64,000 nt of DNA from Adhaeribacter pallidiroseus. Lineage in GTDB: Bacteria > Bacteroidota > Bacteroidia > Cytophagales > Hymenobacteraceae. The notes below the pieces were generated by a model that was not told where the DNA came from, ran no database searches, and saw nothing but the letters and a program-made list of their open reading frames with translations. Below, in pieces: positions 1 to 64,000 of this stretch. The stretch is taken from NCBI RefSeq assembly GCF_003340495.1, contig NZ_QASA01000001.1, forward strand, positions 1,178,001 through 1,242,000, written 5' to 3'. The position numbers and the translations under genes are program-made. The first letter of the stretch is position 1. The number at the start of each line of letters is the position of its first letter.

Positions 1-803
1 TTAGTAGGAATATCACTACTACTAACACCAAACGGTGGATTAGCTAAAACTATATCTACTTTTTCATCTTCCTCAACCTGCCCCTTCTTTCTTTTTAAGC
101 TATCTGTTACCTCTATATCAGGAGTTTCCTTTAAGTCTCCAATTCCATGAAGGAAAAGATTCATTAAACATAACCGAGCTGTAGATTTTTCTATCTCCCA
201 ACCATGAAAGGTTTTAAATTTTAAGAAGCTTGACTCTTCAATTGTTGAAATAAAAGGCTTCAAGTATTGTAAAGCACCAAGAAAAAAGCCCCCTGTACCA
301 CATGATGGGTCTGCAATGGTTTCTTTGGGTTTTGGTTGAATACAATCAACCATAGCTCTAATTACAGGACGTGGTGTGAAATATTGACCTGCACCGCTAC
401 TTTCTGCATTCTTTTGAAGTAGAGATTCATAAATTTCTCCTTTGATATCTAATTCTTGGTTAGTCCAATTTTCTGAATCAATTAAATTTACTAATTTACT
501 TAATTTAGATGAGTCATGAATTTTATTCTTTGCACCTGCAAAAATTTTCCCTAACATGCCTCCACCTTGAGAAAGGGAATAAAGAATATCTTCGTAAAAG
601 CCTCCTATTTCAATTTTACTTCTGTCTTTTAGGGAAGCCCAGTTGCAATCTTCTGGTAAATTATATTTGTCAGATTTTTCATCTGCCATTTTTAGAAATA
701 GAAGATAAGTTAATTGTTCTAAGTATTCAGTATAACTTAAACCATCATCTCTTAAAGTATCACAAAATTTCCAGATTTTATCTATTAAAATATTGGTTGT
801 CAT
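1..803 (-). CDS. hsdM: Type I restriction-modification methyltransferase subunit HsdM (3' end outside window)
   Basis: This gene encodes the N6-adenine DNA methyltransferase subunit of a type I restriction-modification system, which protects host DNA with HsdS and forms the restriction complex with HsdR. I translated the minus strand from the ATG at 803-801. About 267 residues are visible before the window edge. The N-terminal helical HsdM domain opens with MTTNILIDKIWKF. An SAM-binding motif ADPSCGTGGFF follows, and then the catalytic NPPF motif just before the cut. It starts 2 bp after the stop of the ATPase-HNH gene, so it is the last visible gene of the minus-strand operon. The hsdR gene is not in the window and may lie beyond position 1. 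The family call is secure; whether the full gene is intact cannot be seen. Confidence 0.93.
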   Translation of the reverse strand, partial: MTTNILIDKIWKFCDTLRDDGLSYTEYLEQLTYLLFLKMADEKSDKYNLPEDCNWASLKDRSKIEIGGFYEDILYSLSQGGGMLGKIFAGAKNKIHDSSKLSKLVNLIDSENWTNQELDIKGEIYESLLQKNAESSGAGQYFTPRPVIRAMVDCIQPKPKETIADPSCGTGGFFLGALQYLKPFISTIEESSFLKFKTFHGWEIEKSTARLCLMNLFLHGIGDLKETPDIEVTDSLKRKKGQVEEDEKVDIVLANPPFGVSSSDIPT

Positions 804-805
804 TA

Positions 806-3337
806 TTATAAATTTAACAATTCGATTATTTCGCAGTATCCTTCACGCTTTCTATAGAGATTGAGACATGCCTTTGCTACAGAGGAGTAGTCAGCTTTAG
901 GGTTTATTCTCCTATTTATTGTTTCTGCACAAGTCTTTAATGCTAATTTTATTGCCTCTTCTGAATCTGATTGAGTATAATAAAGAAAAGCATCTTCAAT
1001 TACTCCGCTACATTCCGACCATACCTGTTGTCTTGCGGTTTCCAGTTGATCTAAATTTAGATGATATAAAATTATTGATGTTTCTACCCTCTTTTTATCA
1101 AAATCATTTTTTATAAGTGGATTAGCATATATAGTTCCTCCTTCATCAAAGGTTAATAAACCAACATCACTTGCAATAATTGGATCAAGAAGTAAAGGCT
1201 TTTCGCAAAAGGTTGAGCATTCATCTTCTGCAATTTTCCCATTATCTAAATCTAATGGAAATATATCCCCTTTCCCTTCAACTTCTGAATTCTCCTTTAA
1301 CCTATCTCTCCGCCTCTTATTAGCTAAGGCCCCAGATAACCTAAAATTTTTAAAATTATATGCTAACCACCAATACCCGTTATCTTTATTTATTATACTT
1401 TTTTCATCATCTTGTCTCGCCCTGTTTTTAGGTCTAAAATGATCAATCTCTAATTCACCATTCCCTATAGGAGCTTCAGAATACCAGCATTTATTGCCAT
1501 ATTCTTCCATCATTATTTTCTGTAAAATATTCCAATCTGAGTTTTTAGAGATATATTCCTTTTTTTCGGAAACAGATAAACTTTTAATATTTTCAAGGTG
1601 CTTTTTTTCTACATCCTCCCAATTTATATATTGTTCTCCTGTTTTTGGATCGTTAAACAACAGAGGTTCAAGATGTTTCTTACTAACATCTGTAAACTTT
1701 ATTTTTTTGATTTTTGATTTTATCCTCTCCAGATCAATATATCTCATTTGGATTACTTTTTTTATTTCATCTATAACTTCCTTTGCAATTCGATCTAGCT
1801 TTTCTTTCTCTTCTTTAGAAAAAGATCTATATGCAAATTCTTTGTGTTTGCTGGTTAATTTTAGAAATTGATTATAGCGGCTATCTGCTGTTATGTCATA
1901 AAATCCTATTTCGTCCAAATATTCTTTTAAAGCTTCAAATCTTTTTCTATCCTCTTTAGAAATGTCATTGGAAATCATTTTAGCCTGTAGATATCTTTTT
2001 TCATTTAGTTTGTCTTCAAGCTCCTTGTTCATTATTGAAGGCAGTCCAAATAAATCACTTGTTAATATTTTTTCAACACTCATTTCTTTTGGACTTATTG
2101 CAGGTTCCCGAACAACTGTTTTCCCTTGTTCAGAATCGTAATTGAAAATTCTCACTTGAGATTTGTCCATACTTCCAAAAAGTAGAGGATCATGAGTGCA
2201 GAAAATTATTTGAGTGTTTTCTGGGCGTTTAACTACTTTATCAAGGTAATCTAAATATTTCCATTTCCAATGCGGATTTAAATGAGTATCTGGCTCATCT
2301 AGAAGAATTAAGGATTCATCATCTTTTGTAAATTTTAATAAACCTAAAACAGTTAATAGTTGTTTTTCACCTTCACTCATTTCATTCATTGATAGTTCCC
2401 CATCAACATTTTCTTTGAGCACATTTATTTTTACATCTTGCATTAAATCTGATAAATGAAGACTTTCTAGTGCATTAAAGAGCCGTACTTTATCATCATC
2501 ATACTTATTCTTAATGAGTTCTTTAAATTTTTCTTTTGAATTTATAAACAGATATAGCCTGCTCTGCTTTTCAGTCTTTTTATAGTTAGTATGAACTCTC
2601 TCATAGGTTGCTATAGGAGCAAGACTAAAACCTAGAATATCTATCATTAAAGATTTAACAAGGCCTTTTGCGCCCCATAAGCTATCTACTTTATTTCCTT
2701 GTCTTGCCCATGAGGGCTCTTTCAAGATAAAAAGTGCCGAACCAAAATCATGAATTCTTAACTCATCTTTTAAAAAATCAATTGTTTCTTGCTCTCTTTC
2801 TCTAAACATGTAAAAGGCAATCAATGCAAAGCTGGCATGAATATTTTGAACAAGAAATATAGGTCTGATTTCATTAAAATTTTCTGGTTTCGCATCAGTT
2901 TTAATTATTTCTTGGTAGTATTTTTTTTCGTGTTCGGAGTAAAGTTCTTTGACTCTATCGCTAATACCAGAATAATAAAAGAAGATGTGCTTTGGTAGAT
3001 ATTCTGCCCTTTTATTAAAAAAAGTAGTTTTACTTTTTATTCTTTCTCCGTCTATTTTAAATACATAACCATTTCCCTTGGAGAACTCTGCTTCAATATT
3101 TTTATTTCTACAATTGTATTTTATATAATATTCGAGCGCCTCTTTCTTCTTACCAAACTGAGGCTCCCTTTTTAATTCCAAATCTCTAAAAATAATGATT
3201 AGTGCTTCCATGAAATTTGATTTTCCTGTAGCATTTAAGCCAACAAGAACCGTCTCCATTGCGTTGGAATCAAATTCTATTTCAAAATCGTCGAGATTCT
3301 TAAATTTACTTTTAATATGGACTTTGTCTATTCTCAT
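806..3337 (-). CDS. Fused ABC-type ATPase and HNH endonuclease, Septu-like (PtuA-PtuB fusion)
   Basis: This 843-aa protein joins two modules that are usually separate in Septu defence systems. The N-terminal half is an SMC/RecF-like ABC ATPase. Its Walker A is GLNATGKS (residues 33-40), its signature is MSEGEKQ, its Walker B is LILLDEPDTHLNP (D347, E348) and its H-loop is FCTHD. The C-terminal part, from about residue 600, is an HNH nuclease. It has a CWYSE segment, an IDHFRPKN core (D632-H633) and a downstream N/R-rich segment (WLAYNF...ANKRRRD). PtuA (ATPase) plus PtuB (HNH) in Septu and retron Ec78 have a similar combined length. The gene overlaps the 62-aa gene upstream by 4 bp and precedes hsdM, so it is translated with the restriction genes. 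An RloA-like or other hsd-linked ATPase is the alternative for the N-terminus, but the HNH tail favours PtuAB. The role as anti-phage effector is inferred. Confidence 0.85.
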   Translation of the reverse strand: MRIDKVHIKSKFKNLDDFEIEFDSNAMETVLVGLNATGKSNFMEALIIIFRDLELKREPQFGKKKEALEYYIKYNCRNKNIEAEFSKGNGYVFKIDGERIKSKTTFFNKRAEYLPKHIFFYYSGISDRVKELYSEHEKKYYQEIIKTDAKPENFNEIRPIFLVQNIHASFALIAFYMFREREQETIDFLKDELRIHDFGSALFILKEPSWARQGNKVDSLWGAKGLVKSLMIDILGFSLAPIATYERVHTNYKKTEKQSRLYLFINSKEKFKELIKNKYDDDKVRLFNALESLHLSDLMQDVKINVLKENVDGELSMNEMSEGEKQLLTVLGLLKFTKDDESLILLDEPDTHLNPHWKWKYLDYLDKVVKRPENTQIIFCTHDPLLFGSMDKSQVRIFNYDSEQGKTVVREPAISPKEMSVEKILTSDLFGLPSIMNKELEDKLNEKRYLQAKMISNDISKEDRKRFEALKEYLDEIGFYDITADSRYNQFLKLTSKHKEFAYRSFSKEEKEKLDRIAKEVIDEIKKVIQMRYIDLERIKSKIKKIKFTDVSKKHLEPLLFNDPKTGEQYINWEDVEKKHLENIKSLSVSEKKEYISKNSDWNILQKIMMEEYGNKCWYSEAPIGNGELEIDHFRPKNRARQDDEKSIINKDNGYWWLAYNFKNFRLSGALANKRRRDRLKENSEVEGKGDIFPLDLDNGKIAEDECSTFCEKPLLLDPIIASDVGLLTFDEGGTIYANPLIKNDFDKKRVETSIILYHLNLDQLETARQQVWSECSGVIEDAFLYYTQSDSEEAIKLALKTCAETINRRINPKADYSSVAKACLNLYRKREGYCEIIELLNL

Positions 3338-3522
3338 TTCTTGAGGGATAAAAAAGATTTGGTTCCTTCTTTTATTTCCGTTAAGTATTGATAAATATTT
3401 TTTAATTCAGAATAAAATCCTTCAATATCCTCACTATGAATGGAACTCTGCCAAAGTTCTTTTGCCTCAATTGGTTTTTCACTTTCCTTTAATATTTCGA
3501 GAACTGTTTTCTTTAATTTCAT
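3334..3522 (-). CDS. Small winged-helix-like protein, probable detached HsdS C-terminal module
   Basis: This 62-aa protein is predicted mostly alpha-helical and ends in a basic SLKK. Its pattern (VLEILKESEKPIEAKELWQ followed by DIEGFYSELK) looks like the small winged-helix module I recall at the C-terminus of some Bacteroidota HsdS subunits. It overlaps hsdS (ATGA, 4 bp) and the ATPase-HNH gene (ATGA, 4 bp), which implies coupled translation. I infer that it is a split-off part of HsdS, possibly linking the specificity subunit to the ATPase-HNH protein. That it is a real gene is supported by the two clean overlaps; its function is not established. Confidence 0.7.
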   Translation of the reverse strand: MKLKKTVLEILKESEKPIEAKELWQSSIHSEDIEGFYSELKNIYQYLTEIKEGTKSFLSLKK

Positions 3523-4934
3523 AAATTCTTCCTTTGTGGGCTTTGATTTTTTGCCTCATTTTTCGTTTTTAAATATTCACTCTTCTCAATCTTTATTTTT
3601 TGTATTAGAGTATTTGCAGATTCTTCTAATGGGTCTTGATTTACTAATTTTCCTTCAAAGGCTTTTTTGAGAGTTGTGTGTTTAAATAACTCAATATCTT
3701 TAAAACTTTTATTTATTATCGTTTCAAGATTCTCAATTAAAGTAAATCTTGTTTCTAGCATTTCAACTATTTTGGTTTGCTCTTCTTTATTGCATAGTGG
3801 AAATGAAAATCTTTTTATTTGAGTTAGAGTTAATGCCTCGCGCGTAGCTCCTGAATTTATTTGACTTATTTTTATTTGAGCATCAGGGGAATTTAAATAA
3901 AATGTTAAATATTTATAATCAGTAATATCAGAGTTTACCCTAATAATGCAGACATGTTGATTGATATTGCCAAGTATAAAGTCCTCCGGTATATATGCAC
4001 ATCTACCAATGGAAGCCCCAGTGATATTTAATAATATATCTCTTGGTTTTGTTTTAGTGCGTTTCATCTTTTCATTTATTTCTTCAGAGATATATACTAA
4101 GTCATTCTGTATAAATTTATTAACATGAACATTTTGACTTCTTATAAATGGAATACCCAATTCTGTATAAGTATTTTTGCCTCCTTTGGGGGTAGAACCT
4201 GAGCCAATAAATTCAGAAACATTTTCAATTGTTTCCAATTTCCAATTATTGGGGAGATTGTAATCTGAAAATTCTTCGAAATCAATCATTTCAGAAGTAT
4301 TCTCCTCCCTCCATTTTTCACTTAACTTCCCTGTAAATGTACTTTTAAGTATACTTTGTTTATAAATATCTAACTCATATTTCGCTTTTTGTAGATTTTT
4401 AGTAGCATGATCTATTTCACTAAAAAGTTCTTCTATTTTGATAATAATTCTACTTTGTTCTTTTAGTGGAGGTAATGGAAGTTTAATATTGTTAAGGTCT
4501 GTTACTTTCAGACCTTTTACTGTTGTACCACTTGCCCTTGAAATAAACTTTTGATCATTAGATTTAATTAAAAAATATACAAAAGATGGGATTATTCCTC
4601 CGAAAAGCTTTAGGATTTTTAAATCCTGATTAATAGTAATTTTTTCCTTTGCTATTGATACTTGGCCCGGAGCTATTCTTGTTACTAAAATTATGTCCCC
4701 AATACTTGCAAGATTTGTATTACTTTGATTCAATCCCTCATTTGTGATTTTATCAATTGTTTCTGTTAGAAATTGTGATTTGATATCTTTAACTGAGGCC
4801 CATTTAATATCTCCTCCCCAATACTTTGCGTGTTTTTTTGAAGGTGTTCCACCTCCAATGATTATAAATAACTCTGAAATATTTGACCATACCCAACCTT
4901 TAGGTAAATTATTTAATTGTTCCTTTTGCTCCAT
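3519..4934 (-). CDS. hsdS: Type I restriction-modification specificity subunit HsdS
   Basis: HsdS recognises the bipartite DNA target and directs HsdM and HsdR to it. The 471-aa protein has the usual two-fold layout. Target-recognition domain 1 begins LPKGWVWSNISELF with GGGTPSKK. A conserved helical spacer follows (LPPLKEQSRIIIKIEELF, then SILKSTFTGKLS). Domain 2 begins LPNNWKLETIENV with GSGSTPKGG, and a second helical repeat follows (EEQTKIVEMLETRF, then TLKKAFEGKLV). Both halves look intact, so the methylase should be active. The ATG overlaps the last base of the nucleotidyltransferase stop. The recognition sequence cannot be read from the protein alone. Confidence 0.95.
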   Translation of the reverse strand: MEQKEQLNNLPKGWVWSNISELFIIIGGGTPSKKHAKYWGGDIKWASVKDIKSQFLTETIDKITNEGLNQSNTNLASIGDIILVTRIAPGQVSIAKEKITINQDLKILKLFGGIIPSFVYFLIKSNDQKFISRASGTTVKGLKVTDLNNIKLPLPPLKEQSRIIIKIEELFSEIDHATKNLQKAKYELDIYKQSILKSTFTGKLSEKWREENTSEMIDFEEFSDYNLPNNWKLETIENVSEFIGSGSTPKGGKNTYTELGIPFIRSQNVHVNKFIQNDLVYISEEINEKMKRTKTKPRDILLNITGASIGRCAYIPEDFILGNINQHVCIIRVNSDITDYKYLTFYLNSPDAQIKISQINSGATREALTLTQIKRFSFPLCNKEEQTKIVEMLETRFTLIENLETIINKSFKDIELFKHTTLKKAFEGKLVNQDPLEESANTLIQKIKIEKSEYLKTKNEAKNQSPQRKNL

Positions 4935-5626
4935 TATTCAATTTCTGCAATACCCTGTATTAATTCTAAAATAATATCAGTTGCTTCTTCTCCTGTCCCA
5001 TACGGTAAAGCACTTTCAACTCCTTCTGTTAGGTTTTTATTATTTAATAAGCTTGTAAATTCTTCCTTTAGATACATTTTTACTGTGTTACTTGAATTGG
5101 TAATGTCTTCCAAAATATTTGGGCAGTTATCTAAAATATATATAATGTCTTCAAAATCATGGCTTTGTCTTAAATCTTTGCCACCTCTATTTTTATGTGC
5201 TTCTAGCTTTGCAGCTATATAATAGGCTGGAGAAAATACAAATATTTCTGTTTCATCCGGCAATGTTTTTACTATTTTAGTTTCAATTCCTTCTGGATAC
5301 CATTTGTTACTAAAACCTAATACTTTTTCGTCGGTGGGCATTACATCTACTATTATGCCCTTATAAACCCACCGGCAAATAGGGGCTCCCGGAGTGGTGT
5401 CGTTTGTGAATCCCTTTGCTCTTAAATTTTCTTCCAGTTGGGCATGAGCCGTTCTAGAACTTAATTCAATTACACAATCTACATCAATTGTGGGTCTTAT
5501 ATCAGATGCGGCTGGATTTTCAGCATATAGTTCAGCTACGGCGCCTCCTACAAAAACCATCTCATTTTTTAAATCTCCCAATCCATTAGCTACAGTTTGT
5601 ATCCATATAATATTGGTATCAGTCAT
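4934..5626 (-). CDS. Nucleotidyltransferase, AbiEii/MenA-like putative toxin
   Basis: This 230-aa protein has the minimal nucleotidyltransferase core: a VGGAVAELY glycine pair followed by an Asp-x-Asp motif in RPTIDVDCVIEL. A later segment reads SPAYYIAAKLEAHKNRGG with SHDFEDI. That order matches AbiEii-family enzymes, of which some (MenT) transfer nucleotides to tRNA 3' ends and act as toxins. It overlaps the winged-helix gene upstream by 8 bp and abuts hsdS, so it is co-transcribed with the restriction genes. The toxin role is inferred from family and pairing; a plain housekeeping nucleotidyltransferase is less likely in this setting. Confidence 0.8.
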   Translation of the reverse strand: MTDTNIIWIQTVANGLGDLKNEMVFVGGAVAELYAENPAASDIRPTIDVDCVIELSSRTAHAQLEENLRAKGFTNDTTPGAPICRWVYKGIIVDVMPTDEKVLGFSNKWYPEGIETKIVKTLPDETEIFVFSPAYYIAAKLEAHKNRGGKDLRQSHDFEDIIYILDNCPNILEDITNSSNTVKMYLKEEFTSLLNNKNLTEGVESALPYGTGEEATDIILELIQGIAEIE

Positions 5627-6140
5627 GTATCAATCGGCTCTTTAACTCTTCCATAGCAATTTTTATTTCTCTTACTCTACCCACCCGCAAAGTATCTACA
5701 ATAGTTAACAGTTCATAAAATAAGTCACCTTCCTTCACTACTTGAGGTAAGGTTTTATAAAGAGGTTCGATTGCTTGTCCACGCTGAGTACCTTTAGCAT
5801 AAGGCCAAACATAAATATCATTGCCGGCAGCAATATGTTCTTTTAAAGGCGATGCAGAATGTGCCGTAGGAACTCCTTTAACAACAGCACCAGGTTCGGC
5901 AGGGAATACATATTTTAATCCATATGTAACAAACTCATAAAAAGAATTAGTATTTACTTTTCTTTTTTTCGAATCAATAAGTCCGGCAATCCTACATCTG
6001 TTTAATGCTTCAGAAACTTCAGAAGGACTTATATAAATATCATGAGCTATATCAATATTCCTCCATTCTTTATTATTGAACGCTACTATCTTTAGTAGTA
6101 CTACAATATCCTGTGGACGCATGCCATTATGCTTCTTCAT
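5619..6140 (-). CDS. Winged-helix DNA-binding protein, putative antitoxin/regulator
   Basis: This 173-aa protein leads the minus-strand operon. Its N-terminal 60 residues look like a winged helix-turn-helix (RPQDIVVLLKIVAF, then YISPSEVSEALNRCRIAGLI). The rest is an uncharacterised alpha/beta part containing YVFPAEPG and YVWPYAKG. Pairing with a nucleotidyltransferase mirrors AbiEi-AbiEii antitoxin-toxin pairs, although the sequence is not clearly AbiEi. The ATG at 6140 is the only standard start: the frame stays open upstream to about 6265 but holds no ATG, GTG or TTG. A perfect palindrome lies 14 bp upstream of the start, so autoregulation is plausible. Confidence 0.75.
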   Translation of the reverse strand: MKKHNGMRPQDIVVLLKIVAFNNKEWRNIDIAHDIYISPSEVSEALNRCRIAGLIDSKKRKVNTNSFYEFVTYGLKYVFPAEPGAVVKGVPTAHSASPLKEHIAAGNDIYVWPYAKGTQRGQAIEPLYKTLPQVVKEGDLFYELLTIVDTLRVGRVREIKIAMEELKSRLIHD

Positions 6141-6153
6141 TATCTCTGTTCTT

Positions 6154-6172
6154 AATTCGCGAATCGCGAATT
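6154..6172. promoter_or_regulatory. Perfect 19-bp palindrome, candidate operator of the defence operon
   Basis: The sequence AATTCGCG-AAT-CGCGAATT has two 8-bp perfect inverted arms around a 3-bp centre. It sits 14 bp upstream of the ATG of the winged-helix gene, in an otherwise AT-rich stretch. This is a natural position for an autoregulatory operator bound by that protein. No binding evidence exists; the role is inferred from symmetry and position. Confidence 0.55.
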
Positions 6173-6400
6173 TAATATCATAATCTCTATTAACAATAGG
6201 CGTATTAACCTTATTTATAAGAAGCTCATAAAGTCTATCAGAATGACTATAAAGTTGGTTAGATTAACTTATATTAAGAGCATAATAAGCACATGCAGGA
6301 GTGGTAAGACCAATACTCTCAAGTATAATCATGTTAATATCATTAAAATCAGCAAAAATCTATAGATTTGACTATAATTAATATGTAAGCAATTTTCCCC

Positions 6401-8845
6401 TTGCCCTTCAACCCCTTCACCATCGACTTACTCGTTCGGGAAATAATCCCGAGCGTTAAAGAACTCCTCGCTGACCGCAACACGCTGATTGTACAAGCCC
6501 CGCCGGGAGCCGGTAAAAGTACCTTGTTGCCGCTGGCTTTGCTGGACGAACCCTGGCTGGCTAATCAGAAAATAATTATGCTGGAACCCCGGCGCTTAGC
6601 CGCCCGCACCATTGCCGAACGCATGGCCTTTTTGCTGGGCGAAGAAGTAGGGCAAACGGTGGGCTACCGCATCCGCTTCGAGAACCGTACTTCGGCGCAA
6701 ACCCGCATCGAGGTAGTAACCGAAGGCATTCTTACCCGTATGTTGCATTCGGATAATGCACTGGCCGGCGTAGGGTTGGTGATTTTTGATGAATTTCACG
6801 AGCGTAGCATCCACGCCGATGTCGCCATGGCCCTGAGCCGCGAAGCCCAGCGCACCAAACGGTCCGATTTGCGTTTGCTCGTGATGTCCGCCACCTTGGA
6901 TATGCCAACGCTGTCGGGTTTGCTCCAAGCCGAGGTGGTGCTGAGCCAGGGACGGCAATACCCGGTGGAAACTATTTACACCGGCGACCTGGATGAATCG
7001 CTGCTGCCCGACCTGACAGCCCGCACTGTGCAGCGCGCCCTTCGGGAACAAGCCGGCGACGTGCTGGTGTTTTTGCCCGGCGAAGGCGATATTAAAAAAG
7101 TAGAAGGCTTGCTGCGCCGTCAGGTTGCCCGCGAGATTGCGATTCATCCGTTGTTTGGCATGTTGCCGCCCCACAAGCAATACGCCGCCATTATGCCCGA
7201 CCGCAACGGTAGGCGCAAAATAGTGCTGGCCACGAGCATTGCCGAAACCAGCTTAACCATCGAGGGCGTGTCGGTGGTAGTGGATACCGGCTTTGGTAAA
7301 ACCAGTCGCTTTGATCCGAACTCCGGCTTGTCGCGCCTCGAAACCATCCGCATCAGCAAAGACGCCGCCGACCAACGCGCCGGTCGCGCCGGTCGCTTAG
7401 GTCCGGGGACCTGTTACCGCCTCTGGACCGAAGCGACTCACACCCGCCTGGCGCCGCACCGCACCCCCGAAATCCTGGAAGCCGATTTAGCTTCTTTGGT
7501 GCTGGATATGGCTTCGTGGGGTATTATGGATATCAACCAACTCACCTGGCTCAGTCCGCCGCCCAAAGCCGCCTTGCTGCAAGCCCAAGATACCCTGCAC
7601 CAGCTCAATGCCCTGGAACACGGCCGCATTACCGAACACGGTAAAAAAATGCACGCGCTGCCCACGCACCCGCGCCTGGCCCACATGCTGCTGGCTGCCG
7701 AAGAGTCCGGGCAACTAACTTTGGCAACTGATATTGCCGCCATCCTGGAAGAGCGCGACCCGCTGCCCCGCGAGGCCGGGATTGATATTAATTTAAGAAT
7801 TGAAGCCTTGCGCCGCTTCCGGAAAGAAAACGTGGGGGGCAAAGGTTTAAAGAAAATAGAGAAAATAGCCGCACAATACCGCCGGCTGTTCGAGATAGCG
7901 CCGGATAACGGTTCCGTCGATCCGTACGAAACCGGCGTGCAGTTGGCGCATTGCTACCCCGAGCGCATTGCCTGCGCCCGCCCCGGCAACAACGCGCAAT
8001 TCCAGTTAGCCAACGGCAAGTACGCCCAGGCCGGCCACCGCGACGACCTAGCCCACGATCCCTGGCTGGCCGTGGCGAACCTGGACGCCCGGCAAGGTTT
8101 GGGTAAGATCTTCCTGGCCTCGCCGCTGAACCCCAAAGATTTGGCCCCGCTCGTGAAAAAACAAGAAACCATTACTTGGGACCCCACCGACGGCGAACTC
8201 ACCGCTTCGATGGATTTGCGCATTGGCTCCATTGTGCTGCAACGCAAACCTTTACCTACCCCCGACGATAAACACCGCCCCGCCGCTATTTCGGAAGCGC
8301 TCAAACGCGAGGGTGAAGAGTTGTTAAACTTTTCGGAAGCTGTTACGCAATGGCAAAACCGGGTGTTGAGCTTACGGAAATGGCACCCCCAGGAAGCCTG
8401 GCCCGACGTGAGTACGCCCACTTTGCTGGCTACCAACTGGGAATGGCTGCGGCCAGCTTTACAAGCTATTGAAATGCCAGAAGATTTAGCTGCAATTGAT
8501 TTATTGCCGATATTGCAAGAATTTTTAGATGCAAATATGCAGGCGCGTTTAGAAATATTAGCCCCGGCCGAGTTTCCCTTACCCGATAATACTACTATGG
8601 AATTGCAATACTTCGGGAACGGCGCCCCGCCAGTGCTGGAAATTCGGTTGCAGGATGTATTGGACTGGGACGAGCAATCAGTAATAGATGCCGGAGAGAT
8701 GCCAGTAGAGTTGCACTTGCTTACGCCGGATTTAAAGCCACTGGCTAGGATTACAGATTTAAAACAATTTTGGCAGGAAGATTACCCATTATTAAGGCTT
8801 GATTTACGGAAGCAGTTTCCAAAGATAGTTTGGCCGGAGAAGTAG
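6401..8845 (+). CDS. hrpB: ATP-dependent RNA helicase HrpB
   Basis: HrpB is a DEAH-type superfamily 2 helicase; its cellular role in bacteria is poorly defined. The 814-aa product has Walker A APPGAGKST (33-41), the HrpB-typical DEFH box (D130-H133), the SAT motif in MSATLD, QRAGRAGR as motif VI, and the HrpB C-terminal domain (LAHCYPERIA and beyond). Length is normal for the family. The start is TTG at 6401, because an in-frame ATG at 6383 is followed at once by TAA. The first two thirds are visibly richer in GC than the defence block on its left and than the last part of the gene. It is transcribed divergently from the restriction operon. Confidence 0.95.
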   Translation: MPFNPFTIDLLVREIIPSVKELLADRNTLIVQAPPGAGKSTLLPLALLDEPWLANQKIIMLEPRRLAARTIAERMAFLLGEEVGQTVGYRIRFENRTSAQTRIEVVTEGILTRMLHSDNALAGVGLVIFDEFHERSIHADVAMALSREAQRTKRSDLRLLVMSATLDMPTLSGLLQAEVVLSQGRQYPVETIYTGDLDESLLPDLTARTVQRALREQAGDVLVFLPGEGDIKKVEGLLRRQVAREIAIHPLFGMLPPHKQYAAIMPDRNGRRKIVLATSIAETSLTIEGVSVVVDTGFGKTSRFDPNSGLSRLETIRISKDAADQRAGRAGRLGPGTCYRLWTEATHTRLAPHRTPEILEADLASLVLDMASWGIMDINQLTWLSPPPKAALLQAQDTLHQLNALEHGRITEHGKKMHALPTHPRLAHMLLAAEESGQLTLATDIAAILEERDPLPREAGIDINLRIEALRRFRKENVGGKGLKKIEKIAAQYRRLFEIAPDNGSVDPYETGVQLAHCYPERIACARPGNNAQFQLANGKYAQAGHRDDLAHDPWLAVANLDARQGLGKIFLASPLNPKDLAPLVKKQETITWDPTDGELTASMDLRIGSIVLQRKPLPTPDDKHRPAAISEALKREGEELLNFSEAVTQWQNRVLSLRKWHPQEAWPDVSTPTLLATNWEWLRPALQAIEMPEDLAAIDLLPILQEFLDANMQARLEILAPAEFPLPDNTTMELQYFGNGAPPVLEIRLQDVLDWDEQSVIDAGEMPVELHLLTPDLKPLARITDLKQFWQEDYPLLRLDLRKQFPKIVWPEK

Positions 8846-9046
8846 GGTAGGAGCAAGCCTTCTGCTTAATTATAGAGTAAGGTGGGCTGTTAATTGTAAA
8901 CAAGCTTTTTTGGGAGCCTATCCTCTTGAGCCTGATATTAGTTAACTTTAAACAAATAAATAATAGCCTAAAAGGGGAATTTAAATCCTATATTCAAGAA
9001 CAATGATGCATAATACACGACCTAGCAGAAAGCGCTCTTAAAAATT

Positions 9047-9571
9047 ATGAAACTAATTTCACTTCTTACTTTCTTCTCTTTCGTTTTGCAAAGTAGTGCC
9101 CAGCATCTGTCGCCAAAGCAGTTATTGCTATTCAGGCAAATGCCAGCAGAAGTGTTATCGAAAAAGTTAATGAAAAAAGGTTGGTCCTTTATGGAAGATA
9201 ATAAGCCAACGCAAGAAACAATGGGTAAAGCTGTAGTGGCTTATCATCCCGTGGAGCCTGGAAATATGAAAAAAGGAGCAGAGGCCTGGTGTGTTCTTTA
9301 CTATGCCCCAGAAAGTGCCAGCCGCTTGCTGTACAACCACTTCGGAAACGTTACCATGCAGAAGATTACCAAAAAGATCAGGAAGAGAGGCATGACTCTC
9401 ATCGATAAGGGTGATGAACTAAGAGGTGTGAATTCACTGGCTTCGTATGCTGATTATGCGGATCAAGAGTTAGTATTTCGCGTAATGATTTATGAACTTT
9501 CCGATCAGTTTGGTATTAAAATTTTTGAAAAAGAAGATTACTTGCAAGCAAAACAAAATAATCGTCTGTAG
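9047..9571 (+). CDS. Secreted protein of unknown function
   Basis: The 174-aa product begins with a Sec signal peptide (MKLISLLTFFSFVLQSSAQ, likely cut after Ala-Gln). I do not recognise the mature domain. It is basic and has a central hydrophobic segment (AWCVLYYAPESASRLLYNHF). Gene-like features are an ATG start, a signal peptide and no overlap with stronger frames. No neighbour suggests a function. Confidence 0.65.
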   Translation: MKLISLLTFFSFVLQSSAQHLSPKQLLLFRQMPAEVLSKKLMKKGWSFMEDNKPTQETMGKAVVAYHPVEPGNMKKGAEAWCVLYYAPESASRLLYNHFGNVTMQKITKKIRKRGMTLIDKGDELRGVNSLASYADYADQELVFRVMIYELSDQFGIKIFEKEDYLQAKQNNRL

Positions 9572-9970
9572 ATATATTGGTAAAATATTAAACTTAACTC
9601 TTTGTAAGTCCAGGAAAATCAATCCTGTACTCCAGTTTATATTTTTCTACTTTTGGATTTTTGTGAAGGCTTTAAAAAGGCTTAATGCTGAAAAAAGTCA
9701 GAAGGTATTTAACGGACAGACTTTCTATTTATTAAATTATTTTCTTCCTCTTCTTCTTTCCAGTTCAGGGCATTATTCAAAAACTTTAATTTAGTTACCC
9801 TAAAAAATCCGTAAAGCAGGATGGTAAAATGGCGGTGTAAATAGAATAATTTTGATATTGATAATTACATTACTTATTTTAAAGTCTGTTGGCATTATTT
9901 GTTTCGGGAAAGATTTTTGCATCAAGCGGTATAAACCAGTTCCTGAAACACGAATTTGTATATTTTACTA
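9572..9970. other. Gap without a supported gene
   Basis: About 400 bp lie between two secreted-protein genes. An open frame overlapping the previous gene runs to 9794, but its composition (Phe/Leu-rich, no start context) looks like chance. I see no clear hairpin terminator or consensus promoter here. Confidence 0.5.
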
Positions 9971-10534
9971 ATGAAAAATTTAAATTTTTTTCTTTTGTGT
10001 CTTCTTCTGTTTACGGCCGTGCGATTTTCTGCTCACGCCCAAGAACCAGATGTAAATGAATTGGCAGCCGATAAAGTTACCATTGTTAGAAGTACAGATA
10101 AAACGGCCAAACCATTTAAAATTTTCGGTACCGAGGCTAATTTGCTGGCGGCATTTGGGAAACCTAAAAGTAAAACTATAGAGTTTTCCGAGATGGATCA
10201 GGTTAATTTTACGGTTTACCGGTACAATGGTGGGGAGTTCTCCTTTTTTGCCGATACCTTATATTATTTTCGGATCACTGGTCCGGCCTTTCAAGTACTA
10301 ACGCCTACTGCCTCTAAAAATGCGCCTAAGTATTCGTTGAAAGTAGGGGATAAAGCAAATAAAATCAAATTGGTTTATCCGAAAACGTATCAAGCTCGAA
10401 ACAGCGAGAATGTTTATTTTTTCTGGCTCTATCGCTTAGCTGGCAACAATAAAGATAATAAAACCCGCTTAGAACGCGGGATCGGTATTTTCACCACCAA
10501 TGGGCTTATTACCGACATTGTTTACGAAGAGTAG
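9971..10534 (+). CDS. Secreted protein of unknown function
   Basis: I start this gene at the ATG at 9971 rather than the in-frame TTG at 9956, because the signal peptide (MKNLNFFLLCLLLFTAVRF, ending SAHAQ) then begins properly. That gives 187 aa. The mature part looks like a beta-rich periplasmic domain (SFFADTLYYFRITGP; SLKVGDKANKIKLVYP; YFFWLYRLAG). No known family is recognised. It may form a small unit with the secreted gene upstream, but the 400-bp gap argues against one transcript. Confidence 0.7.
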   Translation: MKNLNFFLLCLLLFTAVRFSAHAQEPDVNELAADKVTIVRSTDKTAKPFKIFGTEANLLAAFGKPKSKTIEFSEMDQVNFTVYRYNGGEFSFFADTLYYFRITGPAFQVLTPTASKNAPKYSLKVGDKANKIKLVYPKTYQARNSENVYFFWLYRLAGNNKDNKTRLERGIGIFTTNGLITDIVYEE

Positions 10535-10620
10535 TGCTCCCGGTAGGGTTACAGCAAAGGCATATATTTAAAAAACGCGACTAATTCCCGGCAAAAGGAG
10601 GTTGTTGATTCACCGCAATC

Positions 10621-11106
10621 TTAAGAGGAGCTTTCCCAGGTTTTGAGCAATCGCCGCATCAGAAGAATTTGCCCGGTATGATAGGCATTGTGTTCGGCTA
10701 CCAGCATAGCCTCCCGCACTAGGTTTTGGCCATTGCCATGCGGAAATGGCTCATATAAATTGTTGGCTGGGTTTTGTACCAAATAGATCATCTGTTCTAT
10801 TCCCTCCTGAATACTTTGCTTGCTTCTATTCAGGATTGCCTGGCTGGCTGGTTTGGCTTCCGCTGGCCAATAGCCCGAGGGCCACTCCGGCGATTCATGG
10901 TTCGGGTCGCGGCTAAATTCTATAATATCGTATAAGGCCAGGCGGATATGCTCTATTAATTGCCAAAGGGTATAAGGCAATTCCGGAATGTTGGTGCCGG
11001 CTTCTGTTAGGGTTATATCGGCTATAACTTCTTTCAGCGGCGTAAATGCTTGTCCGCCGTGCAATAACTTTACTAGGTGCTCCCGAAGTATCTGGTCTGG
11101 GTTCAT
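10621..11106 (-). CDS. DinB-like four-helix bundle protein
   Basis: This 161-aa protein resembles the DinB/YfiT-like putative metal-dependent family, whose members are four-helix bundles with a metal-binding His triad. The first His lies in LWQLIEHIRLAL and the other two in AEHNAYHTGQ near the C-terminus. Some family members are thiol-dependent transferases or hydrolases, but the substrate here cannot be told. It stands alone on the minus strand, downstream of the aldo/keto reductase gene on the same strand, with a gap of about 170 bp. Confidence 0.85.
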   Translation of the reverse strand: MNPDQILREHLVKLLHGGQAFTPLKEVIADITLTEAGTNIPELPYTLWQLIEHIRLALYDIIEFSRDPNHESPEWPSGYWPAEAKPASQAILNRSKQSIQEGIEQMIYLVQNPANNLYEPFPHGNGQNLVREAMLVAEHNAYHTGQILLMRRLLKTWESSS

Positions 11107-11274
11107 AATTTTTTAAATTTTTGCTTTGCCGAGTTCCGGTTTAAGGCGATTTTGCGGAAAATAGCTGCGGCATCCAGTTCCTACTTTATATTTTATTTAC
11201 CAAAAGATGTAACTGCTTGTGCAACAGAAAATCTCTTGGTAAATAAAAATATCTGCTGCCGAGCAAAATGCTGC

Positions 11275-12318
11275 CTACTTCTGATAGAAATTGGGTAACG
11301 GATTTAACTTGGTATTCTGGCGTTGGTGCCAGTACGGGTAAACAGGAGGTACTTCGCTGGCTTTGTCCAATTTTTTTACTTGCTCCACGGTCAGGTGCCA
11401 GCCTACGGCCCCCAGGTTTTGTTTTAATTGTTCTTCGTTGCGGGCGCCTATAATTATGCTGGAAACAGTAGGCCGTTGTAATAACCAGTTTAAAGCTACC
11501 TGGGCCACTGATTTATCTACTTCTTGGGCTACCTCATCGAGGGCATCTAGGGTGTTATAAAATACTTCTTCGTTTAATACGGCTTCCGGTACGGGGCTAC
11601 CGCCTTGCGCAATGCGGGTATCCTGGGGCAAGGGTTGATTGCGGCGAAATTTACCCCCCAAACGCCCGGCCGCCAGCGGCGACCAGATTAAACTACCCAC
11701 TTTTTGATCGATGCCCAGAGGCATTAACTCCCATTCGTAATCGCGGTTAGCTAGCGAATAATATACCTGGTGCCCGACGTATTTGGTCCAGCCGTATTTT
11801 TCGGAAATTGCCAAAGATTTCATGAGGTGCCAGCCGGAATAATTAGAAGCCGCGATGTAGCGGATTTTACCGGCTTTTACCAGGGTATCCAGGGTATGTA
11901 AGGTTTCTTCAACGGGCGTATTGCCGTCGAAGCCGTGCATGTGGTACAGATCAATGTAATCGGTACCCAGCCGTTTTAAGCTGCCTTCCACCTGTTTTAT
12001 CAAATGAAACCGCGACGATCCCTGGTTGTTCGGGCCTTCGCCGAACGGAAAAGTGCCTTTCGTGGAAATAATCATTTTGTCGCGCCGACCCGCAATGGCT
12101 TTGCCCAGTATTTCTTCGGACGCGCCTTGGGAGTAAATATCGGCCGTATCGAAAAAGTTAACGCCAGCGTCCATGCACACATCAATGAGCCGGGTGGCTT
12201 CTTCTACCTGCGTGCTGCCCCAGGCCTTAAAAAATTCCCCTTCGCCGCCGAAGGTGGCGGTACCAAAACTTAACACCGGTACAAATAAGCCGGACGCTCC
12301 TAATTGTCTAAATTCCAT
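11275..12318 (-). CDS. Aldo/keto reductase
   Basis: This 347-aa protein is a NAD(P)H-dependent oxidoreductase of the aldo/keto reductase TIM-barrel family. The catalytic tetrad is visible: Asp and Tyr in DTADIYSQG, Lys in MIISTKG, and His in DLYHMHGFD. The C-terminal nucleotide-binding segment reads SSIIIGARNEEQL. Full length for the YajO/Tas-like group. Substrate is not predictable. The gene is transcribed divergently from the nucleotide-sugar-epimerase-like gene at 12516. Confidence 0.93.
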   Translation of the reverse strand: MEFRQLGASGLFVPVLSFGTATFGGEGEFFKAWGSTQVEEATRLIDVCMDAGVNFFDTADIYSQGASEEILGKAIAGRRDKMIISTKGTFPFGEGPNNQGSSRFHLIKQVEGSLKRLGTDYIDLYHMHGFDGNTPVEETLHTLDTLVKAGKIRYIAASNYSGWHLMKSLAISEKYGWTKYVGHQVYYSLANRDYEWELMPLGIDQKVGSLIWSPLAAGRLGGKFRRNQPLPQDTRIAQGGSPVPEAVLNEEVFYNTLDALDEVAQEVDKSVAQVALNWLLQRPTVSSIIIGARNEEQLKQNLGAVGWHLTVEQVKKLDKASEVPPVYPYWHQRQNTKLNPLPNFYQK

Positions 12319-12515
12319 AGTTTAAATGTTGTAATTCCGTTGTAAAAAATGCAGTTTGCTTCAGAATACAGCTTTACCGGCCTTTAGGTTTGCTTTTCTT
12401 TCTGATCCAAACCTTTAGCTCCTACGTAATTCTTTTGTTTTAGAATTAAGTGCCCGGCCTTTTTTGTTTACCGCTGAGCTAAAATTTAAAAAATCAGCCA
12501 AAAGCCTTTTAAAAG

Positions 12516-13178
12516 ATGAAACTAAATGTAATTATAACCGGCGCCACCGGCATGGTAGGAGAGGGCGTTTTGCACGAATGCCTCCAACACCCGGACGTTG
12601 AAAAAGTATTGGTGATTAATCGTCGGCCCGGTGATAGGACGCATCCGAAATTGCACGAAATTATTCACCCGGATTTTTTAAACTTTTCAACCATCGACGT
12701 TGATTTTACTGCCTATAATGCTTGTTTCTTTTGCCTGGGGGTTTCGTCGGTAGGGATGAAAAAAGAAGAATACTACCGCCTGACCTATGATTTAACGCTG
12801 CACATAGCGCATACCATGGTGCGCCACAATCCCAATATGGTTTTTTGCTATGTTTCCGGCGCCGGCACCAATAGTGCCGAAACGGGGCGTTTGCATTGGG
12901 CCCGGGTAAAAGGCAAAACCGAAAACGATTTGTTACAACTACCTTTTAAAGCGGCTTACATGTTTCGGCCCGGGTTTTTGCAGGCAACGCCCGGTTTAAA
13001 GAACGTGAAATCGTATTATAAATACTTTGCCTGGTTGGCGCCGGCTTTAAAGTTATTCTATCCGAATGGATTTTCGTCGTTGCGGGAACTAGGTTTAGCC
13101 ATGATTCACGTGGTACAACGAGGTTACCCTACACCGGTGCTGGAAGTAAAGGATTTTAAAGCCTTAGCGAAGGAGTGA
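12516..13178 (+). CDS. NAD(P)-binding Rossmann-fold protein (HTATIP2/atypical SDR-like)
   Basis: The 220-aa product has an N-terminal Rossmann dinucleotide site (IITGATGMVGEGVL, residues about 6-19) and a basic NRRPGDR segment suited to NADP. A YVSGAGTNS segment follows the fourth strand. The family of atypical short-chain dehydrogenases related to HTATIP2 fits best. The classical YxxxK pair is not obvious, so catalysis is uncertain. It ends at a strong bidirectional hairpin. Confidence 0.82.
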   Translation: MKLNVIITGATGMVGEGVLHECLQHPDVEKVLVINRRPGDRTHPKLHEIIHPDFLNFSTIDVDFTAYNACFFCLGVSSVGMKKEEYYRLTYDLTLHIAHTMVRHNPNMVFCYVSGAGTNSAETGRLHWARVKGKTENDLLQLPFKAAYMFRPGFLQATPGLKNVKSYYKYFAWLAPALKLFYPNGFSSLRELGLAMIHVVQRGYPTPVLEVKDFKALAKE

Positions 13179-13263
13179 GTTAGTTAAGTATTTAATTTAT
13201 AGTTGCAATAAAAAACAAAGCAGGAGATGTTCCAATAACTATTCCCGCAATTACTACAGGCAC

Positions 13264-13307
13264 ATAAAAGAAGAAGGCCAGTAAAATTACCGGCCTTCTT
13301 CTTTTAT
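13264..13307. terminator. Bidirectional intrinsic terminator
   Basis: A near-perfect inverted repeat with 16-bp outer arms (core AAGAAGGCC / GGCCTTCTT) lies between two converging genes. It is flanked by A-rich sequence on the left and T-rich on the right, so it can end transcripts on both strands: the Rossmann protein on plus and prc on minus. Confidence 0.85.
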
Positions 13308-13321
13308 AAACAACTTAAAAC

Positions 13322-15445
13322 TTATTCACTAAACTGATCTTTCACTACGTTTAAAGCTTCTTCCAGGTAAATATCTTTGTTTAAAGCTTTAGCAAAACGG
13401 TTCATGCGATTTACCTTAACCGTATCAGATTTAGCGGTGGTTAAATCGGCTTTTAAAGCAGTAACGGTAATGGCCGGAGCGCTTTTTTGTAAAGTTTCGT
13501 ATTTGCTGGATTCTTCCTTGGCTTTTTTCTGCATGGTCCGGTAATCTGCCAGCTTTAATGAATAGTTGGTCATGTCAGCACGAGACTTAAAGCTTTTAGC
13601 CTGATTCGCAATGGCGTTAAACAACTCGTTGTTGGAAATTCGTTGTTTGCTGTTAGCTTTAATGCGTTCCACGTTTAAGGCTGGTTTAGCCCAGGTCTGG
13701 TACTCAGCCGGTTTAATTTCGTCCCAAGGTAAAGCGTATTCCTGTTCTTTTTCGCCTTGCTCAATATAGGTGTATAAGTCCGGTAAGATAATATCCGGAG
13801 TAACGCCTTTTAGCTGCGTAGCGCCCCCATTAATGCGGTAAAACTTTTGAGTAGTTAGTTTTAACGAACCAAAAGGTTTTAAAGCATTGTATTCCGATGG
13901 CAATACTTGGTCGAAATCAAATACCTGTTGTACGGTACCTTTGCCGTAGGTAGATGAAGATCCCACAATAATGGCCCGCTTGTAGTCCTGTAAAGCCGCC
14001 GCTAAAATTTCGGAAGCGGAAGCACTAAACGAGTTCACCATTACCACCATCGGACCATCAAACTGAGTAGCTTCGTCGCGGTCGCGTAACACGTTCGGCG
14101 CCGCCCCGCTGGATTCTACCTGTACTACCGGGCCTTCCGGAATAAACAAACCCGTCATTTCTACTGCATCCGGTAAAGAACCACCGCCGTTGTTCCGCAA
14201 ATCCAGAATAATGCCGGTAGCTCCTTCTTGCTTTAATTTCGCAATTTCAGTTTTTACGTCTTCGCCACTGTTACGGCCTCCTTTGCGGGCAAAATCAGCG
14301 TAAAAAGTAGGTAATTTAATGTATCCTACTTTACGTTTATCCTGAATTAACGCCGACTGAGCGTAGGTATCTTCAATAATGATAACATCGCGGATGAGCG
14401 GAATAACTTTAATGGTAGCATCGGGTTTTTTAACAGTTAAGCGCACTTCGGTACCTTTTTTACCCCGGATTAACTGAATGGCTTTGTCAATGCGCATGCC
14501 TTCCACGTTCACGGGTTCCTGACGGCCCTGACCTACTTTTAAAATAATATCGCCAGCCTTTAAATCGCCCTGGCGATACGAAGGCGTACCGGCCACAATT
14601 TCCATAATCTTAATCTGACCATCTTTTTCCTGTAGCTGCGCGCCAATACCTTCTAAACGACCAGTCATGGAAATATCAAACTGCTCTTTGTCTTTCGGCG
14701 GAAAATACTCGGTGTGCGGATCGTACAGATTCGTAATGGAATTTACGTAAATGGCCATCCACTCTTCTTTATCGGTTTGACCAATACGGCGGTAAAAATC
14801 TTCGTACGTTTTTACAACTTTTTTTCGCGCTTCGGCTTCCAGTTCCGGCATGGATTTCTGGGCTACCTTGGTGTCTTTGTTGTTTTTGGCTTTTTCCTGT
14901 ACATCAATCAAATCCGATAATTGCAGCATGGTTTGATATTTCAGGTATTTGCGCCAGGCTTCTTTTAAAGCCGCTTTATCGGCGGGATATTCTAATTTAT
15001 CCACGTCGGTTTCTACGGTTTCGGCCACCGTAAAATCAAAAGGTTTCGATAAAATTTCTTTGTACAAGCCTTCGGATTCTTTTACCCGCGTTTGAAAAAG
15101 ATTAGTAGCAAATTCAAAAAACTCGTACGAGCCTTTTTTTACTTCATCATCAATATCCGTTTCAAATTTTTTAAGCTGAGCAATATCTGCTTGGGTTAAA
15201 AACTTTTTATTAAAAGCTAATCTTTCCAAGTAGGTTTTATATACATCTTTCGAGAAAGTATCGTCTACTTTTTTCGGGTGAAAGTGCGCCGAAGTTAGCC
15301 CTTGCATTAACACTTTCATTAATACGGCATTTTTGTCGGCTGCCGCATCCACGGGAGCAGGATGATTAAATTTATAAGAAGCCAATACTACTACCAGCAG
15401 CAGCACGGCGGCATAAGCAAAAAATTTGGTTTTCAATTTAAACAT
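13322..15445 (-). CDS. prc: Carboxy-terminal processing (tail-specific) protease Prc, S41 family
   Basis: Prc is a periplasmic protease that degrades proteins by their C-terminal tails and trims envelope proteins. The 707-aa product starts with a membrane anchor/signal (FFAYAAVLLLVVVLASY). Next come an N-terminal helical domain, a PDZ domain (about 260-350, GIGAQLQEKDGQIKIMEI) and the S41 catalytic core. The expected dyad is present: Ser476 in SFSASASE and Lys502 in STYGKGTVQ, with QDY between, matching the order in E. coli Prc. Length is close to the E. coli enzyme. It is followed by the bidirectional terminator. Confidence 0.95.
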   Translation of the reverse strand: MFKLKTKFFAYAAVLLLVVVLASYKFNHPAPVDAAADKNAVLMKVLMQGLTSAHFHPKKVDDTFSKDVYKTYLERLAFNKKFLTQADIAQLKKFETDIDDEVKKGSYEFFEFATNLFQTRVKESEGLYKEILSKPFDFTVAETVETDVDKLEYPADKAALKEAWRKYLKYQTMLQLSDLIDVQEKAKNNKDTKVAQKSMPELEAEARKKVVKTYEDFYRRIGQTDKEEWMAIYVNSITNLYDPHTEYFPPKDKEQFDISMTGRLEGIGAQLQEKDGQIKIMEIVAGTPSYRQGDLKAGDIILKVGQGRQEPVNVEGMRIDKAIQLIRGKKGTEVRLTVKKPDATIKVIPLIRDVIIIEDTYAQSALIQDKRKVGYIKLPTFYADFARKGGRNSGEDVKTEIAKLKQEGATGIILDLRNNGGGSLPDAVEMTGLFIPEGPVVQVESSGAAPNVLRDRDEATQFDGPMVVMVNSFSASASEILAAALQDYKRAIIVGSSSTYGKGTVQQVFDFDQVLPSEYNALKPFGSLKLTTQKFYRINGGATQLKGVTPDIILPDLYTYIEQGEKEQEYALPWDEIKPAEYQTWAKPALNVERIKANSKQRISNNELFNAIANQAKSFKSRADMTNYSLKLADYRTMQKKAKEESSKYETLQKSAPAITVTALKADLTTAKSDTVKVNRMNRFAKALNKDIYLEEALNVVKDQFSE

Positions 15446-15739
15446 ATTAGGTTAATTTATACAAAGTGCTAATCAAAAGTAGTGCCCGAGGTAGAACTGG
15501 CAGTATTGATTTTGTACGATAGATTCAACAATTGGGTAAGCTTTTTATAATATATTATTCAACAGGAAAAAAGCTGTTAAATGCGTTTAAACGTAATAAT
15601 GGGGCTACCATTCCAAAACATAGAACAAAGGAGTAAACGGCCTATCTTAAACGAAACAAGTTGCAGAAAATATTGTTTACAAACTATTTAATCGGTGTTA
15701 TTTATTTACAACATAACCTGCTTGCATTTAGTTTTTAGA

Positions 15740-16432
15740 TTATCTAATTATAACGGGTAAGGTAATTTTTTGTGCTACTGGTTTGCCCTGCGGATGGGCG
15801 GGCTGCCAAACGGGGCCTTGTTTTACCCAGTTTATAACGGTTTCGTCCGTGGTTTTACCTAAGCTTTTAATCACCTGAAAGTCTGTCAGGCTGCTATCGG
15901 GGTTTACGGTGAAACTAATAACAACGCTGCCTTTTTTTAACGCAGTAGTAGCCGAAGGCTCGGCGGGTTGGTTTTGTTGCTGAAGCAGGTAATTTTTTAA
16001 ATTTTTATAGCCTTTTACCGGTTGGGCCTGGGCATTTAAGCCAGGGCTGGCTGGCCCCGGATTAAGGGTAGAAGTTGTTTTAGCCATATGTACTGCATTC
16101 CAGACGATAGCCGCCGAAATTAAAATTAAAAAAACAATAGCGGTAGCAATCCCCCAGGTTTTAATATCGTTTACCAAGGTGTTGGGTTTGCGGCGGGTGG
16201 TCCGTTTTTTAATCAAATGATTCAGCTCCAGCAAATCGGCGCGCGATTTTAAGTAATCGGCCTGGGCAAAGCCTTCCAGAGCTTCGGTACAAAGCGGGCA
16301 TGTTTGGAGGTGTACTTCCATTTGCTGCTTCTCGGCCGGCGTAACCTCGTTCGTTAGCAGCTGAAAAAGCTTTTCCTGCGTTAAATGAAAACCTATGGGT
16401 TCGGTTTGGGGCGATGGATGCGAATTAATCAT
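15740..16432 (-). CDS. Anti-sigma factor with zinc finger, one membrane helix and TonB_C-like domain
   Basis: The cytoplasmic N-terminus has the HxxxCxxC zinc-binding anti-sigma signature (EVHLQTCPLC). One membrane helix follows (GIATAIVFLILISAAIVW), then a linker. The periplasmic C-terminus resembles TonB_C (SVVISFTVNPDSSLTDFQV, then GPVWQPAHPQGKPV). I start it at the ATG at 16432 rather than the TTG at 16444; this overlaps the sigma-factor stop by 8 bp. The product should hold the ECF sigma factor next to it until an envelope signal is sensed. The TonB_C-like tail is unusual for an anti-sigma factor, though TonB_C is a common add-on domain in Bacteroidota. Confidence 0.85.
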   Translation of the reverse strand: MINSHPSPQTEPIGFHLTQEKLFQLLTNEVTPAEKQQMEVHLQTCPLCTEALEGFAQADYLKSRADLLELNHLIKKRTTRRKPNTLVNDIKTWGIATAIVFLILISAAIVWNAVHMAKTTSTLNPGPASPGLNAQAQPVKGYKNLKNYLLQQQNQPAEPSATTALKKGSVVISFTVNPDSSLTDFQVIKSLGKTTDETVINWVKQGPVWQPAHPQGKPVAQKITLPVIIR

Positions 16433-17006
16433 GTTGGCGATCAAGGTAAATTTTTAAATTTCTTTTCCCATTCTGGATATAACTTTTGATTTTATTTAAA
16501 TCGAAACCGGTTATTTCGGCTATTTCTTTGTACGACTTCCGGTGCAGGTAAAACAATTCCACGCATTGGCGTTGTTCCGCCGGAATCTGGGCTAAGCCTT
16601 TTTCTAAATTTTCGATTTTTGCTTCCAGTATTATTTCCGGAAACTCTTCGTCTGGAGCGGCTTCGGTGAGCAAGCCATTACGGGCCAAAGCTTTTACTTT
16701 TTCGTCTTTGGTTTTTACCGCGCGCAGCTGCATGAGGCAATAGTTGCGGGTAAGTACGTGCAGCCAATTGTTAAAACTAGTTACTTCTTGTTTTTTTAAA
16801 ACGCCCAAAAGCTGCTCAAAAATTTGCATCACGGCATCTTTACTTTCTTCCGGGTCTTTTAAATATTTCAGGCATACGCCATACACCAGGTGCGTGTAGC
16901 GCCGGTACAATTCTCCTACGTAATTACTGTCTTTGGTTTGCTGATACAACCGGATCAGTTCTTCGTCCTTAAGCAGCGAACCGGCAGCGGATTTTCGGAA
17001 TAGCAT
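16425..17006 (-). CDS. ECF-type RNA polymerase sigma factor
   Basis: The protein (193 aa from the ATG at 17006; a TTG at 17051 is the longer option) has sigma-70 region 2 (LYRRYTHLVYGVCLKYLKDPEESKDAV) split over two helices, and region 4 with a helix-turn-helix (CVELFYLHRKSYKEIAEITG). It should direct RNA polymerase to a small regulon and be inhibited by the overlapping anti-sigma factor downstream. Target promoters are not identifiable here. It diverges from the tonB gene, a candidate target. Confidence 0.92.
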   Translation of the reverse strand: MLFRKSAAGSLLKDEELIRLYQQTKDSNYVGELYRRYTHLVYGVCLKYLKDPEESKDAVMQIFEQLLGVLKKQEVTSFNNWLHVLTRNYCLMQLRAVKTKDEKVKALARNGLLTEAAPDEEFPEIILEAKIENLEKGLAQIPAEQRQCVELFYLHRKSYKEIAEITGFDLNKIKSYIQNGKRNLKIYLDRQHD

Positions 17007-17217
17007 AGAATTTTGGTTTAAAGGCTTTCCAGTGGTCGTAAATACGCGCAAAATCCGGAAAAGAAAAAATTTATTTTTCTATGGAATCTATCCATTACTG
17101 GCATCTTAAAGCTATAAACAAAAACAGAAAGGAGGTGCCCCGCCAAAGAGAGAAGCCAGCTAAACAACCCAAAAATTTAAAAATTTGCTTACCTATTATC
17201 TTTATTATTTAATCCGT

Positions 17218-18042
17218 ATGAAAACCCTAACCACTCCGGACTATTCGCTGGACGATATTATTTTTGAAGGCCGTCACCAAGCCTACGGCGCCTATGCTTT
17301 ACGAAAAGCTTACCCGCAACATATCAAACGAGCTACCACCTACATGTTTGCGGCGGTAGGTTTAATTATAGCAGCCGCCCGCTTGGGTATTGCTTTTAAA
17401 CCCGACTTAGTTCCAGATCGAACGGATAAAAGAATTATCGAAATTTCCACAGTTGTTATGCCGAAGGTAGAAGAACCGGTAAGGGAGAAACCTGTGGTAC
17501 AGGCTTCTCCAAAAGTAATTACCAGTACACCAACTAAGCGTTTGGTAACAACCCACATTGTTCCGGATCCGGTTCCGGTAAATGAAAACATGCCTGATCA
17601 AACAGATTTTACAAACGCGGAACCAGGACTAGAAGATGTGGTGGGTAAACCCGGAGCTGGACCAATAGCAATAGGGGCGGATAGCGACCACCCAATGGCC
17701 GGTACAGCCGAGGAAACAACTGAAAACGTTCGGGATTTTGTGGATATTATGCCGGAATTTCCGGGTGGGTTGAAGCAGATGTACGACTTTATCCGGCGCA
17801 CTTTGCGTTACCCCGCCGAGGCTCAGCGCCAAGGTTTGGAGGGCACCGTAGTGGTAACATTTGTGGTGGGCAAATCCGGTGAAATTTCCGATATAAAGGT
17901 AATAAAAGACGTTGGCGGTGGCACCGCCGAAGAAGCAATTCGGGTGATACGCAGTATGAAACCTTGGCAACCCGGCCGCCAGAAGGGCCAGCCGGTACCC
18001 GTCAGGTTTACTTTACCGCTGCGTTTTTCGTTGGCTTCATAA
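17218..18042 (+). CDS. TonB-family energy transducer
   Basis: TonB passes energy from the inner-membrane ExbB-ExbD complex to outer-membrane transporters such as SusC. The start is taken at the ATG at 17218 (274 aa), not the in-frame TTG at 17185. The N-terminus carries the Bacteroidota-type cytosolic motif (FEGRHQAYGAYALRKAYP), then a membrane helix (TYMFAAVGLIIAAARLG). A Pro/Val/Thr-rich periplasmic spacer follows, then TonB_C (MPEFPGGLKQMYDFI; QGLEGTVVVTFVV; KPWQPGRQKGQPV). Full length. It ends in a 15-bp hairpin terminator. Confidence 0.92.
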   Translation: MKTLTTPDYSLDDIIFEGRHQAYGAYALRKAYPQHIKRATTYMFAAVGLIIAAARLGIAFKPDLVPDRTDKRIIEISTVVMPKVEEPVREKPVVQASPKVITSTPTKRLVTTHIVPDPVPVNENMPDQTDFTNAEPGLEDVVGKPGAGPIAIGADSDHPMAGTAEETTENVRDFVDIMPEFPGGLKQMYDFIRRTLRYPAEAQRQGLEGTVVVTFVVGKSGEISDIKVIKDVGGGTAEEAIRVIRSMKPWQPGRQKGQPVPVRFTLPLRFSLAS

Positions 18043-18075
18043 CCCCTAGTACTTACGTAAACTTTTTTTCTAACG

Positions 18076-18108
18076 AAAAAAGCCTTACCATGTTGGTAAG
18101 GCTTTTTT
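18076..18108. terminator. Intrinsic terminator after tonB (bidirectional)
   Basis: A perfect 15-bp stem (AAAAAAGCCTTACCA / TGGTAAGGCTTTTTT) with a 3-nt loop. The T-run serves the plus-strand tonB transcript and the A-run serves the minus-strand gene that ends at 18135. Confidence 0.9.
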
Positions 18109-18134
18109 GTAGAAGTATGTATTGTTTTTAAAAA

Positions 18135-18893
18135 TTAACGGTAAATGCTTTCGCCATGGCTGTTGCGCCATTCGTTTTCAAAATGGTGGGCATCTTCTTC
18201 TGTACGCGGATGAACTCCCATCACAATCCCCCCGTCTTTCACGCCAGACTCGTATTCTTTAGCATGATCTTCCGGAATACCGGAACCTACTAAAGCTCCC
18301 AATAAACCGCCGGTTAAACCACCTGCTCCCGCACCGGCCAAACCAGCAGCTAACGGACCAGCTATTATCAGGCCTAAACCTGGTAAAGCAACCGAGGTAC
18401 CAATGGCGGCTACCGCCCCTACAATTGCTCCTAATGTACCGCCAATGGCTGACCCGGCTCCGGCTCCTTCCAGGGCTTTATCGCCTAGGTCAGAGTCAGG
18501 GGTGTGATCTCCAAAATGTTTCTTACGGGTGTCGTCCGACATTACCAAGTTTACATCGTCTTTGCTGTAGCCACGGCTTTGCAAGGAAGAGTAAGCTCTT
18601 TCGGCACTAGCCCGGTCCCGGAACATGCCCGTCATCATGCGCGAGGTGCCTCCAGAATTAGAATTTCCAAAAGTAGAACCACTTCCGGAAGTATTTCCTA
18701 AAGAAGAACCTCCTAAGGAAGTAGCACCTGCTGCAGCTGCTCCTAATGAAGAACCACTTAAATTTGAATCGCTGCTGCTGGAACTTCCGGCAGTATTATA
18801 ATCGGTGTTAGATGTACTAAAAGGGTTATTAGAGTTGTTTGGGTTGTCGAAACTACCGCTATTCTGGTTGTTGTTGCCGGTTGTGTTTTCCAT
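18135..18893 (-). CDS. General stress protein 17M-like domain with low-complexity N-terminus
   Basis: The 252-aa product (ATG at 18893; the upstream TTG is less likely) opens with about 80 residues rich in Asn, Ser and Gly, probably disordered. Next comes a domain like Bacillus general stress protein 17M (GMFRDRASAERAYSSLQSRG, then KDDVNLVMSDDT). A Gly/Ala-rich hydrophobic stretch with glycine-zipper spacing follows (about 145-215). The C-terminus (VHPRTEEDAHHFENEW) resembles the second half of such proteins. It is probably stress-related; the membrane-associating glycine-rich segment is seen, the role inferred. Confidence 0.8.
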   Translation of the reverse strand: MENTTGNNNQNSGSFDNPNNSNNPFSTSNTDYNTAGSSSSSDSNLSGSSLGAAAAGATSLGGSSLGNTSGSGSTFGNSNSGGTSRMMTGMFRDRASAERAYSSLQSRGYSKDDVNLVMSDDTRKKHFGDHTPDSDLGDKALEGAGAGSAIGGTLGAIVGAVAAIGTSVALPGLGLIIAGPLAAGLAGAGAGGLTGGLLGALVGSGIPEDHAKEYESGVKDGGIVMGVHPRTEEDAHHFENEWRNSHGESIYR

Positions 18894-19352
18894 AGTTTTT
18901 ATCAAGTTTTAGGTTTAGAACTAATTTTAGATAGCAATTTTTTAAACAGTTGATTTCCAAAATTTGTATATGGCTAAACGATTTATAAAATAAGAAGTTG
19001 CAAACCAAGCTTAAACTTTACTTACGGGTAACACCGAGTAAAGCAGTATAACAATATGCATAATTAAGGATAAAGCAAGGTTGTTGAAAATATTAAAAAT
19101 TTTGAACGCGATCTTTGTTTTGTTTCAAGATTATAGATCATACCTTTTAAAAGCATGTAGAACTAAGGATCCAGCAAGTATTATATCATCTATAGCTCTT
19201 TATTCACTAAAACTACCCTCGTTTAAAAGGGATTATACGATATAAAATTTAAAAATATAACCAGATTAAAGTATGCTGGCGAATCAGGCTCTTCTAACTT
19301 CATGGGGTTAATGGCAGGATAAAGCCTGGCTTGTAAGTATTTCTGGAAAAGA
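18894..19352. other. Gap without a supported gene
   Basis: AT-rich sequence upstream of the stress-protein gene. I see no long frame, hairpin or consensus promoter that I would defend. Together with the remnant that follows, about 1 kb lacks an intact gene, which is long for this window. Confidence 0.5.
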
Positions 19353-19842
19353 ATGGCTAGCTCAAAAATTTTAAAAATAAAGGTGTTGGGGTCGCTCATG
19401 CGGTTTATGATGATATTGTACCCGGAAGTGAGCGCCGGCGAAGTAAAGACCTCGGTAATTAAAGAAATTAAAGAAGCGCTTTCTTCCTTCGAAAATTAAG
19501 TTTGCGTTTTATCTGGCACGCCGAAAGGAGTTTCGTTGGTAATTATTTTAATGCTGCAAGTGGCCGATATTAATTTATTGGTGCAGGATGCGCAACGCAA
19601 GAGGAACACAATTATGGCCCAACTACCCAGCGACGTATATACGTTAACCATTTAAGAACTTTCTGTTTCCAATGTTCCGTAACTGCAATTTAGGAGTAAC
19701 CGGTAAACTGAGCACAACGGCGTTTTACCAATTAGTTACAGATCGCTTGCAGCCGCAATTAGCAATATGGGTTACCTTAGCAGCAGTAAGGGAAGTAACT
19801 TAGGTACCAGTAACCGTAGCTATCCGCAACGAAGCCAATTAA
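19353..19842 (+). pseudogene. Probable decayed coding sequence
   Basis: Protein-like fragments occur in succession. A 48-aa frame (19353-19499) starts MASSKILKIKVLGSLM and contains YPEVSAGEVKTSVIKEIKEA. In other frames follow DINLLVQDAQRKRN, MAQLPSDVYTLTI, LVTDRLQPQLAIWVTLAAV and VPVTVAIRNEAN, each cut by stops. Composition here is coding-like while the flanks are AT-rich. I read this as remnants of one or more short genes (perhaps a mobile-element or phage-type operon), but I do not recognise the family. The first 48-aa frame could instead be a small intact gene. Confidence 0.4.
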
Positions 19843-19917
19843 AAGTCAAAAAGTAGACGCTTTTTTAAATTTCAAATCTTTTAGCACTACAATTCTTGTA
19901 GGCCAACTAAAAACTTA

Positions 19918-21108
19918 CTATGCAGATTTTAATGCTTTTCGCCGCTGCATTTCCTTCTTTATCAGATTAAATTCCCGGCTGCTTTGGCCCGCAATAGCGG
20001 TATTTTCTTCGGCCCGCCGCAGCAGATAAGGTATCACGGCTTCCACAGGGCCATAAGGTACGTATTTGGCTACATTGTAGCCGGCGTGCGCCAAATTGTA
20101 CGATAAATTATCGCTCATGCCGTACAGTTGGGCAAAGTAAATGCGCTTATCGTTGGGCGTAATGCCGTGTTTTTCCATTAAATCTACCAGTAAATAAGAG
20201 CTGGCTTCGTTGTGCGTGCCCGCACAAATAGCTATACGATCTAAATGCTCCACACAAAAAGTTAAAGCTTCGTTAAACAAAGCGTCGGAGGCTTCTTTAG
20301 TAGAATTAATCGGATTGGAATACCCTTGCTCCGCGGCGCGCCGGGCTTCTTTCTCCATATACGCGCCGCGGACTAATTTGGCGCCAATAAAGTAATTGTG
20401 CTGCACAGCTTTTTGGTAATCGCGTTGCAGTACTTCCAGGCGGTCGTGCCGGTACAATTGGTAAGTATTATAAACAATGGCTTTTTCGCGGTTGTACTTC
20501 GCCATCATTTCATAGGTTAAAGTATCAATTACTTCCTGAAACCAGCTTTCTTCGGCATCTACCAATATGGCAACGCCGTATTGGTGCGCGCGGTGGCACA
20601 ATGTTTCCATGCGGTTGCGGGCCCGGGCATAAGCCTTTTCTTCCTGAGGTGTTAAAATTTCATTCGCTTGTACTTTTTCTAAAACCCGGCTATCAGCAAT
20701 ACCACTTACTTTAAAAACCGAGAAAGGAATAAACTGGGAAGTATTGGCTTTTTCAATAGTCGCCAGCACTTCTTTGGTAGTACGGTCGAAGCTGTTTTCG
20801 TTGTTTTCACCCTCCACGGAGTAATCCAGGATGGTACCAACATTGGCTTTGCCTAAGCTTTGGATAGCCTGATTGCATTCCAGTAAGTTTTCGCCCCCGC
20901 AAAAATGTTGGAAGATGGTAGGCTTTACCACAAATTTTACCGGTAAGCCCCATTTAAAGGCGCGCTGCACCAGGTTTCCGCCTTTTTTTACCAGAAAATT
21001 GTTATTCATGGCAGCGAACAAAGTATACATTTTAAGTAATTCCGCGTCTGATTTAGTGGCAAAGGCTACGGCCGTATCATCAAAAGAAAGCTTGCTTTCG
21101 GTGGTCAT
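19918..21108 (-). CDS. Proline dehydrogenase
   Basis: This FAD enzyme oxidises proline to pyrroline-5-carboxylate, the first step of proline catabolism. The 396-aa product (ATG at 21108) has the PRODH barrel. The segment ILVDAEESWFQ holds the strand-end acidic residues, FIGAKLVRGAYMEKE the conserved KLVRGAY motif, and YVPYGPVEAVIPYLLRR the C-terminal substrate-binding motif with paired arginines. It is a stand-alone enzyme, not a PutA fusion; the second-step dehydrogenase is not in the window. Confidence 0.95.
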   Translation of the reverse strand: MTTESKLSFDDTAVAFATKSDAELLKMYTLFAAMNNNFLVKKGGNLVQRAFKWGLPVKFVVKPTIFQHFCGGENLLECNQAIQSLGKANVGTILDYSVEGENNENSFDRTTKEVLATIEKANTSQFIPFSVFKVSGIADSRVLEKVQANEILTPQEEKAYARARNRMETLCHRAHQYGVAILVDAEESWFQEVIDTLTYEMMAKYNREKAIVYNTYQLYRHDRLEVLQRDYQKAVQHNYFIGAKLVRGAYMEKEARRAAEQGYSNPINSTKEASDALFNEALTFCVEHLDRIAICAGTHNEASSYLLVDLMEKHGITPNDKRIYFAQLYGMSDNLSYNLAHAGYNVAKYVPYGPVEAVIPYLLRRAEENTAIAGQSSREFNLIKKEMQRRKALKSA

Positions 21109-21377
21109 GCACAATTGATTTGATTAGAATAGATTTTAGTGAGGATTCAGTTGGTTACTTTTAGGTAATGCCTGATCCGGGTTTATACATTCTTAACTAG
21201 TAAATACCTAAAAAAGTTAAGCCGTATTGCTACGAAGCACGAGAATAGGCTACAAGAATTACACCACGATAAGTAGGCCCATTATATTTACAGAAAGTGT
21301 AAACTTTTACTCCGGTATTTGACAAAGGTTAGATTTAATACCTATTTTTAGGACGTCAATTTTAGAAAATTATTGTT

Positions 21378-22415
21378 TTGTTAGAAAATATTCATATTGG
21401 CCTGGATGTCCGGGAGCAATTGCAAGAATTTTTAAAAAACCGGGCTTTTGATAAAATAGCCGTGCTGGTAGATGAAAATACCGCAGCGCTATGCTACCCA
21501 TTACTGCGCCCCTATTTGCCCGAACATACGCTCATTACCATTAAAAGCGGAGAAGAACAGAAAACCTTGGCTACCTGCGAACACGTGTGGCAACAGTTAA
21601 CCGATATTCAGGCGAGTCGCTGGTCGGTGTTGGTAAACGTGGGGGGCGGCGTAATTGGCGATTTAGGCGGGTTTTGCGCGGGTGTTTTTAAGCGCGGCAT
21701 TTACTTTGTGCAAGTGCCTACTACTTTGCTGGCCCAGGTAGATGCCAGCGTAGGCGGAAAAACCGGCGTTGATTTCAATGGTTTAAAAAACCATTTGGGC
21801 GTTTTCCAAGAACCTTTAAAAGTGTTTATCTATCCGGAATTTTTAAAAACTTTATCTGAAAGAGAAGTTAAATCAGGCTATGCCGAAATAATAAAGCATT
21901 GGCTGATTGCCGAAGCGGCCTCGTTTGAAGAACAACGCTACATTGGTTTGATGACGGAAGACTGGACCAAACTAATTGAAGATTCGGTAGCGGTAAAGGC
22001 CCGGGTGGTAGCCAACGATCCGAGGGAAAACGGACTCCGGAAAATTTTAAATTTTGGTCATACCATTGGCCACGCCGTAGAAACGTATTTGCTGGCGCAA
22101 CCCCAAAGAAAGCTGTTGCACGGCGAAGCTATTGCGGTAGGCATGCTCTGCGAAAGTTATTTATCGGTGCGCAAAGGATTATTAACACAATCCGATCTTT
22201 CTAAAATAGAAACCTTTCTTTTTTCGGTTTACGAGAAAGTAAATATGGCGGCCCGTGAATACGCGGCCATTGCCCGATTAGCTTTGCAAGATAAAAAAAA
22301 TACGGGTTCTACAATTAACTGTACTTTACTGGCGGCCATTGGCGAAGCCGTCTACGACCAACCGATTACTTTGGCCGAAATAGAAGTTGCTTTAAAATAT
22401 TACCATTCTTTATGA
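21378..22415 (+). CDS. aroB: 3-dehydroquinate synthase
   Basis: AroB converts DAHP to 3-dehydroquinate, the second step of the shikimate pathway, using NAD and a divalent metal. The 345-aa product has the NAD-binding segment NVGGGVIGDLGGFCAGVFKRG, read as a glycine-rich run, then VPTTLLAQVDASVGGKTGVD. Metal ligands include Glu in GYAEIIKHW and His in LNFGHTIGHAVE and LLHGEAIAVGM. The start appears to be TTG at 21378; no ATG lies nearby in frame. Its stop overlaps the ATG of aroA by 4 bp, so the two are translationally coupled. Confidence 0.95.
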   Translation: MLENIHIGLDVREQLQEFLKNRAFDKIAVLVDENTAALCYPLLRPYLPEHTLITIKSGEEQKTLATCEHVWQQLTDIQASRWSVLVNVGGGVIGDLGGFCAGVFKRGIYFVQVPTTLLAQVDASVGGKTGVDFNGLKNHLGVFQEPLKVFIYPEFLKTLSEREVKSGYAEIIKHWLIAEAASFEEQRYIGLMTEDWTKLIEDSVAVKARVVANDPRENGLRKILNFGHTIGHAVETYLLAQPQRKLLHGEAIAVGMLCESYLSVRKGLLTQSDLSKIETFLFSVYEKVNMAAREYAAIARLALQDKKNTGSTINCTLLAAIGEAVYDQPITLAEIEVALKYYHSL

Positions 22416-23653
22416 TTTCTACAGCCATTACGCTTACTCACCTTACCGGTATTTTGCGGGGAACGGTTACTTTACCGGCTTCTAAAAGCGAAAGCAACCG
22501 GGCTCAAATTATAAATGCTTTATCGGGTGCCGCTTCCACGCTGGATAATTTATCCGAAGCCAACGATACCACAGTAATCACCAACTTGCTGCAATCTACA
22601 GCTAACGAGTTAAACGCCGAAGACGCCGGCACGGTCATGCGCTTTATGACGGCCTACCTGGCCGTAACGGATCAGCATAAAGTAATTACGGGAACTCCCC
22701 GCATGTTGCAACGTCCTATTGGGGTTTTAGTGGATGCTTTACGGCAGTTAGGGGCGCAAATTGATTATTTGGGTCAAGATGGTTATCCGCCTTTGCGGTT
22801 TAAAGGCATTGATCGGAGCCAGAAATATCCAGCTACATTAAAAGTACGCGGCGATATTAGCAGCCAATATATTTCGGCTTTGCTCATGGTGGCACCGCTT
22901 TTTCCGCAAGGCTTAACCCTGGAGCTGCAAGGCAAAGTAGGTTCCCGGCCGTATATTCAAATGACTTTGTCCTTGATGAAGCATTTCGGGGTAGAAGGAA
23001 CTTTTAATAATAATACCATTACTATTCCGGCGCAAAGTTACCGAGCCAACCATTACACCATAGAATCGGATTGGTCAGGAGCTAGTTACTGGTACAGCAT
23101 GGTTGCTTTAGCTAAAGATGCTTCCGTGGAACTTAAAGGATTGCGCCCGAAATCGTTTCAGGGAGATAGTGTAATTGCGACCATCATGGAGCATTTAGGA
23201 GTACGCACCACCTACGTGGCCAACGAGGTAGTACTCACCAAAACCGGTACCGTAGAACCTTTCCGCTTCGATTTTACGGATTGTCCGGACTTAGCCCAGA
23301 CGGTGGCCGTGGTAGCCGCTGCTAAAAACGTGGCGTTAGAAATGACGGGTTTAGAAAGTTTGCGCATTAAAGAAACCGATCGTATTGCCGCTTTGCAACA
23401 GGAACTTCAAAAAATTGGGGGCGACCTGGAAGACTTGGGCGAGGGCTTGTTTCGGGTGAAGCCCGCTACATCTATAAATAATAACCCGGTTTTCCATACC
23501 TACGAAGACCACCGCATGGCCATGGCTTTTGCTCCCGTAGCCTTATTAACTCCCATTACCATAGAAGAACCCGGCGTAGTTAGAAAATCGTACCCCCGTT
23601 TCTGGCAGGACTTAGAACAATTAGGTTTTGCCATCAAACCATTGGAAAAGTAA
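22412..23653 (+). CDS. aroA: 3-phosphoshikimate 1-carboxyvinyltransferase (EPSP synthase)
   Basis: AroA transfers enolpyruvate from PEP to shikimate-3-phosphate. The 413-aa product has the PASKSESNRAQI N-terminal motif, the NAEDAGTVMRFMTAYL segment (family usual: LGNAGT-type), the RGDISSQYISALLM central motif and the SLRIKETDRIAALQQEL motif. The C-terminal YEDHRMAMAFAP segment is also present. The LGNAGT site reads NAEDAGT here, a variation also known in some Bacteroidota enzymes by my recollection. It is the second gene of an aroB-aroA unit and ends at a bidirectional hairpin. Confidence 0.95.
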   Translation: MISTAITLTHLTGILRGTVTLPASKSESNRAQIINALSGAASTLDNLSEANDTTVITNLLQSTANELNAEDAGTVMRFMTAYLAVTDQHKVITGTPRMLQRPIGVLVDALRQLGAQIDYLGQDGYPPLRFKGIDRSQKYPATLKVRGDISSQYISALLMVAPLFPQGLTLELQGKVGSRPYIQMTLSLMKHFGVEGTFNNNTITIPAQSYRANHYTIESDWSGASYWYSMVALAKDASVELKGLRPKSFQGDSVIATIMEHLGVRTTYVANEVVLTKTGTVEPFRFDFTDCPDLAQTVAVVAAAKNVALEMTGLESLRIKETDRIAALQQELQKIGGDLEDLGEGLFRVKPATSINNNPVFHTYEDHRMAMAFAPVALLTPITIEEPGVVRKSYPRFWQDLEQLGFAIKPLEK

Positions 23654-23705
23654 AGCTATACTGTTAAAAATTTAAAAAATTCTTTTTAAATGTTAACTTA
23701 TCTTG

Positions 23706-23744
23706 ACTAAAAAGTCCTCCCACCATTCAGGAGGACTTTTTAGT
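23706..23744. terminator. Bidirectional intrinsic terminator
   Basis: A perfect 15-bp inverted repeat (ACTAAAAAGTCCTCC / GGAGGACTTTTTAGT) with a 9-nt loop. It sits between convergent aroA (plus) and the MerR-like gene (minus) and has A/T runs suited to both directions. Confidence 0.9.
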
Positions 23745-23753
23745 TTCAAACTA

Positions 23754-24519
23754 TTATTTTAATTTTTTAGCGTAATGCTTCATGGCTTTGTTCAGAAACT
23801 GAGCAAAAGCCGGATTCGGTTGGCCTTGCTGACTGGTGTAGCGTTCATCGGTAACATACAAATCAGCTAGACCAGCGTAAGCTTCGGCTTGTTTGTCCGG
23901 GCTGCCGGCAGTTCCCCAAAACTCCCGGATAATAAGATAATGTTTAGCAATAACCTTTTGCACTTGTTCGCTGGTGGGTTCTTCTCCCATTAAACTTAAA
24001 AGCTTTATCTGGTTAGCTTTTGCTTGTTCTTTTAAGCTTTCAAATTCTGGCTTGGATTTGTTCAGCAAATAGTTTTGGGAGCGCTCGAAGTCAAAGCCCC
24101 ATTTTTCTTTAGCTTCCTGTTGCCAGGCTTCTGCGGTTTCCCGAGGTAAGCCTGCGTATAATTCTTCGGTTGATAGCATCGTCTTATTTTTTAAATGGTT
24201 AATGGTTTTGTCAATGGTTTGCAATAAGGTTTCGAGCCGATCTTTTTGTTGTTGTAATTCTTTTTTGTGAAGTTCTAAGGCCGATAAAGGGTTAAACTGC
24301 GGATCGTCTAGAATTTCCGCAATTTCTCTTAAGGGCACTTGGAGCTCTTTGTAGAAAAGAATTTGCTGCAGCCGTAAAGCTTCGGCTTTTCCATATAATC
24401 GGTAGTTTTTCTCGGTCCGGATGGCTGGTTTTAGCAAACCCATCTGATCGTAGAGGTGAAGTGTCCGGACACTTACTCCCGCCAGAGCGGCCAGCTTTTT
24501 TCACAGAATAGCGTTCCAC
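23754..24519 (-). pseudogene. MerR/TipAS-family regulator, frameshifted in its N-terminus
   Basis: The MerR winged helix and effector domain are encoded in two frames. A GTG start at 24519 gives MERYSVKK, after which the natural continuation KLAALAGVSVRTLHLYDQMG lies in the next frame and runs on (GLLKPAIRTEKNYRLYGKA) to a TipAS-like C-terminal domain. The break is in a run of six A on the coding strand (24496-24501); five would restore the frame. The downstream frame alone lacks the recognition helix. This is either a real inactivation or a homopolymer sequencing error. A functional protein would sense a ligand through TipAS and activate a nearby promoter. Confidence 0.85.
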
Positions 24520-24650
24520 GGCTTATTGCATAAAGTACCCGACAAACATAAGCTATGACGTAAGGGGAGAGTCAAGTAATTTTTTAAAAATTTTTATTTT
24601 TTTGTTGCAAGAGGTAGTCTTCAGTTAAAAGTAAACTATAGGGCTTTTTT

Positions 24651-25442
24651 TTAACTCAGCTCTACTGCAACTTCTGCCATTAGCTTTTCAAAATAAGCTG
24701 CGGAATATTGGAGGCGGCTGCCGTACCAGGAGAACATTTCGCCATCTACTAGTTTGATGATTGCGCTGGGGCACAAAGCCTGAAATTCCTGCACGTGTTT
24801 TTCCCGGAAGGGATAAGGCTCCGATGAAAGTAAAATTACTTTCGGTTGGGCTGCCTGTAATTGCGTTGCCGTAATTTCGGGGTAACGGGAGAAATTCGCA
24901 AATACATTAACAAAACCACAACTTTTCAGCATTTGGTGAATAAAGGTATCCTGACCAACACTCAGGTATGGTTGTCGCCAGATGAAATAAGCGGCCGGTA
25001 TTTTGCGGGTGGGCTTTAAATTTTGAAAAGAATTTAAAATTTTTTGAATGAGTTGCTGAGCCGGTTCGATCTTGTTGGTGATAAGGCTAATTTGCCGCAC
25101 CATTTCCATGGCTTCTGCTAAATTAGTAATATCACTCATCCAAACCGGATATTTCGCCTTTAGTTGCAGAATGCCTTCCTGGTAGTTTTCCTCTTTATTG
25201 CCAATAATCAAATCAGGATGTAAAGCATCTATTTGGTCGAAATGGAAATTTTTGGTTCCGCCTATTTTGGTCTTACTGCTAACTTTTTCTGCTGGGTGAT
25301 TGCAGAATTTAGTGATGCCTACTACCAGATCATCCAATCCTAAATCAAAAAGTAATTCGGTTTGGGAAGGTACTAAAGAAACAATACGCCGTGGCTGCTC
25401 TGGTATTTCTACAGGATAGCCCATTTGATCAGTTACCAGCAT
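24651..25442 (-). CDS. BtuF-like helical-backbone metal-receptor protein
   Basis: This 263-aa protein has the fold of cobalamin/iron-siderophore periplasmic binding proteins: PRRIVSLVPSQTELLFDLG opens lobe 1, ALHPDLIIGNKEEN follows, and AAQPKVILLSSEPYPF lies in lobe 2. Such proteins normally carry an export signal, but this one begins MLVTDQMGYPVEIP with no hydrophobic leader. A cytosolic or otherwise anchored role is therefore possible. No ABC transporter genes adjoin it. The call as a BtuF-fold protein is firm; vitamin B12 as ligand is a guess. Confidence 0.85.
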   Translation of the reverse strand: MLVTDQMGYPVEIPEQPRRIVSLVPSQTELLFDLGLDDLVVGITKFCNHPAEKVSSKTKIGGTKNFHFDQIDALHPDLIIGNKEENYQEGILQLKAKYPVWMSDITNLAEAMEMVRQISLITNKIEPAQQLIQKILNSFQNLKPTRKIPAAYFIWRQPYLSVGQDTFIHQMLKSCGFVNVFANFSRYPEITATQLQAAQPKVILLSSEPYPFREKHVQEFQALCPSAIIKLVDGEMFSWYGSRLQYSAAYFEKLMAEVAVELS

Positions 25443-25469
25443 TGATTTTTTAAATTTTTAAAAACAAAA

Positions 25470-25498
25470 CACCTCACCAGCTTAAAACCAGTGAGGTG
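25470..25498. terminator. Hairpin, probable terminator
   Basis: An 8-bp stem (CACCTCAC / GTGAGGTG) with a 13-nt loop lies between two minus-strand genes, downstream of the M42 peptidase and just upstream of the BtuF-like gene. On the minus strand it is followed by TTTTGTTTTT. It probably ends the peptidase transcript. Confidence 0.6.
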
Positions 25499-25543
25499 CT
25501 AAAAGTATTTATTAAGATGATTCAATAAAGACCTATCATGCTT

Positions 25544-26614
25544 TTATTTAAAATAACGGAAATCGTGACCAGCTGGCAACTGAATTAAAAATTCGTACAT
25601 CAGCTTCGATACATTCTCAACATCATCTAAATGCACGGTTTCCACGGTGGTGTGCATGTATTTTAATGGCAACGACACTAAAGCCGAAGCTACTCCTTCG
25701 TTTGAATAGGCAAAAGCATCGGTATCGGTGCCGGTACTCCGGGAAGCCGATGCCCGCTGAAAAGGTGTTTCCGATTTTTGGGCTACTTCAATCAACATAT
25801 CGCGCAGGTTGTTTTGTACGGCTGGCCCGTAAGTTATAACCGGTCCTTTGCCGCAGTAAATATCACCGCTTACTTTCTTTTCGTACATCGGCGATTGCGT
25901 GTCGTGGGTAACGTCGGTAATCAAGGCAACGTCTGGTTTTATCCGGTGCGCAATCATTTCGGCCCCGCGTAAGCCAATTTCTTCCTGTACGGCATTTACA
26001 ATATATAAACCAAAAGGCAATTGCTTTTTGTTTTCCTTCAGCATCCGGGCCACTTCCGCAATCATAAAGCCGCCTACCCGGTTATCCAAGGCTCTACCTA
26101 CCAGGTATTTTTCGTTCATTACCATTACTTCGTCGTCGAAAGTAATTACGGATCCAACATGTATCCCCAAGTTTTCGACTTCTTCGCGGGTATTGGCACC
26201 ACAATCCAGGAAAATAGTTTCCATGGCGGGGGCTTTATCCTGTTCTACTTTACGCACGTGAATGGCCGGCCAGCCAAACACGGCTTTCACAACTCCCTTG
26301 CGGGTATGAATGTTTACCTTTTTAGAAGGAGCAATTAAGGCATCAGAACCGCCGTTTCGCCGAACGTAAATATATCCCTGATCGGTAATGTAATTTACAA
26401 ACCAGCTAATCTCATCGGCATGGGCTTCTATAACAACTTTGTATTCGGCCTGCGGATTGATGACTCCAACTACGGTGCCGTAGGTATCCACAAAATATTC
26501 ATCGATGTAAGGCTTCATGTATTCGAGCCATACCTTTTGGCCTTCGGCCTCAAAGCCTGTAGGGGCTGCTGTATTTAAATATTTTTCTAAGAACTCGAAG
26601 CTTTCCTGTCGCAT
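25544..26614 (-). CDS. M42-family metallo-aminopeptidase
   Basis: M42 peptidases are large cytosolic oligomers that trim peptides from the N-terminus, using two metal ions. The 356-aa product shows the expected ligands and catalytic residues: His in VVIEAHADEIS, Asp in GRALDNRVGG, the Glu pair in QEEIGLRGA, Asp in ITDVTHDT and His in MHTTVETVH. Length is typical. It is annotated in various genomes as glutamyl aminopeptidase or endoglucanase M; the latter name is historical. It is likely a single-gene transcript. Confidence 0.94.
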   Translation of the reverse strand: MRQESFEFLEKYLNTAAPTGFEAEGQKVWLEYMKPYIDEYFVDTYGTVVGVINPQAEYKVVIEAHADEISWFVNYITDQGYIYVRRNGGSDALIAPSKKVNIHTRKGVVKAVFGWPAIHVRKVEQDKAPAMETIFLDCGANTREEVENLGIHVGSVITFDDEVMVMNEKYLVGRALDNRVGGFMIAEVARMLKENKKQLPFGLYIVNAVQEEIGLRGAEMIAHRIKPDVALITDVTHDTQSPMYEKKVSGDIYCGKGPVITYGPAVQNNLRDMLIEVAQKSETPFQRASASRSTGTDTDAFAYSNEGVASALVSLPLKYMHTTVETVHLDDVENVSKLMYEFLIQLPAGHDFRYFK

Positions 26615-26750
26615 GTGTTAGTCGATAAACATAAGTCCATGGTCCACAGACTATGTTTTTAAATTTTAATTGTTGAACAGTTAAACTTATATTTTGTTAA
26701 AAGGTTGAAAATTAGAGTTACAATCTTTTATATACCATTCCAACCTGCAA

Positions 26751-28310
26751 CTATAATGGTATGTTTCCGTGCTTTTTACGTGGAAGTTGGTCTACTTTGT
26801 TTTCCAGCATCTTAAATGCTTTAATTAATTTTGTGCGGGTTTCGGCAGGCATAATTACTTCATCAATAAATCCGCGGTGAGCAGCCCGAAAAGGAGTCGC
26901 AAACTTTTTTTGGTATTCCTCTATTTTCTCCGCCAGCTTGGCTTCCGGGTCTTCAGCAGCCGCAATTTCCCGTTTAAAGATAATTTCGGCGGCACCTTTG
27001 GCGCCCATCACGGCAATTTCGGCAGTAGGCCAAGCATAATTTAAATCCGCTCCTATGTGTTTGGAGTTCATTACATCGTAGGCACCGCCGTAAGCTTTAC
27101 GGGTAATTACCGTGATCCGCGGTACGGTAGCTTCGCAAAAGGCATATAATAGTTTCGCTCCGTTGCTAATGATACCTCGCCATTCCTGATCGGTGCCGGG
27201 TAAAAAACCAGGTACATCTTCTAGCACTAACAAAGGTATGTTAAAACAATCGCAGAACCGGACAAACCGGGCCGCTTTGGTGCTGGCATTGATATCTAAA
27301 ACCCCCGCGAGCACCGCTGGCTGATTGCCGACAATGCCAATGCTACGACCCGCTAATCGGGCAAAACCCACTACTATGTTTTCCCCAAAGTTTTTGTGCA
27401 CCTCCAGAAATGAATCTGCATCAATAATGCCCGCAATTATTTCGCGCATATCATAGGGCTGGTTGGTATTTTCCGGAATTAAATTATTCAGTATTTCCCG
27501 GCTTTCGTCTTCTGTTGGTTCGTAGGGGAGTGGAGGCGTCGTATCTTCGCAGTTTTGGGGAATATAACTCAATAAAGCTTTTATGTTGTTAATGCATTCT
27601 GCTTCGTTGGCGCACGAAAAATGCGTTACCCCACTTTTGGTACTATGCGTGCTGGCGCCGCCCAGTTCTTCGGAGGTTACATTTTCGTGGGTTACGGTTT
27701 TTACCACATTTGGACCCGTAACGAACATGTACGACGTGTTTTCGACCATTAAAATAAAATCGGTAATGGCCGGAGAGTACACTGCTCCACCCGCACACGG
27801 CCCCATTACCGCCGAAATTTGGGGGATTACCCCAGAAGCTAAAGTGTTTTTATAAAAAATATCAGCGTACCCGCCTAAAGAAACCACTCCTTCCTGGATG
27901 CGGGCACCTCCCGAATCATTTAATCCTATAACCGGAGCACCATTTTTCATGGCTAAGTCCATAATCTTTACGATTTTTTCCGCGTGTGTTTCGGAGAGGG
28001 AACCACCAAAAACAGTGAAATCCTGCGAGAAAACGTACACTAATCTTCCGTTTACAGTGCCGTATCCGGTTACTACTCCATCACCTAAATAATATTCTTT
28101 GTCTAGCCCAAAATCTTTAGAGCGGTGCATGACAAATTTTCCGATTTCTTCAAACGAGCCTGGATCTAATAACAAATCTACCCGTTCCCGAGCCGTCAGT
28201 TTTCCTTTTTTATGTTGGGCATCAATGCGATCTGGTCCGCCTCCCAATAAAGCTTCTGCGTTCTTTTGTTCTAATATTTTAATGTTACTTAAACTGGTTG
28301 TATCTGCCAT
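26751..28310 (-). CDS. Acyl-CoA carboxylase carboxyltransferase subunit (propionyl-CoA type)
   Basis: The 519-aa biotin-dependent carboxyltransferase moves carboxyl from biotin to an acyl-CoA, most likely propionyl-CoA. Both crotonase-like halves are present. The N-terminal half has [19 protein letters not shown] with the CoA oxyanion glycines and [12 protein letters not shown]. The C-terminal half has [16 protein letters not shown] and [15 protein letters not shown]. Methylmalonyl-CoA decarboxylase alpha subunits are close relatives and cannot be excluded, since no biotin carboxylase or decarboxylase genes adjoin it. Confidence 0.93.
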
Positions 28311-28403
28311 TTAGTACGTTGCTAGAATAGGATGATATTGTAAATTTAAAAAAATAGAATTACTAGAAAATATTTTTTAATTTATAAGACAGCTTTAAAC
28401 AAA

Positions 28404-28429
28404 AAAGGCTGACAATTATGTCAGCCTTT
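28404..28429 (-). terminator. Intrinsic terminator of clpC
   Basis: An 11-bp perfect stem (AAAGGCTGACA / TGTCAGCCTTT) with a 4-nt loop. On the minus strand it is followed by a run of T (complement of A at 28401-28406). It lies about 20 bp past the clpC stop. Confidence 0.9.
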
Positions 28430-28449
28430 CAATAGAATTTGAATTTTAA

Positions 28450-31032
28450 TTATTCAGTTGCTTTCGGATCAGTCGTTTTGGGTTCCGATTCCGGTAATTC
28501 ATCTTTCGTATCCGTAGTGCCTTTACCACTATTTCTTGATTGGAAAGATAAGGTTTCTTTGCCTTCTTCGTGGTCAATTGTAATGGTATCACCATGAGCT
28601 AACTCCGCTTTCAGGATTTCTTCCGCAATTGGATCTTCCAGGTATTTCTGGATGGCCCGGTTTAACGGACGTGCTCCGTATTTTGGATCATAACCCTTAT
28701 CCGCTACAAAATCCTTTGCCTTATCGGTTAACTCAATCTTATAACCTAAAGCATCTACCCGGTTTAACAATTTGCCTAAAGAGATATCAATAATTTTGTG
28801 AATATCTTCCCGTACTAACGAGTTAAAAACTATCACATCATCCAAACGGTTCATGAACTCTGGCGAGAAAGTTTTTTTCAGCGCACTGCCGATAGTCGCT
28901 TTCATGATCTCGTCCATGTTTTCTTGTTTGGCTTTGGAAGCGAAACCAATACCGGCACCAAAATCTTGCAAATCGCGGGCCCCAATGTTCGAAGTCATAA
29001 TGATGATGGTATTCCGGAAATCTACTTTACGGCCTAAACCATCGGTTAAAATACCGTCATCCAGCACTTGTAACAGTAAGTTATAAATATCCGGGTGCGC
29101 TTTTTCAATTTCGTCTAGTAATACTACCGAATATGGTTTCCGACGGATTTTCTCGGTTAACTGACCACCTTCTTCGTATCCAACGTAGCCCGGAGGCGCT
29201 CCTACCAACCGCGATACGCTGAATTTCTCCATGTATTCGCTCATGTCGATCCGCACTAAGGCATCTTCTTTATCAAATAAGTAAGTAGCCAGTACTTTCG
29301 CTAATTCGGTTTTACCAACCCCCGTTGGGCCTAAGAATACAAAAGAACCAATTGGTTTCTTCGGATCTTTTAAACCAACGCGGGTACGCTGAATAGCTTT
29401 CACTAACTGCGCAATGGCTTTATCCTGACCGATAACTTTACCGCGGAGTTCTTCGCCCATGTTCAGCAGTTTTACGCCTTCTTTCTGCGCAATACGTTTC
29501 ACCGGAATACCTGTCATCATGGCGATTACTTCAGCCACGTTTTCTTCTTTCACGGTATAACGTTTCTTTTTGGTTTCTTCTTCCCAGCTTTTCTTGGCAG
29601 CATCTAACTGGTCGATAAGTTTCTTCTCTTTATCGCGCAGTTGAGCCGCTTCCTCGTATTTCTGAGATTTAACCACCCGGTTTTTCTCGGTTTTAATATT
29701 TTCAATCTGCTCTTCGAGCTTCAAAATATCTTCCGGTACCACAATGTTGTTGATGTGTACGCGGGCACCGGCTTCATCCAGAATATCAATCGCTTTGTCT
29801 GGTAAGAAACGATCGCTCATGTACCGGTCTGATAACTTCACGCAAGCTTCAATCGCTTTGTCGGTGTACAGTACATGGTGGTGATCCTGGTATTTATCTT
29901 TAATGTTATTCAGAATTTCAATGGTTTCTTCCGGCGAAGTTGGGTCTACCATTACAATCTGGAAACGACGAGCCAAAGCGCCATCTTTCTCGATGTACTG
30001 GCGGTATTCATCTAAAGTAGTGGCCCCGATGCATTGAATTTCACCGCGAGCTAAAGCTGGTTTAAACATGTTGCTGGCATCTAAGGAGCCAGAAGCACCA
30101 CCCGCCCCCACAATGGTATGCAACTCATCAATGAACAAAATAACGTCCGGCGATTTTTCCAGTTCGTTCATTACGGCTTTCATTCGCTCTTCAAACTGGC
30201 CACGGTATTTGGTACCGGCTACCAGAGAGGCTAAGTCCAGAGTAACTACGCGTTTGTTGAACAATACCCGCGATACTTTTTTCTGCACAATGCGCAGCGC
30301 TAAACCTTCGGCAATAGCGGTTTTACCTACACCTGGTTCCCCAATTAAGATTGGATTGTTTTTCTTCCGGCGGCTTAATACCTGGGCCACGCGCTCAATT
30401 TCTTTTTCGCGGCCAACAATCGGGTCGAGTTTATCTTCCTCGGCCAGTTTGGTTAAGTCGCGGCCAAAGTTGTCGAGAACCGGAGTCCGGGATTTTTCGC
30501 CGGGTTTTTTAGCAGTGCTGCCTTTGCTGGAACTGCTGCCAAACAGTTTATCGTTATCGTCGTTGTCGTCGGTATCGGAAGACGCCATGGGATTATTGTT
30601 CTGATAATCCAGAGAATCTCTTATGGTTTCGTAATTCACGTTAAATTTGGCTAAAGTTTGCGAAGATATGTTATCTTCATCCCGCAGGATGGAGAGCAAT
30701 AAATGTTCGGTGCCAATAATATCGCTTTTAAATATTTTGGCCTCCAGGTAAGTAATCTTTAAAACTTTTTCGGTTTGTTTCGTGAGCGGAATACTGCCGG
30801 TAATGCTGGTGCCGGGGCTCGCCGTGTTACGGGTGGCCTGCTCTAAAGCATACTTCAACTCGTCAATCGAAATACCCAGTTTTTTCAGCAAGGTGATGGC
30901 AGTACCTTCGCCTTCGCGAATCATACCTAAAAGCAAGTGTTCCGTACCTATATAATCATGACCAAGTCGGATAGCTTCTTCACGGCTAAGCGAGATGACC
31001 TCTTTTACTCGGTTTGAGAATTTAGCTTCCAT
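28450..31032 (-). CDS. clpC: ATP-dependent Clp protease ATP-binding subunit ClpC
   Basis: ClpC is a double-ring AAA+ unfoldase that feeds proteins to ClpP. The 860-aa product has two N-terminal Clp-N repeats (IRLGHDYIGTEHLLLGM; SDIIGTEHLLLSIL). The first AAA module has Walker A GEPGVGKTA (K237). A UVR-like middle region follows (QKYEEAAQLRDKEKK). The second AAA module has GPTGVGKTE (K574), and the C-terminal D2-small domain follows. The tail after about 830 is an acidic, Ser/Thr/Pro-rich extension. The UVR-like middle distinguishes ClpC from ClpA/ClpB. Single gene, with its own terminator. Confidence 0.96.
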   Translation of the reverse strand: MEAKFSNRVKEVISLSREEAIRLGHDYIGTEHLLLGMIREGEGTAITLLKKLGISIDELKYALEQATRNTASPGTSITGSIPLTKQTEKVLKITYLEAKIFKSDIIGTEHLLLSILRDEDNISSQTLAKFNVNYETIRDSLDYQNNNPMASSDTDDNDDNDKLFGSSSSKGSTAKKPGEKSRTPVLDNFGRDLTKLAEEDKLDPIVGREKEIERVAQVLSRRKKNNPILIGEPGVGKTAIAEGLALRIVQKKVSRVLFNKRVVTLDLASLVAGTKYRGQFEERMKAVMNELEKSPDVILFIDELHTIVGAGGASGSLDASNMFKPALARGEIQCIGATTLDEYRQYIEKDGALARRFQIVMVDPTSPEETIEILNNIKDKYQDHHHVLYTDKAIEACVKLSDRYMSDRFLPDKAIDILDEAGARVHINNIVVPEDILKLEEQIENIKTEKNRVVKSQKYEEAAQLRDKEKKLIDQLDAAKKSWEEETKKKRYTVKEENVAEVIAMMTGIPVKRIAQKEGVKLLNMGEELRGKVIGQDKAIAQLVKAIQRTRVGLKDPKKPIGSFVFLGPTGVGKTELAKVLATYLFDKEDALVRIDMSEYMEKFSVSRLVGAPPGYVGYEEGGQLTEKIRRKPYSVVLLDEIEKAHPDIYNLLLQVLDDGILTDGLGRKVDFRNTIIIMTSNIGARDLQDFGAGIGFASKAKQENMDEIMKATIGSALKKTFSPEFMNRLDDVIVFNSLVREDIHKIIDISLGKLLNRVDALGYKIELTDKAKDFVADKGYDPKYGARPLNRAIQKYLEDPIAEEILKAELAHGDTITIDHEEGKETLSFQSRNSGKGTTDTKDELPESEPKTTDPKATE

Positions 31033-31149
31033 GTAAATTATTTAAAAAATAAAAAATGCGTTTGTATTGATTGCGCTGATACAAGATAAGCGTCTTTTAT
31101 ATAAAAACAAGCTTTTGTACGTAATTGTTCAGTGTATTACTTACTGAAT

Positions 31150-31746
31150 TTACAGGAAGTTTTTAGCTGCCGGACCTTGTGAAAACAACAAATCAATTAT
31201 ACTCAGATTGGGGGCAAATTGTTTGCCAAACACTTGTTGATATGGTTTTACGTCCAAAATGGCAGACTCCTGTTTTGGATGAATCTGGTTACGTAAATCA
31301 AGCACCCCGTTTGGGTACAAATGGATATACTCCTTTGTGTACGTAATAGGTTTGCGCAACTGCAAACTTTTTATGTAAAACTTTAATAATGTTACATTTA
31401 ACTCAAATAATGTGGTAACGCGCTGTTCCAGTATTTGTTGTAAGTAATCGCTGTAATAGGTAAAATAAGGCGCACTGCCATAACCGGATTTTAGGGTACG
31501 CCAATGGGTATTTAACCATTTTTGGCTATAATCTATCTCTATATCGGTAATTATAGCTTTACGGTTGCCTTTCTTTACCGGAATAGTTAAATCTTTTACC
31601 CCCTGTGCCGTTAGCACATAACAGCGGTTACGATAACTTTGTTTTATATAATGCTCGTGTTGTTCGAGCCAAATGCCATCCGCTTTATTTACCTGCTGAA
31701 AATAAGCAATGCACGGATGGTATTGGATTTCGGTTAAAAGGAACAT
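31150..31746 (-). CDS. WbqC-like family protein
   Basis: The 198-aa product belongs to the WbqC-like family. Typical elements are the N-terminal LTEIQYHPCIAYFQQV, the HEHYIKQSYRNRCYV segment and LTIPVKKGNRK. WbqC proteins occur in surface polysaccharide clusters and are suggested to be enzymes, but their reaction is unknown. It diverges from the acyltransferase remnant at 31841, which fits an envelope context. Confidence 0.85.
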   Translation of the reverse strand: MFLLTEIQYHPCIAYFQQVNKADGIWLEQHEHYIKQSYRNRCYVLTAQGVKDLTIPVKKGNRKAIITDIEIDYSQKWLNTHWRTLKSGYGSAPYFTYYSDYLQQILEQRVTTLFELNVTLLKFYIKSLQLRKPITYTKEYIHLYPNGVLDLRNQIHPKQESAILDVKPYQQVFGKQFAPNLSIIDLLFSQGPAAKNFL

Positions 31747-31840
31747 GATCAGGAATCTGGGTTCTATCTGCTATATTAGCACCTTTTAGCTGAAACCGAG
31801 AGTAAGATACTAATTCTTCTGACGCAAACAAATTTCCCGC

Positions 31841-32739
31841 ATGACGAAATTACCTATCCAAAAGCGATATTACCCGCTGTGGTGGTTATTGCAAGGAATT
31901 GCGCAGTTGCCTTTTTCTATACTCTACTTTATCTCGGATGGATTGTTCTTTGTTCTGTATTTCCTGGTTGGTTACCGGAAGAAGGTAGTATTCCAAAATT
32001 TGCAAAACGCTTTTCCGGATAAAACGAAAGCAGAACAACGGGCCATTGCGCAACAGTTTTACCGTAACCTCACCGATATTATTCTGGAGACGATTAAACT
32101 CGCTGCCATTACCCCGGAAAATTTAAAAGAACGAGTCAAAATTTTAAATCCGGAGGTGATTGAAGCGGCTACAACCCATGGTGAATTGGTTTTAGCATTA
32201 GGAGGGCACCAGGGTAATTGGGAATGGGCACCATCGGGCGGTATTTTCTATTTAAATTGCCCGATTGACGTTGTGTACAAACCTTTGAGTAACTCGTTTT
32301 TTGAATTTTTATCGGGCGGGCCCGAACGCGCTTAGGTCCCAACATGGTGCGCATGAAAGACACCTTACGCCATTTGATCAATCATAAAAAGCAACCCCGG
32401 CTTTTTTGCATGTTATCGGACCAAACGCCACCCAAAAGTGAAATTCAATACTGGACAACCTTTATGAACCAGGATGCCGGTTTTTTTGTCGGCGGCGAGA
32501 AGTTAGCGGCGTCATTTAAAATGCGAGTTTTTTTTATTCATGCCCAACGAGTGGGCCGGGGTTACTATAATTTTAAATTTTTACCCATTATTCCTGCGGA
32601 ACAAGCCCTTAAAACAGCTTTTCCCGTAACGGAGCAATTTACCCGGATGCTCGAAGATTGGATTTGCGAAAACCCCGCGGATTATCTTTGGTCGCACCGC
32701 CGCTGGAAACACAAGCGCCCGGAGGGCGAGGCAAGTTAA
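31841..32739 (+). pseudogene. Lysophospholipid/lipid A acyltransferase (LpxL/HtrB-like), frameshifted
   Basis: Two adjacent frames encode one LpxL/HtrB-type acyltransferase. The first (31841-32335) has the catalytic HX4E motif in GHQGNWEW. It runs through VVYKPLSNSFFEF and then hits a stop after SGGPERA. Reading one base shifted from the T-run at 32306-32310, the sequence continues GRARTRLGPNMVRMKD and then LFCMLSDQTPPKSE to the end (32739). A sixth T would restore one frame of about 299 aa. The total is the normal family length. As it stands the enzyme is broken; a homopolymer error in the assembly is an equal explanation. Membrane helix near residues 20-45. Confidence 0.88.
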
Positions 32740-32909
32740 GAGTTGAAAGGTATAAGTTATGAGTTAAAAGTGAGGAGTGATAAATTGGGATTTGAGAGCT
32801 ATTGTGGTATTGGACTGTTTCGCAGTTAATCAAAATTTGTGATCCGCTTTTTTAAATTTTTTAAATTCTCAACTCATAACTCATAACATTCAACTCATAA
32901 CTTATTTAG
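32740..32909. repeat. Inverted and direct short repeats of an AACTCATAAC-type unit
   Basis: The left end has ATAAGTTATGAGTT (32752-32765) and the right end its exact complement AACTCATAACTTAT (32892-32905). Additional copies of AACTCATAAC stand in tandem at the right end. The interval has no coding frame of note. It could be a small non-autonomous repeat or an RNA hairpin; nothing more can be shown from one copy. Confidence 0.55.
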
Positions 32910-33542
32910 TTAAACATAGTTTGCTATATCGCCGGCGCCTTGCCGGAGAACTTCAAATTGTTCGTCTTCGCAATTAACTACCGTAGAAGGAATATTATTG
33001 CCGTAACCACCATCTATTACTACATCCACCAAATTTCGAAATTTTTCAAAAATTAACTCCGGATCGGTAGCGTATTCAAGGATTTCGTCATCGTCGTGGA
33101 TAGAGGTGGAAATTATGGGGTTGCCTAGTTCTTTTACAATACAAAGCGGAATTTGATTATCCGGGACCCGGATGCCCACCGTTTTCTTCCGTATTCCGCC
33201 TAGCCGGGGCACTTTACTGCTCGCTTCTAACACAAAAGTAAACGGACCCGGTAAAGCCTTTTTCATCACTTTATAAACGGAAGTCGAAATATTTTTAGCA
33301 TAATCCGAAATGTGGGTTAAATCGGAGCAAATAAAAGAAAGGTTTGCTTTGTCGGGCTTAATGCCTTTAATCAGGCAAAGTCTTTCCAAAGCCCGGGCAT
33401 TATGTAAATCACAACCCATCCCGTAAATAGTATCTGTAGGATAAATCACGATGCCGCCTTTTCGTAAGATATCTACTACTTGTGTAATTTTATTCATAGG
33501 CGGATTAGTCGGATGAATTTTTAAAAGCACTGCGTTTGCCAT
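32910..33542 (-). CDS. YciO-type Sua5/YrdC domain protein
   Basis: The 210-aa product has the Sua5/YrdC fold. The YPTDTIYGMGCDL motif, the ATP/carbamoyl pocket and the GIRVPDN and STSIHDDD segments are visible. The overall pattern (opening LLKIHPTNPP, ending GAGDI) is nearer to E. coli YciO than to the tRNA-modifying TsaC. YrdC-domain enzymes make threonylcarbamoyl-AMP for the t6A tRNA modification; the YciO branch is less well characterised. I do not assign tsaC because of that resemblance. Confidence 0.88.
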   Translation of the reverse strand: MANAVLLKIHPTNPPMNKITQVVDILRKGGIVIYPTDTIYGMGCDLHNARALERLCLIKGIKPDKANLSFICSDLTHISDYAKNISTSVYKVMKKALPGPFTFVLEASSKVPRLGGIRKKTVGIRVPDNQIPLCIVKELGNPIISTSIHDDDEILEYATDPELIFEKFRNLVDVVIDGGYGNNIPSTVVNCEDEQFEVLRQGAGDIANYV

Positions 33543-33824
33543 GTTAAATATTGTTTAAGTATAAATTGCATGGTATTTTACCGGCAAATTAGAAATTGGT
33601 TTATTTTTTTATAGAAATATTTATTAACATCTGGTTGTGGGCTAACGCAAATGCTGTGGAATAACTTATATTTACCAGATTAGAGCAGAATATCAATTAA
33701 ATCCCACCAAAATTCTTAAAAATTATTTTGCTAAATTTTTGTTAAAAAATTTTGGTTCAAAATTTGAATTTGTATTATACCAGTTTACTGAACATGAGTT
33801 AAAGTTGGTCCGCGTGAAAGAATT

Positions 33825-36800
33825 ATGCAAACAGAACTACTGAAACAGCTACACGAATTACAAAACAGAATTTTAGAATCAGAAAACCGGAATCAATTAT
33901 TAATAAAAAAGCAGGCTATTCTGGAAGAAAATTTTAAAAATTTAACCGTTCAGCAAGAATTAAGTCAGATTGATGGTACTAATTCGCATCTACCAGTTAA
34001 AGTAAATCCGAGTAGTCTATTTAGTGGAATTGTATTTCGGCAAATATTTCAGGATAATCGGGAGGCCATGTTGATTATGTCAACGGAAGGAATAATTCTG
34101 GATGCTAACAAGGCTGCTTGTGCTTTACTACAATACAACTCCGCGGAAATTCTAACGCTGCAATACGCGCAAATAGTAAATAAAGATACCCGTGAACCAG
34201 CTTGGTGGAACCAGAATTTAGGGCCTAATACCGCCTGCAAAGAAGTACTAACTCTTATTCGCAGCAATGGAGAACCTATTTTAACCGAAATCAACGCTCA
34301 AGCCTACAACGATCAATCTGGAGAAATAAAAGTTTTAGCTACCATCCGGGATATTACGAGCCAACAGATAGCGTTGCTAGGCGCAGAACAAAATTACTGG
34401 GAACTATTCAACAAAGTAAATGATGCCATTTTAATATTTGATTTAAATTCTGCTCACATTTTGGATGCTAATCACCAAGCGTGTAAACTCTATGGTTATA
34501 CTCTAGCGGATTTTAAAACTACAAACTTAAAAGATCTTTTTGAAGATGTTGAACTTGGGCAAAAATACTTGCAGCAATTAAGGCTGGCCGGCAATCTGGA
34601 AGAGATAGAAGTTACCCATTGCCGAAAAGATAAATCTACTTTTCCATTATCGTGGCGTGTCTCTTTTATAAATTACCGCAACCAAAAAGCAGTTTTAGCT
34701 ATTATAAAGGATTTAACGGAGCAAAAAAAGACAGAAAAAATCTTGCTTGATAGCGAAGAACGATTTTTTGCTTTCATGGATAATAGCCCCTTTTTAGCTT
34801 GGATGAAAAAGGCGGATAACTGGCAATATACTTATTCAAACGCCACTCATAAACGATTTTTAGGTTTATCCAGAGAACAACTAAATGGTAAAACGGACTT
34901 TGATTTATGGCTACCGGATATTGCCACCAAATTACGCCAGAATGACATAGATGTGGTAGAAGCCCAGCAGGCATTGGAATATCAAGAAGAGATAGACTTG
35001 CCTGATGGTAGTAAAAGACAATTCTTAGTGCAGAAATTTCCCTTTAAACCTTTGACTGGCGAGTCTTACGTTGCTGGTACCTGCATCGATATTACTGATT
35101 TACTACTAGTACAGCAAGCTTTAGTTGAAAGTGAAACCCGGAATCGAGCGGTGTTAAATACGGCTATGGAGAGCATTATCAGCATAAATCGGAAGGGAGA
35201 AATTTTAGAGTTTAATCCGGCCGCTGAAAAAACTTTTGGTTATCGGCGCGAGGAGGTGATTGGTAAAAAATTGCATGATGTTATTATTCCCCCACGTGTG
35301 CGGCGCGGCCACGATTCAGGCTTCCACCGATTTTTACAAACGGGTGAAAGTAATTTAATGGGGCGCGTATTAGAATTAACTGCCATGCGGGCTAATGGAG
35401 AAGAATTTCCAGTAGAAGTTTCTATAACTGCCAGCATAGAATTAAATATTCCCATATTTACTGGAATCATCCGGGATATCAGTGAGCGAAAAGCAGCTGA
35501 AGATGCACTTCGCCGAAGTGAGAAACAATTCCGAGTTATTACGGAAAATATGACAGACCTGGTTTGTTTGCACGAGCCGGACGGTAAAATAATTTATATC
35601 TCCCCCTCGGTGCAAGATATTTTAGGTTTTAAGCCGGAAGAGTTAATTCATACCTCGCCCTATGCGCTTATCCATCCGGCCGATAAAAGTAGATTAATCA
35701 CTTATGTGGTAGAAGTTTTATCCGGTAATCCGTCAGTTAAAAATATGGAATACCGGGTGCAGCAGAAAGACGGAAATTATATATGGGTAGATACCGGCGT
35801 ACGACCCATATTTAACGAAGCAGGAAAAACAGTTGAAGTACAAACCGTATCCCGCAACATTACGACCCGGAAGAAAACCGAACGAAAATTAAAAAAAGCA
35901 AAAAAAGCGGCCGAGATTTCTGCCATGGCCAAAGAAAGTTTTTTGGCTAACATGAGTCACGAAATAAGAACGCCTCTGAATGGAATTCTGGGAATGGCTG
36001 GTTTATTAACCAAAACCGCGTTAAATGATGCGCAACAAAAATATTTAAATATCATCGATTATTCTGCCCGTAATCTGTTGGTTATTATAAACGACATTCT
36101 GGATTTAGCTAAAATTGAATCTGGTAAATTAATTCTGGAACAAATTCCTTTTAATATTCAGGAGTTGTTACAGAGTACCCAGCAAGCACTGGAATATAAA
36201 GCCGAGGAAAAAGACATTTTACTGATTGTAAAAAGTTTTAACCTGGCTAACCCGTATGTAGTAGGCGATCCGCACCGTCTCACGCAAGTACTGCTCAATT
36301 TAGTGAGTAATGCCGTTAAGTTTACCAGTCAAGGGGTTGTGGTTATTCGCACCGACATTTTAGAAGAAACTGCCACTCATTTTAAATTTTTAATTACTGT
36401 AAAAGACACGGGCATTGGTATTCCCAAGGAAAAACAAGAATTAATATTTGATAATTTTACGCAGGCTGATCCGCATACTTCCCGGAATTACGGTGGCACT
36501 GGTTTAGGTCTTACCATTTGTAAAAACCTGATTGAAATGCAAGGCGGCCGCATTTGGGTAGAAAGCGTACCAGGCCAAGGCAGTGAATTTAAATTTGAAC
36601 TTGCCTTTCAGAAAGCTGCGCCTGCTCAGATTGAAAAAGTAATTTCAGATATAGAGCACATTGATTATTCCAGCTTGGGGCCGTTGCATATTTTGCTGGC
36701 CGAGGATAATGAGGTAAATCAGTTTTTAGCAAAATCGATTATGCAAAACTGGGGTTTTACCATTGATGTCGCGAAAAACGGGAAAGAAGCAGTAACATTA

Positions 36801-37478
36801 GCGACCAACCGTGATTATGATTTAATTTTAATGGATATCCAGATGCCGGAAGTAAGTGGCACCGAAGCTACCCACCTGATCCGGCAATTACCCAATCCAC
36901 AAAAAGCCAATACTCCCATTATTGCCTTAACTGCAAATGCCTTAAAAGGCGACGCCGAACGATTTATAGCTGCCGGTATGAACGATTACGTGGCTAAACC
37001 ATTCGACGAGAGTAAACTTTTTCAAAAAATTGCCGCGAACCTGGCAAATTCCGAGGTTCTTTCAACTAAATCAATTAATTCTTTAAAGGAGATAAATACT
37101 GTGACAAATTTTTCTAACGGAACACCGATCAAAGTCTGCGATCTGACCGCTTTACAAGCGATGGCTAATGGTAAAAGCGATTTTTTAATTAAATTTTTCG
37201 AATTATTTATTCAACAGGTTCCACCCCAGGTACAGCGCATGCAGGAAGCAGCTGCCCAAAATAACTGGTCTACGGTAACCGGATTGGCACATCAGCTTAA
37301 ATCAAATTTTGATACGCTAGGGGTAACCACTCTGCAGCAACCTATTCGCAACCTCGAAGATTATTCCCGGCAGCAAAGCAATTTAACGGCTATTCCGGGG
37401 TTGTTAGCCACCATTAAAACAATTTCGGATCAGGCCATTTTGGAGCTTCAAACGGAAAAAGCACGTTTGCAAGGTTAA
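33825..37478 (+). CDS. Multi-PAS hybrid histidine kinase with receiver and Hpt domains
   Basis: The 1217-aa protein is a soluble phosphorelay hub with no membrane helix seen. From the N-terminus it has a short coiled-coil start and about five PAS/PAC units (roughly 65-180, 185-300, 305-430, 430-555 and 560-690). The HisKA dimerisation helix with phosphoacceptor His712 (ANMSHEIRTPLNG) comes next. It is followed by a HATPase core with DTGIGIP and GTGLGLTICKNLIE. A receiver domain has Asp1004 in LILMDIQMPEV and Lys in YVAKPFDE. A C-terminal Hpt domain has His1156 in LAHQLKSNFD. All phosphotransfer residues are present. The output regulator is not in the window. A strong hairpin terminator follows. 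Confidence 0.95.
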   Translation: MQTELLKQLHELQNRILESENRNQLLIKKQAILEENFKNLTVQQELSQIDGTNSHLPVKVNPSSLFSGIVFRQIFQDNREAMLIMSTEGIILDANKAACALLQYNSAEILTLQYAQIVNKDTREPAWWNQNLGPNTACKEVLTLIRSNGEPILTEINAQAYNDQSGEIKVLATIRDITSQQIALLGAEQNYWELFNKVNDAILIFDLNSAHILDANHQACKLYGYTLADFKTTNLKDLFEDVELGQKYLQQLRLAGNLEEIEVTHCRKDKSTFPLSWRVSFINYRNQKAVLAIIKDLTEQKKTEKILLDSEERFFAFMDNSPFLAWMKKADNWQYTYSNATHKRFLGLSREQLNGKTDFDLWLPDIATKLRQNDIDVVEAQQALEYQEEIDLPDGSKRQFLVQKFPFKPLTGESYVAGTCIDITDLLLVQQALVESETRNRAVLNTAMESIISINRKGEILEFNPAAEKTFGYRREEVIGKKLHDVIIPPRVRRGHDSGFHRFLQTGESNLMGRVLELTAMRANGEEFPVEVSITASIELNIPIFTGIIRDISERKAAEDALRRSEKQFRVITENMTDLVCLHEPDGKIIYISPSVQDILGFKPEELIHTSPYALIHPADKSRLITYVVEVLSGNPSVKNMEYRVQQKDGNYIWVDTGVRPIFNEAGKTVEVQTVSRNITTRKKTERKLKKAKKAAEISAMAKESFLANMSHEIRTPLNGILGMAGLLTKTALNDAQQKYLNIIDYSARNLLVIINDILDLAKIESGKLILEQIPFNIQELLQSTQQALEYKAEEKDILLIVKSFNLANPYVVGDPHRLTQVLLNLVSNAVKFTSQGVVVIRTDILEETATHFKFLITVKDTGIGIPKEKQELIFDNFTQADPHTSRNYGGTGLGLTICKNLIEMQGGRIWVESVPGQGSEFKFELAFQKAAPAQIEKVISDIEHIDYSSLGPLHILLAEDNEVNQFLAKSIMQNWGFTIDVAKNGKEAVTLATNRDYDLILMDIQMPEVSGTEATHLIRQLPNPQKANTPIIALTANALKGDAERFIAAGMNDYVAKPFDESKLFQKIAANLANSEVLSTKSINSLKEINTVTNFSNGTPIKVCDLTALQAMANGKSDFLIKFFELFIQQVPPQVQRMQEAAAQNNWSTVTGLAHQLKSNFDTLGVTTLQQPIRNLEDYSRQQSNLTAIPGLLATIKTISDQAILELQTEKARLQG

Positions 37479-37566
37479 GGATTACTTTGTGATTTTATTT
37501 GTGGTACTTCCGAGATGCGTTTATCCGGAAGCACAGTTTAAGTCATACCAAATTATAATTTTAATT

Positions 37567-37602
37567 GGCAGCTAGTTTTCAGACCACTGGCTGCCATTTT
37601 TT
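37567..37602 (+). terminator. Intrinsic terminator of the hybrid kinase gene
   Basis: A 9-bp stem (GGCAGCTAG / CTGGCTGCC with one G-U pair) with an 11-nt loop is followed by a run of T. It lies about 90 bp past the stop. Confidence 0.75.
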
Positions 37603-37677
37603 TGCTTCTGCCGGGTTGTCATTATTTACCACTGCTTGACTAAAACGTAACAATAGCCGCCTCGCTGTTAATCAAAA

Positions 37678-37708
37678 TTTTAAAATCCTGCCAGATGTAT
37701 TACTTTTG
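37678..37708 (+). promoter_or_regulatory. Candidate promoter of mltG
   Basis: TACTTTTG at 37701 fits the Bacteroidota -7 element TAnnTTTG. A TTTT sits exactly 19 bp upstream, where TTTG is expected. The site is about 50 bp upstream of the mltG ATG. The same -7 octamer occurs in the tRNA-Ser promoter. Confidence 0.55.
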
Positions 37709-37760
37709 TTTATTAGCGGCGACTACATGCTGCGGCTGCTAAAGGAATTTAAGTTAAAAC

Positions 37761-38819
37761 ATGGAAGTACAGAAAAAAGCCCGGAAAAAATCAAATGCCC
37801 TTCGCAATTTTCTGGTTGTGGGAGGGATTTTATTTGTTAGTTTTTCGTATTACGCCTACCAAATAGTTTATACCCCCAACATTGATACGCACGGTAAACA
37901 TAGTTATATCCGGATCCCGCGGGGAGCAACCTTTGAGCAGGTAATGGATTCTGTGGAACAGGAAAAAGTAGTGATTGATCTATTGTCCTTCCGGTTTATT
38001 GCCAAGTTAATGGATTACCCGAAGCTTATTAAACCGGGTCATTATGAACTGGTAAATGGGGCTACCAATTACCAAATGATCGGTCGTTTACGGGCCGGTA
38101 TTCAATCGCCGGTAAAGCTTACCTTTAATAACATCCGGATAAAAAAAGATTTAACCGCCAAGCTCAGTACAGACATATCAGCTACTCAAACTGAACTGGA
38201 TTCTTTGCTGCGCAATACCAAGTATGTGCAAAACCTGGGTTTTGATACCACTACTATTATGACCATGTTTATTCCGAACACTTACGAGTTGTATTGGAAT
38301 ACTTCCGGTAGAGAGTTAATAAAACGCATGAAGAAGGAGTACGATGCCTTCTGGACTCCCGCCCGGGTAGCCAAAGCTAAGGCGCAGGGCCTAAGTAAAA
38401 CGGAGGTATCTACTTTAGCTTCCATTGTGGAAGCAGAACAAGCGGTGCATCCGGATGAACGCCGGCGGATTGCGGGCGTTTACCTGAACCGTTTAAAAAC
38501 CGGCCTGCCCCTGCAAGCTGACCCCACAGTGGTATTTGCGGTGGGCGACTTCACGATTCGCCGGGTGCTGAATGAACATTTACGCCTTGATTCGCCTTAT
38601 AATACCTATAAATACAAAGGTTTACCTCCCGGTCCGATTAACTTGCCGTCCATCACTTCCATTGATGCGGTTTTAAACCCGGAGCAGCACGACTATATTT
38701 ATTTCTGCGCCAAAGAAGATTTTTCCGGCTATCATAATTTTGCGGTTACTCAAGCCGAACATATCCGAAATGCCCGTAAGTACCAGCAAGCTCTGAACGA
38801 ACGAAATATTTTAAAATAA
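37761..38819 (+). CDS. mltG: Endolytic transglycosylase MltG
   Basis: MltG cuts nascent peptidoglycan strands and thereby limits glycan length at the inner membrane. The 352-aa protein has one N-terminal membrane helix (FLVVGGILFVSFSYYAYQI), a LysM-like region and a YceG domain. The catalytic Glu is expected at E224 (ASIVEAEQAV, where E. coli has E218). The KGLPPGPINLPS motif and HYNFAV-like SGYHNFAVTQAEH end are also present. Length is normal. Confidence 0.95.
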   Translation: MEVQKKARKKSNALRNFLVVGGILFVSFSYYAYQIVYTPNIDTHGKHSYIRIPRGATFEQVMDSVEQEKVVIDLLSFRFIAKLMDYPKLIKPGHYELVNGATNYQMIGRLRAGIQSPVKLTFNNIRIKKDLTAKLSTDISATQTELDSLLRNTKYVQNLGFDTTTIMTMFIPNTYELYWNTSGRELIKRMKKEYDAFWTPARVAKAKAQGLSKTEVSTLASIVEAEQAVHPDERRRIAGVYLNRLKTGLPLQADPTVVFAVGDFTIRRVLNEHLRLDSPYNTYKYKGLPPGPINLPSITSIDAVLNPEQHDYIYFCAKEDFSGYHNFAVTQAEHIRNARKYQQALNERNILK

Positions 38820-38963
38820 ATTTAGAAATTATGAATTAGAAACTGAGCGTTGCAGTATTTCTAGCCCGGAATTATTTTAATTTCTAAATCAACTAATTTC
38901 TGAATTGGAGTATACCATACAATTAAAAGATCATTTCTAATTTTTAATCCATAATTGAAAAAT

Positions 38964-39371
38964 ATGTTTCAATCGGAAGTGCAGGTACGAGTGCGTTATT
39001 CAGAAACAGATCAGATGGGCTACGTTTATTACGGCAACTTTGCCGCGTATTACGAAGTAGCACGTACCGAAACTTTTCGCAATCTGGGCATTAATTACAA
39101 AGAATTAGAGAAAGCGGGAGTTATGATGCCCGTACTGGAACTCCGCTGTAAGTACATCCGACCAGCCCGTTACGACGATTTGCTCACCGTTAAAGTATTA
39201 GTACCTAACAAACCCCACGGTACACGTATAAAGTTTGAGTACGAAGTGTTTAACGAAGCAAAAGAGCTCTTAAATATTGGAGAAACAACCCTGGTGTTTG
39301 TGGATATGCGTTCTGGAAAACCAACCGCTATTCCGGAAAGCTTGGTATCGCTGCTCGAAGGTTATTATTAA
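38964..39371 (+). CDS. Acyl-CoA thioesterase, YbgC-like hotdog fold
   Basis: The 135-aa protein (ATG at 38964; the upstream TTG is less likely) has the hotdog thioesterase motif YSETDQMGYVYYGNFAAYYEVA, given here only in part as SETDQMGYVYYGN. The Asp of this motif is the usual catalytic residue. YbgC-type enzymes hydrolyse short acyl-CoAs. It ends 3 bp before the ATG of the YihY gene, so the two are likely co-transcribed with mltG as a leading neighbour. Confidence 0.92.
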   Translation: MFQSEVQVRVRYSETDQMGYVYYGNFAAYYEVARTETFRNLGINYKELEKAGVMMPVLELRCKYIRPARYDDLLTVKVLVPNKPHGTRIKFEYEVFNEAKELLNIGETTLVFVDMRSGKPTAIPESLVSLLEGYY

Positions 39372-39374
39372 CGC

Positions 39375-40310
39375 ATGGGTTTACAACAGAAATACGTAGA
39401 AGATCGCAAGCCTTACCGGAAATTTATAATTTTTTTAAAAAGGTTGCGGTTTAACCAAGGGCGACTTTCGGTGTACGATATTCTGGACGTTTTAATTCGG
39501 GAGTTGAAACTCGATTCGCTTACCAAAAGGGCTTCTTACATGGCCTTTAACTTTACACTATCTATTTTCCCCACTATTATTTTTCTTTTTACCCTTATTC
39601 CTTACATCCCCATTCCGGATTTAAATTCCAGCATTTTAACTTTTCTGCAGGATTTTATGCCCAAGGAAATGTACGCGGCTGCTTCCAGTACCATTGAGGA
39701 TATTGTAAACATTCCGCGCGGTGGGTTATTATCCGTTAACTTTTTGTTTGCTCTGGTGCTTTCCACCAACGGTCTGATGTCGTTAATGGATGCCTTTGAT
39801 AAAAAATACAAAACATTCCGGCAACGATCTTACCTGCGTAAGCGCGTAATTGCCACCGGACTTACTTTTATGCTGTCGTTTATTTTAATTATGTCCATCG
39901 GTATTATTTTTTTCGGAACTTATTTGCTGGATGTATTGGTGTTTTACGAAATAGTAACGGAAGCTTTTACTTATACTTTAATTGTAGCTTTAAAATACAT
40001 TGCAATTGTGTTGTTGTTTTTGCTAGGAACCTGTTCTATTTACTACTACGTACCGGCTATTCACGATAAATGGCCTTTTTTCTCGGTGGGTGCCGTGGTA
40101 GCTACTTTGCTTATATTTTTGGTTTCCTGGCTGTTTTCGTTGTATATCCGCATTTTTGATACCTACAATCATTTCTACGGGTCAATCGGCGCTTTGGTCG
40201 GGATGATGATCTGGCTGGATTTTATTTCGATGATTTTGGTTTTAGGGTTTGAAATAAACATTAGTATTGATTCTATCACAAAACGTTTTTCAAAAATAAA
40301 TCTGGAGTGA
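39375..40310 (+). CDS. YihY/BrkB family integral membrane protein
   Basis: The 311-aa inner-membrane protein has the YihY pattern of about six membrane helices. A basic N-terminus leads to ASYMAFNFTLSIFPTIIFLF, then FALVLSTNGLMSLMDAF, and later helices include VGMMIWLDFISMILVLGF. Although once annotated as ribonuclease BN, the family is now regarded as a membrane protein of unknown function. It starts 3 bp after the thioesterase stop. Confidence 0.92.
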   Translation: MGLQQKYVEDRKPYRKFIIFLKRLRFNQGRLSVYDILDVLIRELKLDSLTKRASYMAFNFTLSIFPTIIFLFTLIPYIPIPDLNSSILTFLQDFMPKEMYAAASSTIEDIVNIPRGGLLSVNFLFALVLSTNGLMSLMDAFDKKYKTFRQRSYLRKRVIATGLTFMLSFILIMSIGIIFFGTYLLDVLVFYEIVTEAFTYTLIVALKYIAIVLLFLLGTCSIYYYVPAIHDKWPFFSVGAVVATLLIFLVSWLFSLYIRIFDTYNHFYGSIGALVGMMIWLDFISMILVLGFEINISIDSITKRFSKINLE

Positions 40311-40526
40311 GCCTGTAAAAGCCGGTAAGTGATGTGGGATTGCCACTGTTTTATTGCTTATTCGATAGCGCTATTATTAATTAAATAATTTGGTAGAGTT
40401 TTTTAGATTTTAGAACCTAATAGCTGCATTTTTAAAATTCGAACCCGAAATAATACCGAGATTGAAAATAAACTCTTTCAAAATGAATACGTTAATGTTT
40501 TTGAGCTAACAAAAATTTAAATTTTT

Positions 40527-40557
40527 TTTGTGGTTTTCGCGCAAAACCCTACTTTTG
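40527..40557 (+). promoter_or_regulatory. Bacteroidota-type promoter of tRNA-Ser
   Basis: TTTG at 40527-40530, a 19-bp spacer, then TACTTTTG at 40550-40557, an exact fit to the Bacteroides primary-sigma consensus (TTTG and TAnnTTTG). Transcription would start a few bases before the tRNA at 40567. Confidence 0.88.
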
Positions 40558-40566
40558 TACCACTAA

Positions 40567-40651
40567 AGAGAGATGGCAGAGTGGTCGATTGCGGCGGTCT
40601 TGAAAACCGTTGACTGTTAAAGGTCCGGGGGTTCGAATCCCTCTCTCTCTG
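40567..40651 (+). tRNA. tRNA-Ser (anticodon TGA)
   Basis: The acceptor stem is AGAGAGA paired with TCTCTCT. The anticodon loop reads CTTGAAA with TGA. The long variable arm typical of serine tRNA and a GGGGG-TTCGAAT-CCCTC T-arm follow, with one G-U pair. The 3' CCA is not encoded. A matching promoter lies upstream and a strong terminator downstream, so the gene is monocistronic. Confidence 0.96.
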
Positions 40652-40654
40652 CTA

Positions 40655-40705
40655 GCTAAACAAAAAAGCCTGTAAGTTATTTACTTACAGGCTTTTTTGT
40701 TTAGC
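40655..40705. terminator. Intrinsic terminator of tRNA-Ser
   Basis: A perfect 22-bp stem (core AAAAAAGCCTGTAAG / CTTACAGGCTTTTTT) with a 7-nt loop starts 3 bp after the tRNA. The T-run within the arm fits release of the plus-strand transcript. Confidence 0.93.
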
Positions 40706-40896
40706 AGTATCATATCAATTAACTAATCGATTTCTAATTTAAGGGTTAAGGTGTTCAATGGCTTATAATTTAAAATTATTTGCCAGAAGGTTGCTCAAAA
40801 TGCTTACCTGTTCCGTTATAGAAAAAGATTTTGTTTTCTTTAATTATTCAAGTCTTAAACTTGTTAGCATCTTTGCCAACTAAGCAGGAGGTAAAA

Positions 40897-42408
40897 ATGG
40901 CTGCGAAATGTTATATCTACTCATATGAGACAAATCTTTGCTCTATTGCTTTTTTTGATTTAACCTTTGCTTGTTCTTTCGAGAAAAAACCGGAAAACAA
41001 CCAAAAGGTAATATCTTTGCAACCAGCCTCTAAGCCTGTGGTACGAGCCGCTCCCCAACCGGTAGTAAATTTGACGGAGAAAGTAGTTTTGCAGGATACG
41101 TTGGATGTAAAAAAAAGCCTTAAACACGAGTCGGTTAATGGGCCAGCGAGAGGAACCAAGCCATCCGGAGTTAAAAAGAAAATTCCGGAAGCACCTGGTA
41201 AGTTGGTAAACAAAGGCGTTATTACCAATACCGCTAATTTAAATAAAAATTTACAGGCAGCTACCTCTGGCGATCTGCTGATGAAAAAAGCAGTAGATAA
41301 AGCTATTACTGATGGCTATAAAGCCTTAAAAAAACCGATTGCGGTGATAACCACCAAAAGTTTTATGGTGGATACCGAGGATAAGCACAACTTTAATTCG
41401 GTGGCTCCTTATTGGCACCAACAGGATAATGGTACCTGGAAGAGAATTGATGGTAAAGCCAACGGCTTAAGTGGCAAAATTGGCGATACGGTAAAATTGC
41501 AAAAAGGAGTCGGGAGTGTGGTACCCACGTTAGCCCTGGCTTATGTAGCGAGCAGCAATCCGGCAGAAAAAGAAAAATTTGCGGCGCGGGCCATTGAATA
41601 CTGCCAGAAGTTTTTTTTAAATCCGGCCACCCGCATGAATCCCAATCTGGATTACGCCCAGTTAATACCGGGTCAGAACAAAATCCGGGTAGAGAGTGCC
41701 GTGGAAGGCGAGAAACTCGTGGAAATCGTGGATGCGCTTTTACTGCTTCAATCCAGTAAACATTATACCCCCGAGTTTGATCGGCAAATACGCAGTTGGT
41801 TCGGGGATATGGCCGATTGGATGGTAAACAGCCCCACCGGAAAACAAGCTGATAAAAAAATCAGGGGTAATATTGGCGTTATTTACGAAACCATGCGAGC
41901 CGCCTTTGCTATTTTTAGTGGCGATACCTCTTACGCCCGCCGCCGCCTGCCACGCGTAAAAGAGCGTTTGTTCGCAGAAATGGATTCTGACGGGGGCCTG
42001 AAACTGGAACTAGGCCGCGCAAAGCCAAATATGTACAGCAACAAAGCCTTAAATGCCTGGTTAACTTTAGCCCGCATTATGGCTATACAAGACGTAGATC
42101 TTTGGACTTTAGAAGAAAATGGCAAGAGTTTAGAAAAAGCGGTTTTGTTTATGGTACCTTACATGATGGGGGAGAAAAAACTTAACGATACCGAAGAAGT
42201 TCAACCCAGGTATTTTAAAGAAGTAGCCCGCACGGCCCAATACGCCTACCGGAACCATCCGGCAACAGTACAAGCGCTAGAGCAATTTTTAGTTAAATAC
42301 GACACCGATTTTCGTGAGGGAGATGATCCTGCAATTTTAACCGAAAGTTATTTGCCCTGGATGAAAGGTTTGCCACAACCAGAGTTCAGTAGTTTCCAGG
42401 AACAATAG
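40897..42408 (+). CDS. Alginate-lyase-like (PL5-type) protein with altered active-site motif
   Basis: I start it at the ATG at 40897, which follows a good AGGAGG; this gives 503 aa. After a short hydrophobic N-terminus and about 120 residues of Lys/Pro/Val-rich linker comes an alginate-lyase-like alpha-barrel. It includes YWHQQDNGTWKRIDG, RMNPNLDYAQLIPG and LGRAKPNMYSNKALNAW. Where family members usually have Asn-Asn-His-Gly, this protein has Gly-Asn-Ile-Gly (Ile326). The Arg (GRAK) and Tyr (NMYSN) of the later motif are kept. It may therefore be an inactive, binding or altered-specificity member. The N-terminal export signal is weak. The family call is from motif order; the missing His is seen directly. 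Confidence 0.75.
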   Translation: MAAKCYIYSYETNLCSIAFFDLTFACSFEKKPENNQKVISLQPASKPVVRAAPQPVVNLTEKVVLQDTLDVKKSLKHESVNGPARGTKPSGVKKKIPEAPGKLVNKGVITNTANLNKNLQAATSGDLLMKKAVDKAITDGYKALKKPIAVITTKSFMVDTEDKHNFNSVAPYWHQQDNGTWKRIDGKANGLSGKIGDTVKLQKGVGSVVPTLALAYVASSNPAEKEKFAARAIEYCQKFFLNPATRMNPNLDYAQLIPGQNKIRVESAVEGEKLVEIVDALLLLQSSKHYTPEFDRQIRSWFGDMADWMVNSPTGKQADKKIRGNIGVIYETMRAAFAIFSGDTSYARRRLPRVKERLFAEMDSDGGLKLELGRAKPNMYSNKALNAWLTLARIMAIQDVDLWTLEENGKSLEKAVLFMVPYMMGEKKLNDTEEVQPRYFKEVARTAQYAYRNHPATVQALEQFLVKYDTDFREGDDPAILTESYLPWMKGLPQPEFSSFQEQ

Positions 42409-42691
42409 AAAAATTTAAAAATTAGAATTTATCTTGCGATTAGCTGTTCTGATTGTAGCAAAATCTACTGTAGTACATAAATAAGCTGGTTTGCCACTTT
42501 AGCTAGTACTCTGTGTTCAAATAAAGAAGGCCGTACTTAAAAGCAATGGGAAAAGCTTGCTCTAAATAAAAGGTAGCAACCACCAGAGTAATCCATTTAA
42601 AAACGCAATATAAAAACAGGAAGTCACCAAAAGGTTAAACTTTACCAAGCAATTTTGGTTAGTTTAACTTATTTTATGAGGAAAACAAAAA

Positions 42692-42877
42692 ATGATGAAT
42701 GAACAAGAAAAAATAACGGCCTCGCAACGGGTGGTGCAACTTACCACTCAGCGGGAACTGACCGAAGCGGAACAAGTGGAGTTAACAAACCTGAGAGAAT
42801 TATTGGCTGCCCAACCGGATTTAAACAATCCGGAAGAAGATTTTATAAATCCCTTAATCACTAATTCCGGCGAATAA
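42692..42877 (+). CDS. Small hypothetical protein
   Basis: This 61-aa acidic protein has a helical, Glu/Gln/Leu-rich pattern (SQRVVQLTTQRELTEAEQVE) and a GAGG sequence shortly before its paired ATG codons. No family is recognised. The regular helix pattern and ribosome-binding site favour a real gene, but length alone would not. Confidence 0.5.
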   Translation: MMNEQEKITASQRVVQLTTQRELTEAEQVELTNLRELLAAQPDLNNPEEDFINPLITNSGE

Positions 42878-43157
42878 AAAAGTTTATTTTCGTTTAAAAA
42901 GCCGGCTTTATTGTCAGTTTTTAAATTTATGGGTGGTTTGTCTCCTTTTATGCCATTACTAAGGAGCTTTAATTAGTTTACTATTATTGCATATAGCTTC
43001 TATTAAATTTGGCAATAAAGCTATGCGTAAACGCAGTTAAGTAGAGTTTAGAGTCTTATTATTTATAGTATAAATTTAAAATCCGGTTAACCGTACCAAG
43101 CGATTTTGACGGAATTTTTTCATAAAGAGAAAGCTTGCAAATGAATGTAGAAAAGAA

Positions 43158-43589
43158 TTAAACTTTTTGAGCAACCGGAGTAAAAAGCCACTGGTGCGCT
43201 AAGTCGATATCTGTAAAAACTGCCACTTTTACTCTGGCGCTAAGGTCAGCATCTTGTTCTACTAAATCCATGATGTTATAGGCGGTAACTACTTCCGGCA
43301 CCATGGGCCGGATAAGATACGCATAATCGTGTGTTAACTGGGGATTAAAGGAGGTAAAGATGTTTTTAACCAGCCAGAGTTGATCAGCAGCTTCTAAATA
43401 ATCAGCTTGTTGAATATTGCACAACCATTTGGTTAGTTGCTGTTCGTGGGCATAGTGGTGGGCACGAAGAACTACTTCTCGGAAAACCTGGCTAATTGGG
43501 TGGGTTAGCCATTCTAACTCCAGGTAGCTATACTTCAGACTTACCTGAATTACAACTTTTTCATGGCAGAATATCGTTTGTAAGTTCAT
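43158..43589 (-). CDS. Hypothetical protein, possibly SpoIIAA/STAS-like
   Basis: The 143-aa cytosolic protein alternates short strands and helices, with WLCNIQQADYLEAADQLWLV in the position of the SpoIIAA/STAS-like core of a family I recall from Cytophagales. It lacks signal or membrane segments. The resemblance is weak and no function is proposed. It lies upstream of, and on the same strand as, no clear operon partner. Confidence 0.6.
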   Translation of the reverse strand: MNLQTIFCHEKVVIQVSLKYSYLELEWLTHPISQVFREVVLRAHHYAHEQQLTKWLCNIQQADYLEAADQLWLVKNIFTSFNPQLTHDYAYLIRPMVPEVVTAYNIMDLVEQDADLSARVKVAVFTDIDLAHQWLFTPVAQKV

Positions 43590-43733
43590 AAGTATCTAAA
43601 ATCCACACTACTGCTTACACGAATAAAAAGTTGCTTTTTAGCGCCTCATTTGTGTATTTAGAGGATAGATTGTTTTGCATGTACTATTGGATAGAAGAAA
43701 CTTTAATCAAAAGAAAGGCGGAAGTTTAATTTT

Positions 43734-44450
43734 TTAAATTTTTGCAATGGTGCTTTTACTTTCGATAGTGATGGGCGAGCCCTCCGCCAACATTACCGAA
43801 GCAGGAGCGATGTTATTTAAAAATTGAAACTCCCGACCATAGTTTAAGGCAAAATCTACGGTTATGGCGTAATCTTTAACCGCGTACTGTTCCCATTTGG
43901 GATGCGTTACTTCGTACTGGTTACTTTTGGCGTTATTAACTTTAGCATACCCGTAATAATGCTCCGTAATAAACTCAGCTTCGCTTCCGGCAACAATGGC
44001 AATAGCTTCTTTATCGGCGATTACTTTTATTTGCTGCCAGTTCGATTTTTGCTTCCAGCGATAATCTATTTCCCAGGTATTGTTATTGTCGGTCCAGGAA
44101 TGCAGCATCGGTTTGGTTTCGTATTTTTCGTTGTATAACAGGTTGGCTACCAAAGCTAAGGCTGGTAAAGGCACAATCTCTTTAATAAAGACAACCCCGC
44201 GTCGCCACGAATTGTTGGCCTTTCTTTTAACATAAAACCGAAGGTTAACTTCGGCAAAATTTACGTGGTAAGGAATTTTTAGACCCAGCAACCGTACCTT
44301 TTGAAACATAAAGCCAATCAGGCTTACGTAGCAAGTATCTTCCCATAAGTCCAGTTCGGTACCAAAAGGTAAATAAGGTTTTAATATATTTGGATTTACT
44401 TTGTAATTGGCAATCGCTAGTTTACGCCATTCGGCAGTCAGGAAACTCAT
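43734..44450 (-). CDS. DUF2071 (YqjF-like) family protein
   Basis: The 238-aa product matches the DUF2071/YqjF family pattern: FLTAEWRKLAIANYKVN, then LKPYLPFGTELD, YVSLIGFMF and FAEVNLRFYVK. The fold is related to acetoacetate decarboxylase, but the family has no settled function. It is transcribed alone on the minus strand. Confidence 0.88.
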   Translation of the reverse strand: MSFLTAEWRKLAIANYKVNPNILKPYLPFGTELDLWEDTCYVSLIGFMFQKVRLLGLKIPYHVNFAEVNLRFYVKRKANNSWRRGVVFIKEIVPLPALALVANLLYNEKYETKPMLHSWTDNNNTWEIDYRWKQKSNWQQIKVIADKEAIAIVAGSEAEFITEHYYGYAKVNNAKSNQYEVTHPKWEQYAVKDYAITVDFALNYGREFQFLNNIAPASVMLAEGSPITIESKSTIAKI

Positions 44451-44716
44451 AATATTTTTTACCGGGTAAATAATCTGCAGCTAAATACGTAGTTTAGTAT
44501 TTGCCGGGATTTAGTTGCGCGTTTATATATTCAGCATAGCTTCTCTTAAATCAGGAAATTAGGTGGAATTTAAAAATTAGCCTTAATGGATGGACTAGAC
44601 TACTGGCCTTAAACAGAGCAGCTTAATACTAAATAGTACATTAAAAGTTGTACTCTGGTTGTTCCTGCAGAAAAGTTTGCAAATAGAACAACTAAAAACT
44701 AATCCGTTAGTCATAA

Positions 44717-44750
44717 AAAAGCCTGATGCGAGAATTTGCATCAGGCTTTT
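44717..44750 (-). terminator. Intrinsic terminator of the phosphosugar mutase gene
   Basis: A perfect 13-bp stem (AAAAGCCTGATGC / GCATCAGGCTTTT) with an 8-nt loop, followed on the minus strand by a T-run. It lies about 20 bp past the stop. Confidence 0.9.
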
Positions 44751-44768
44751 AGGTTATTTTTAAAAATA

Positions 44769-46502
44769 CTAGCGCAATTGCATATCCGCAATAATCTCGT
44801 GGATGCGCCGGGTTAACTGGGCATCTACACGGTCGAAGTCGGCTTCGGACGGAAGTTTTTGCTGCACGCTAAAGTAAAATTTAATTTTTGGTTCCGTGCC
44901 CGACGGACGAGCCGAGATTTTAGATCCATCGGCGGTAATAAACTGCAGCACGTTGGAGCGTTCCATATCAATGGTGTGCTCCGTGTTGGTTTCCAGGTTT
45001 TTAATAACGCCGGTTTTATAATCCCGGATTTCGTGTACCCGCGCACCATTAATTACCTGCGGCGGATTTTCCCGGAGCGTCTGCATCATTTCGGCAATTT
45101 CCTGCTGGCCGCGCTGGCCTTTTTTGGTTAAAGAAATTAAGTCTTCTTTAAAAAACTTAAACTCTTCGTACATGCTTATCATGAGTTGGTACAACGTTTT
45201 GCCCTGATCTTTAGCAGCAGCGGCCATTTCGGCAATCATAGCGCAGGAAGCAATGGCATCTTTATCGCGTACGAAATCCCCGATTAAGTAACCGTAGCTT
45301 TCTTCGCCGCCGCCAATAAACGTTTCTTTTCCTTCTAAACCCCGGATTACTTCAGCAATGTATTTAAAGCCGGTAAGAGTCTGGTAAGATTTTACGTGGT
45401 ATTTTTCGGCCACGCGGTTCATAAGCTCGGTAGTAACAATAGTATTGGCAATAAATTCTTTGCCAGTTAACTTACCCGCGTCGTTCCAGGCTTTTACTAA
45501 ATAATATATGAGCAAACTACCGGTTTGGTTGCCATTGAGCAGCACAAATTCGCCGTGAATATTTTTTACAGCTATCCCTACGCGATCGGCATCCGGGTCG
45601 GTGGCCAATACTAAATCAGCATCTATTTCTTGAGCTTTTTGTAAAGCCAGGCTCATGGCTTCTTTTTCTTCGGGGTTCGGGTAAATTACCGTCGGAAAAT
45701 TACCATCCGGCGTGGCTTGTTCTTCCACGATGGTAACATTGGTGAAACCGAGTTTTTCCAGAATCCGGGGAACTAAGGTAATGCCGGTGCCGTGCAAGGG
45801 GGTGTACACAATTTTTAAATCGTGCTGGCGCTGTATAGCCTCGTGCGAGATAGATAAACCAGCTACCCGTTCCAGGTACGCTTCGTCTACTTCGTTGCCG
45901 ATTAACTGAATGTTTTCTGGTTTAGATTCAAACCGGATATCTTCGATGGAAGTAATGGCGTTTACTTCGTTAATAATATTTTTATCGTGGGGCGCTACCA
46001 CTTGGCCGCCATCGTTCCAGTAAGCCTTGTAACCGTTGTATTCTTTGGGGTTGTGCGAGGCCGTTAAAACTACCCCGCTGTGGCAACCTAAATGGCGAAT
46101 GGCGAAAGAAAGCTCCGGGGTCGGGCGCAGTTCTTCAAAGAAAAATACTTTAATATCATTGGCGCTGAAAACATCAGCCACAATGCGGGCAAACTCCGGG
46201 CTATTATTTCGGCTGTCGTGGGCAATAGCTACTTTTACTTGCTCGCCCGGAAAAGATTTTTTTAAATAATTACTTAAACCTTGCGTGGCGGCGCCTAATG
46301 TGTAGCGGTTCATGCGGTTGCTACCTACGCCCATTAATCCCCGGAGGCCACCCGTCCCAAACTCCAGGTCGCGGTAAAATGCATCGGTGAGCGATTCATT
46401 CTGCGTGCCGGTCATAAGTTCCCGTATTTGCGCTTTGGTCGCGTCGTCGTAAGGTCCGTTTAACCAGGAGTCGATTTTACTTTGGATAGCTGGGTCAATC
46501 AT
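44769..46502 (-). CDS. Phosphoglucomutase/phosphomannomutase (alpha-D-phosphohexomutase)
   Basis: The 577-aa enzyme interconverts hexose 1- and 6-phosphates through a phosphoserine. The active serine lies in VVLTASHNPKEYNG, the metal-binding loop is DPDADRVG, the sugar-binding loop is GGEESYG, and the phosphate-binding loop near the C-terminus is RPSGTEPKIK. Length fits the glucose-1,6-bisphosphate-type bacterial enzymes. Glucose versus mannose preference cannot be read from motifs. Confidence 0.94.
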   Translation of the reverse strand: MIDPAIQSKIDSWLNGPYDDATKAQIRELMTGTQNESLTDAFYRDLEFGTGGLRGLMGVGSNRMNRYTLGAATQGLSNYLKKSFPGEQVKVAIAHDSRNNSPEFARIVADVFSANDIKVFFFEELRPTPELSFAIRHLGCHSGVVLTASHNPKEYNGYKAYWNDGGQVVAPHDKNIINEVNAITSIEDIRFESKPENIQLIGNEVDEAYLERVAGLSISHEAIQRQHDLKIVYTPLHGTGITLVPRILEKLGFTNVTIVEEQATPDGNFPTVIYPNPEEKEAMSLALQKAQEIDADLVLATDPDADRVGIAVKNIHGEFVLLNGNQTGSLLIYYLVKAWNDAGKLTGKEFIANTIVTTELMNRVAEKYHVKSYQTLTGFKYIAEVIRGLEGKETFIGGGEESYGYLIGDFVRDKDAIASCAMIAEMAAAAKDQGKTLYQLMISMYEEFKFFKEDLISLTKKGQRGQQEIAEMMQTLRENPPQVINGARVHEIRDYKTGVIKNLETNTEHTIDMERSNVLQFITADGSKISARPSGTEPKIKFYFSVQQKLPSEADFDRVDAQLTRRIHEIIADMQLR

Positions 46503-47031
46503 AGTTTTAACATAGAATTAGAAGGTGAATATAAAACAAGTAAATTTTAAAAATTACCGTAGTACTTCAGTAAAGTAGTAAGAATTTAGGTGAAACTACC
46601 TTTTATAAGGCTACTAATTTATTCCGCCGGGAACCTTGAGTTTCGCGGAACAAAATTAGAAAATGTTGCCATATAAATTTGTTTATTTACAGGTGTGGTT
46701 CTGTACGGATTTTACCGGAATTCGGATATTATAAATCCAGAATAGGCGCATACTAACAGTTAATAACCGGCCTAAATAGCTTTATTATTTGCTTGCTCCT
46801 GGATAAAGTTTTTCCGTAGCAACTGTTCCATCTCAACCATTATTAATATTAAGCTACACACTTGATAGTATAAAACGGAAAACAAAGCCCTGGCTGGAAG
46901 TAAGTTATTACTCCTAAACAGATTCTGGTAAATCTTCCTCTTAAATGGTGGTGGCTGTTTTAAATTATTTAGTATTTACTTGCAATTGCTGATTCATGTT
47001 TTAAAATTTGTAAAAATCATAGCATGCACTC
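46503..47031. other. Gap without a supported gene
   Basis: This interval of about 530 bp between divergent genes is AT-rich and has stops in all frames. I see no hairpin with a T-run and no clean TTTG-N19-TAnnTTTG promoter; a near match (TAAAATTTG) just upstream of 47032 is one base too long. Confidence 0.5.
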
Positions 47032-47430
47032 ATGAACACGAAGGAACTGAATACATCACTTATAGCCATTATCCAGAAAAAGCAGGAATTAGGAAAACTA
47101 ACCTACGACGACGACCGGTACGATGAGGTTGAGGAAGAACTGCACGATCTGGAAGATGATTTTAATGAGAGATTTGGCGATTATTTAGAAGATATATTAA
47201 CCCAGGTACACGATAAAGTTTGTCCGGATACGGATGTATTGCTGCCAACTGCTTATTTGCCCACCCAACTAGCGACCGAAGACAATACTACCATTTCGGC
47301 CAAAGAAGGTGTTTGGGTAGATACCGAAGAATTTCCGGACCGCGAAGCCCGGCTGGTATTAGTGCCTAACCCAACCCGCTTGGTTTTATCGGTGGGCAAA
47401 AACGTACGCAAGGAAGTGTGGAAAGCTTAG
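47032..47430 (+). CDS. Conserved hypothetical protein
   Basis: This 132-aa acidic, cytosolic protein has a helical first half (DDDRYDEVEEELHDLEDDF, DYLEDILTQVHDKVC) and a beta-rich second half (RLVLVPNPTRLVLSVG). I recognise the pattern as Cytophagales-wide but know of no function. It is monocistronic, ending in a very strong hairpin. Confidence 0.75.
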   Translation: MNTKELNTSLIAIIQKKQELGKLTYDDDRYDEVEEELHDLEDDFNERFGDYLEDILTQVHDKVCPDTDVLLPTAYLPTQLATEDNTTISAKEGVWVDTEEFPDREARLVLVPNPTRLVLSVGKNVRKEVWKA

Positions 47431-47454
47431 AAGGGTAAGCCAGATTAGCAATTA

Positions 47455-47509
47455 CTTAAAAAGCATAAATCCGGAGTGGCCAGGCCACTCCGGATTTATG
47501 CTTTTTAAG
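47455..47509. terminator. Long intrinsic terminator
   Basis: A perfect 26-bp inverted repeat (centre CCGGAGTGGC-CAG-GCCACTCCGG) with a 3-nt loop and A/T-rich outer arms. It ends the upstream transcript and insulates the sus locus that follows. Confidence 0.93.
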
Positions 47510-47642
47510 CTTTCGTAAGTTAAAGTCCGGAAGGTACACGTGCGCCACTTATAAATAATAACGATTAGCGTTTAAATGCTCAAAACTAATATTTCTTGCT
47601 TCAACAAATCTAAATTGTACTTAAATTTAATTGATTTATACT

Positions 47643-47673
47643 ATTGTATAATTTACAATAACTAATATATTTG
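47643..47673 (+). promoter_or_regulatory. Candidate distal promoter of the sus locus
   Basis: ATTG, a 19-bp spacer and TATATTTG fit the Bacteroidota consensus at seven of eight defined positions. It lies about 350 bp before the susC ATG and would give a long leader. Confidence 0.4.
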
Positions 47674-47813
47674 TTAGAACAGGCTTTAAAATATTGATAA
47701 AGAGGAGGGTAAATTAACTATATAAATTAAAAATTTTTAAATTATTCAGTTTGTACTTTAGTAAATTTCTAGTAAAATTAATTTTTTTGAAGAAATATTA
47801 TATCGAAAATCCG

Positions 47814-47844
47814 TTTCAGATTAATTATCGCGTAAATAAATTTG
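47814..47844 (+). promoter_or_regulatory. Candidate proximal promoter of the sus locus
   Basis: TTTC, a 19-bp spacer and TAAATTTG fit the Bacteroidota consensus with one mismatch. The site is about 180 bp before the susC ATG. Confidence 0.4.
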
Positions 47845-48020
47845 CCAATTATTTATTTAGCTTTTAGGGTTGTTCATTTGAAAGCTGTCTTTCAGGTAAG
47901 ATGCTGTACCAACGCAATAGCGTCGCTGAAAAAGGTTTAAAAACAAGGAGCAATTTCCGAATCGGGGAGGTAAATCTTTTTATCAGTTAAACCAATCAAT
48001 AATTTTAAATAAAGAAGTAT

Positions 48021-51000
48021 ATGCGTACATGTAGACTCATTTTTTACTTACTCACATGGAGTTTGGGCTTATTCCAGGCGTTAAATGTACAAGCCCAGGG
48101 CAGGCAGATTACCGGCACCGTTCTTTCGGCCAAAGACCGGCAAGCTATTGTTGGGGCTACTATTCTGGTTAAAAACACGACTACTGGTACCACCACCGAT
48201 GCAGAAGGAAAATTTAGTTTAAACGTACCAGAAAGTGCGACGCTGGTTGTTAGTTACATTGGTTATACTAACCGCGAAATTCCGGTAGGTAATCAAACCA
48301 CCATCAATGTTTCGCTGGAAGAAAATTCTGAAGCCTTGGAAGAGGTGGTAGTAACGGCTTTGGGTATAAGAAAAGAATCAAAAAAACTAGGTTATGCTAC
48401 TTCTACTGTAAACACCGAGCAATTAACTACCGCACGCACCACCAACGTAGGTAATAGCCTGGTAGGTAAAGTGCCTGGTTTGCAGGTACAAGCCCCGCCC
48501 AGTGGGCCGGGTGGTTCTTCTAAAATCCGGATTCGGGGACAAGCCTCTTTTGGCGCCAATAACTCGCCATTAATTATTGTAAACGGGGTGCCGATTAACA
48601 ACTCTACCGGCGGATCGGCCAACAGTGGCGGAACCGGATATACCGGTGAAGCCCGTACCGATACCGGAGATGGTCTGCAAAGCATTAATCCCGACGATAT
48701 AGAGTCCATGACCGTTTTAAAAGGAGCAGCGGCCTCGGCTCTTTATGGTTTTCGGGCTAGCAACGGGGTTATTATTATTACTACAAAATCCGGTAAAGGT
48801 CAAGCCGGTATGGGAGTAGAATTAAATTCGAATTTCCAGGCCGATCAGGCTTTAGATTATACCGATTTTCAGTACGAATTTGGCCAAGGCGAAAACGGCT
48901 TCCGGCCGCAGGTACTCGAAGGTGGTCCAAATGCGGCGCGGGGGCCTTCCACCGGTACTGGTACCTGGAGCTTTGGCGAACGTTTCGATGGTAAACCTAC
49001 TATTGCGGTAGATGGTCAATTACATCCGTATAGTCCTTACAAAGATCGGGTTAAAGATTTTTACCGTACTGGTACCACCTGGACTAACTCCGTGGCTTTA
49101 TCCGGCGGTAATGATAAAGGTAACTTCCGTTTGTCTTTTGCCAATACCAATGCCAACAGCATCATTCCTAATTCGGAATTCAACAAGAAAATTTTAAATT
49201 TCGGATTAAATTATAACCTCACCGATAAGCTTTCTACCCAATTTAACGCGAACTACTCCAACGAGTACAATAAAAATCCGCCGGTAGTGGCGCAACAAGA
49301 TTATAACATTAACCAAACAGTTTACACCTTGGCTAATAGCATTGATGTAGCCTGGCTAGAAGCGGCTTACCAAAACGCGGCCGGCAACGAAATTCACCCT
49401 TCCCGTTTTACCAACCGAACTAACCCGTATTGGTCCATTAATAAACGCTTTGAAGAAAACCGCCGCGACCGGATTTTTGGCAATGCTTCCATCCGTTACC
49501 AATTTACACCTTGGTTATACGCGCAAGGTAGGGTAGGGCAAGATTATTTTACCAACCCCTATAGGGCTAACCGACCCACCGGAACTGCTTTCCTGGTTTC
49601 TGCTCCTATTGGTTTTAATGGTAACTTTTATCAGCGGGAAAATACTTTCCGGGAGCGCAACCTTGATTTCCTAATTGGCGCTAACCATGAGTTTGGTAAG
49701 TTTGGTATCGACGCAACTTTCGGTGGTAACTCCCTAGATATAAAAACTACTACCATTGGAACTTCGGTAACTAACTTCTACGTGCGCGACTTGTATACCA
49801 TTGGTAACGGCCAGGTGAAAGACCCGCAAGCATCCAGCACTTGGAAACGGGTAAATTCTTTATTTGGTACTGTTGATTTTTCGTTCAACAACTACTTGTT
49901 TTTAAACCTGACCGGCCGTAATGATTGGTTCTCGCCTTTAAATCTGAAATCAAACGATATCTTTTACCCATCAGTCAGTACTAGTTTTGTTTTTAGTCAA
50001 GCCATTACATCGTTGCCAGCTTGGCTAAATTATGGTAAACTCCGGGTAGCTTACGCCGAGGTAGGCGGAGACACTGATCCTTATTCCAATGCCCTCTTCT
50101 ATAACATTAACGCTAATCCTTTAGCAGTAGGTAGTAATAATTATGCTTTAGGAAATATTTCCGGTTCCGTCAGTCCAAATCCAAATTTAAAACCATCTCG
50201 GGTGAAGGAAGCAGAAGCGGGAGTGGAATTAAAAACTCTGGATAACCGGATTAACTTAGACTTAAGTGTTTACCGGAAAACTACCGTGGATGAAATTTTG
50301 AACGTGGATATTTCGAACACCTCTGGCTATAATCAAACCAAAGTAAATGTGGGTAAACTTCGGAACCAAGGTATTGAAGCCTTATTAACTTTAGAGCCCG
50401 TACGCTCGGACGCTACTACTTGGACCAGTGCTTTTAATTTTACCATTAACAAAAGCGAAGTACTGGAACTAGCAAATAACCAAACCCGCTTCGACGTTGC
50501 CAATGCTCAAGATTTAGGAGCTTTTATTGGTTATGTGTCGCACGAAGTAGGTAAGCCTTTAGCCTCTTTACGCGGCTTCGATTACAAACGGGATGACCAA
50601 GGACGCATTTTAACGACCAACGGCCGCTTTGCGCAAGGTAACCTGGTAACTTACGGTAGCGCAATCCCTACGCATACCGGTGGCTGGTTAAACACCGTTA
50701 ACTTTAAAGGCTTCCGTTTATTTGCGCAAGTAGACTTTAAAGCGGGTCATAAGCTAATATCTAACTCTAATTTTAACTGGATGCGTCACGGCTTGCACAA
50801 AGCTTCCTTAATTGGCCGCGAAGGTGGCGTGGTAATGGAAGGCGCGGTAAATGCCGATGGTACTCCTAATGCTACTCCCGTACCTGCTCAAGAATTTTAT
50901 AATAACTACCGCAGCGTAAACGTAACCACTCCGTTTGTGTACGATGCGAGCTTCGTGCGTTGGAGAACCTTGTCTTTAGGATACGATTTTACCAAGTTTG

Positions 51001-51188
51001 TAAACAAATCTTTCGTGAAAGGTTTAGCGCTGAATGCTTTTATTAACAACGTGCTGATAATTAAAAAATACGTCGACAACCTGGATCCGGAAACTCAGTT
51101 TTCGGCATCTGACCTTAACACTGGTTTAGAAGCGCATGCCTTACCTACTACCCGCAGTTATGGTTTAAACATTAACATTAAGCTTTAA
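48021..51188 (+). CDS. SusC/RagA-family TonB-linked outer-membrane transporter
   Basis: This 1055-aa outer-membrane protein imports a glycan- or acid-derived nutrient using TonB energy, with the SusD lipoprotein as its lid. It has a signal peptide (ending ALNVQAQ) and a carboxypeptidase-D-like regulatory domain (about 30-105, GTVLSAKDRQAIVGATILV). The SusC plug with TonB-box region (LEEVVVTALGI) and the plug end AASALYGFRASNGVIIITTK follow, then the beta-barrel ending in NINIKL. Length is typical. It is followed 6 bp later by susD. Substrate is suggested only by the enzymes downstream. Confidence 0.95.
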   Translation: MRTCRLIFYLLTWSLGLFQALNVQAQGRQITGTVLSAKDRQAIVGATILVKNTTTGTTTDAEGKFSLNVPESATLVVSYIGYTNREIPVGNQTTINVSLEENSEALEEVVVTALGIRKESKKLGYATSTVNTEQLTTARTTNVGNSLVGKVPGLQVQAPPSGPGGSSKIRIRGQASFGANNSPLIIVNGVPINNSTGGSANSGGTGYTGEARTDTGDGLQSINPDDIESMTVLKGAAASALYGFRASNGVIIITTKSGKGQAGMGVELNSNFQADQALDYTDFQYEFGQGENGFRPQVLEGGPNAARGPSTGTGTWSFGERFDGKPTIAVDGQLHPYSPYKDRVKDFYRTGTTWTNSVALSGGNDKGNFRLSFANTNANSIIPNSEFNKKILNFGLNYNLTDKLSTQFNANYSNEYNKNPPVVAQQDYNINQTVYTLANSIDVAWLEAAYQNAAGNEIHPSRFTNRTNPYWSINKRFEENRRDRIFGNASIRYQFTPWLYAQGRVGQDYFTNPYRANRPTGTAFLVSAPIGFNGNFYQRENTFRERNLDFLIGANHEFGKFGIDATFGGNSLDIKTTTIGTSVTNFYVRDLYTIGNGQVKDPQASSTWKRVNSLFGTVDFSFNNYLFLNLTGRNDWFSPLNLKSNDIFYPSVSTSFVFSQAITSLPAWLNYGKLRVAYAEVGGDTDPYSNALFYNINANPLAVGSNNYALGNISGSVSPNPNLKPSRVKEAEAGVELKTLDNRINLDLSVYRKTTVDEILNVDISNTSGYNQTKVNVGKLRNQGIEALLTLEPVRSDATTWTSAFNFTINKSEVLELANNQTRFDVANAQDLGAFIGYVSHEVGKPLASLRGFDYKRDDQGRILTTNGRFAQGNLVTYGSAIPTHTGGWLNTVNFKGFRLFAQVDFKAGHKLISNSNFNWMRHGLHKASLIGREGGVVMEGAVNADGTPNATPVPAQEFYNNYRSVNVTTPFVYDASFVRWRTLSLGYDFTKFVNKSFVKGLALNAFINNVLIIKKYVDNLDPETQFSASDLNTGLEAHALPTTRSYGLNINIKL

Positions 51189-51194
51189 GCAATT

Positions 51195-52721
51195 ATGATT
51201 TACACGAAAAAATATATATCCCTGGCCTTTGCCGCTCTTTTATTAAGCGTGAGCAGCTGCGATAAGGATTTTGAATTAATTAACACCAACCCTAACGCAG
51301 CTACTGATCTTGATCCGGTTTATCTGTTAAACAATGCCCAGTTTGCTTCCGGTAACCAAGCCATGCATTTTTACGAAGGCCAGATTGTACAACAGGTAAA
51401 CACTCCTTTTACGGGGGTAGTAGAGGCCGGTAACCACAACGTGCTCAACGATGCCAACACCCGGAGTTTGTGGAACGGCTTATACGAAGGTCCGGTGCGC
51501 AACACGGTAGCTATTATTGAAAAAACCAAGGCTGATCCGAACCAAAGTAATATTTACAACATGGCCCGCATCCTAAAGGCCTACAACTTTATTGTTTTAG
51601 TAGATAGCTACGGCGATGTGCCTTACTTTGAAGCCGGTAAAGGATTTGTGGAAAGTACTTACCTGCCGAAATATGACGATCAGAAAGCCATTTACGATGA
51701 TATTCTGAAGGAATTACAAGAAGCTACGGCTGCCTTAGACCCCGCTAAACCAACCGTAATTGGGGGCGATATCTTCTATAATGGCAACATTGAAAAATGG
51801 AGGAAACTGGGTAATTCTTTGTTGTTGCGGGCGGCTATGCGTTTCACGGAAGTGGATCCAACTAAAGCCGACCAGTGGGTGGATAAAGCCGTAGCTGGTC
51901 CGTTAATGGTGTCTAACGACGATAACGCTTTTGTCCGCTTTAATTCTCCGGCTTATGTGCATCCTACTACCTCCGGCTTAACGGCTACCGAAAAGGCCAA
52001 CTTTTTTGCCGGCGAACCTTTCGTAAATTACCTGAAAACCTACAACGATCCCAGAGCCCCTTATATAGTTGTCCGTTACTCGCAACGCGGCACCGATTCC
52101 GGGGGTGAAATAAATACCAACCTGGCTGATCAGTTTGGCTTACCTTATGGCTATTCCGATGTAACCTTACCTACCGCTCCCGGCTACCGCGGATCGCTGG
52201 ACCTTTACTCGCAATTTCGCCGCACTACCGTATTAAATCAAAATTCGCCGGAGTTTTTAGTTACCTACGCGCAAACCCAACTTTTACTGGCCGAAGCAGT
52301 GCAAAGAGGGTTTATCACCGGCGATGCCAAAACCTATTACGAAACCGGTATAAAAGCGCACATGGACCAACTAAAAGGCTATGATGCTACCATTAACATT
52401 CCGGAAGAAGTAAAAAATGCTTACGTGCAGCAACCCGGTATTTTGTACGATCCGGCTACTGCTCTGGAGCAAATTAATACGCAATACTGGGTGGCCTCTT
52501 TCCGGAGCTGGTCCGAAGCCTGGTCTAACTTCCGCCGTACCGAATTGCCAAGATTGCAGCCTATTAATTACCCCGGCGAAGATGCCTCGGTAAAAGGAGG
52601 CTTTATCCGCCGCCTGGTTTATCCGAACCGGGAAGTATCGGTAAACCAAACCAACGTGAACGATGCGGTTAGCCGGATGGGAGCCAATGTTTTAGGTACC
52701 CGTTTGTTCTGGGATAAATAA
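51195..52721 (+). CDS. SusD/RagB-family lipoprotein (SusD_2-like)
   Basis: The 508-aa surface lipoprotein binds nutrient above the SusC barrel. The signal ends in a lipobox with Cys22 (LLLSVSSC), then DKDFELINTNPN. Tetratricopeptide-like helices follow (MARILKAYNFIVLVDSYGDVPYF, QTQLLLAEAVQRGFI). The pattern fits the SusD-like 2 group, which pairs with short-TPR transporters. It overlaps functionally with the gene in front: 6-bp spacing indicates one transcript. Confidence 0.95.
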   Translation: MIYTKKYISLAFAALLLSVSSCDKDFELINTNPNAATDLDPVYLLNNAQFASGNQAMHFYEGQIVQQVNTPFTGVVEAGNHNVLNDANTRSLWNGLYEGPVRNTVAIIEKTKADPNQSNIYNMARILKAYNFIVLVDSYGDVPYFEAGKGFVESTYLPKYDDQKAIYDDILKELQEATAALDPAKPTVIGGDIFYNGNIEKWRKLGNSLLLRAAMRFTEVDPTKADQWVDKAVAGPLMVSNDDNAFVRFNSPAYVHPTTSGLTATEKANFFAGEPFVNYLKTYNDPRAPYIVVRYSQRGTDSGGEINTNLADQFGLPYGYSDVTLPTAPGYRGSLDLYSQFRRTTVLNQNSPEFLVTYAQTQLLLAEAVQRGFITGDAKTYYETGIKAHMDQLKGYDATINIPEEVKNAYVQQPGILYDPATALEQINTQYWVASFRSWSEAWSNFRRTELPRLQPINYPGEDASVKGGFIRRLVYPNREVSVNQTNVNDAVSRMGANVLGTRLFWDK

Positions 52722-52729
52722 AAATTTAA

Positions 52730-52767
52730 AAAAAACGCCCATTATTATTAAGTAGCGGGCGTTTTTT
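52730..52767 (+). terminator. Hairpin between susD and the catabolic genes (terminator or attenuator)
   Basis: An 11-bp stem (AAAAAACGCCC / GGGCGTTTTTT) with a 16-nt loop and a T-run lies 9 bp past susD. It could cap the susCD transcript or lower expression of the downstream enzymes. Confidence 0.75.
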
Positions 52768-52896
52768 AAATTTTTAGCCTCTTTGTATTTTGTTTTAAGG
52801 TAGCTATACGGCTAAAGATCATATTATCTACAAAATTAAACTAATACCTTACTGCTCTTCAGCAGCCCTTATTTCCGCGATTTGTTTCTCTGTCAA

Positions 52897-53862
52897 ATGA
52901 AAAAAGTATTTACCTTACTACTCTTATCTTCCTTTTTTATTCCTTTTTCCAACATACAAGCGCAGCAAATATCCAAAGAAGAGTTAGTTTTTCTGACCCC
53001 GGAGTGGAAAGGGGATCGTTTTCCGGATGGGCGGCCAAAAGTTCCGGATGATATTCTGAAACGCATGAAAGCGGTAAGTATGGAAGAAGCCTGGGCGACG
53101 ATGGGAGGTGCCCAATTCAATTACCAATTAGCGGAAGATTGGCCCGTTAGAATCAACCCGGACAGTGTACTGGTGGGCCGGGCATTTACCACCACCTTTA
53201 TGCCTTATCGCCCGGATATGTGGAAAGTTATCGACGAACGCGGTAAAAAAGAAGGCCGCCGTAACCAAAACGTGTGGGGGGTGGAGCAATTGCAAAAAGG
53301 CGATGTATATGTGGCTGATCAATTTGGCTTGCACAAAAATGGCCCCACCATCGGCGACCGCGTAGCCGCCGATATTTACCGAAGATCTGGTAATGGCATT
53401 GTGTACGACGGAGCCATCCGGGATATTGAAGGTTTAAAAGAGATGGGCCGGTTTACCTCCTATGTAACGAGTTACTCTCCATCTTATCATAACCCGCGCA
53501 ACGATTTAAATACCATGATCATGGGCATTAACAAACCCGTTCGTATTCGTCAGGTAACGGTTATGCCGGGCGATGTGGTTTTGGGCAAAGAAGGAGTCGT
53601 TATCTTTATTCCGCCGCATTTGGCCGAAAGAGTAGTGAAAGCATCCGAAAAAACCCGCCTGGAAGATATGTTTGCCCATATTCGCACCGCCGAAGGTAAA
53701 TATACGGCCGGCCAAATGGATGCGAGTTGGCCGGCTGCTATTCAGAAAGATTACCTGGATTGGTTAAAAGCCAGCGTGAAAGATAAAAAATTAAAATTAC
53801 CGGTAGCCAAAGCGCAAGTCGAGGAAATAATAGCGGCCAGTAGTGTCAATAATGTCAATTAA
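52897..53862 (+). CDS. Secreted RraA/HMG-aldolase-like protein 1
   Basis: The 321-aa protein (ATG at 52897) has a Sec signal peptide (MKKVFTLLLLSSFFIPF, ending IQAQ). The mature part is a RraA-superfamily domain with a conserved KGDRFPDGRPKVPDDIL N-terminus, KGDVYVADQFG and the active-site DGAIRD motif (Arg175, Asp176). In bacterial 4-hydroxy-4-methyl-2-oxoglutarate aldolases this Arg-Asp pair binds pyruvate and a divalent metal. This copy also keeps an Asp in TIGDRVA, which the two later paralogs lack. Export rules out an RNase E inhibitor role. I infer an aldolase acting in the periplasm. Confidence 0.85.
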   Translation: MKKVFTLLLLSSFFIPFSNIQAQQISKEELVFLTPEWKGDRFPDGRPKVPDDILKRMKAVSMEEAWATMGGAQFNYQLAEDWPVRINPDSVLVGRAFTTTFMPYRPDMWKVIDERGKKEGRRNQNVWGVEQLQKGDVYVADQFGLHKNGPTIGDRVAADIYRRSGNGIVYDGAIRDIEGLKEMGRFTSYVTSYSPSYHNPRNDLNTMIMGINKPVRIRQVTVMPGDVVLGKEGVVIFIPPHLAERVVKASEKTRLEDMFAHIRTAEGKYTAGQMDASWPAAIQKDYLDWLKASVKDKKLKLPVAKAQVEEIIAASSVNNVN

Positions 53863-53900
53863 ACTTTAACCAAAACACCTAGCAAATAAATTAAACAAAT

Positions 53901-55193
53901 ATGTCATATAAACAAAATCGCCGTTCCTTTATAGGGAAGCTTTCATTAGCGGGCGCTGCGAGTCTTTTGGGTGCTCCGGCCTTGGCTTCGGCCGGTACCG
54001 GTTTAATTGGAGCTAAAGAAAGAACGACCCACGCTTCGGCTCCGGCTGATCTGAAAATTACCGATGTAACCTGTGGTTTTATCAAAGGGGGCCATGATTT
54101 AATTGTAAAGGTTTCGACTAACCAAGGCATTGTGGGTTGGGGACAAGGGGTAGATGCCGTAGATGGAACCTACTATATGGTAAAACAAATGGGCAACCGC
54201 TTAAAAGGCCAAAACCCCTTAAATCCTAATCGTATCCAGGAAGATTTGCGGAAAGGTGCTTTTTTTGGGGGCGCCCAATCGGGGGTTTATGTAGCCGTAA
54301 TGGGAGCTATTGAAACCGCTCTTTGGGATGTTACGGGCAAAGCGTTAGGCGTACCGGTGTACCAATTACTAGGCGGTAAATTTCGGGATAAAGTGCGGGT
54401 TTATTGCGATACCGCCTTATATACCGCTCGTAACCCAACGCCCGATGATTACGCCAAATCGGCGAAAGGTGCCGTTGACAAAGGTTATACGGCCGTTAAG
54501 TTTGATATTGATGAAGGCAACGACCCGAACAAATATGACCGCTACAACTGGACCGCCAACCCGGCCGAGTTAGACCGCATGTATAATTCTATTGCCGCGG
54601 TTCGGAAGGCAGTAGGACCAAAAATTGATATTTGCGTGGACATGCACGGCCGTTATGATGCCACAACCGGCCATCGAGTGGCTAAACTGATGGAGCCTTT
54701 AAACCTGATGTTTTTAGAAGAGCCCATACCGGCCGATAACATGGATGTTTATAAAGAAATTACTAAAAGTACATCTACCCCTATTTGTGCCGGCGAAAAC
54801 ATGTATTTAGCTTATGGCTTCACCCGGGTTTTAGCCGATGGCGGCGTGGATATTATCATGCCGGATTTACAAAAAACGGGCGGTTTAGGCGAAGGCCAAC
54901 GCATTGCTAACCTAGCCAACTTGTATTATGTGCCTTTCTCTCCCCACATGGTAGCCTCCTTCATCGGGGCAATGGCAACTGCCCACGTTTGTGCCTCCGT
55001 GCCAAACTTCCATATTCTGGAGTGGCAAACTTACATGGATACGGAGCAGATTTACAAGGACGTAGTAAAATACGACAAACCATTCGTAGAAAAAGGTTTT
55101 ATTACCGTTTCAGATAAACCAGGTATTGGCGTAGATATCAACGAAGAAGGCATGAAGAAATACCATCCGAAAGATATTCCTTTCTTTGTGTAA
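53901..55193 (+). CDS. Tat-exported enolase-superfamily enzyme (mandelate racemase/acid-sugar dehydratase type) 1
   Basis: The 430-aa protein begins with a twin-arginine signal (NRRSFIGKLSLAGAASLLG), so it is folded in the cytoplasm and exported. The barrel has K200 in VKFDID, metal ligands D247 (VDMHGR), E273/E274 (LEEP) and E299 (AGEN). The catalytic Asp322 (MPDLQ) and His349 (SPHM) form the dyad of mandelate-racemase-group dehydratases. Such enzymes remove water from aldonic or uronic acids to give 2-keto-3-deoxy acids. It begins 39 bp after the RraA-like gene. Substrate is unknown. Confidence 0.9.
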   Translation: MSYKQNRRSFIGKLSLAGAASLLGAPALASAGTGLIGAKERTTHASAPADLKITDVTCGFIKGGHDLIVKVSTNQGIVGWGQGVDAVDGTYYMVKQMGNRLKGQNPLNPNRIQEDLRKGAFFGGAQSGVYVAVMGAIETALWDVTGKALGVPVYQLLGGKFRDKVRVYCDTALYTARNPTPDDYAKSAKGAVDKGYTAVKFDIDEGNDPNKYDRYNWTANPAELDRMYNSIAAVRKAVGPKIDICVDMHGRYDATTGHRVAKLMEPLNLMFLEEPIPADNMDVYKEITKSTSTPICAGENMYLAYGFTRVLADGGVDIIMPDLQKTGGLGEGQRIANLANLYYVPFSPHMVASFIGAMATAHVCASVPNFHILEWQTYMDTEQIYKDVVKYDKPFVEKGFITVSDKPGIGVDINEEGMKKYHPKDIPFFV

Positions 55194-55371
55194 AGCCTTA
55201 TCAGCTTAAACCCTAAACTTTAGAATTTTTTAAATTTTGAATACACCTACCAGATTAGTTTACCCAACACTTTGCCTGAATAGGCTACTTTTAAAAAATT
55301 TCATGCTAATAACCGATAACCAATAACAATTAACTTCTTACTTCTAATACTCCTAAATAACCTTAAACTTT

Positions 55372-56871
55372 ATGAAAAGCATTTTACAGAAGATTATTGC
55401 CCAAAACAAACAACAGGAGAAAGAAACGGCCGAAGCCATGCAGGCTGAAATAAATAATCCCCAAACCAGTGACAGCCGCCGTTCATTTTTAAAAAAATCA
55501 GCTTTAGGCGGTATTTCGTTAGGGGCTTTAATGGGAATGTCTTTTGAAGATACCATTGCCCAAACTACCTCCAAAGTAAGCCGGGCTTCGAAACCCTCCG
55601 AATTAAAAATTACGGATATGCGCTACGCCTTAACGAGTGTGTTGGGCGGTACCGCTATCATCCGGATTGATACCAACCAGGGAATTTACGGTTTAGGTGA
55701 AGTTCGGGATGGGGCCGATCCGCGTTATGCCTTAATGCTGAAAAGCCGCATATTAGGTATGAACCCCTGCAACGTAGAAATGATATTTAAAGCCATCAAG
55801 CAATTTGGGGGGCAAAGCCGCCAGGCGGGTGGCGTTTGCGGCGTGGAAATGGCTTTGTGGGATTTGTGCGGTAAAGCGTATAACGTACCGGCCTGGCAAC
55901 TATTAGGAGGACGTTACCGCGACCAGGTACGCTTGTATGCCGATACGCCGGAAGCGGGTTCGCCGGAAGAACAAGCGAAATTAATTAAATTCCGGACCCA
56001 GGATCAAGGGTATACTTGGCTGAAGATGGACGTTTCGATTGGCGAATTAAAAGGGAAACCCGGCACCGTGGTAAACTCTAAGTTCTGGGAAAATGCCCAG
56101 GGCAACTTGGCGCAGTGGGGCGATCAAAGCAATTACATGTCTTATGGCAATACCTTGCACCCATTCACCCAAATCCAAATAACCGATAAAGGCTTTGAAG
56201 AACTGGCTAAAATTGCCGAAAATGTGCGGAGCATGGTGGGCTACGATATTCCCCTGTCTACCGACCATTACGGCCACTTCGATCATAACAACGGTATCCG
56301 GTTAGGGAAAGCGCTGGAAAAGTACCGGCTGGCCTGGTTAGAAGATATTATTTCGTGGGAATACACCGATCAGTGGAAAACCATCTCGGATGCGATTGAA
56401 ACCCCCACCACTACCGGCGAAGATATCTTCTTACTGAAATACTTTAAACCACTCATTGATAAAAAAGCGGTTGATATTATTCACCCGGACTTAGCAACCT
56501 CCGGCGGTCTGCTGGAAACAAAGCGGATTGGCGATTACGCCGAAGAAAATGGCATTGCCATGGCCATGCACCAGGCTGGTACGCCGGTTTCTTTTATGGC
56601 CAACGTGCATTGCGCCGCCGCTACGCAAAACTTTTTAGCGCTGGAACACCACTCCGTAGATTTACCTTGGTGGGAAAGTTTAGTGAAAACTACCGATGGC
56701 CGGAAATTAATTACAAAAGGCTACGCGACTGTACCGCTTACGGCACCGGGCTTAGGCATTGAATTAAACGAAGAAGTAGTAAAACAGCACTTGCACCAAA
56801 GAGATAAAACATTTTTTGCGCCAACCAAAGAGTGGGACGAAAGACGTTCTCACGACCGGATTTTCAGTTAA
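55372..56871 (+). CDS. Tat-exported enolase-superfamily enzyme 2
   Basis: The 499-aa protein has an unusually long n-region (about 36 residues) and then a clear twin-arginine motif (SRRSFLKKSALGG). The barrel residues are complete: K218 (LKMDV), D298 (STDHYG), E324 (LED, not LEEP), E350 (TGED), D373 (HPDL) and H400 (AMHQAG). It belongs to the mandelate-racemase/galactarate-dehydratase side of the superfamily but is clearly different from the enzyme before it, which suggests a second substrate or a second step. A hairpin follows the stop. Confidence 0.88.
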   Translation: MKSILQKIIAQNKQQEKETAEAMQAEINNPQTSDSRRSFLKKSALGGISLGALMGMSFEDTIAQTTSKVSRASKPSELKITDMRYALTSVLGGTAIIRIDTNQGIYGLGEVRDGADPRYALMLKSRILGMNPCNVEMIFKAIKQFGGQSRQAGGVCGVEMALWDLCGKAYNVPAWQLLGGRYRDQVRLYADTPEAGSPEEQAKLIKFRTQDQGYTWLKMDVSIGELKGKPGTVVNSKFWENAQGNLAQWGDQSNYMSYGNTLHPFTQIQITDKGFEELAKIAENVRSMVGYDIPLSTDHYGHFDHNNGIRLGKALEKYRLAWLEDIISWEYTDQWKTISDAIETPTTTGEDIFLLKYFKPLIDKKAVDIIHPDLATSGGLLETKRIGDYAEENGIAMAMHQAGTPVSFMANVHCAAATQNFLALEHHSVDLPWWESLVKTTDGRKLITKGYATVPLTAPGLGIELNEEVVKQHLHQRDKTFFAPTKEWDERRSHDRIFS

Positions 56872-56878
56872 TAAGCTT

Positions 56879-56908
56879 AAAGCGGAAGGTAGCATTGCCT
56901 TCCGCTTT
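56879..56908 (+). terminator. Hairpin after the second enolase-superfamily gene
   Basis: An 11-bp stem (AAAGCGGAAGG / CCTTCCGCTTT) with an 8-nt loop, followed by TATTAATTTTT. The T-run is imperfect, so read-through to the transporter is likely. Confidence 0.7.
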
Positions 56909-56992
56909 ATTAATTTTTAAAAATTTTACTCGTGGGCGAACTACCCAACAGGCGTTCATCCTGATCTTCCATTAAGATTAACAGTTTATACC

Positions 56993-58123
56993 TTGAAACA
57001 GAACAGCATTTATAAAGTAGCCTTGGGAATAGCGGCACTGGCCCTGGTAGTGGCTCTTGTAATGATCTTTAGCGGCAAAAACGCGCAAGCCGGGCCTGTA
57101 TTTATTTTAGTATTTGTAGCCTTAGGCATTGGTTTCCGCGGCTTTGCCATTACCAAAGGCTTTGCTTACACCATGATGATTTTTGCCGCCGTAACAACGG
57201 CGCTTAATTTTCCGCAGTATTTTGTAGAAGTTAACGGCTTTAAGTTTGCCACCCTCATTACCCCGCTTATTCAAATCATTATGTTTGGCATGGGCACCGA
57301 AATGGGATTGAAAGATTTTGCCGGCGTTTTAAAAATGCCCAAGGCCGTATTAATTGGCTTAGTGGGCCATTTTACGGTAATGCCTCTCCTGGGATTTTCG
57401 TTGGCCAAAGCTTTTGGTTTTCCGCCGGAAATTGCGGCGGGCGTTGTTTTAATCGGCAGCATGCCCTGCGGTTTGGCTTCCAACGTAATGTCGTACCTGG
57501 CCAATGCCAATCTCGCTTTATCGGTAACGCTTACCGCGGTAGCTACTTTACTGGCCCCTTTCTTAACCCCCCTGTGGATGAAAATTTTAGGCGGTCAGTT
57601 TGTGGAGGTAGATGCTTTAGCCATGATGTGGGACATTGTAAAAATGGTAATTATTCCGATTGGGGGCGGTTTGTTGTTTAATAAGTTTTTTAAAGGAAAA
57701 GCCCATTGGTTAGATAAAGCCATGCCTTTAGTTTCCATGATCGGGATTGCTTTTATCATTACCATTATTACCGCCGCCGGCCGCGATAATCTGATTGTTA
57801 TTGGCCCGGCTTTAATTGTGTGTGCGCTGATTCATAACACCGGCGGCTATATGTTCGGTTACTGGATTGGCCGTTTGTTTGGCTTAAAAGAACGCGACGC
57901 CCGCACCATTGCCATAGAAGTAGGTATGCAAAACGGAGGCTTGGCCTCGGGTTTGGCGAAAGAAATGGGCAAAGCCGCGACCATTGGCCTGGCGCCGGCT
58001 GTTTTCGGACCTTTAATGAATATTACCGGTTCCATCCTGGCCTCTTACTGGCACCGCAAACCACCCGTAGATAAGGACGAAGCCCTCAATCAAGAATTTA
58101 GCGAGTTGGCCGTAAAATCGTAA
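56993..58123 (+). CDS. Bile acid:sodium symporter (BASS) family transporter
   Basis: The 376-aa inner-membrane protein has about ten helices. Conserved BASS features are visible: FGMGTEMGLKDF, then GSMPCGLASNVMSYLANANLALSVT with the sodium-site asparagines, and EVGMQNGGLASGLAKE near the C-terminus. BASS relatives move bile acids, pantoate or pyruvate with sodium. The start looks like TTG at 56993, directly giving MKQNSIYKVALGIAAL. In this locus it would carry the small product made by the exported enzymes; that is inference from position. Confidence 0.92.
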   Translation: MKQNSIYKVALGIAALALVVALVMIFSGKNAQAGPVFILVFVALGIGFRGFAITKGFAYTMMIFAAVTTALNFPQYFVEVNGFKFATLITPLIQIIMFGMGTEMGLKDFAGVLKMPKAVLIGLVGHFTVMPLLGFSLAKAFGFPPEIAAGVVLIGSMPCGLASNVMSYLANANLALSVTLTAVATLLAPFLTPLWMKILGGQFVEVDALAMMWDIVKMVIIPIGGGLLFNKFFKGKAHWLDKAMPLVSMIGIAFIITIITAAGRDNLIVIGPALIVCALIHNTGGYMFGYWIGRLFGLKERDARTIAIEVGMQNGGLASGLAKEMGKAATIGLAPAVFGPLMNITGSILASYWHRKPPVDKDEALNQEFSELAVKS

Positions 58124-58190
58124 CGAGTAGATCGCGCTCATTTAATCGGCAAAAATTTAAAATTTAAAAAACGAAGTAATAAAAACTTAC

Positions 58191-58622
58191 ATGAAAAAAA
58201 TAGGGGTACTGTGTCTATTTTGGCTGGGGTTTATCGGGAACGGTTTTGCTCAAACTGCCGAAGAGAAGCAAGTAACAGCAGCAGTCGAAACGTTTAAAAA
58301 TGCTTTAATAACCGCTGATAAAAATTTGCTGGAGTCCATAACAGCCGATGAGCTCAGTTACGGACACTCCAGCGGCAAAGTAGAAGACAAAGCAGCTTTT
58401 GTGAATGGTGTAATCAACGACCCCATTAAGTTTAATTTAATTGATTTACAAGATCAAACCATTCGGATGGCGGGTAATACGGCCCTGGTGCGGCATGCTT
58501 TTAATGCCAAAATCACGAATAATGGCACCCCCGGAGAAATTAAAATTAGGAATTTATTGGTGTGGCAAAAACAAAAAGGGCAATGGAAATTATTAGCCCG
58601 GCAAGCTTTCAGAGTACCGTAA
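58191..58622 (+). CDS. Secreted NTF2-like (DUF4440-type) protein
   Basis: The 143-aa product has a Sec signal (MKKIGVLCLFWLGFIGNGF, then AQ) and an NTF2-like cone fold (VETFKNALITADKNLLESI, LSYGHSSG, LVWQKQKGQWKLLARQAF). DUF4440 proteins are often small binding or isomerase-like enzymes. It lies between the transporter and the second RraA-like gene, suggesting a role in the pathway, for example isomerising or binding a keto acid, which is inferred. Confidence 0.82.
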   Translation: MKKIGVLCLFWLGFIGNGFAQTAEEKQVTAAVETFKNALITADKNLLESITADELSYGHSSGKVEDKAAFVNGVINDPIKFNLIDLQDQTIRMAGNTALVRHAFNAKITNNGTPGEIKIRNLLVWQKQKGQWKLLARQAFRVP

Positions 58623-58677
58623 ATTTTAAAAAATACTTAAAAAGTTTTTGCATCAGATAATTTAAAATACAAAAAAA

Positions 58678-59610
58678 ATGAATAAAAAGATATTTCTTAT
58701 TGGCGCGCTCGTTTTAAGCGGATTTTTAACAAATGCCCAAATGCGGGTAGGTTCTACTCCCGAAACCGTAAAAGCCTTAACTTCTAACTGGAAGGGTGAA
58801 CGGTTTCCGGATGGCCGCCCTAAGGTGCCGGATATTGTATTAGACCGGTTACAAAATGCCACTTTAGAGCAAATCTGGGGCTATTTAGGCAACAAAGGAT
58901 ATCGCAACCAGGTCGAAAAAAACTGGATTATCTTAAAACCCGGCGAAACCATGACCGGCCGCGTAGTTACCGCGCAGTTTATGCCTACCCGCCCGGACCT
59001 GGATAGCTTGGTAAGAGCGCAAGGCAAAGCCGAAGGCCGTTCGCAAAAAGGCGGTATTAACATTTGGCCCATCGATGTTTTAACCAAAGGCGATATTTAC
59101 GTGGCCGATGGTTTTGGCAAAGTAAAAGACGGAACTTTAATTGGCTCTAGTTTAGGCAACGCTATTTATGGTAAAACCGGCAAAGGTGTTATTTTCTACG
59201 GTTCCGTACGCGACATGCAGGAATTAAAAGACACCAAAGGTTTTAACGCCTGGGTAAAAGGCCACGATCCGTCGTATATCAAAGACATGACGCCCTCTTC
59301 CATTAATGCCCCCATCCGGATTGGCGAAGTAACCGTTTTCCCCGGCGATGTGGTGTTTGCGAACGAGTACGGCGTGGTATTTATTCCGGCGCACTTAGTA
59401 GAAGGCTTGGTATCGGCTTCCGAAATGACGGCGTTGCGCGACGAATTCGAGCGGGTACTTTTAACCCAAGGTAAATATCCGTCCGGCGAAATTCACGGCG
59501 ACTGGTCCGATAAAATTAAAGATGAATTCAGAACCTGGGTGGGTAAATATCCGAAGAAGTTAGCTATTACTAAAAAAGACATTGACGCTTACTTAGCCAA
59601 AGGGCATTAA
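58678..59610 (+). CDS. Secreted RraA/HMG-aldolase-like protein 2
   Basis: The 310-aa paralog has a Sec signal (MNKKIFLIGALVLSGFLT, then NAQ). It shares WKGERFPDGRPKVPD and WPIDVLTKGDIYVADGFG with paralog 3. The Arg-Asp pair is kept as R178-D179 (YGSVRD). The Asp of the paralog 1 TIGD segment is Ser here (LIGSSLG). This may alter the acid-binding end of the pocket. It follows the NTF2-like gene by about 55 bp. Confidence 0.85.
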   Translation: MNKKIFLIGALVLSGFLTNAQMRVGSTPETVKALTSNWKGERFPDGRPKVPDIVLDRLQNATLEQIWGYLGNKGYRNQVEKNWIILKPGETMTGRVVTAQFMPTRPDLDSLVRAQGKAEGRSQKGGINIWPIDVLTKGDIYVADGFGKVKDGTLIGSSLGNAIYGKTGKGVIFYGSVRDMQELKDTKGFNAWVKGHDPSYIKDMTPSSINAPIRIGEVTVFPGDVVFANEYGVVFIPAHLVEGLVSASEMTALRDEFERVLLTQGKYPSGEIHGDWSDKIKDEFRTWVGKYPKKLAITKKDIDAYLAKGH

Positions 59611-59706
59611 TAATATTCCGGTTAAGTAAACGGGATTAGCTTGTCTTAAATTTAAAAAAAATAATTTCTGGTAGATAAATTCAATTTTTAATCCATAAAA
59701 GTTGCG

Positions 59707-59754
59707 CTTGGTTAGTTAGCAAAATCTTTTGTTAGATTGCGTTAACTAACCAAG
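59707..59754. repeat. Perfect 12-bp inverted repeat between RraA-like genes
   Basis: CTTGGTTAGTTA (59707-59718) and TAACTAACCAAG (59743-59754) are exact complements with a 24-nt spacer. There is no T-run after it, so a terminator is unlikely; an operator or RNA-level site 40 bp before the third RraA-like gene is possible. Confidence 0.6.
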
Positions 59755-59792
59755 TTGTTTATACAAATCTTTCATTTAATGATAAATCTATA

Positions 59793-60725
59793 ATGAATTT
59801 TAAAATTTCTTTTTTATTGCTTTCTGTTGTGGGTATTATGGACTCACAATTATTATACGCCCAAACGATCTCGAAAGAAGAACTTACTTTTTTAACTTCC
59901 GAGTGGAAAGGAGAGCGCTTTCCGGATGGACGCCCGAAAGTGGCGGAAAGCTTACTCGAAAGAGCCAAGAAAGTGGGCATTGCCGATGCCTGGACCGTGT
60001 TAAAAAACGAGGGTTATACCAACCAGTACGAAGGCAACTGGAAAACCGTAAACGACGAAACCCCGGTAGTAGGCCGGGCCGTTACGGCTCAATTTATGCC
60101 CAGCCGGCCCGATGTAGAAAAAAGTATCGTGGACCGGGGCCAGAAAGTGCAAGGCCGCAAAGGGGCTTCTAACTCCTGGCCCATCGATGTGTTAACGAAA
60201 GGCGATGTGTACGTAGCCGATGGTTTTGGTAAAATTAACGGCGGCACTTTAATGGGCGCTACACTGGCTAATTCTATTTTTAATAAGTCGGGTAACGGCG
60301 TAGTGTTTAACGCGGCCGTCCGCGATCTGGAAGAAATTCAAACCATAAAAGGCTTTAACGCATTTGTGCGCGATTGGCACCCGTCGTTTTTAGAAGGCAG
60401 CGTACTTATGGGTTTAAATACCCCCATCCGGATGGGCAACGTCATGGTGATGCCGGGTGATTTAGTAATTGCTAAAAGAGAAGGCGTGCTTTTTATTCCG
60501 GCGCATTTAGCGGAACAAGTAATTAGTACCTGTGAGTTTGTAACCCGCAAAGACAAATTTGGCTTTGAAATGATTAAAGCGGGCAAATACTCAGCCGGTC
60601 AGATTGATAGCCAGTGGAACGATCAGTTAAAAAATGATTTTCTAAAGTGGCTGGGTACGCACCCCGAAATGGGCACCATGACCAAAGCGGAAGTGGACAA
60701 AGTAATGAGCAAAAGAACCTGGTAG
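59793..60725 (+). CDS. Secreted RraA/HMG-aldolase-like protein 3
   Basis: The 310-aa paralog starts with a Sec signal (MNFKISFLLLSVVGIMD, ending LLYAQ). The catalytic Arg-Asp pair is R177-D178 (NAAVRD), and WKGERFPDGRPKVAES and VADGFGKINGG match paralog 2. As in paralog 2, the TIGD acidic residue is replaced (LMGATLA). It is the last gene before the terminator of the locus. Three divergent copies suggest different aldehyde acceptors or a mixed oligomer. Confidence 0.85.
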   Translation: MNFKISFLLLSVVGIMDSQLLYAQTISKEELTFLTSEWKGERFPDGRPKVAESLLERAKKVGIADAWTVLKNEGYTNQYEGNWKTVNDETPVVGRAVTAQFMPSRPDVEKSIVDRGQKVQGRKGASNSWPIDVLTKGDVYVADGFGKINGGTLMGATLANSIFNKSGNGVVFNAAVRDLEEIQTIKGFNAFVRDWHPSFLEGSVLMGLNTPIRMGNVMVMPGDLVIAKREGVLFIPAHLAEQVISTCEFVTRKDKFGFEMIKAGKYSAGQIDSQWNDQLKNDFLKWLGTHPEMGTMTKAEVDKVMSKRTW

Positions 60726-60746
60726 CCTTTTTTTTAAATTTTTTGT

Positions 60747-60780
60747 AAAAGCTGGAGTAAATTCCAGCTTTTTTCTTTTT
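60747..60780 (+). terminator. Intrinsic terminator of the catabolic locus
   Basis: A 10-bp stem (AAAAGCTGGA / TCCAGCTTTT) with a 6-nt loop is followed by a T-run. It lies about 20 bp past the last RraA-like gene. Confidence 0.88.
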
Positions 60781-61035
60781 TAGAGTAATTCTAGCAACTA
60801 AAAGTTTAATAAAAGGAACTCGGTACGATTTAACTAAACTTATAAGATTCTTTTATTACGTGCTAGATTCTCTAACTTTGTTATTCTGTTTTTTTTTAAT
60901 GTAAAAAACTGTTTTTTTATATACTTAAAGAATTCTGTTTTTAAGTATTAAAAAATATAAAAAAAATCCTTTTGAAAATCGAACTAGTACCCTAGGCTTA
61001 TAAGTTGTCGTTTTTAGTAAATTAGCTTATTCTTT

Positions 61036-62250
61036 ATGATGCATACATCCGACAATTTATTGCAAGATTTGGAGGCAGTCCGGCAAATTTCCTTTGTACC
61101 CAGTATGCTGGAGATTATTTGCCAGATTACCGGGATGGGTTTTGCTGCCGTGACCCGGGTTACGCCGGATAAGTGGATTGCCTGCAGTGTGCGGGATGAA
61201 GTGCAATTTGGCTTAATAGCGGGCGGGGAGCTTCCTGTTGCTACTACTCTTTGCAATGAAATAAGAGATCACCGGCAGCCCATCATCATTGATAATGTTG
61301 CGCAAGATCCGGAGTATAAGCATCATCATACGCCGCAGCTATACGGGTTGCAAAGTTACATCTCCTTTCCTATTATTTTAAAAAATGGCGCCTTTTTCGG
61401 TACCCTTTGTGCCATTGATTCAAAAACCGCAGCGTTAAACAACAAGAAAGTGGTGGACACCTTTACCATGTTTGCCGAACTGCTGTCCTTTCATTTACAA
61501 AGTCAGGACTTACTGGAACGGAGTTACTGCACCACGGTAGAATTACAAAATAAAAATACTATCCTGACGAAGGCTAATCAGGACCTGGACTCCATTGTTT
61601 ATACGGCCGCCCACGACCTGAAATCCCCGATTACCAACATTGAAGGATTGGTAGCAGCCCTCACTTACTCGCTGGGGCAAGAAAATTTGAATCGGGCAGA
61701 GATTAACCAGATTCTTAAGCTGATGCAATCCTCTATAAAGAATTTTCACACCACCATCCAGGATTTAACCACCATTATAGAAGCAGATACGAGCAAGCGA
61801 GAGGAAAAAGCCGAAGAAATTCACCTTTTAGAGCTGGTAGAAAGTGTGAAATGGGATCTGCAACATTTGCTGGAAGAATCACGGGCCCAAATAGAGGTAA
61901 GTAGCGAAGAAAACCTGTCGCTGCATTATCCCAAAAAATACTTTAAAAGCATCCTGTATAATCTTTTAAATAATGCCCTTAAATATCGCTCCCCAGTCAG
62001 AACACCGCTGGTGCGGTTAAGTCTAAAGCAGGTGGCAGGAAAGATTCATTTTACCGTGGCGGATAATGGCTTGGGTATTCGCGCAGATCAACAAGATAAA
62101 ATATTTACCTTATTCAAGCGCTTTCATAACCATGTAGAAGGAAGCGGTCTGGGTTTATATATCGTTAAAAAGATGGTGGAGGATGGCCAAGGGCAAATAC
62201 AGGTAAATAGCATTTTAGATCAAGGCACTACCATTACAATCATATTTTAA
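61036..62250 (+). CDS. Soluble GAF-domain histidine kinase
   Basis: The 404-aa protein has an N-terminal GAF domain (about 10-150, VTRVTPDKWIACSV; FGTLCAIDSKTA), then a HisKA helix with His193 (YTAAHDLKSPI). The HATPase core shows LNNALKY, VADNGLGIRA and GSGLGLYIVKKMVE. It lacks membrane helices, so it senses a cytosolic signal or ligand. Its kinase half is clearly related to the gene converging from the right. No response regulator adjoins. The second ATG (61039) is an equally good start. Confidence 0.9.
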   Translation: MMHTSDNLLQDLEAVRQISFVPSMLEIICQITGMGFAAVTRVTPDKWIACSVRDEVQFGLIAGGELPVATTLCNEIRDHRQPIIIDNVAQDPEYKHHHTPQLYGLQSYISFPIILKNGAFFGTLCAIDSKTAALNNKKVVDTFTMFAELLSFHLQSQDLLERSYCTTVELQNKNTILTKANQDLDSIVYTAAHDLKSPITNIEGLVAALTYSLGQENLNRAEINQILKLMQSSIKNFHTTIQDLTTIIEADTSKREEKAEEIHLLELVESVKWDLQHLLEESRAQIEVSSEENLSLHYPKKYFKSILYNLLNNALKYRSPVRTPLVRLSLKQVAGKIHFTVADNGLGIRADQQDKIFTLFKRFHNHVEGSGLGLYIVKKMVEDGQGQIQVNSILDQGTTITIIF

Positions 62251-62516
62251 GTTTCTTATCAAGAATATCTGCGTAATTGCTTTGGGAATAAATGGTATTA
62301 TTACGCCGGTTACCTAATGAGAAAATGCTGCTCCAGAATCCCCGGTAAAGCTGTTTCGGTTTAGGGCTTAATCATTAAATCAGCAACCGCTTATTTTTAA
62401 AAAACGCTCCTTCAGATAATAGGCCGTACCATCCGCATCTACTGGCAAAGCACTAGCAATATTAGTCACGGTATTTTTTTAAAAATAGGTAATGTTCCAA
62501 AGTATTCCAGCAAAAC

Positions 62517-64000
62517 TTATTGCTTATTACGCGGAAAGAAAACCTGAAAAGTGGAGCCTTCGTCCAGCGTACTTTGTACCTGGATTTTACCACCCGCATT
62601 GTCGATGATTCTTTTAAACATGTATAAGCCAATTCCGGAACCTTCCACGTGATTGTGCAGCCGCTGGAACATGCTAAAGAGCTTTGGTTTGCCGGATAAG
62701 TCCATGCCCAAGCCATTATCCGAAACAGAAAGTACCTGGTATTCGTCTTTTTGGGAACAATGCACTTTAATCCAGGATGTTCGCGTAGGAGAGCGGTACT
62801 TGAGCGCATTGGAAAGTAGATTATACATAATATTGCGTAAGTTCTTCGGGGAAAAGTAGATGCTGGGGCAAGCGCCTACTTCTAGTTCTATTTTGGCCTG
62901 CGCGGCTTGAATATCCGGGGTTAAATCTAGTTGCACCTCGGCAATCAGGGTTGCTAAATCAATGGGGGTGGCTTCCAGGCTATTCTCTTTCTGCAGCTTG
63001 GTAATTTCGGTTAAATGATCAATGGTGCGCTTAAAGCGTTGCACCGAATCTACAATTAAATGCATGGTGTACTGCGTAGATTTGTCGTGAATGGATGCGG
63101 GTGGTAATTGGTCCCGCAAGGCTTCCATCAAACCTTCAATATTAAGAATAGGGGCTTTTAAATCGTGCGAGGCCGTGTAAATAAAGTTATCCAGGTCCAC
63201 GTTTACGCGCAGGAGCTCCTGGTTAGTTTGTTGTAATTCTTGGTTCGCCAGTAGTAAACTTTCGGCTAAGGCTGTAGCCTGTTTCTCACTCGCTTCAAGG
63301 GATTGGCGAGCTGCTACCTGATTGGTAATATCGTTTATTAAAGTATAAAATCCGACAACTTGACCATTTTGCCAATCGGGCACATAACTGGTGCGGATAT
63401 GCTTGGTAAAGCCTTCCCGGTAGGGCATAGAGGCTTCAAAGTTTAGGCGTTCTCCCGCTAAGGCCCGGTCAATATATTCTTTTACTCTCTGGTAAGCCGT
63501 TTCGCCTATTATTTCCCGCACGGGATGTCCCAGCAAATCCGCTGGTTTTTGATTAAACCAACTCTCATAGGCCTGGTTAGCAAACTGGTATTTCTCATCC
63601 TGATCCAGGTAACCAATAAGTACGGGTAAGGCGTCGGTAATCAGGCGTAGTTGTTGGGTACTAGCTTCGCTGGCTTGGCGGGCTTTCACCTGCTCGGTTA
63701 CTTCAAAGGCAAATACCACTACCCCATCAATGCGCCCCTGCCAATCATTACGGGCTTGCTGGATAAAGTTGAAGTAACGTTTTTCCCATACGCCATCTTG
63801 CGGGCGGGCTAAAGGGATGAGCAGTTCTTGTTCTTTATGGGTTTTTCCGGTGCGAAAAACTTCTTGAAAAGTACGATAAACCTTATTCTCAGAGATTTCC
63901 GGTAACACTTTCAAAATAGGAGAACCAAGTAGATGCCGACCCGGAAAGAGTTGTTGGTAAGCCGGATTAACTAATTCATAAACTAAGTCCGCGCCCCCTA
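62517..64000 (-). CDS. PAS-domain histidine kinase (5' part outside window)
   Basis: The frame stays open from 62517 to the window end, so the product is at least 490 aa and its N-terminus is missing. The conspicuous TTG at 63914 is internal: coding sequence continues upstream as DLVYELVNPAYQQLFPGR, a PAS domain. Two further PAS units (about KRYFNFIQQARNDW and LPVLIGYLDQDEKYQFANQ) precede HisKA with His in TASHDLKAPILN and a HATPase core with NGLGMD and GSGIGLYMFKR. It is a soluble sensor paralogous to the kinase at 61036 in its catalytic half. Confidence 0.9.
   Translation of the reverse strand, partial: GGADLVYELVNPAYQQLFPGRHLLGSPILKVLPEISENKVYRTFQEVFRTGKTHKEQELLIPLARPQDGVWEKRYFNFIQQARNDWQGRIDGVVVFAFEVTEQVKARQASEASTQQLRLITDALPVLIGYLDQDEKYQFANQAYESWFNQKPADLLGHPVREIIGETAYQRVKEYIDRALAGERLNFEASMPYREGFTKHIRTSYVPDWQNGQVVGFYTLINDITNQVAARQSLEASEKQATALAESLLLANQELQQTNQELLRVNVDLDNFIYTASHDLKAPILNIEGLMEALRDQLPPASIHDKSTQYTMHLIVDSVQRFKRTIDHLTEITKLQKENSLEATPIDLATLIAEVQLDLTPDIQAAQAKIELEVGACPSIYFSPKNLRNIMYNLLSNALKYRSPTRTSWIKVHCSQKDEYQVLSVSDNGLGMDLSGKPKLFSMFQRLHNHVEGSGIGLYMFKRIIDNAGGKIQVQSTLDEGSTFQVFFPRNKQ

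Follow-up and report, generated by a model that had tools for sequence, protein, structure and literature searches.

Gene content and predicted export

The window, a stretch of 64,000 nucleotides from Adhaeribacter pallidiroseus, carries a locus that the ORF list and profile searches place entirely on the plus strand, in the order SusC, SusD, RraA1, enolase 1, enolase 2, BASS symporter, DUF4440 protein, RraA2 and RraA3 (Table 1). The adjacent SusC and SusD genes each score above cut-off, which identifies a SusCD uptake locus. The BASS protein matched PF01758 and fell below the curated cut-offs of TIGR00841 (231.3 bits; cut-off 326.3) and of its closest curated family, PanS (NF047939; 236.9 bits; cut-off 400). 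The 11-bp hairpin is likely the end of the locus, and the 14-bp hairpin has the longest stem among 18 hairpins with T-rich tails in the region, where 19.2 were expected from shuffles. Promoter and terminator counts showed no excess over shuffled sequence and were dropped as evidence; Table 1 gives the two longest hairpins.

Table 1. Positions of the locus features in the window, and of a third enolase gene just beyond it
Feature	Position	Strand	Evidence
SusC/RagA TonB-dependent outer-membrane transporter	48021..51188	+	TIGR04056 641.3 bits, cut-off 368.25
SusD-like substrate-binding protein	51195..52721	+	PF12771 288.1 bits
RraA1, RraA-like, Sec-type signal	52897..53862	+	PF03737 59.4 bits; D-X20-R-D
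Enolase 1, Tat-type GalD-like putative dehydratase	53901..55193	+	PF13378 205 bits
Enolase 2, Tat-type enolase-superfamily protein	55372..56871	+	PF13378 143.8 bits
Hairpin, 14-bp stem and T-rich tail, terminator-like, enolase 2/BASS gap	56878..56909	+	
BASS-family symporter (ORF start TTG)	56993..58123	+	PF01758 140.5 bits
DUF4440 (SnoaL/NTF2-like) protein, Sec-type signal	58191..58622	+	PF14534 60.5 bits
RraA2, Sec-type signal	58678..59610	+	PF03737 69.1 bits; S-X20-R-D-X2-E
RraA3, Sec-type signal	59793..60725	+	PF03737 70.1 bits; A-X20-R-D-X2-E
Hairpin, 11-bp stem and T-rich tail	60747..60772	+	
Third enolase	L015:3752-5299 = G000:C1:1243751-1245298		

The six enzyme-like proteins downstream of susCD, which a sequence-only reading had described as exported, do have signal-like N-termini in their translations. 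By eye, these are MKKVFTLLLLSSFFIPFSNIQAQ in RraA1, MNKKIFLIGALVLSGFLTNA in RraA2, MNFKISFLLLSVVGIMDSQLLYA in RraA3 and MKKIGVLCLFWLGFIGNGFA in the DUF4440 protein, each followed by Q; the RraA1 ORF opens at TTG 52882, and ATG 52897 is the start that fits the signal peptide. Enolases 1 and 2 begin with NRRSFIGK and SRRSFLKK, respectively, followed by a hydrophobic stretch. A crude signal detector returned identical types for the window proteins; its Sec class is loose and no test on its own (among 703 unrelated ORFs of >150 aa in the loci, 330 were Sec-like and 28 Tat-like). The core motif is absent from 3 of 120 RraA proteins; of the remaining 117, 101 passed a stricter signal rule, and 12 of the 16 that failed were inspected by eye and are signal-peptide-like. 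The twin arginines are invariant in the 23 enolases of alignment A4 and fall within the first 80 residues in 37/37 enolases of the loci. With the RR motif, the hydrophobic stretch and one copy of TatC in the A. pallidiroseus genome, the enolases have the sequence attributes of Tat substrates, and their export is predicted. Collectively, these N-termini suggest that the enzymes almost certainly sit outside the cytoplasm.

Active sites of the enolases and RraA-like proteins

Both enolases scored above the PF02746 and PF13378 cut-offs, and the metal ligands D, E and E are present in 8/8 enolase 1 rows and 32/32 enolase 2 rows, which places them in the mandelate racemase group. Enolase 1 has D247, H249, E273, E299 and H349, all kept in the 8 aligned rows of its own group (window row included). 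On the residue roles that we take DgoD to have, the DxH acid and the base His expected in the D-galactonate dehydratase family NF010624 are present throughout the enolase 1 group (8/8). In enolase 2, His stands at D+1 and not at the D+2 of the usual DxH; His at D+2 occurs in 0/32 rows of its group (two of them from the own genome) and the base His in 32/32. Active-site support is therefore complete for enolase 1 and partial for enolase 2, whose AF2 model (pLDDT 82.0) best matched 2qq6 in the PDB. Against NF010624 the two scored 263.3 and 169.7 bits (cut-off 311), and both fell under every curated NCBIfam cut-off listed. The third enolase carries a Tat signal and is 62% identical to enolase 2.

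The missing DxH acid of enolase 2 would suit a different role, in which these are binding or scavenging proteins, or in which the enolases and RraA paralogues have other acids as substrates, as in oxaloacetate decarboxylation; the RraA fold includes RNase E regulators and oxaloacetate decarboxylases. We consider this very improbable, given that enolase 2 homologs keep the metal ligands and base His without exception and that the partner classes of RraA, described below, have one product type in common. The acid-sugar dehydratase assignment made in the sequence-only reading is instead well supported, because family membership, active-site residues, Tat signals in relatives and gene neighbourhoods all point to it, and dehydration very probably takes place outside the cytoplasm.

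RraA1-3 belong to PF03737 (59.4-70.1 bits; cut-off 24.5). Across the alignment, Arg177 is present in 120/120 rows and Asp178 in 119/120. We take the motif of RraA-type class II pyruvate aldolases to be D-X20-R-D or G-X20-R-D-X2-E/D. Relative to the Arg-Asp pair, RraA1 has D at -21, RraA2 has S at -21 and E at +4, and RraA3 has A at -21 and E at +4; 29 of the 120 rows have neither D at -21 nor E/D at +4. The fold was checked for RraA3 only: its AF2 model (pLDDT 82.9) matched 3k4i, 5x15, 3noj and 2c5q in Foldseek (E 1.8e-13 for the RraA fold), resembling the HMG/CHA aldolase 3noj and Yer010Cp (2c5q), which presumably has aldolase activity, at ~18% identity. On the HMG/CHA aldolase profile (TIGR02798, LigK), RraA1-3 scored 45.9-50.7 bits, below the cut-off of 304.5. 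Regulation of RNase E is implausible for proteins predicted to lie outside the cytoplasm, and was rejected on the basis of the signal peptides and the place of the genes in catabolic loci.

Neighbourhoods of exported RraA in Bacteroidota

The relatives' loci were the best 80 of at least 403 confirmed relatives, a sample that leans to close relatives because it comprises the best rows of that list. An enolase, DgaE-like or UxuA gene is present in 52 of these loci and absent in 28. Co-localization was counted in 38 genomes, mostly isolates rather than MAGs, taken from 40 hand-picked loci of the 80 without L071 and L087; these hold 97 exported-type RraA copies, and six second pieces of UxuA genes already counted were dropped. 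Within 10 kb of such a copy lay 54 of the 150 best enolase matches, 15 of 39 DgaE-like genes and 7 of 86 UxuA genes, where 1.15, 0.29 and 0.63, respectively, would be expected if placement were independent and the kinship of genomes ignored. At least 75 of the 97 copies have one or more of the three classes within 10 kb, and at most 22 have none (150 best enolase rows).

By the crude detector, the sugar-acid enzymes in relatives' loci mostly carry Tat-like signals, including 24/27 DgaE and 13/14 UxuA neighbours; RidA neighbours carry signals in 27/27 cases, and SMP-30 neighbours are Sec- or lipoprotein-like in 24/24. Catalytic motifs are kept in these neighbours, with the DgaE motif SG[GHAS]K in 26/26, and a DgaE-like representative (L072_07) scored 186.4 bits on TIGR01437 (cut-off 385.3). 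Several loci also encode further exported proteins, namely a sugar dehydrogenase, a lactonase, a deacetylase and RidA, with locus numbers that depend on method (clustering versus phmmer: SMP-30, 25 versus 20; DgaE-like, 20 versus 21; deacetylase, 21 versus 22). For example, L042 reads SusC-SusD-UxuA-RraA2-PQQ dehydrogenase-RraA3-BASS and L046 reads GSDH-SMP30-deacetylase-RidA-DgaE-RraA3, whereas Pontibacter pamirensis (L030) has the gene set of the window in slightly changed order. As a family (prevalences that refer to exported RraA and not to the whole pathway), exported RraA matched 8 of 118 genomes of the phylum at E <= 1e-10, with strong matches in G000, G108 and G049 (the last in two pieces, one with an internal stop), and 33 of 194 genomes of the order at E <= 1e-60, own genome included.

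Because RraA genes lie repeatedly close to three unrelated enzyme classes that form 2-keto-3-deoxy acids (we take the products of UxuA and DgaE to be of this type), RraA probably acts on such a product. Which reaction it catalyzes is more finely balanced, and aldol cleavage has in our view an even chance. Glucarate, galactarate and talarate dehydratases of the enolase superfamily act on aldaric acids, and RraA could then convert 2-keto-3-deoxy-hexarates to alpha-ketoglutaric semialdehyde, to be imported or oxidized, as one report describes for 2-keto-3-deoxy-D-glucarate and the RraA-family FlDet of Flavobacterium (PMC8563752). This is quite unlikely here: the neighbours UxuA, DgaE-like protein and galactonate-type enolase suggest aldonic or amino-aldonic rather than aldaric substrates, and a semialdehyde dehydrogenase was not found among the identified neighbour families, which are part of the recurrent neighbours.

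A second locus in the own genome bears on whether cleavage occurs outside the cytoplasm. This dgo-like locus (~5.015-5.039 Mb) encodes a Tat-type D-galactonate dehydratase (L016:10801-12054; 441.9 bits on NF010624, the only own-genome enolase scanned to reach the cut-off), an MFS of the galactonate type that scores 239.7 bits against a cut-off of 395, DgoK kinase and KDPG aldolase, the last two without evident export signals, and a PQQ dehydrogenase. None of the genome's five RraA genes lies in it; one RraA without evident signal adjoins UxuA (L019), and the fourth exported RraA has no evident partner within 13 kb. The window locus itself contains no dehydrogenase and no lactonase from which the acid could derive, no ong-type deacetylase, PLP deaminase or RidA genes, and no kinase among its listed ORFs. 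The earlier statement that kinase and dehydrogenase are lacking thus holds for the locus and not for the genome.

The layout of the dgo-like locus would be expected if dehydration were periplasmic and the intact 2-keto-3-deoxy acid were imported by BASS or MFS and finished by cytoplasmic kinase and KDPG-type aldolase, with RraA in an auxiliary role such as epimerization or hemiketal ring opening. A similar MFS in 7 of the 80 RraA loci is consistent with this, as are the KDPG-aldolase homologs counted below. Conversely, the Arg-Asp pair of RraA is conserved in a fold like that of HMG aldolase, and BASS genes occur in 34 of the 80 loci, including one that also has the MFS. The missing kinase also argues against import, though only slightly, given that a kinase and a KDPG aldolase are encoded at another site of the genome. 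Genomes lacking KDPG aldolase, sought to separate cleavage from import followed by phosphorylation, numbered 0 of 39; the survey does not discriminate because homologs occur in 39/39 genomes (23 above cut-off). Overall, import of the intact acid appears unlikely, if less so than the FlDet-like reaction.

A putative periplasmic sugar-acid pathway

In the pathway that we favor, the periplasm would receive, through SusCD, either a sugar acid or an oligomer that contains one. There, the Tat-exported, metal-dependent enolase-superfamily enzymes would dehydrate the sugar acid to its 2-keto-3-deoxy form. This product would pass to the RraA-like enzymes, exported by Sec, whose likeliest reaction is a metal-assisted retro-aldol cleavage that yields an aldehyde together with pyruvate or a related 2-oxo acid, and the BASS symporter would import this small 2-oxo product. 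What the sequences show is the set of genes, the signal-like N-termini, the residues of the active sites and the recurrent link to three 2-keto-3-deoxy-acid-forming classes, and from them we infer every reaction and substrate and the BASS cargo. The general scheme, in which dehydration and an RraA step of whichever kind both occur outside the cytoplasm, is reasonably likely. Of the pathway first proposed from the sequence, export, the dehydratase and RraA action on its product have gained support, whereas BASS import and pyruvate release keep the standing of predictions. Retro-aldol cleavage to pyruvate is our best guess, held conditionally because an RraA-family dehydratase/decarboxylase is known (PMC8563752).

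Collectively, these comparisons suggest that the locus represents known sugar-acid catabolism in a different compartment, a genuine variant that recurs among genomes and whose chemistry is predicted. Sugar carbon-carbon cleavage is taught as cytosolic. If both dehydration and cleavage are periplasmic, Bacteroidota could obtain pyruvate and electrons for respiration from difficult sugars such as amino-sugar acids and aldonates with no dedicated inner-membrane sugar transporter and no ATP spent on a kinase, and functions would be suggested for a family whose only annotation is RraA-like, for Tat-type enolases and for PLP and RidA proteins that are exported. Many further Bacteroidota have related exported clusters. 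Tentatively, and with somewhat less than even confidence, many members of the phylum may convert aldoses, sugar acids and amino sugars completely to pyruvate outside the cytoplasm without ATP, the window representing the enolase-type branch of an exported Entner-Doudoroff-like system. The first steps would involve a PQQ or GSDH sugar dehydrogenase with cytochrome c, a lactonase and a deacetylase; a Tat-exported dehydratase, or a Tat-exported PLP ammonia-lyase with exported RidA, would follow; and an exported RraA aldolase and BASS-mediated pyruvate import would complete the scheme.

Judged by their titles and abstract openings, the open-licence PMC papers listed by our searches describe no exported RraA, exported enolase dehydratases or periplasmic keto-deoxy-acid pathway. 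Compared by description, FlDet (~27 kDa) shares the RraA family, the Bacteroidota and a 2-keto-3-deoxy acid substrate with the proteins studied here and differs in its reaction, and the available part of the report mentions no export signal (PMC8563752). The same fold and Arg-Asp pair occur in HMG/CHA aldolase and further proteins of the RraA fold (3noj, 2c5q), whereas RraA1-3 have export signals, sugar-acid-enzyme neighbourhoods and LigK scores below cut-off.

The ong oxidative chitin pathway of Pseudoalteromonas prydzensis parallels the deacetylase-DgaE-RidA loci of Bacteroidota: in the accessible part of its description, N-acetylglucosaminate is deacetylated and deaminated in a PLP-dependent step to KDG, which KdgK phosphorylates, and a RidA protein is required for growth (PMC9537276). 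There, OngB and OngC are predicted to be cytoplasmic and OngC belongs to the fold-type III PLP enzymes (PMC9537276), whereas the Bacteroidota neighbour is not a cytoplasmic fold-type III deaminase but a DgaE/SelA-like, Tat-type protein (the 24/27 above) near RraA.

Finally, the dgo (De Ley-Doudoroff) and non-phosphorylative Entner-Doudoroff pathways likewise use an enolase-type acid-sugar dehydratase and then an aldolase on the 2-keto-3-deoxy acid, and some relatives' loci share a galactonate-type transporter with dgo. Both pathways are cytosolic in textbook cases, whereas Tat or Sec signals mark the enzymes of the window locus, where the candidate aldolase is of the RraA type.

Gene content and export signals of the locus

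The gene list that a sequence-only reading had proposed for the region from SusC to RraA3 proved correct when assessed by open reading frames (ORFs) and family profiles. Its observation of an exported-type gene cluster was likewise confirmed, as four Sec-type and two Tat-type signals are readable in the translations; TatC is encoded in the same genome (6.43 Mb, three contigs), in which the window occupies G000:C1:1178001-1242000. An ATG start codon for RraA1 (see table) is better placed than the alternative. Long hairpins with a T-rich tail were identified 3' of enolase 2 and 3' of RraA3, which suggests that the locus may comprise two transcription units. Among the matches listed, RraA3 had its closest named relatives, at 85% identity, in Adhaeribacter rhizoryzae and A. 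aquaticus.

Coordinates of features in the window and in fetched genome stretches (L-numbers)
Feature	Location	Strand	Content
Window locus	48021-60725	+	SusC, SusD, RraA1, enolase 1, enolase 2, BASS symporter, DUF4440, RraA2, RraA3 (in order)
RraA1 start (ATG)	52897	+	
Enolase 2 N-terminal stretch	55372-55480	+	MKSILQ.II...NNP.T
Third Tat-type enolase, own genome	L015:3752-5299 (G000:C1:1243751-1245298)		62% identical to enolase 2
dgo-like locus, own genome	L016:4698-18896 and L017:6725-9537		
Galactonate dehydratase-type enolase	L016:10801-12054		
Fourth exported-type RraA, own genome	L018:5595-6521		
RraA without evident signal and UxuA, own genome	L019:2168-4106		
Enolase 2 paralogues, A. 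aquaticus	L021:195-18977		nine in tandem around three RraA genes

Twin arginines were invariant across 23 aligned enolases and were found inside the first 80 residues in all 37 enolases of the loci. A detector classified as Tat-like 35 of these 37, along with 27/27 RidA, 24/27 DgaE-like PLP lyases, and 13/14 UxuA-type mannonate dehydratases, against a background of 28 among 703 other ORFs >150 aa. RraA proteins were predominantly Sec-like (111/120), although this is a loose class that also included 330 of the 703 other ORFs. To our knowledge, Tat signals on PLP enzymes seem unusual. Use of the Tat route by PLP enzymes and enolases would make sense because Tat carries folded proteins. In enolase 2 and several of its relatives, about 35 N-terminal residues precede the twin arginines; this segment is modelled as a helix with moderate confidence. 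The third Tat-type enolase is encoded just past the window end.

Neighborhoods of exported-type RraA genes

When the four exported-type RraA proteins encoded in the window's own genome were used to scan genome_contigs, at least 403 confirmed relatives were obtained, of which the best 80 loci were kept; by taxonomy, all 80 were from Bacteroidota. Around the gene for the fourth query protein, the 13 kb retrieved contained no evident sugar-acid gene. Recurrent neighbors were identified by cluster, with the family assigned from one representative per cluster, and comprised BASS (34 of 80 loci), enolases (27), RidA (27), SMP-30 lactonase (25), amidohydrolase/deacetylase NF006689 (21; 452.9 bits, cut-off 371), DgaE-like PLP lyase (20; 186.4 bits, below the cut-off of 385.3), DUF4440 (15), soluble sugar dehydrogenase (GSDH) with cytochrome c (14), PQQ dehydrogenase (12), UxuA (7), and a galactonate-type MFS transporter (7; 258.8 bits, below the cut-off of 395).

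Gene order varied among these loci. Pontibacter pamirensis (L030) encodes the gene set of the window, but with BASS-DUF4440 behind the RraA pair (SusC-SusD-RraA1-enolase 1-enolase 2-RraA2-RraA3-BASS-DUF4440). Other arrangements included SusC-SusD-UxuA-RraA2-PQQ dehydrogenase-RraA3-BASS (L042), GSDH-SMP30-deacetylase-RidA-DgaE-RraA3 (L046), and SusC-SusD-RidA-DgaE-deacetylase-RraA3-(small ORF)-GSDH-(CBM9-type protein)-BASS (L087). Six Arenibacter loci (L048, L051, L053, L055, L057, and L059) comprised a RidA-size gene, RraA3, DUF4440, BASS, and a 738-741-aa protein (DUF7133 in L048); no keto-deoxy-acid-forming enzyme was identified in their fetched stretches.

In 38 whole genomes, genes within 10 kb of exported-type RraA included 15 of 39 DgaE-like genes (0.29 expected under random, independent placement), 54 of the best 150 enolases (1.15 expected), and 7 of 86 UxuA genes (0.63 expected). 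Among the matches listed, at least 75 of 97 RraA copies had at least one of the three classes nearby and at most 22 had none. These classes are unrelated, yet we take their common product type to be a 2-keto-3-deoxy sugar acid. Their shared clustering with RraA is the strongest argument that RraA would act on such a product.

Residues and phylogeny of RraA and the enolases

The RraA3 model (pLDDT 82.9) matched 3k4i, 5x15, HMG/CHA aldolase 3noj, and yeast Yer010Cp 2c5q. Arg177 was kept in 120/120 RraA rows and Asp178 in 119/120. RraA1 has the D-X20-R-D form, whereas in RraA2 and RraA3 that D is replaced by S or A, with an E at +4; in 29 of 120 rows, both the -21 D place and +4 lack a carboxylate.

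Phylogenetic reconstruction (FastTree, 121 rows; partner genes counted within 8 kb) placed RraA1 in a clade of 5 rows with enolases as the only partners. The RraA2 clade (32 rows) was accompanied by enolase in 23, UxuA in 5, none in 4, and DgaE in 0, and thereby seems tied to a dehydratase-type route. Partners in the RraA3 clade (82 rows) were enolase (28), DgaE (20), UxuA (5), or none (29), an exchange that fits a shared intermediate. Across the tree, partner labels required 10 changes in all, versus a mean of 27.4 when shuffled.

In the enolase 1 group, D247, H249, E273, E299, and H349 were kept in 8/8 rows, which is the pattern of D-galactonate dehydratase. The enolase 2 group retained the metal ligands and base His in 32/32 rows, with His at D+1 in all 32 and F, Y, Q, M, or I at D+2. 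These altered positions suggest that the chemistry or stereochemistry of enolase 2 may differ. Its model (pLDDT 82.0) matched 2qq6 and other enolase-superfamily structures.

Reaction, import, and relation to known pathways

A periplasmic dehydratase step followed by aldolase cleavage, with import of the small product, had been proposed for the locus. This interpretation was upheld in part and broadened: the neighborhoods support action of RraA on a 2-keto-3-deoxy product, but aldol cleavage is not selected. FlDet, an RraA family member from Flavobacterium, converts 2-keto-3-deoxy-D-glucarate to alpha-ketoglutaric semialdehyde (PMC8563752), and RraA membership alone therefore does not select cleavage. 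Homologs of KDPG aldolase were detected in 39/39 genomes, which makes it possible that the keto acid is instead imported intact and then phosphorylated. With respect to import of a small product, PanS was the closest family to the window BASS, at 236.9 bits (cut-off 400). Such a match is consistent with transport of a small 2-oxo or hydroxy acid but does not name the cargo.

A dgo-like locus in the same genome encodes a galactonate-type MFS transporter, KDPG aldolase (TIGR01182, 175.6 bits, cut-off 156.05), DgoK (PF05035, 197.3 bits), three Tat-type enolases, SusCD, PQQ dehydrogenase, and a DUF4440 gene. One enolase exceeds the curated galactonate dehydratase cut-off (441.9 vs 311), and its matched part is preceded by some 48 residues that include a Tat motif. 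DgoK and KDPG aldolase have no evident signal at the start. This suggests that the dehydratase is exported and that the kinase and aldolase are not. Elsewhere in this genome, an RraA without an evident signal is encoded immediately 5' of a UxuA-type mannonate dehydratase; RraA thus seems to be paired with a KDG-making enzyme inside the cell as well.

We rate the window locus as a variant of known sugar-acid catabolism that would be shifted outside the cytoplasm. Of 194 genomes sampled from the order, 33 encoded exported-type RraA, the marker of this variant. Judged by titles and the openings of abstracts, none of the open-licence papers listed in literature searches describes the variant.

Eight loci (L046, L052, L058, L072, L075, L087, L095, and L096) encode Tat-type DgaE-like PLP enzymes and RidA, along with deacetylases, near RraA, and could represent a periplasmic amino-sugar-acid pathway. 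In L046-type loci, an N-acetylhexosamine would be oxidized to a lactone, the lactone opened, the resulting acid deacetylated and then deaminated to a 2-keto-3-deoxy acid, and this acid processed by RraA. The deacetylase-PLP-RidA portion resembles the ong pathway of Pseudoalteromonas (PMC9537276); however, that pathway is predicted to be cytoplasmic, whereas L046-type loci feature another PLP fold and an exported setting.
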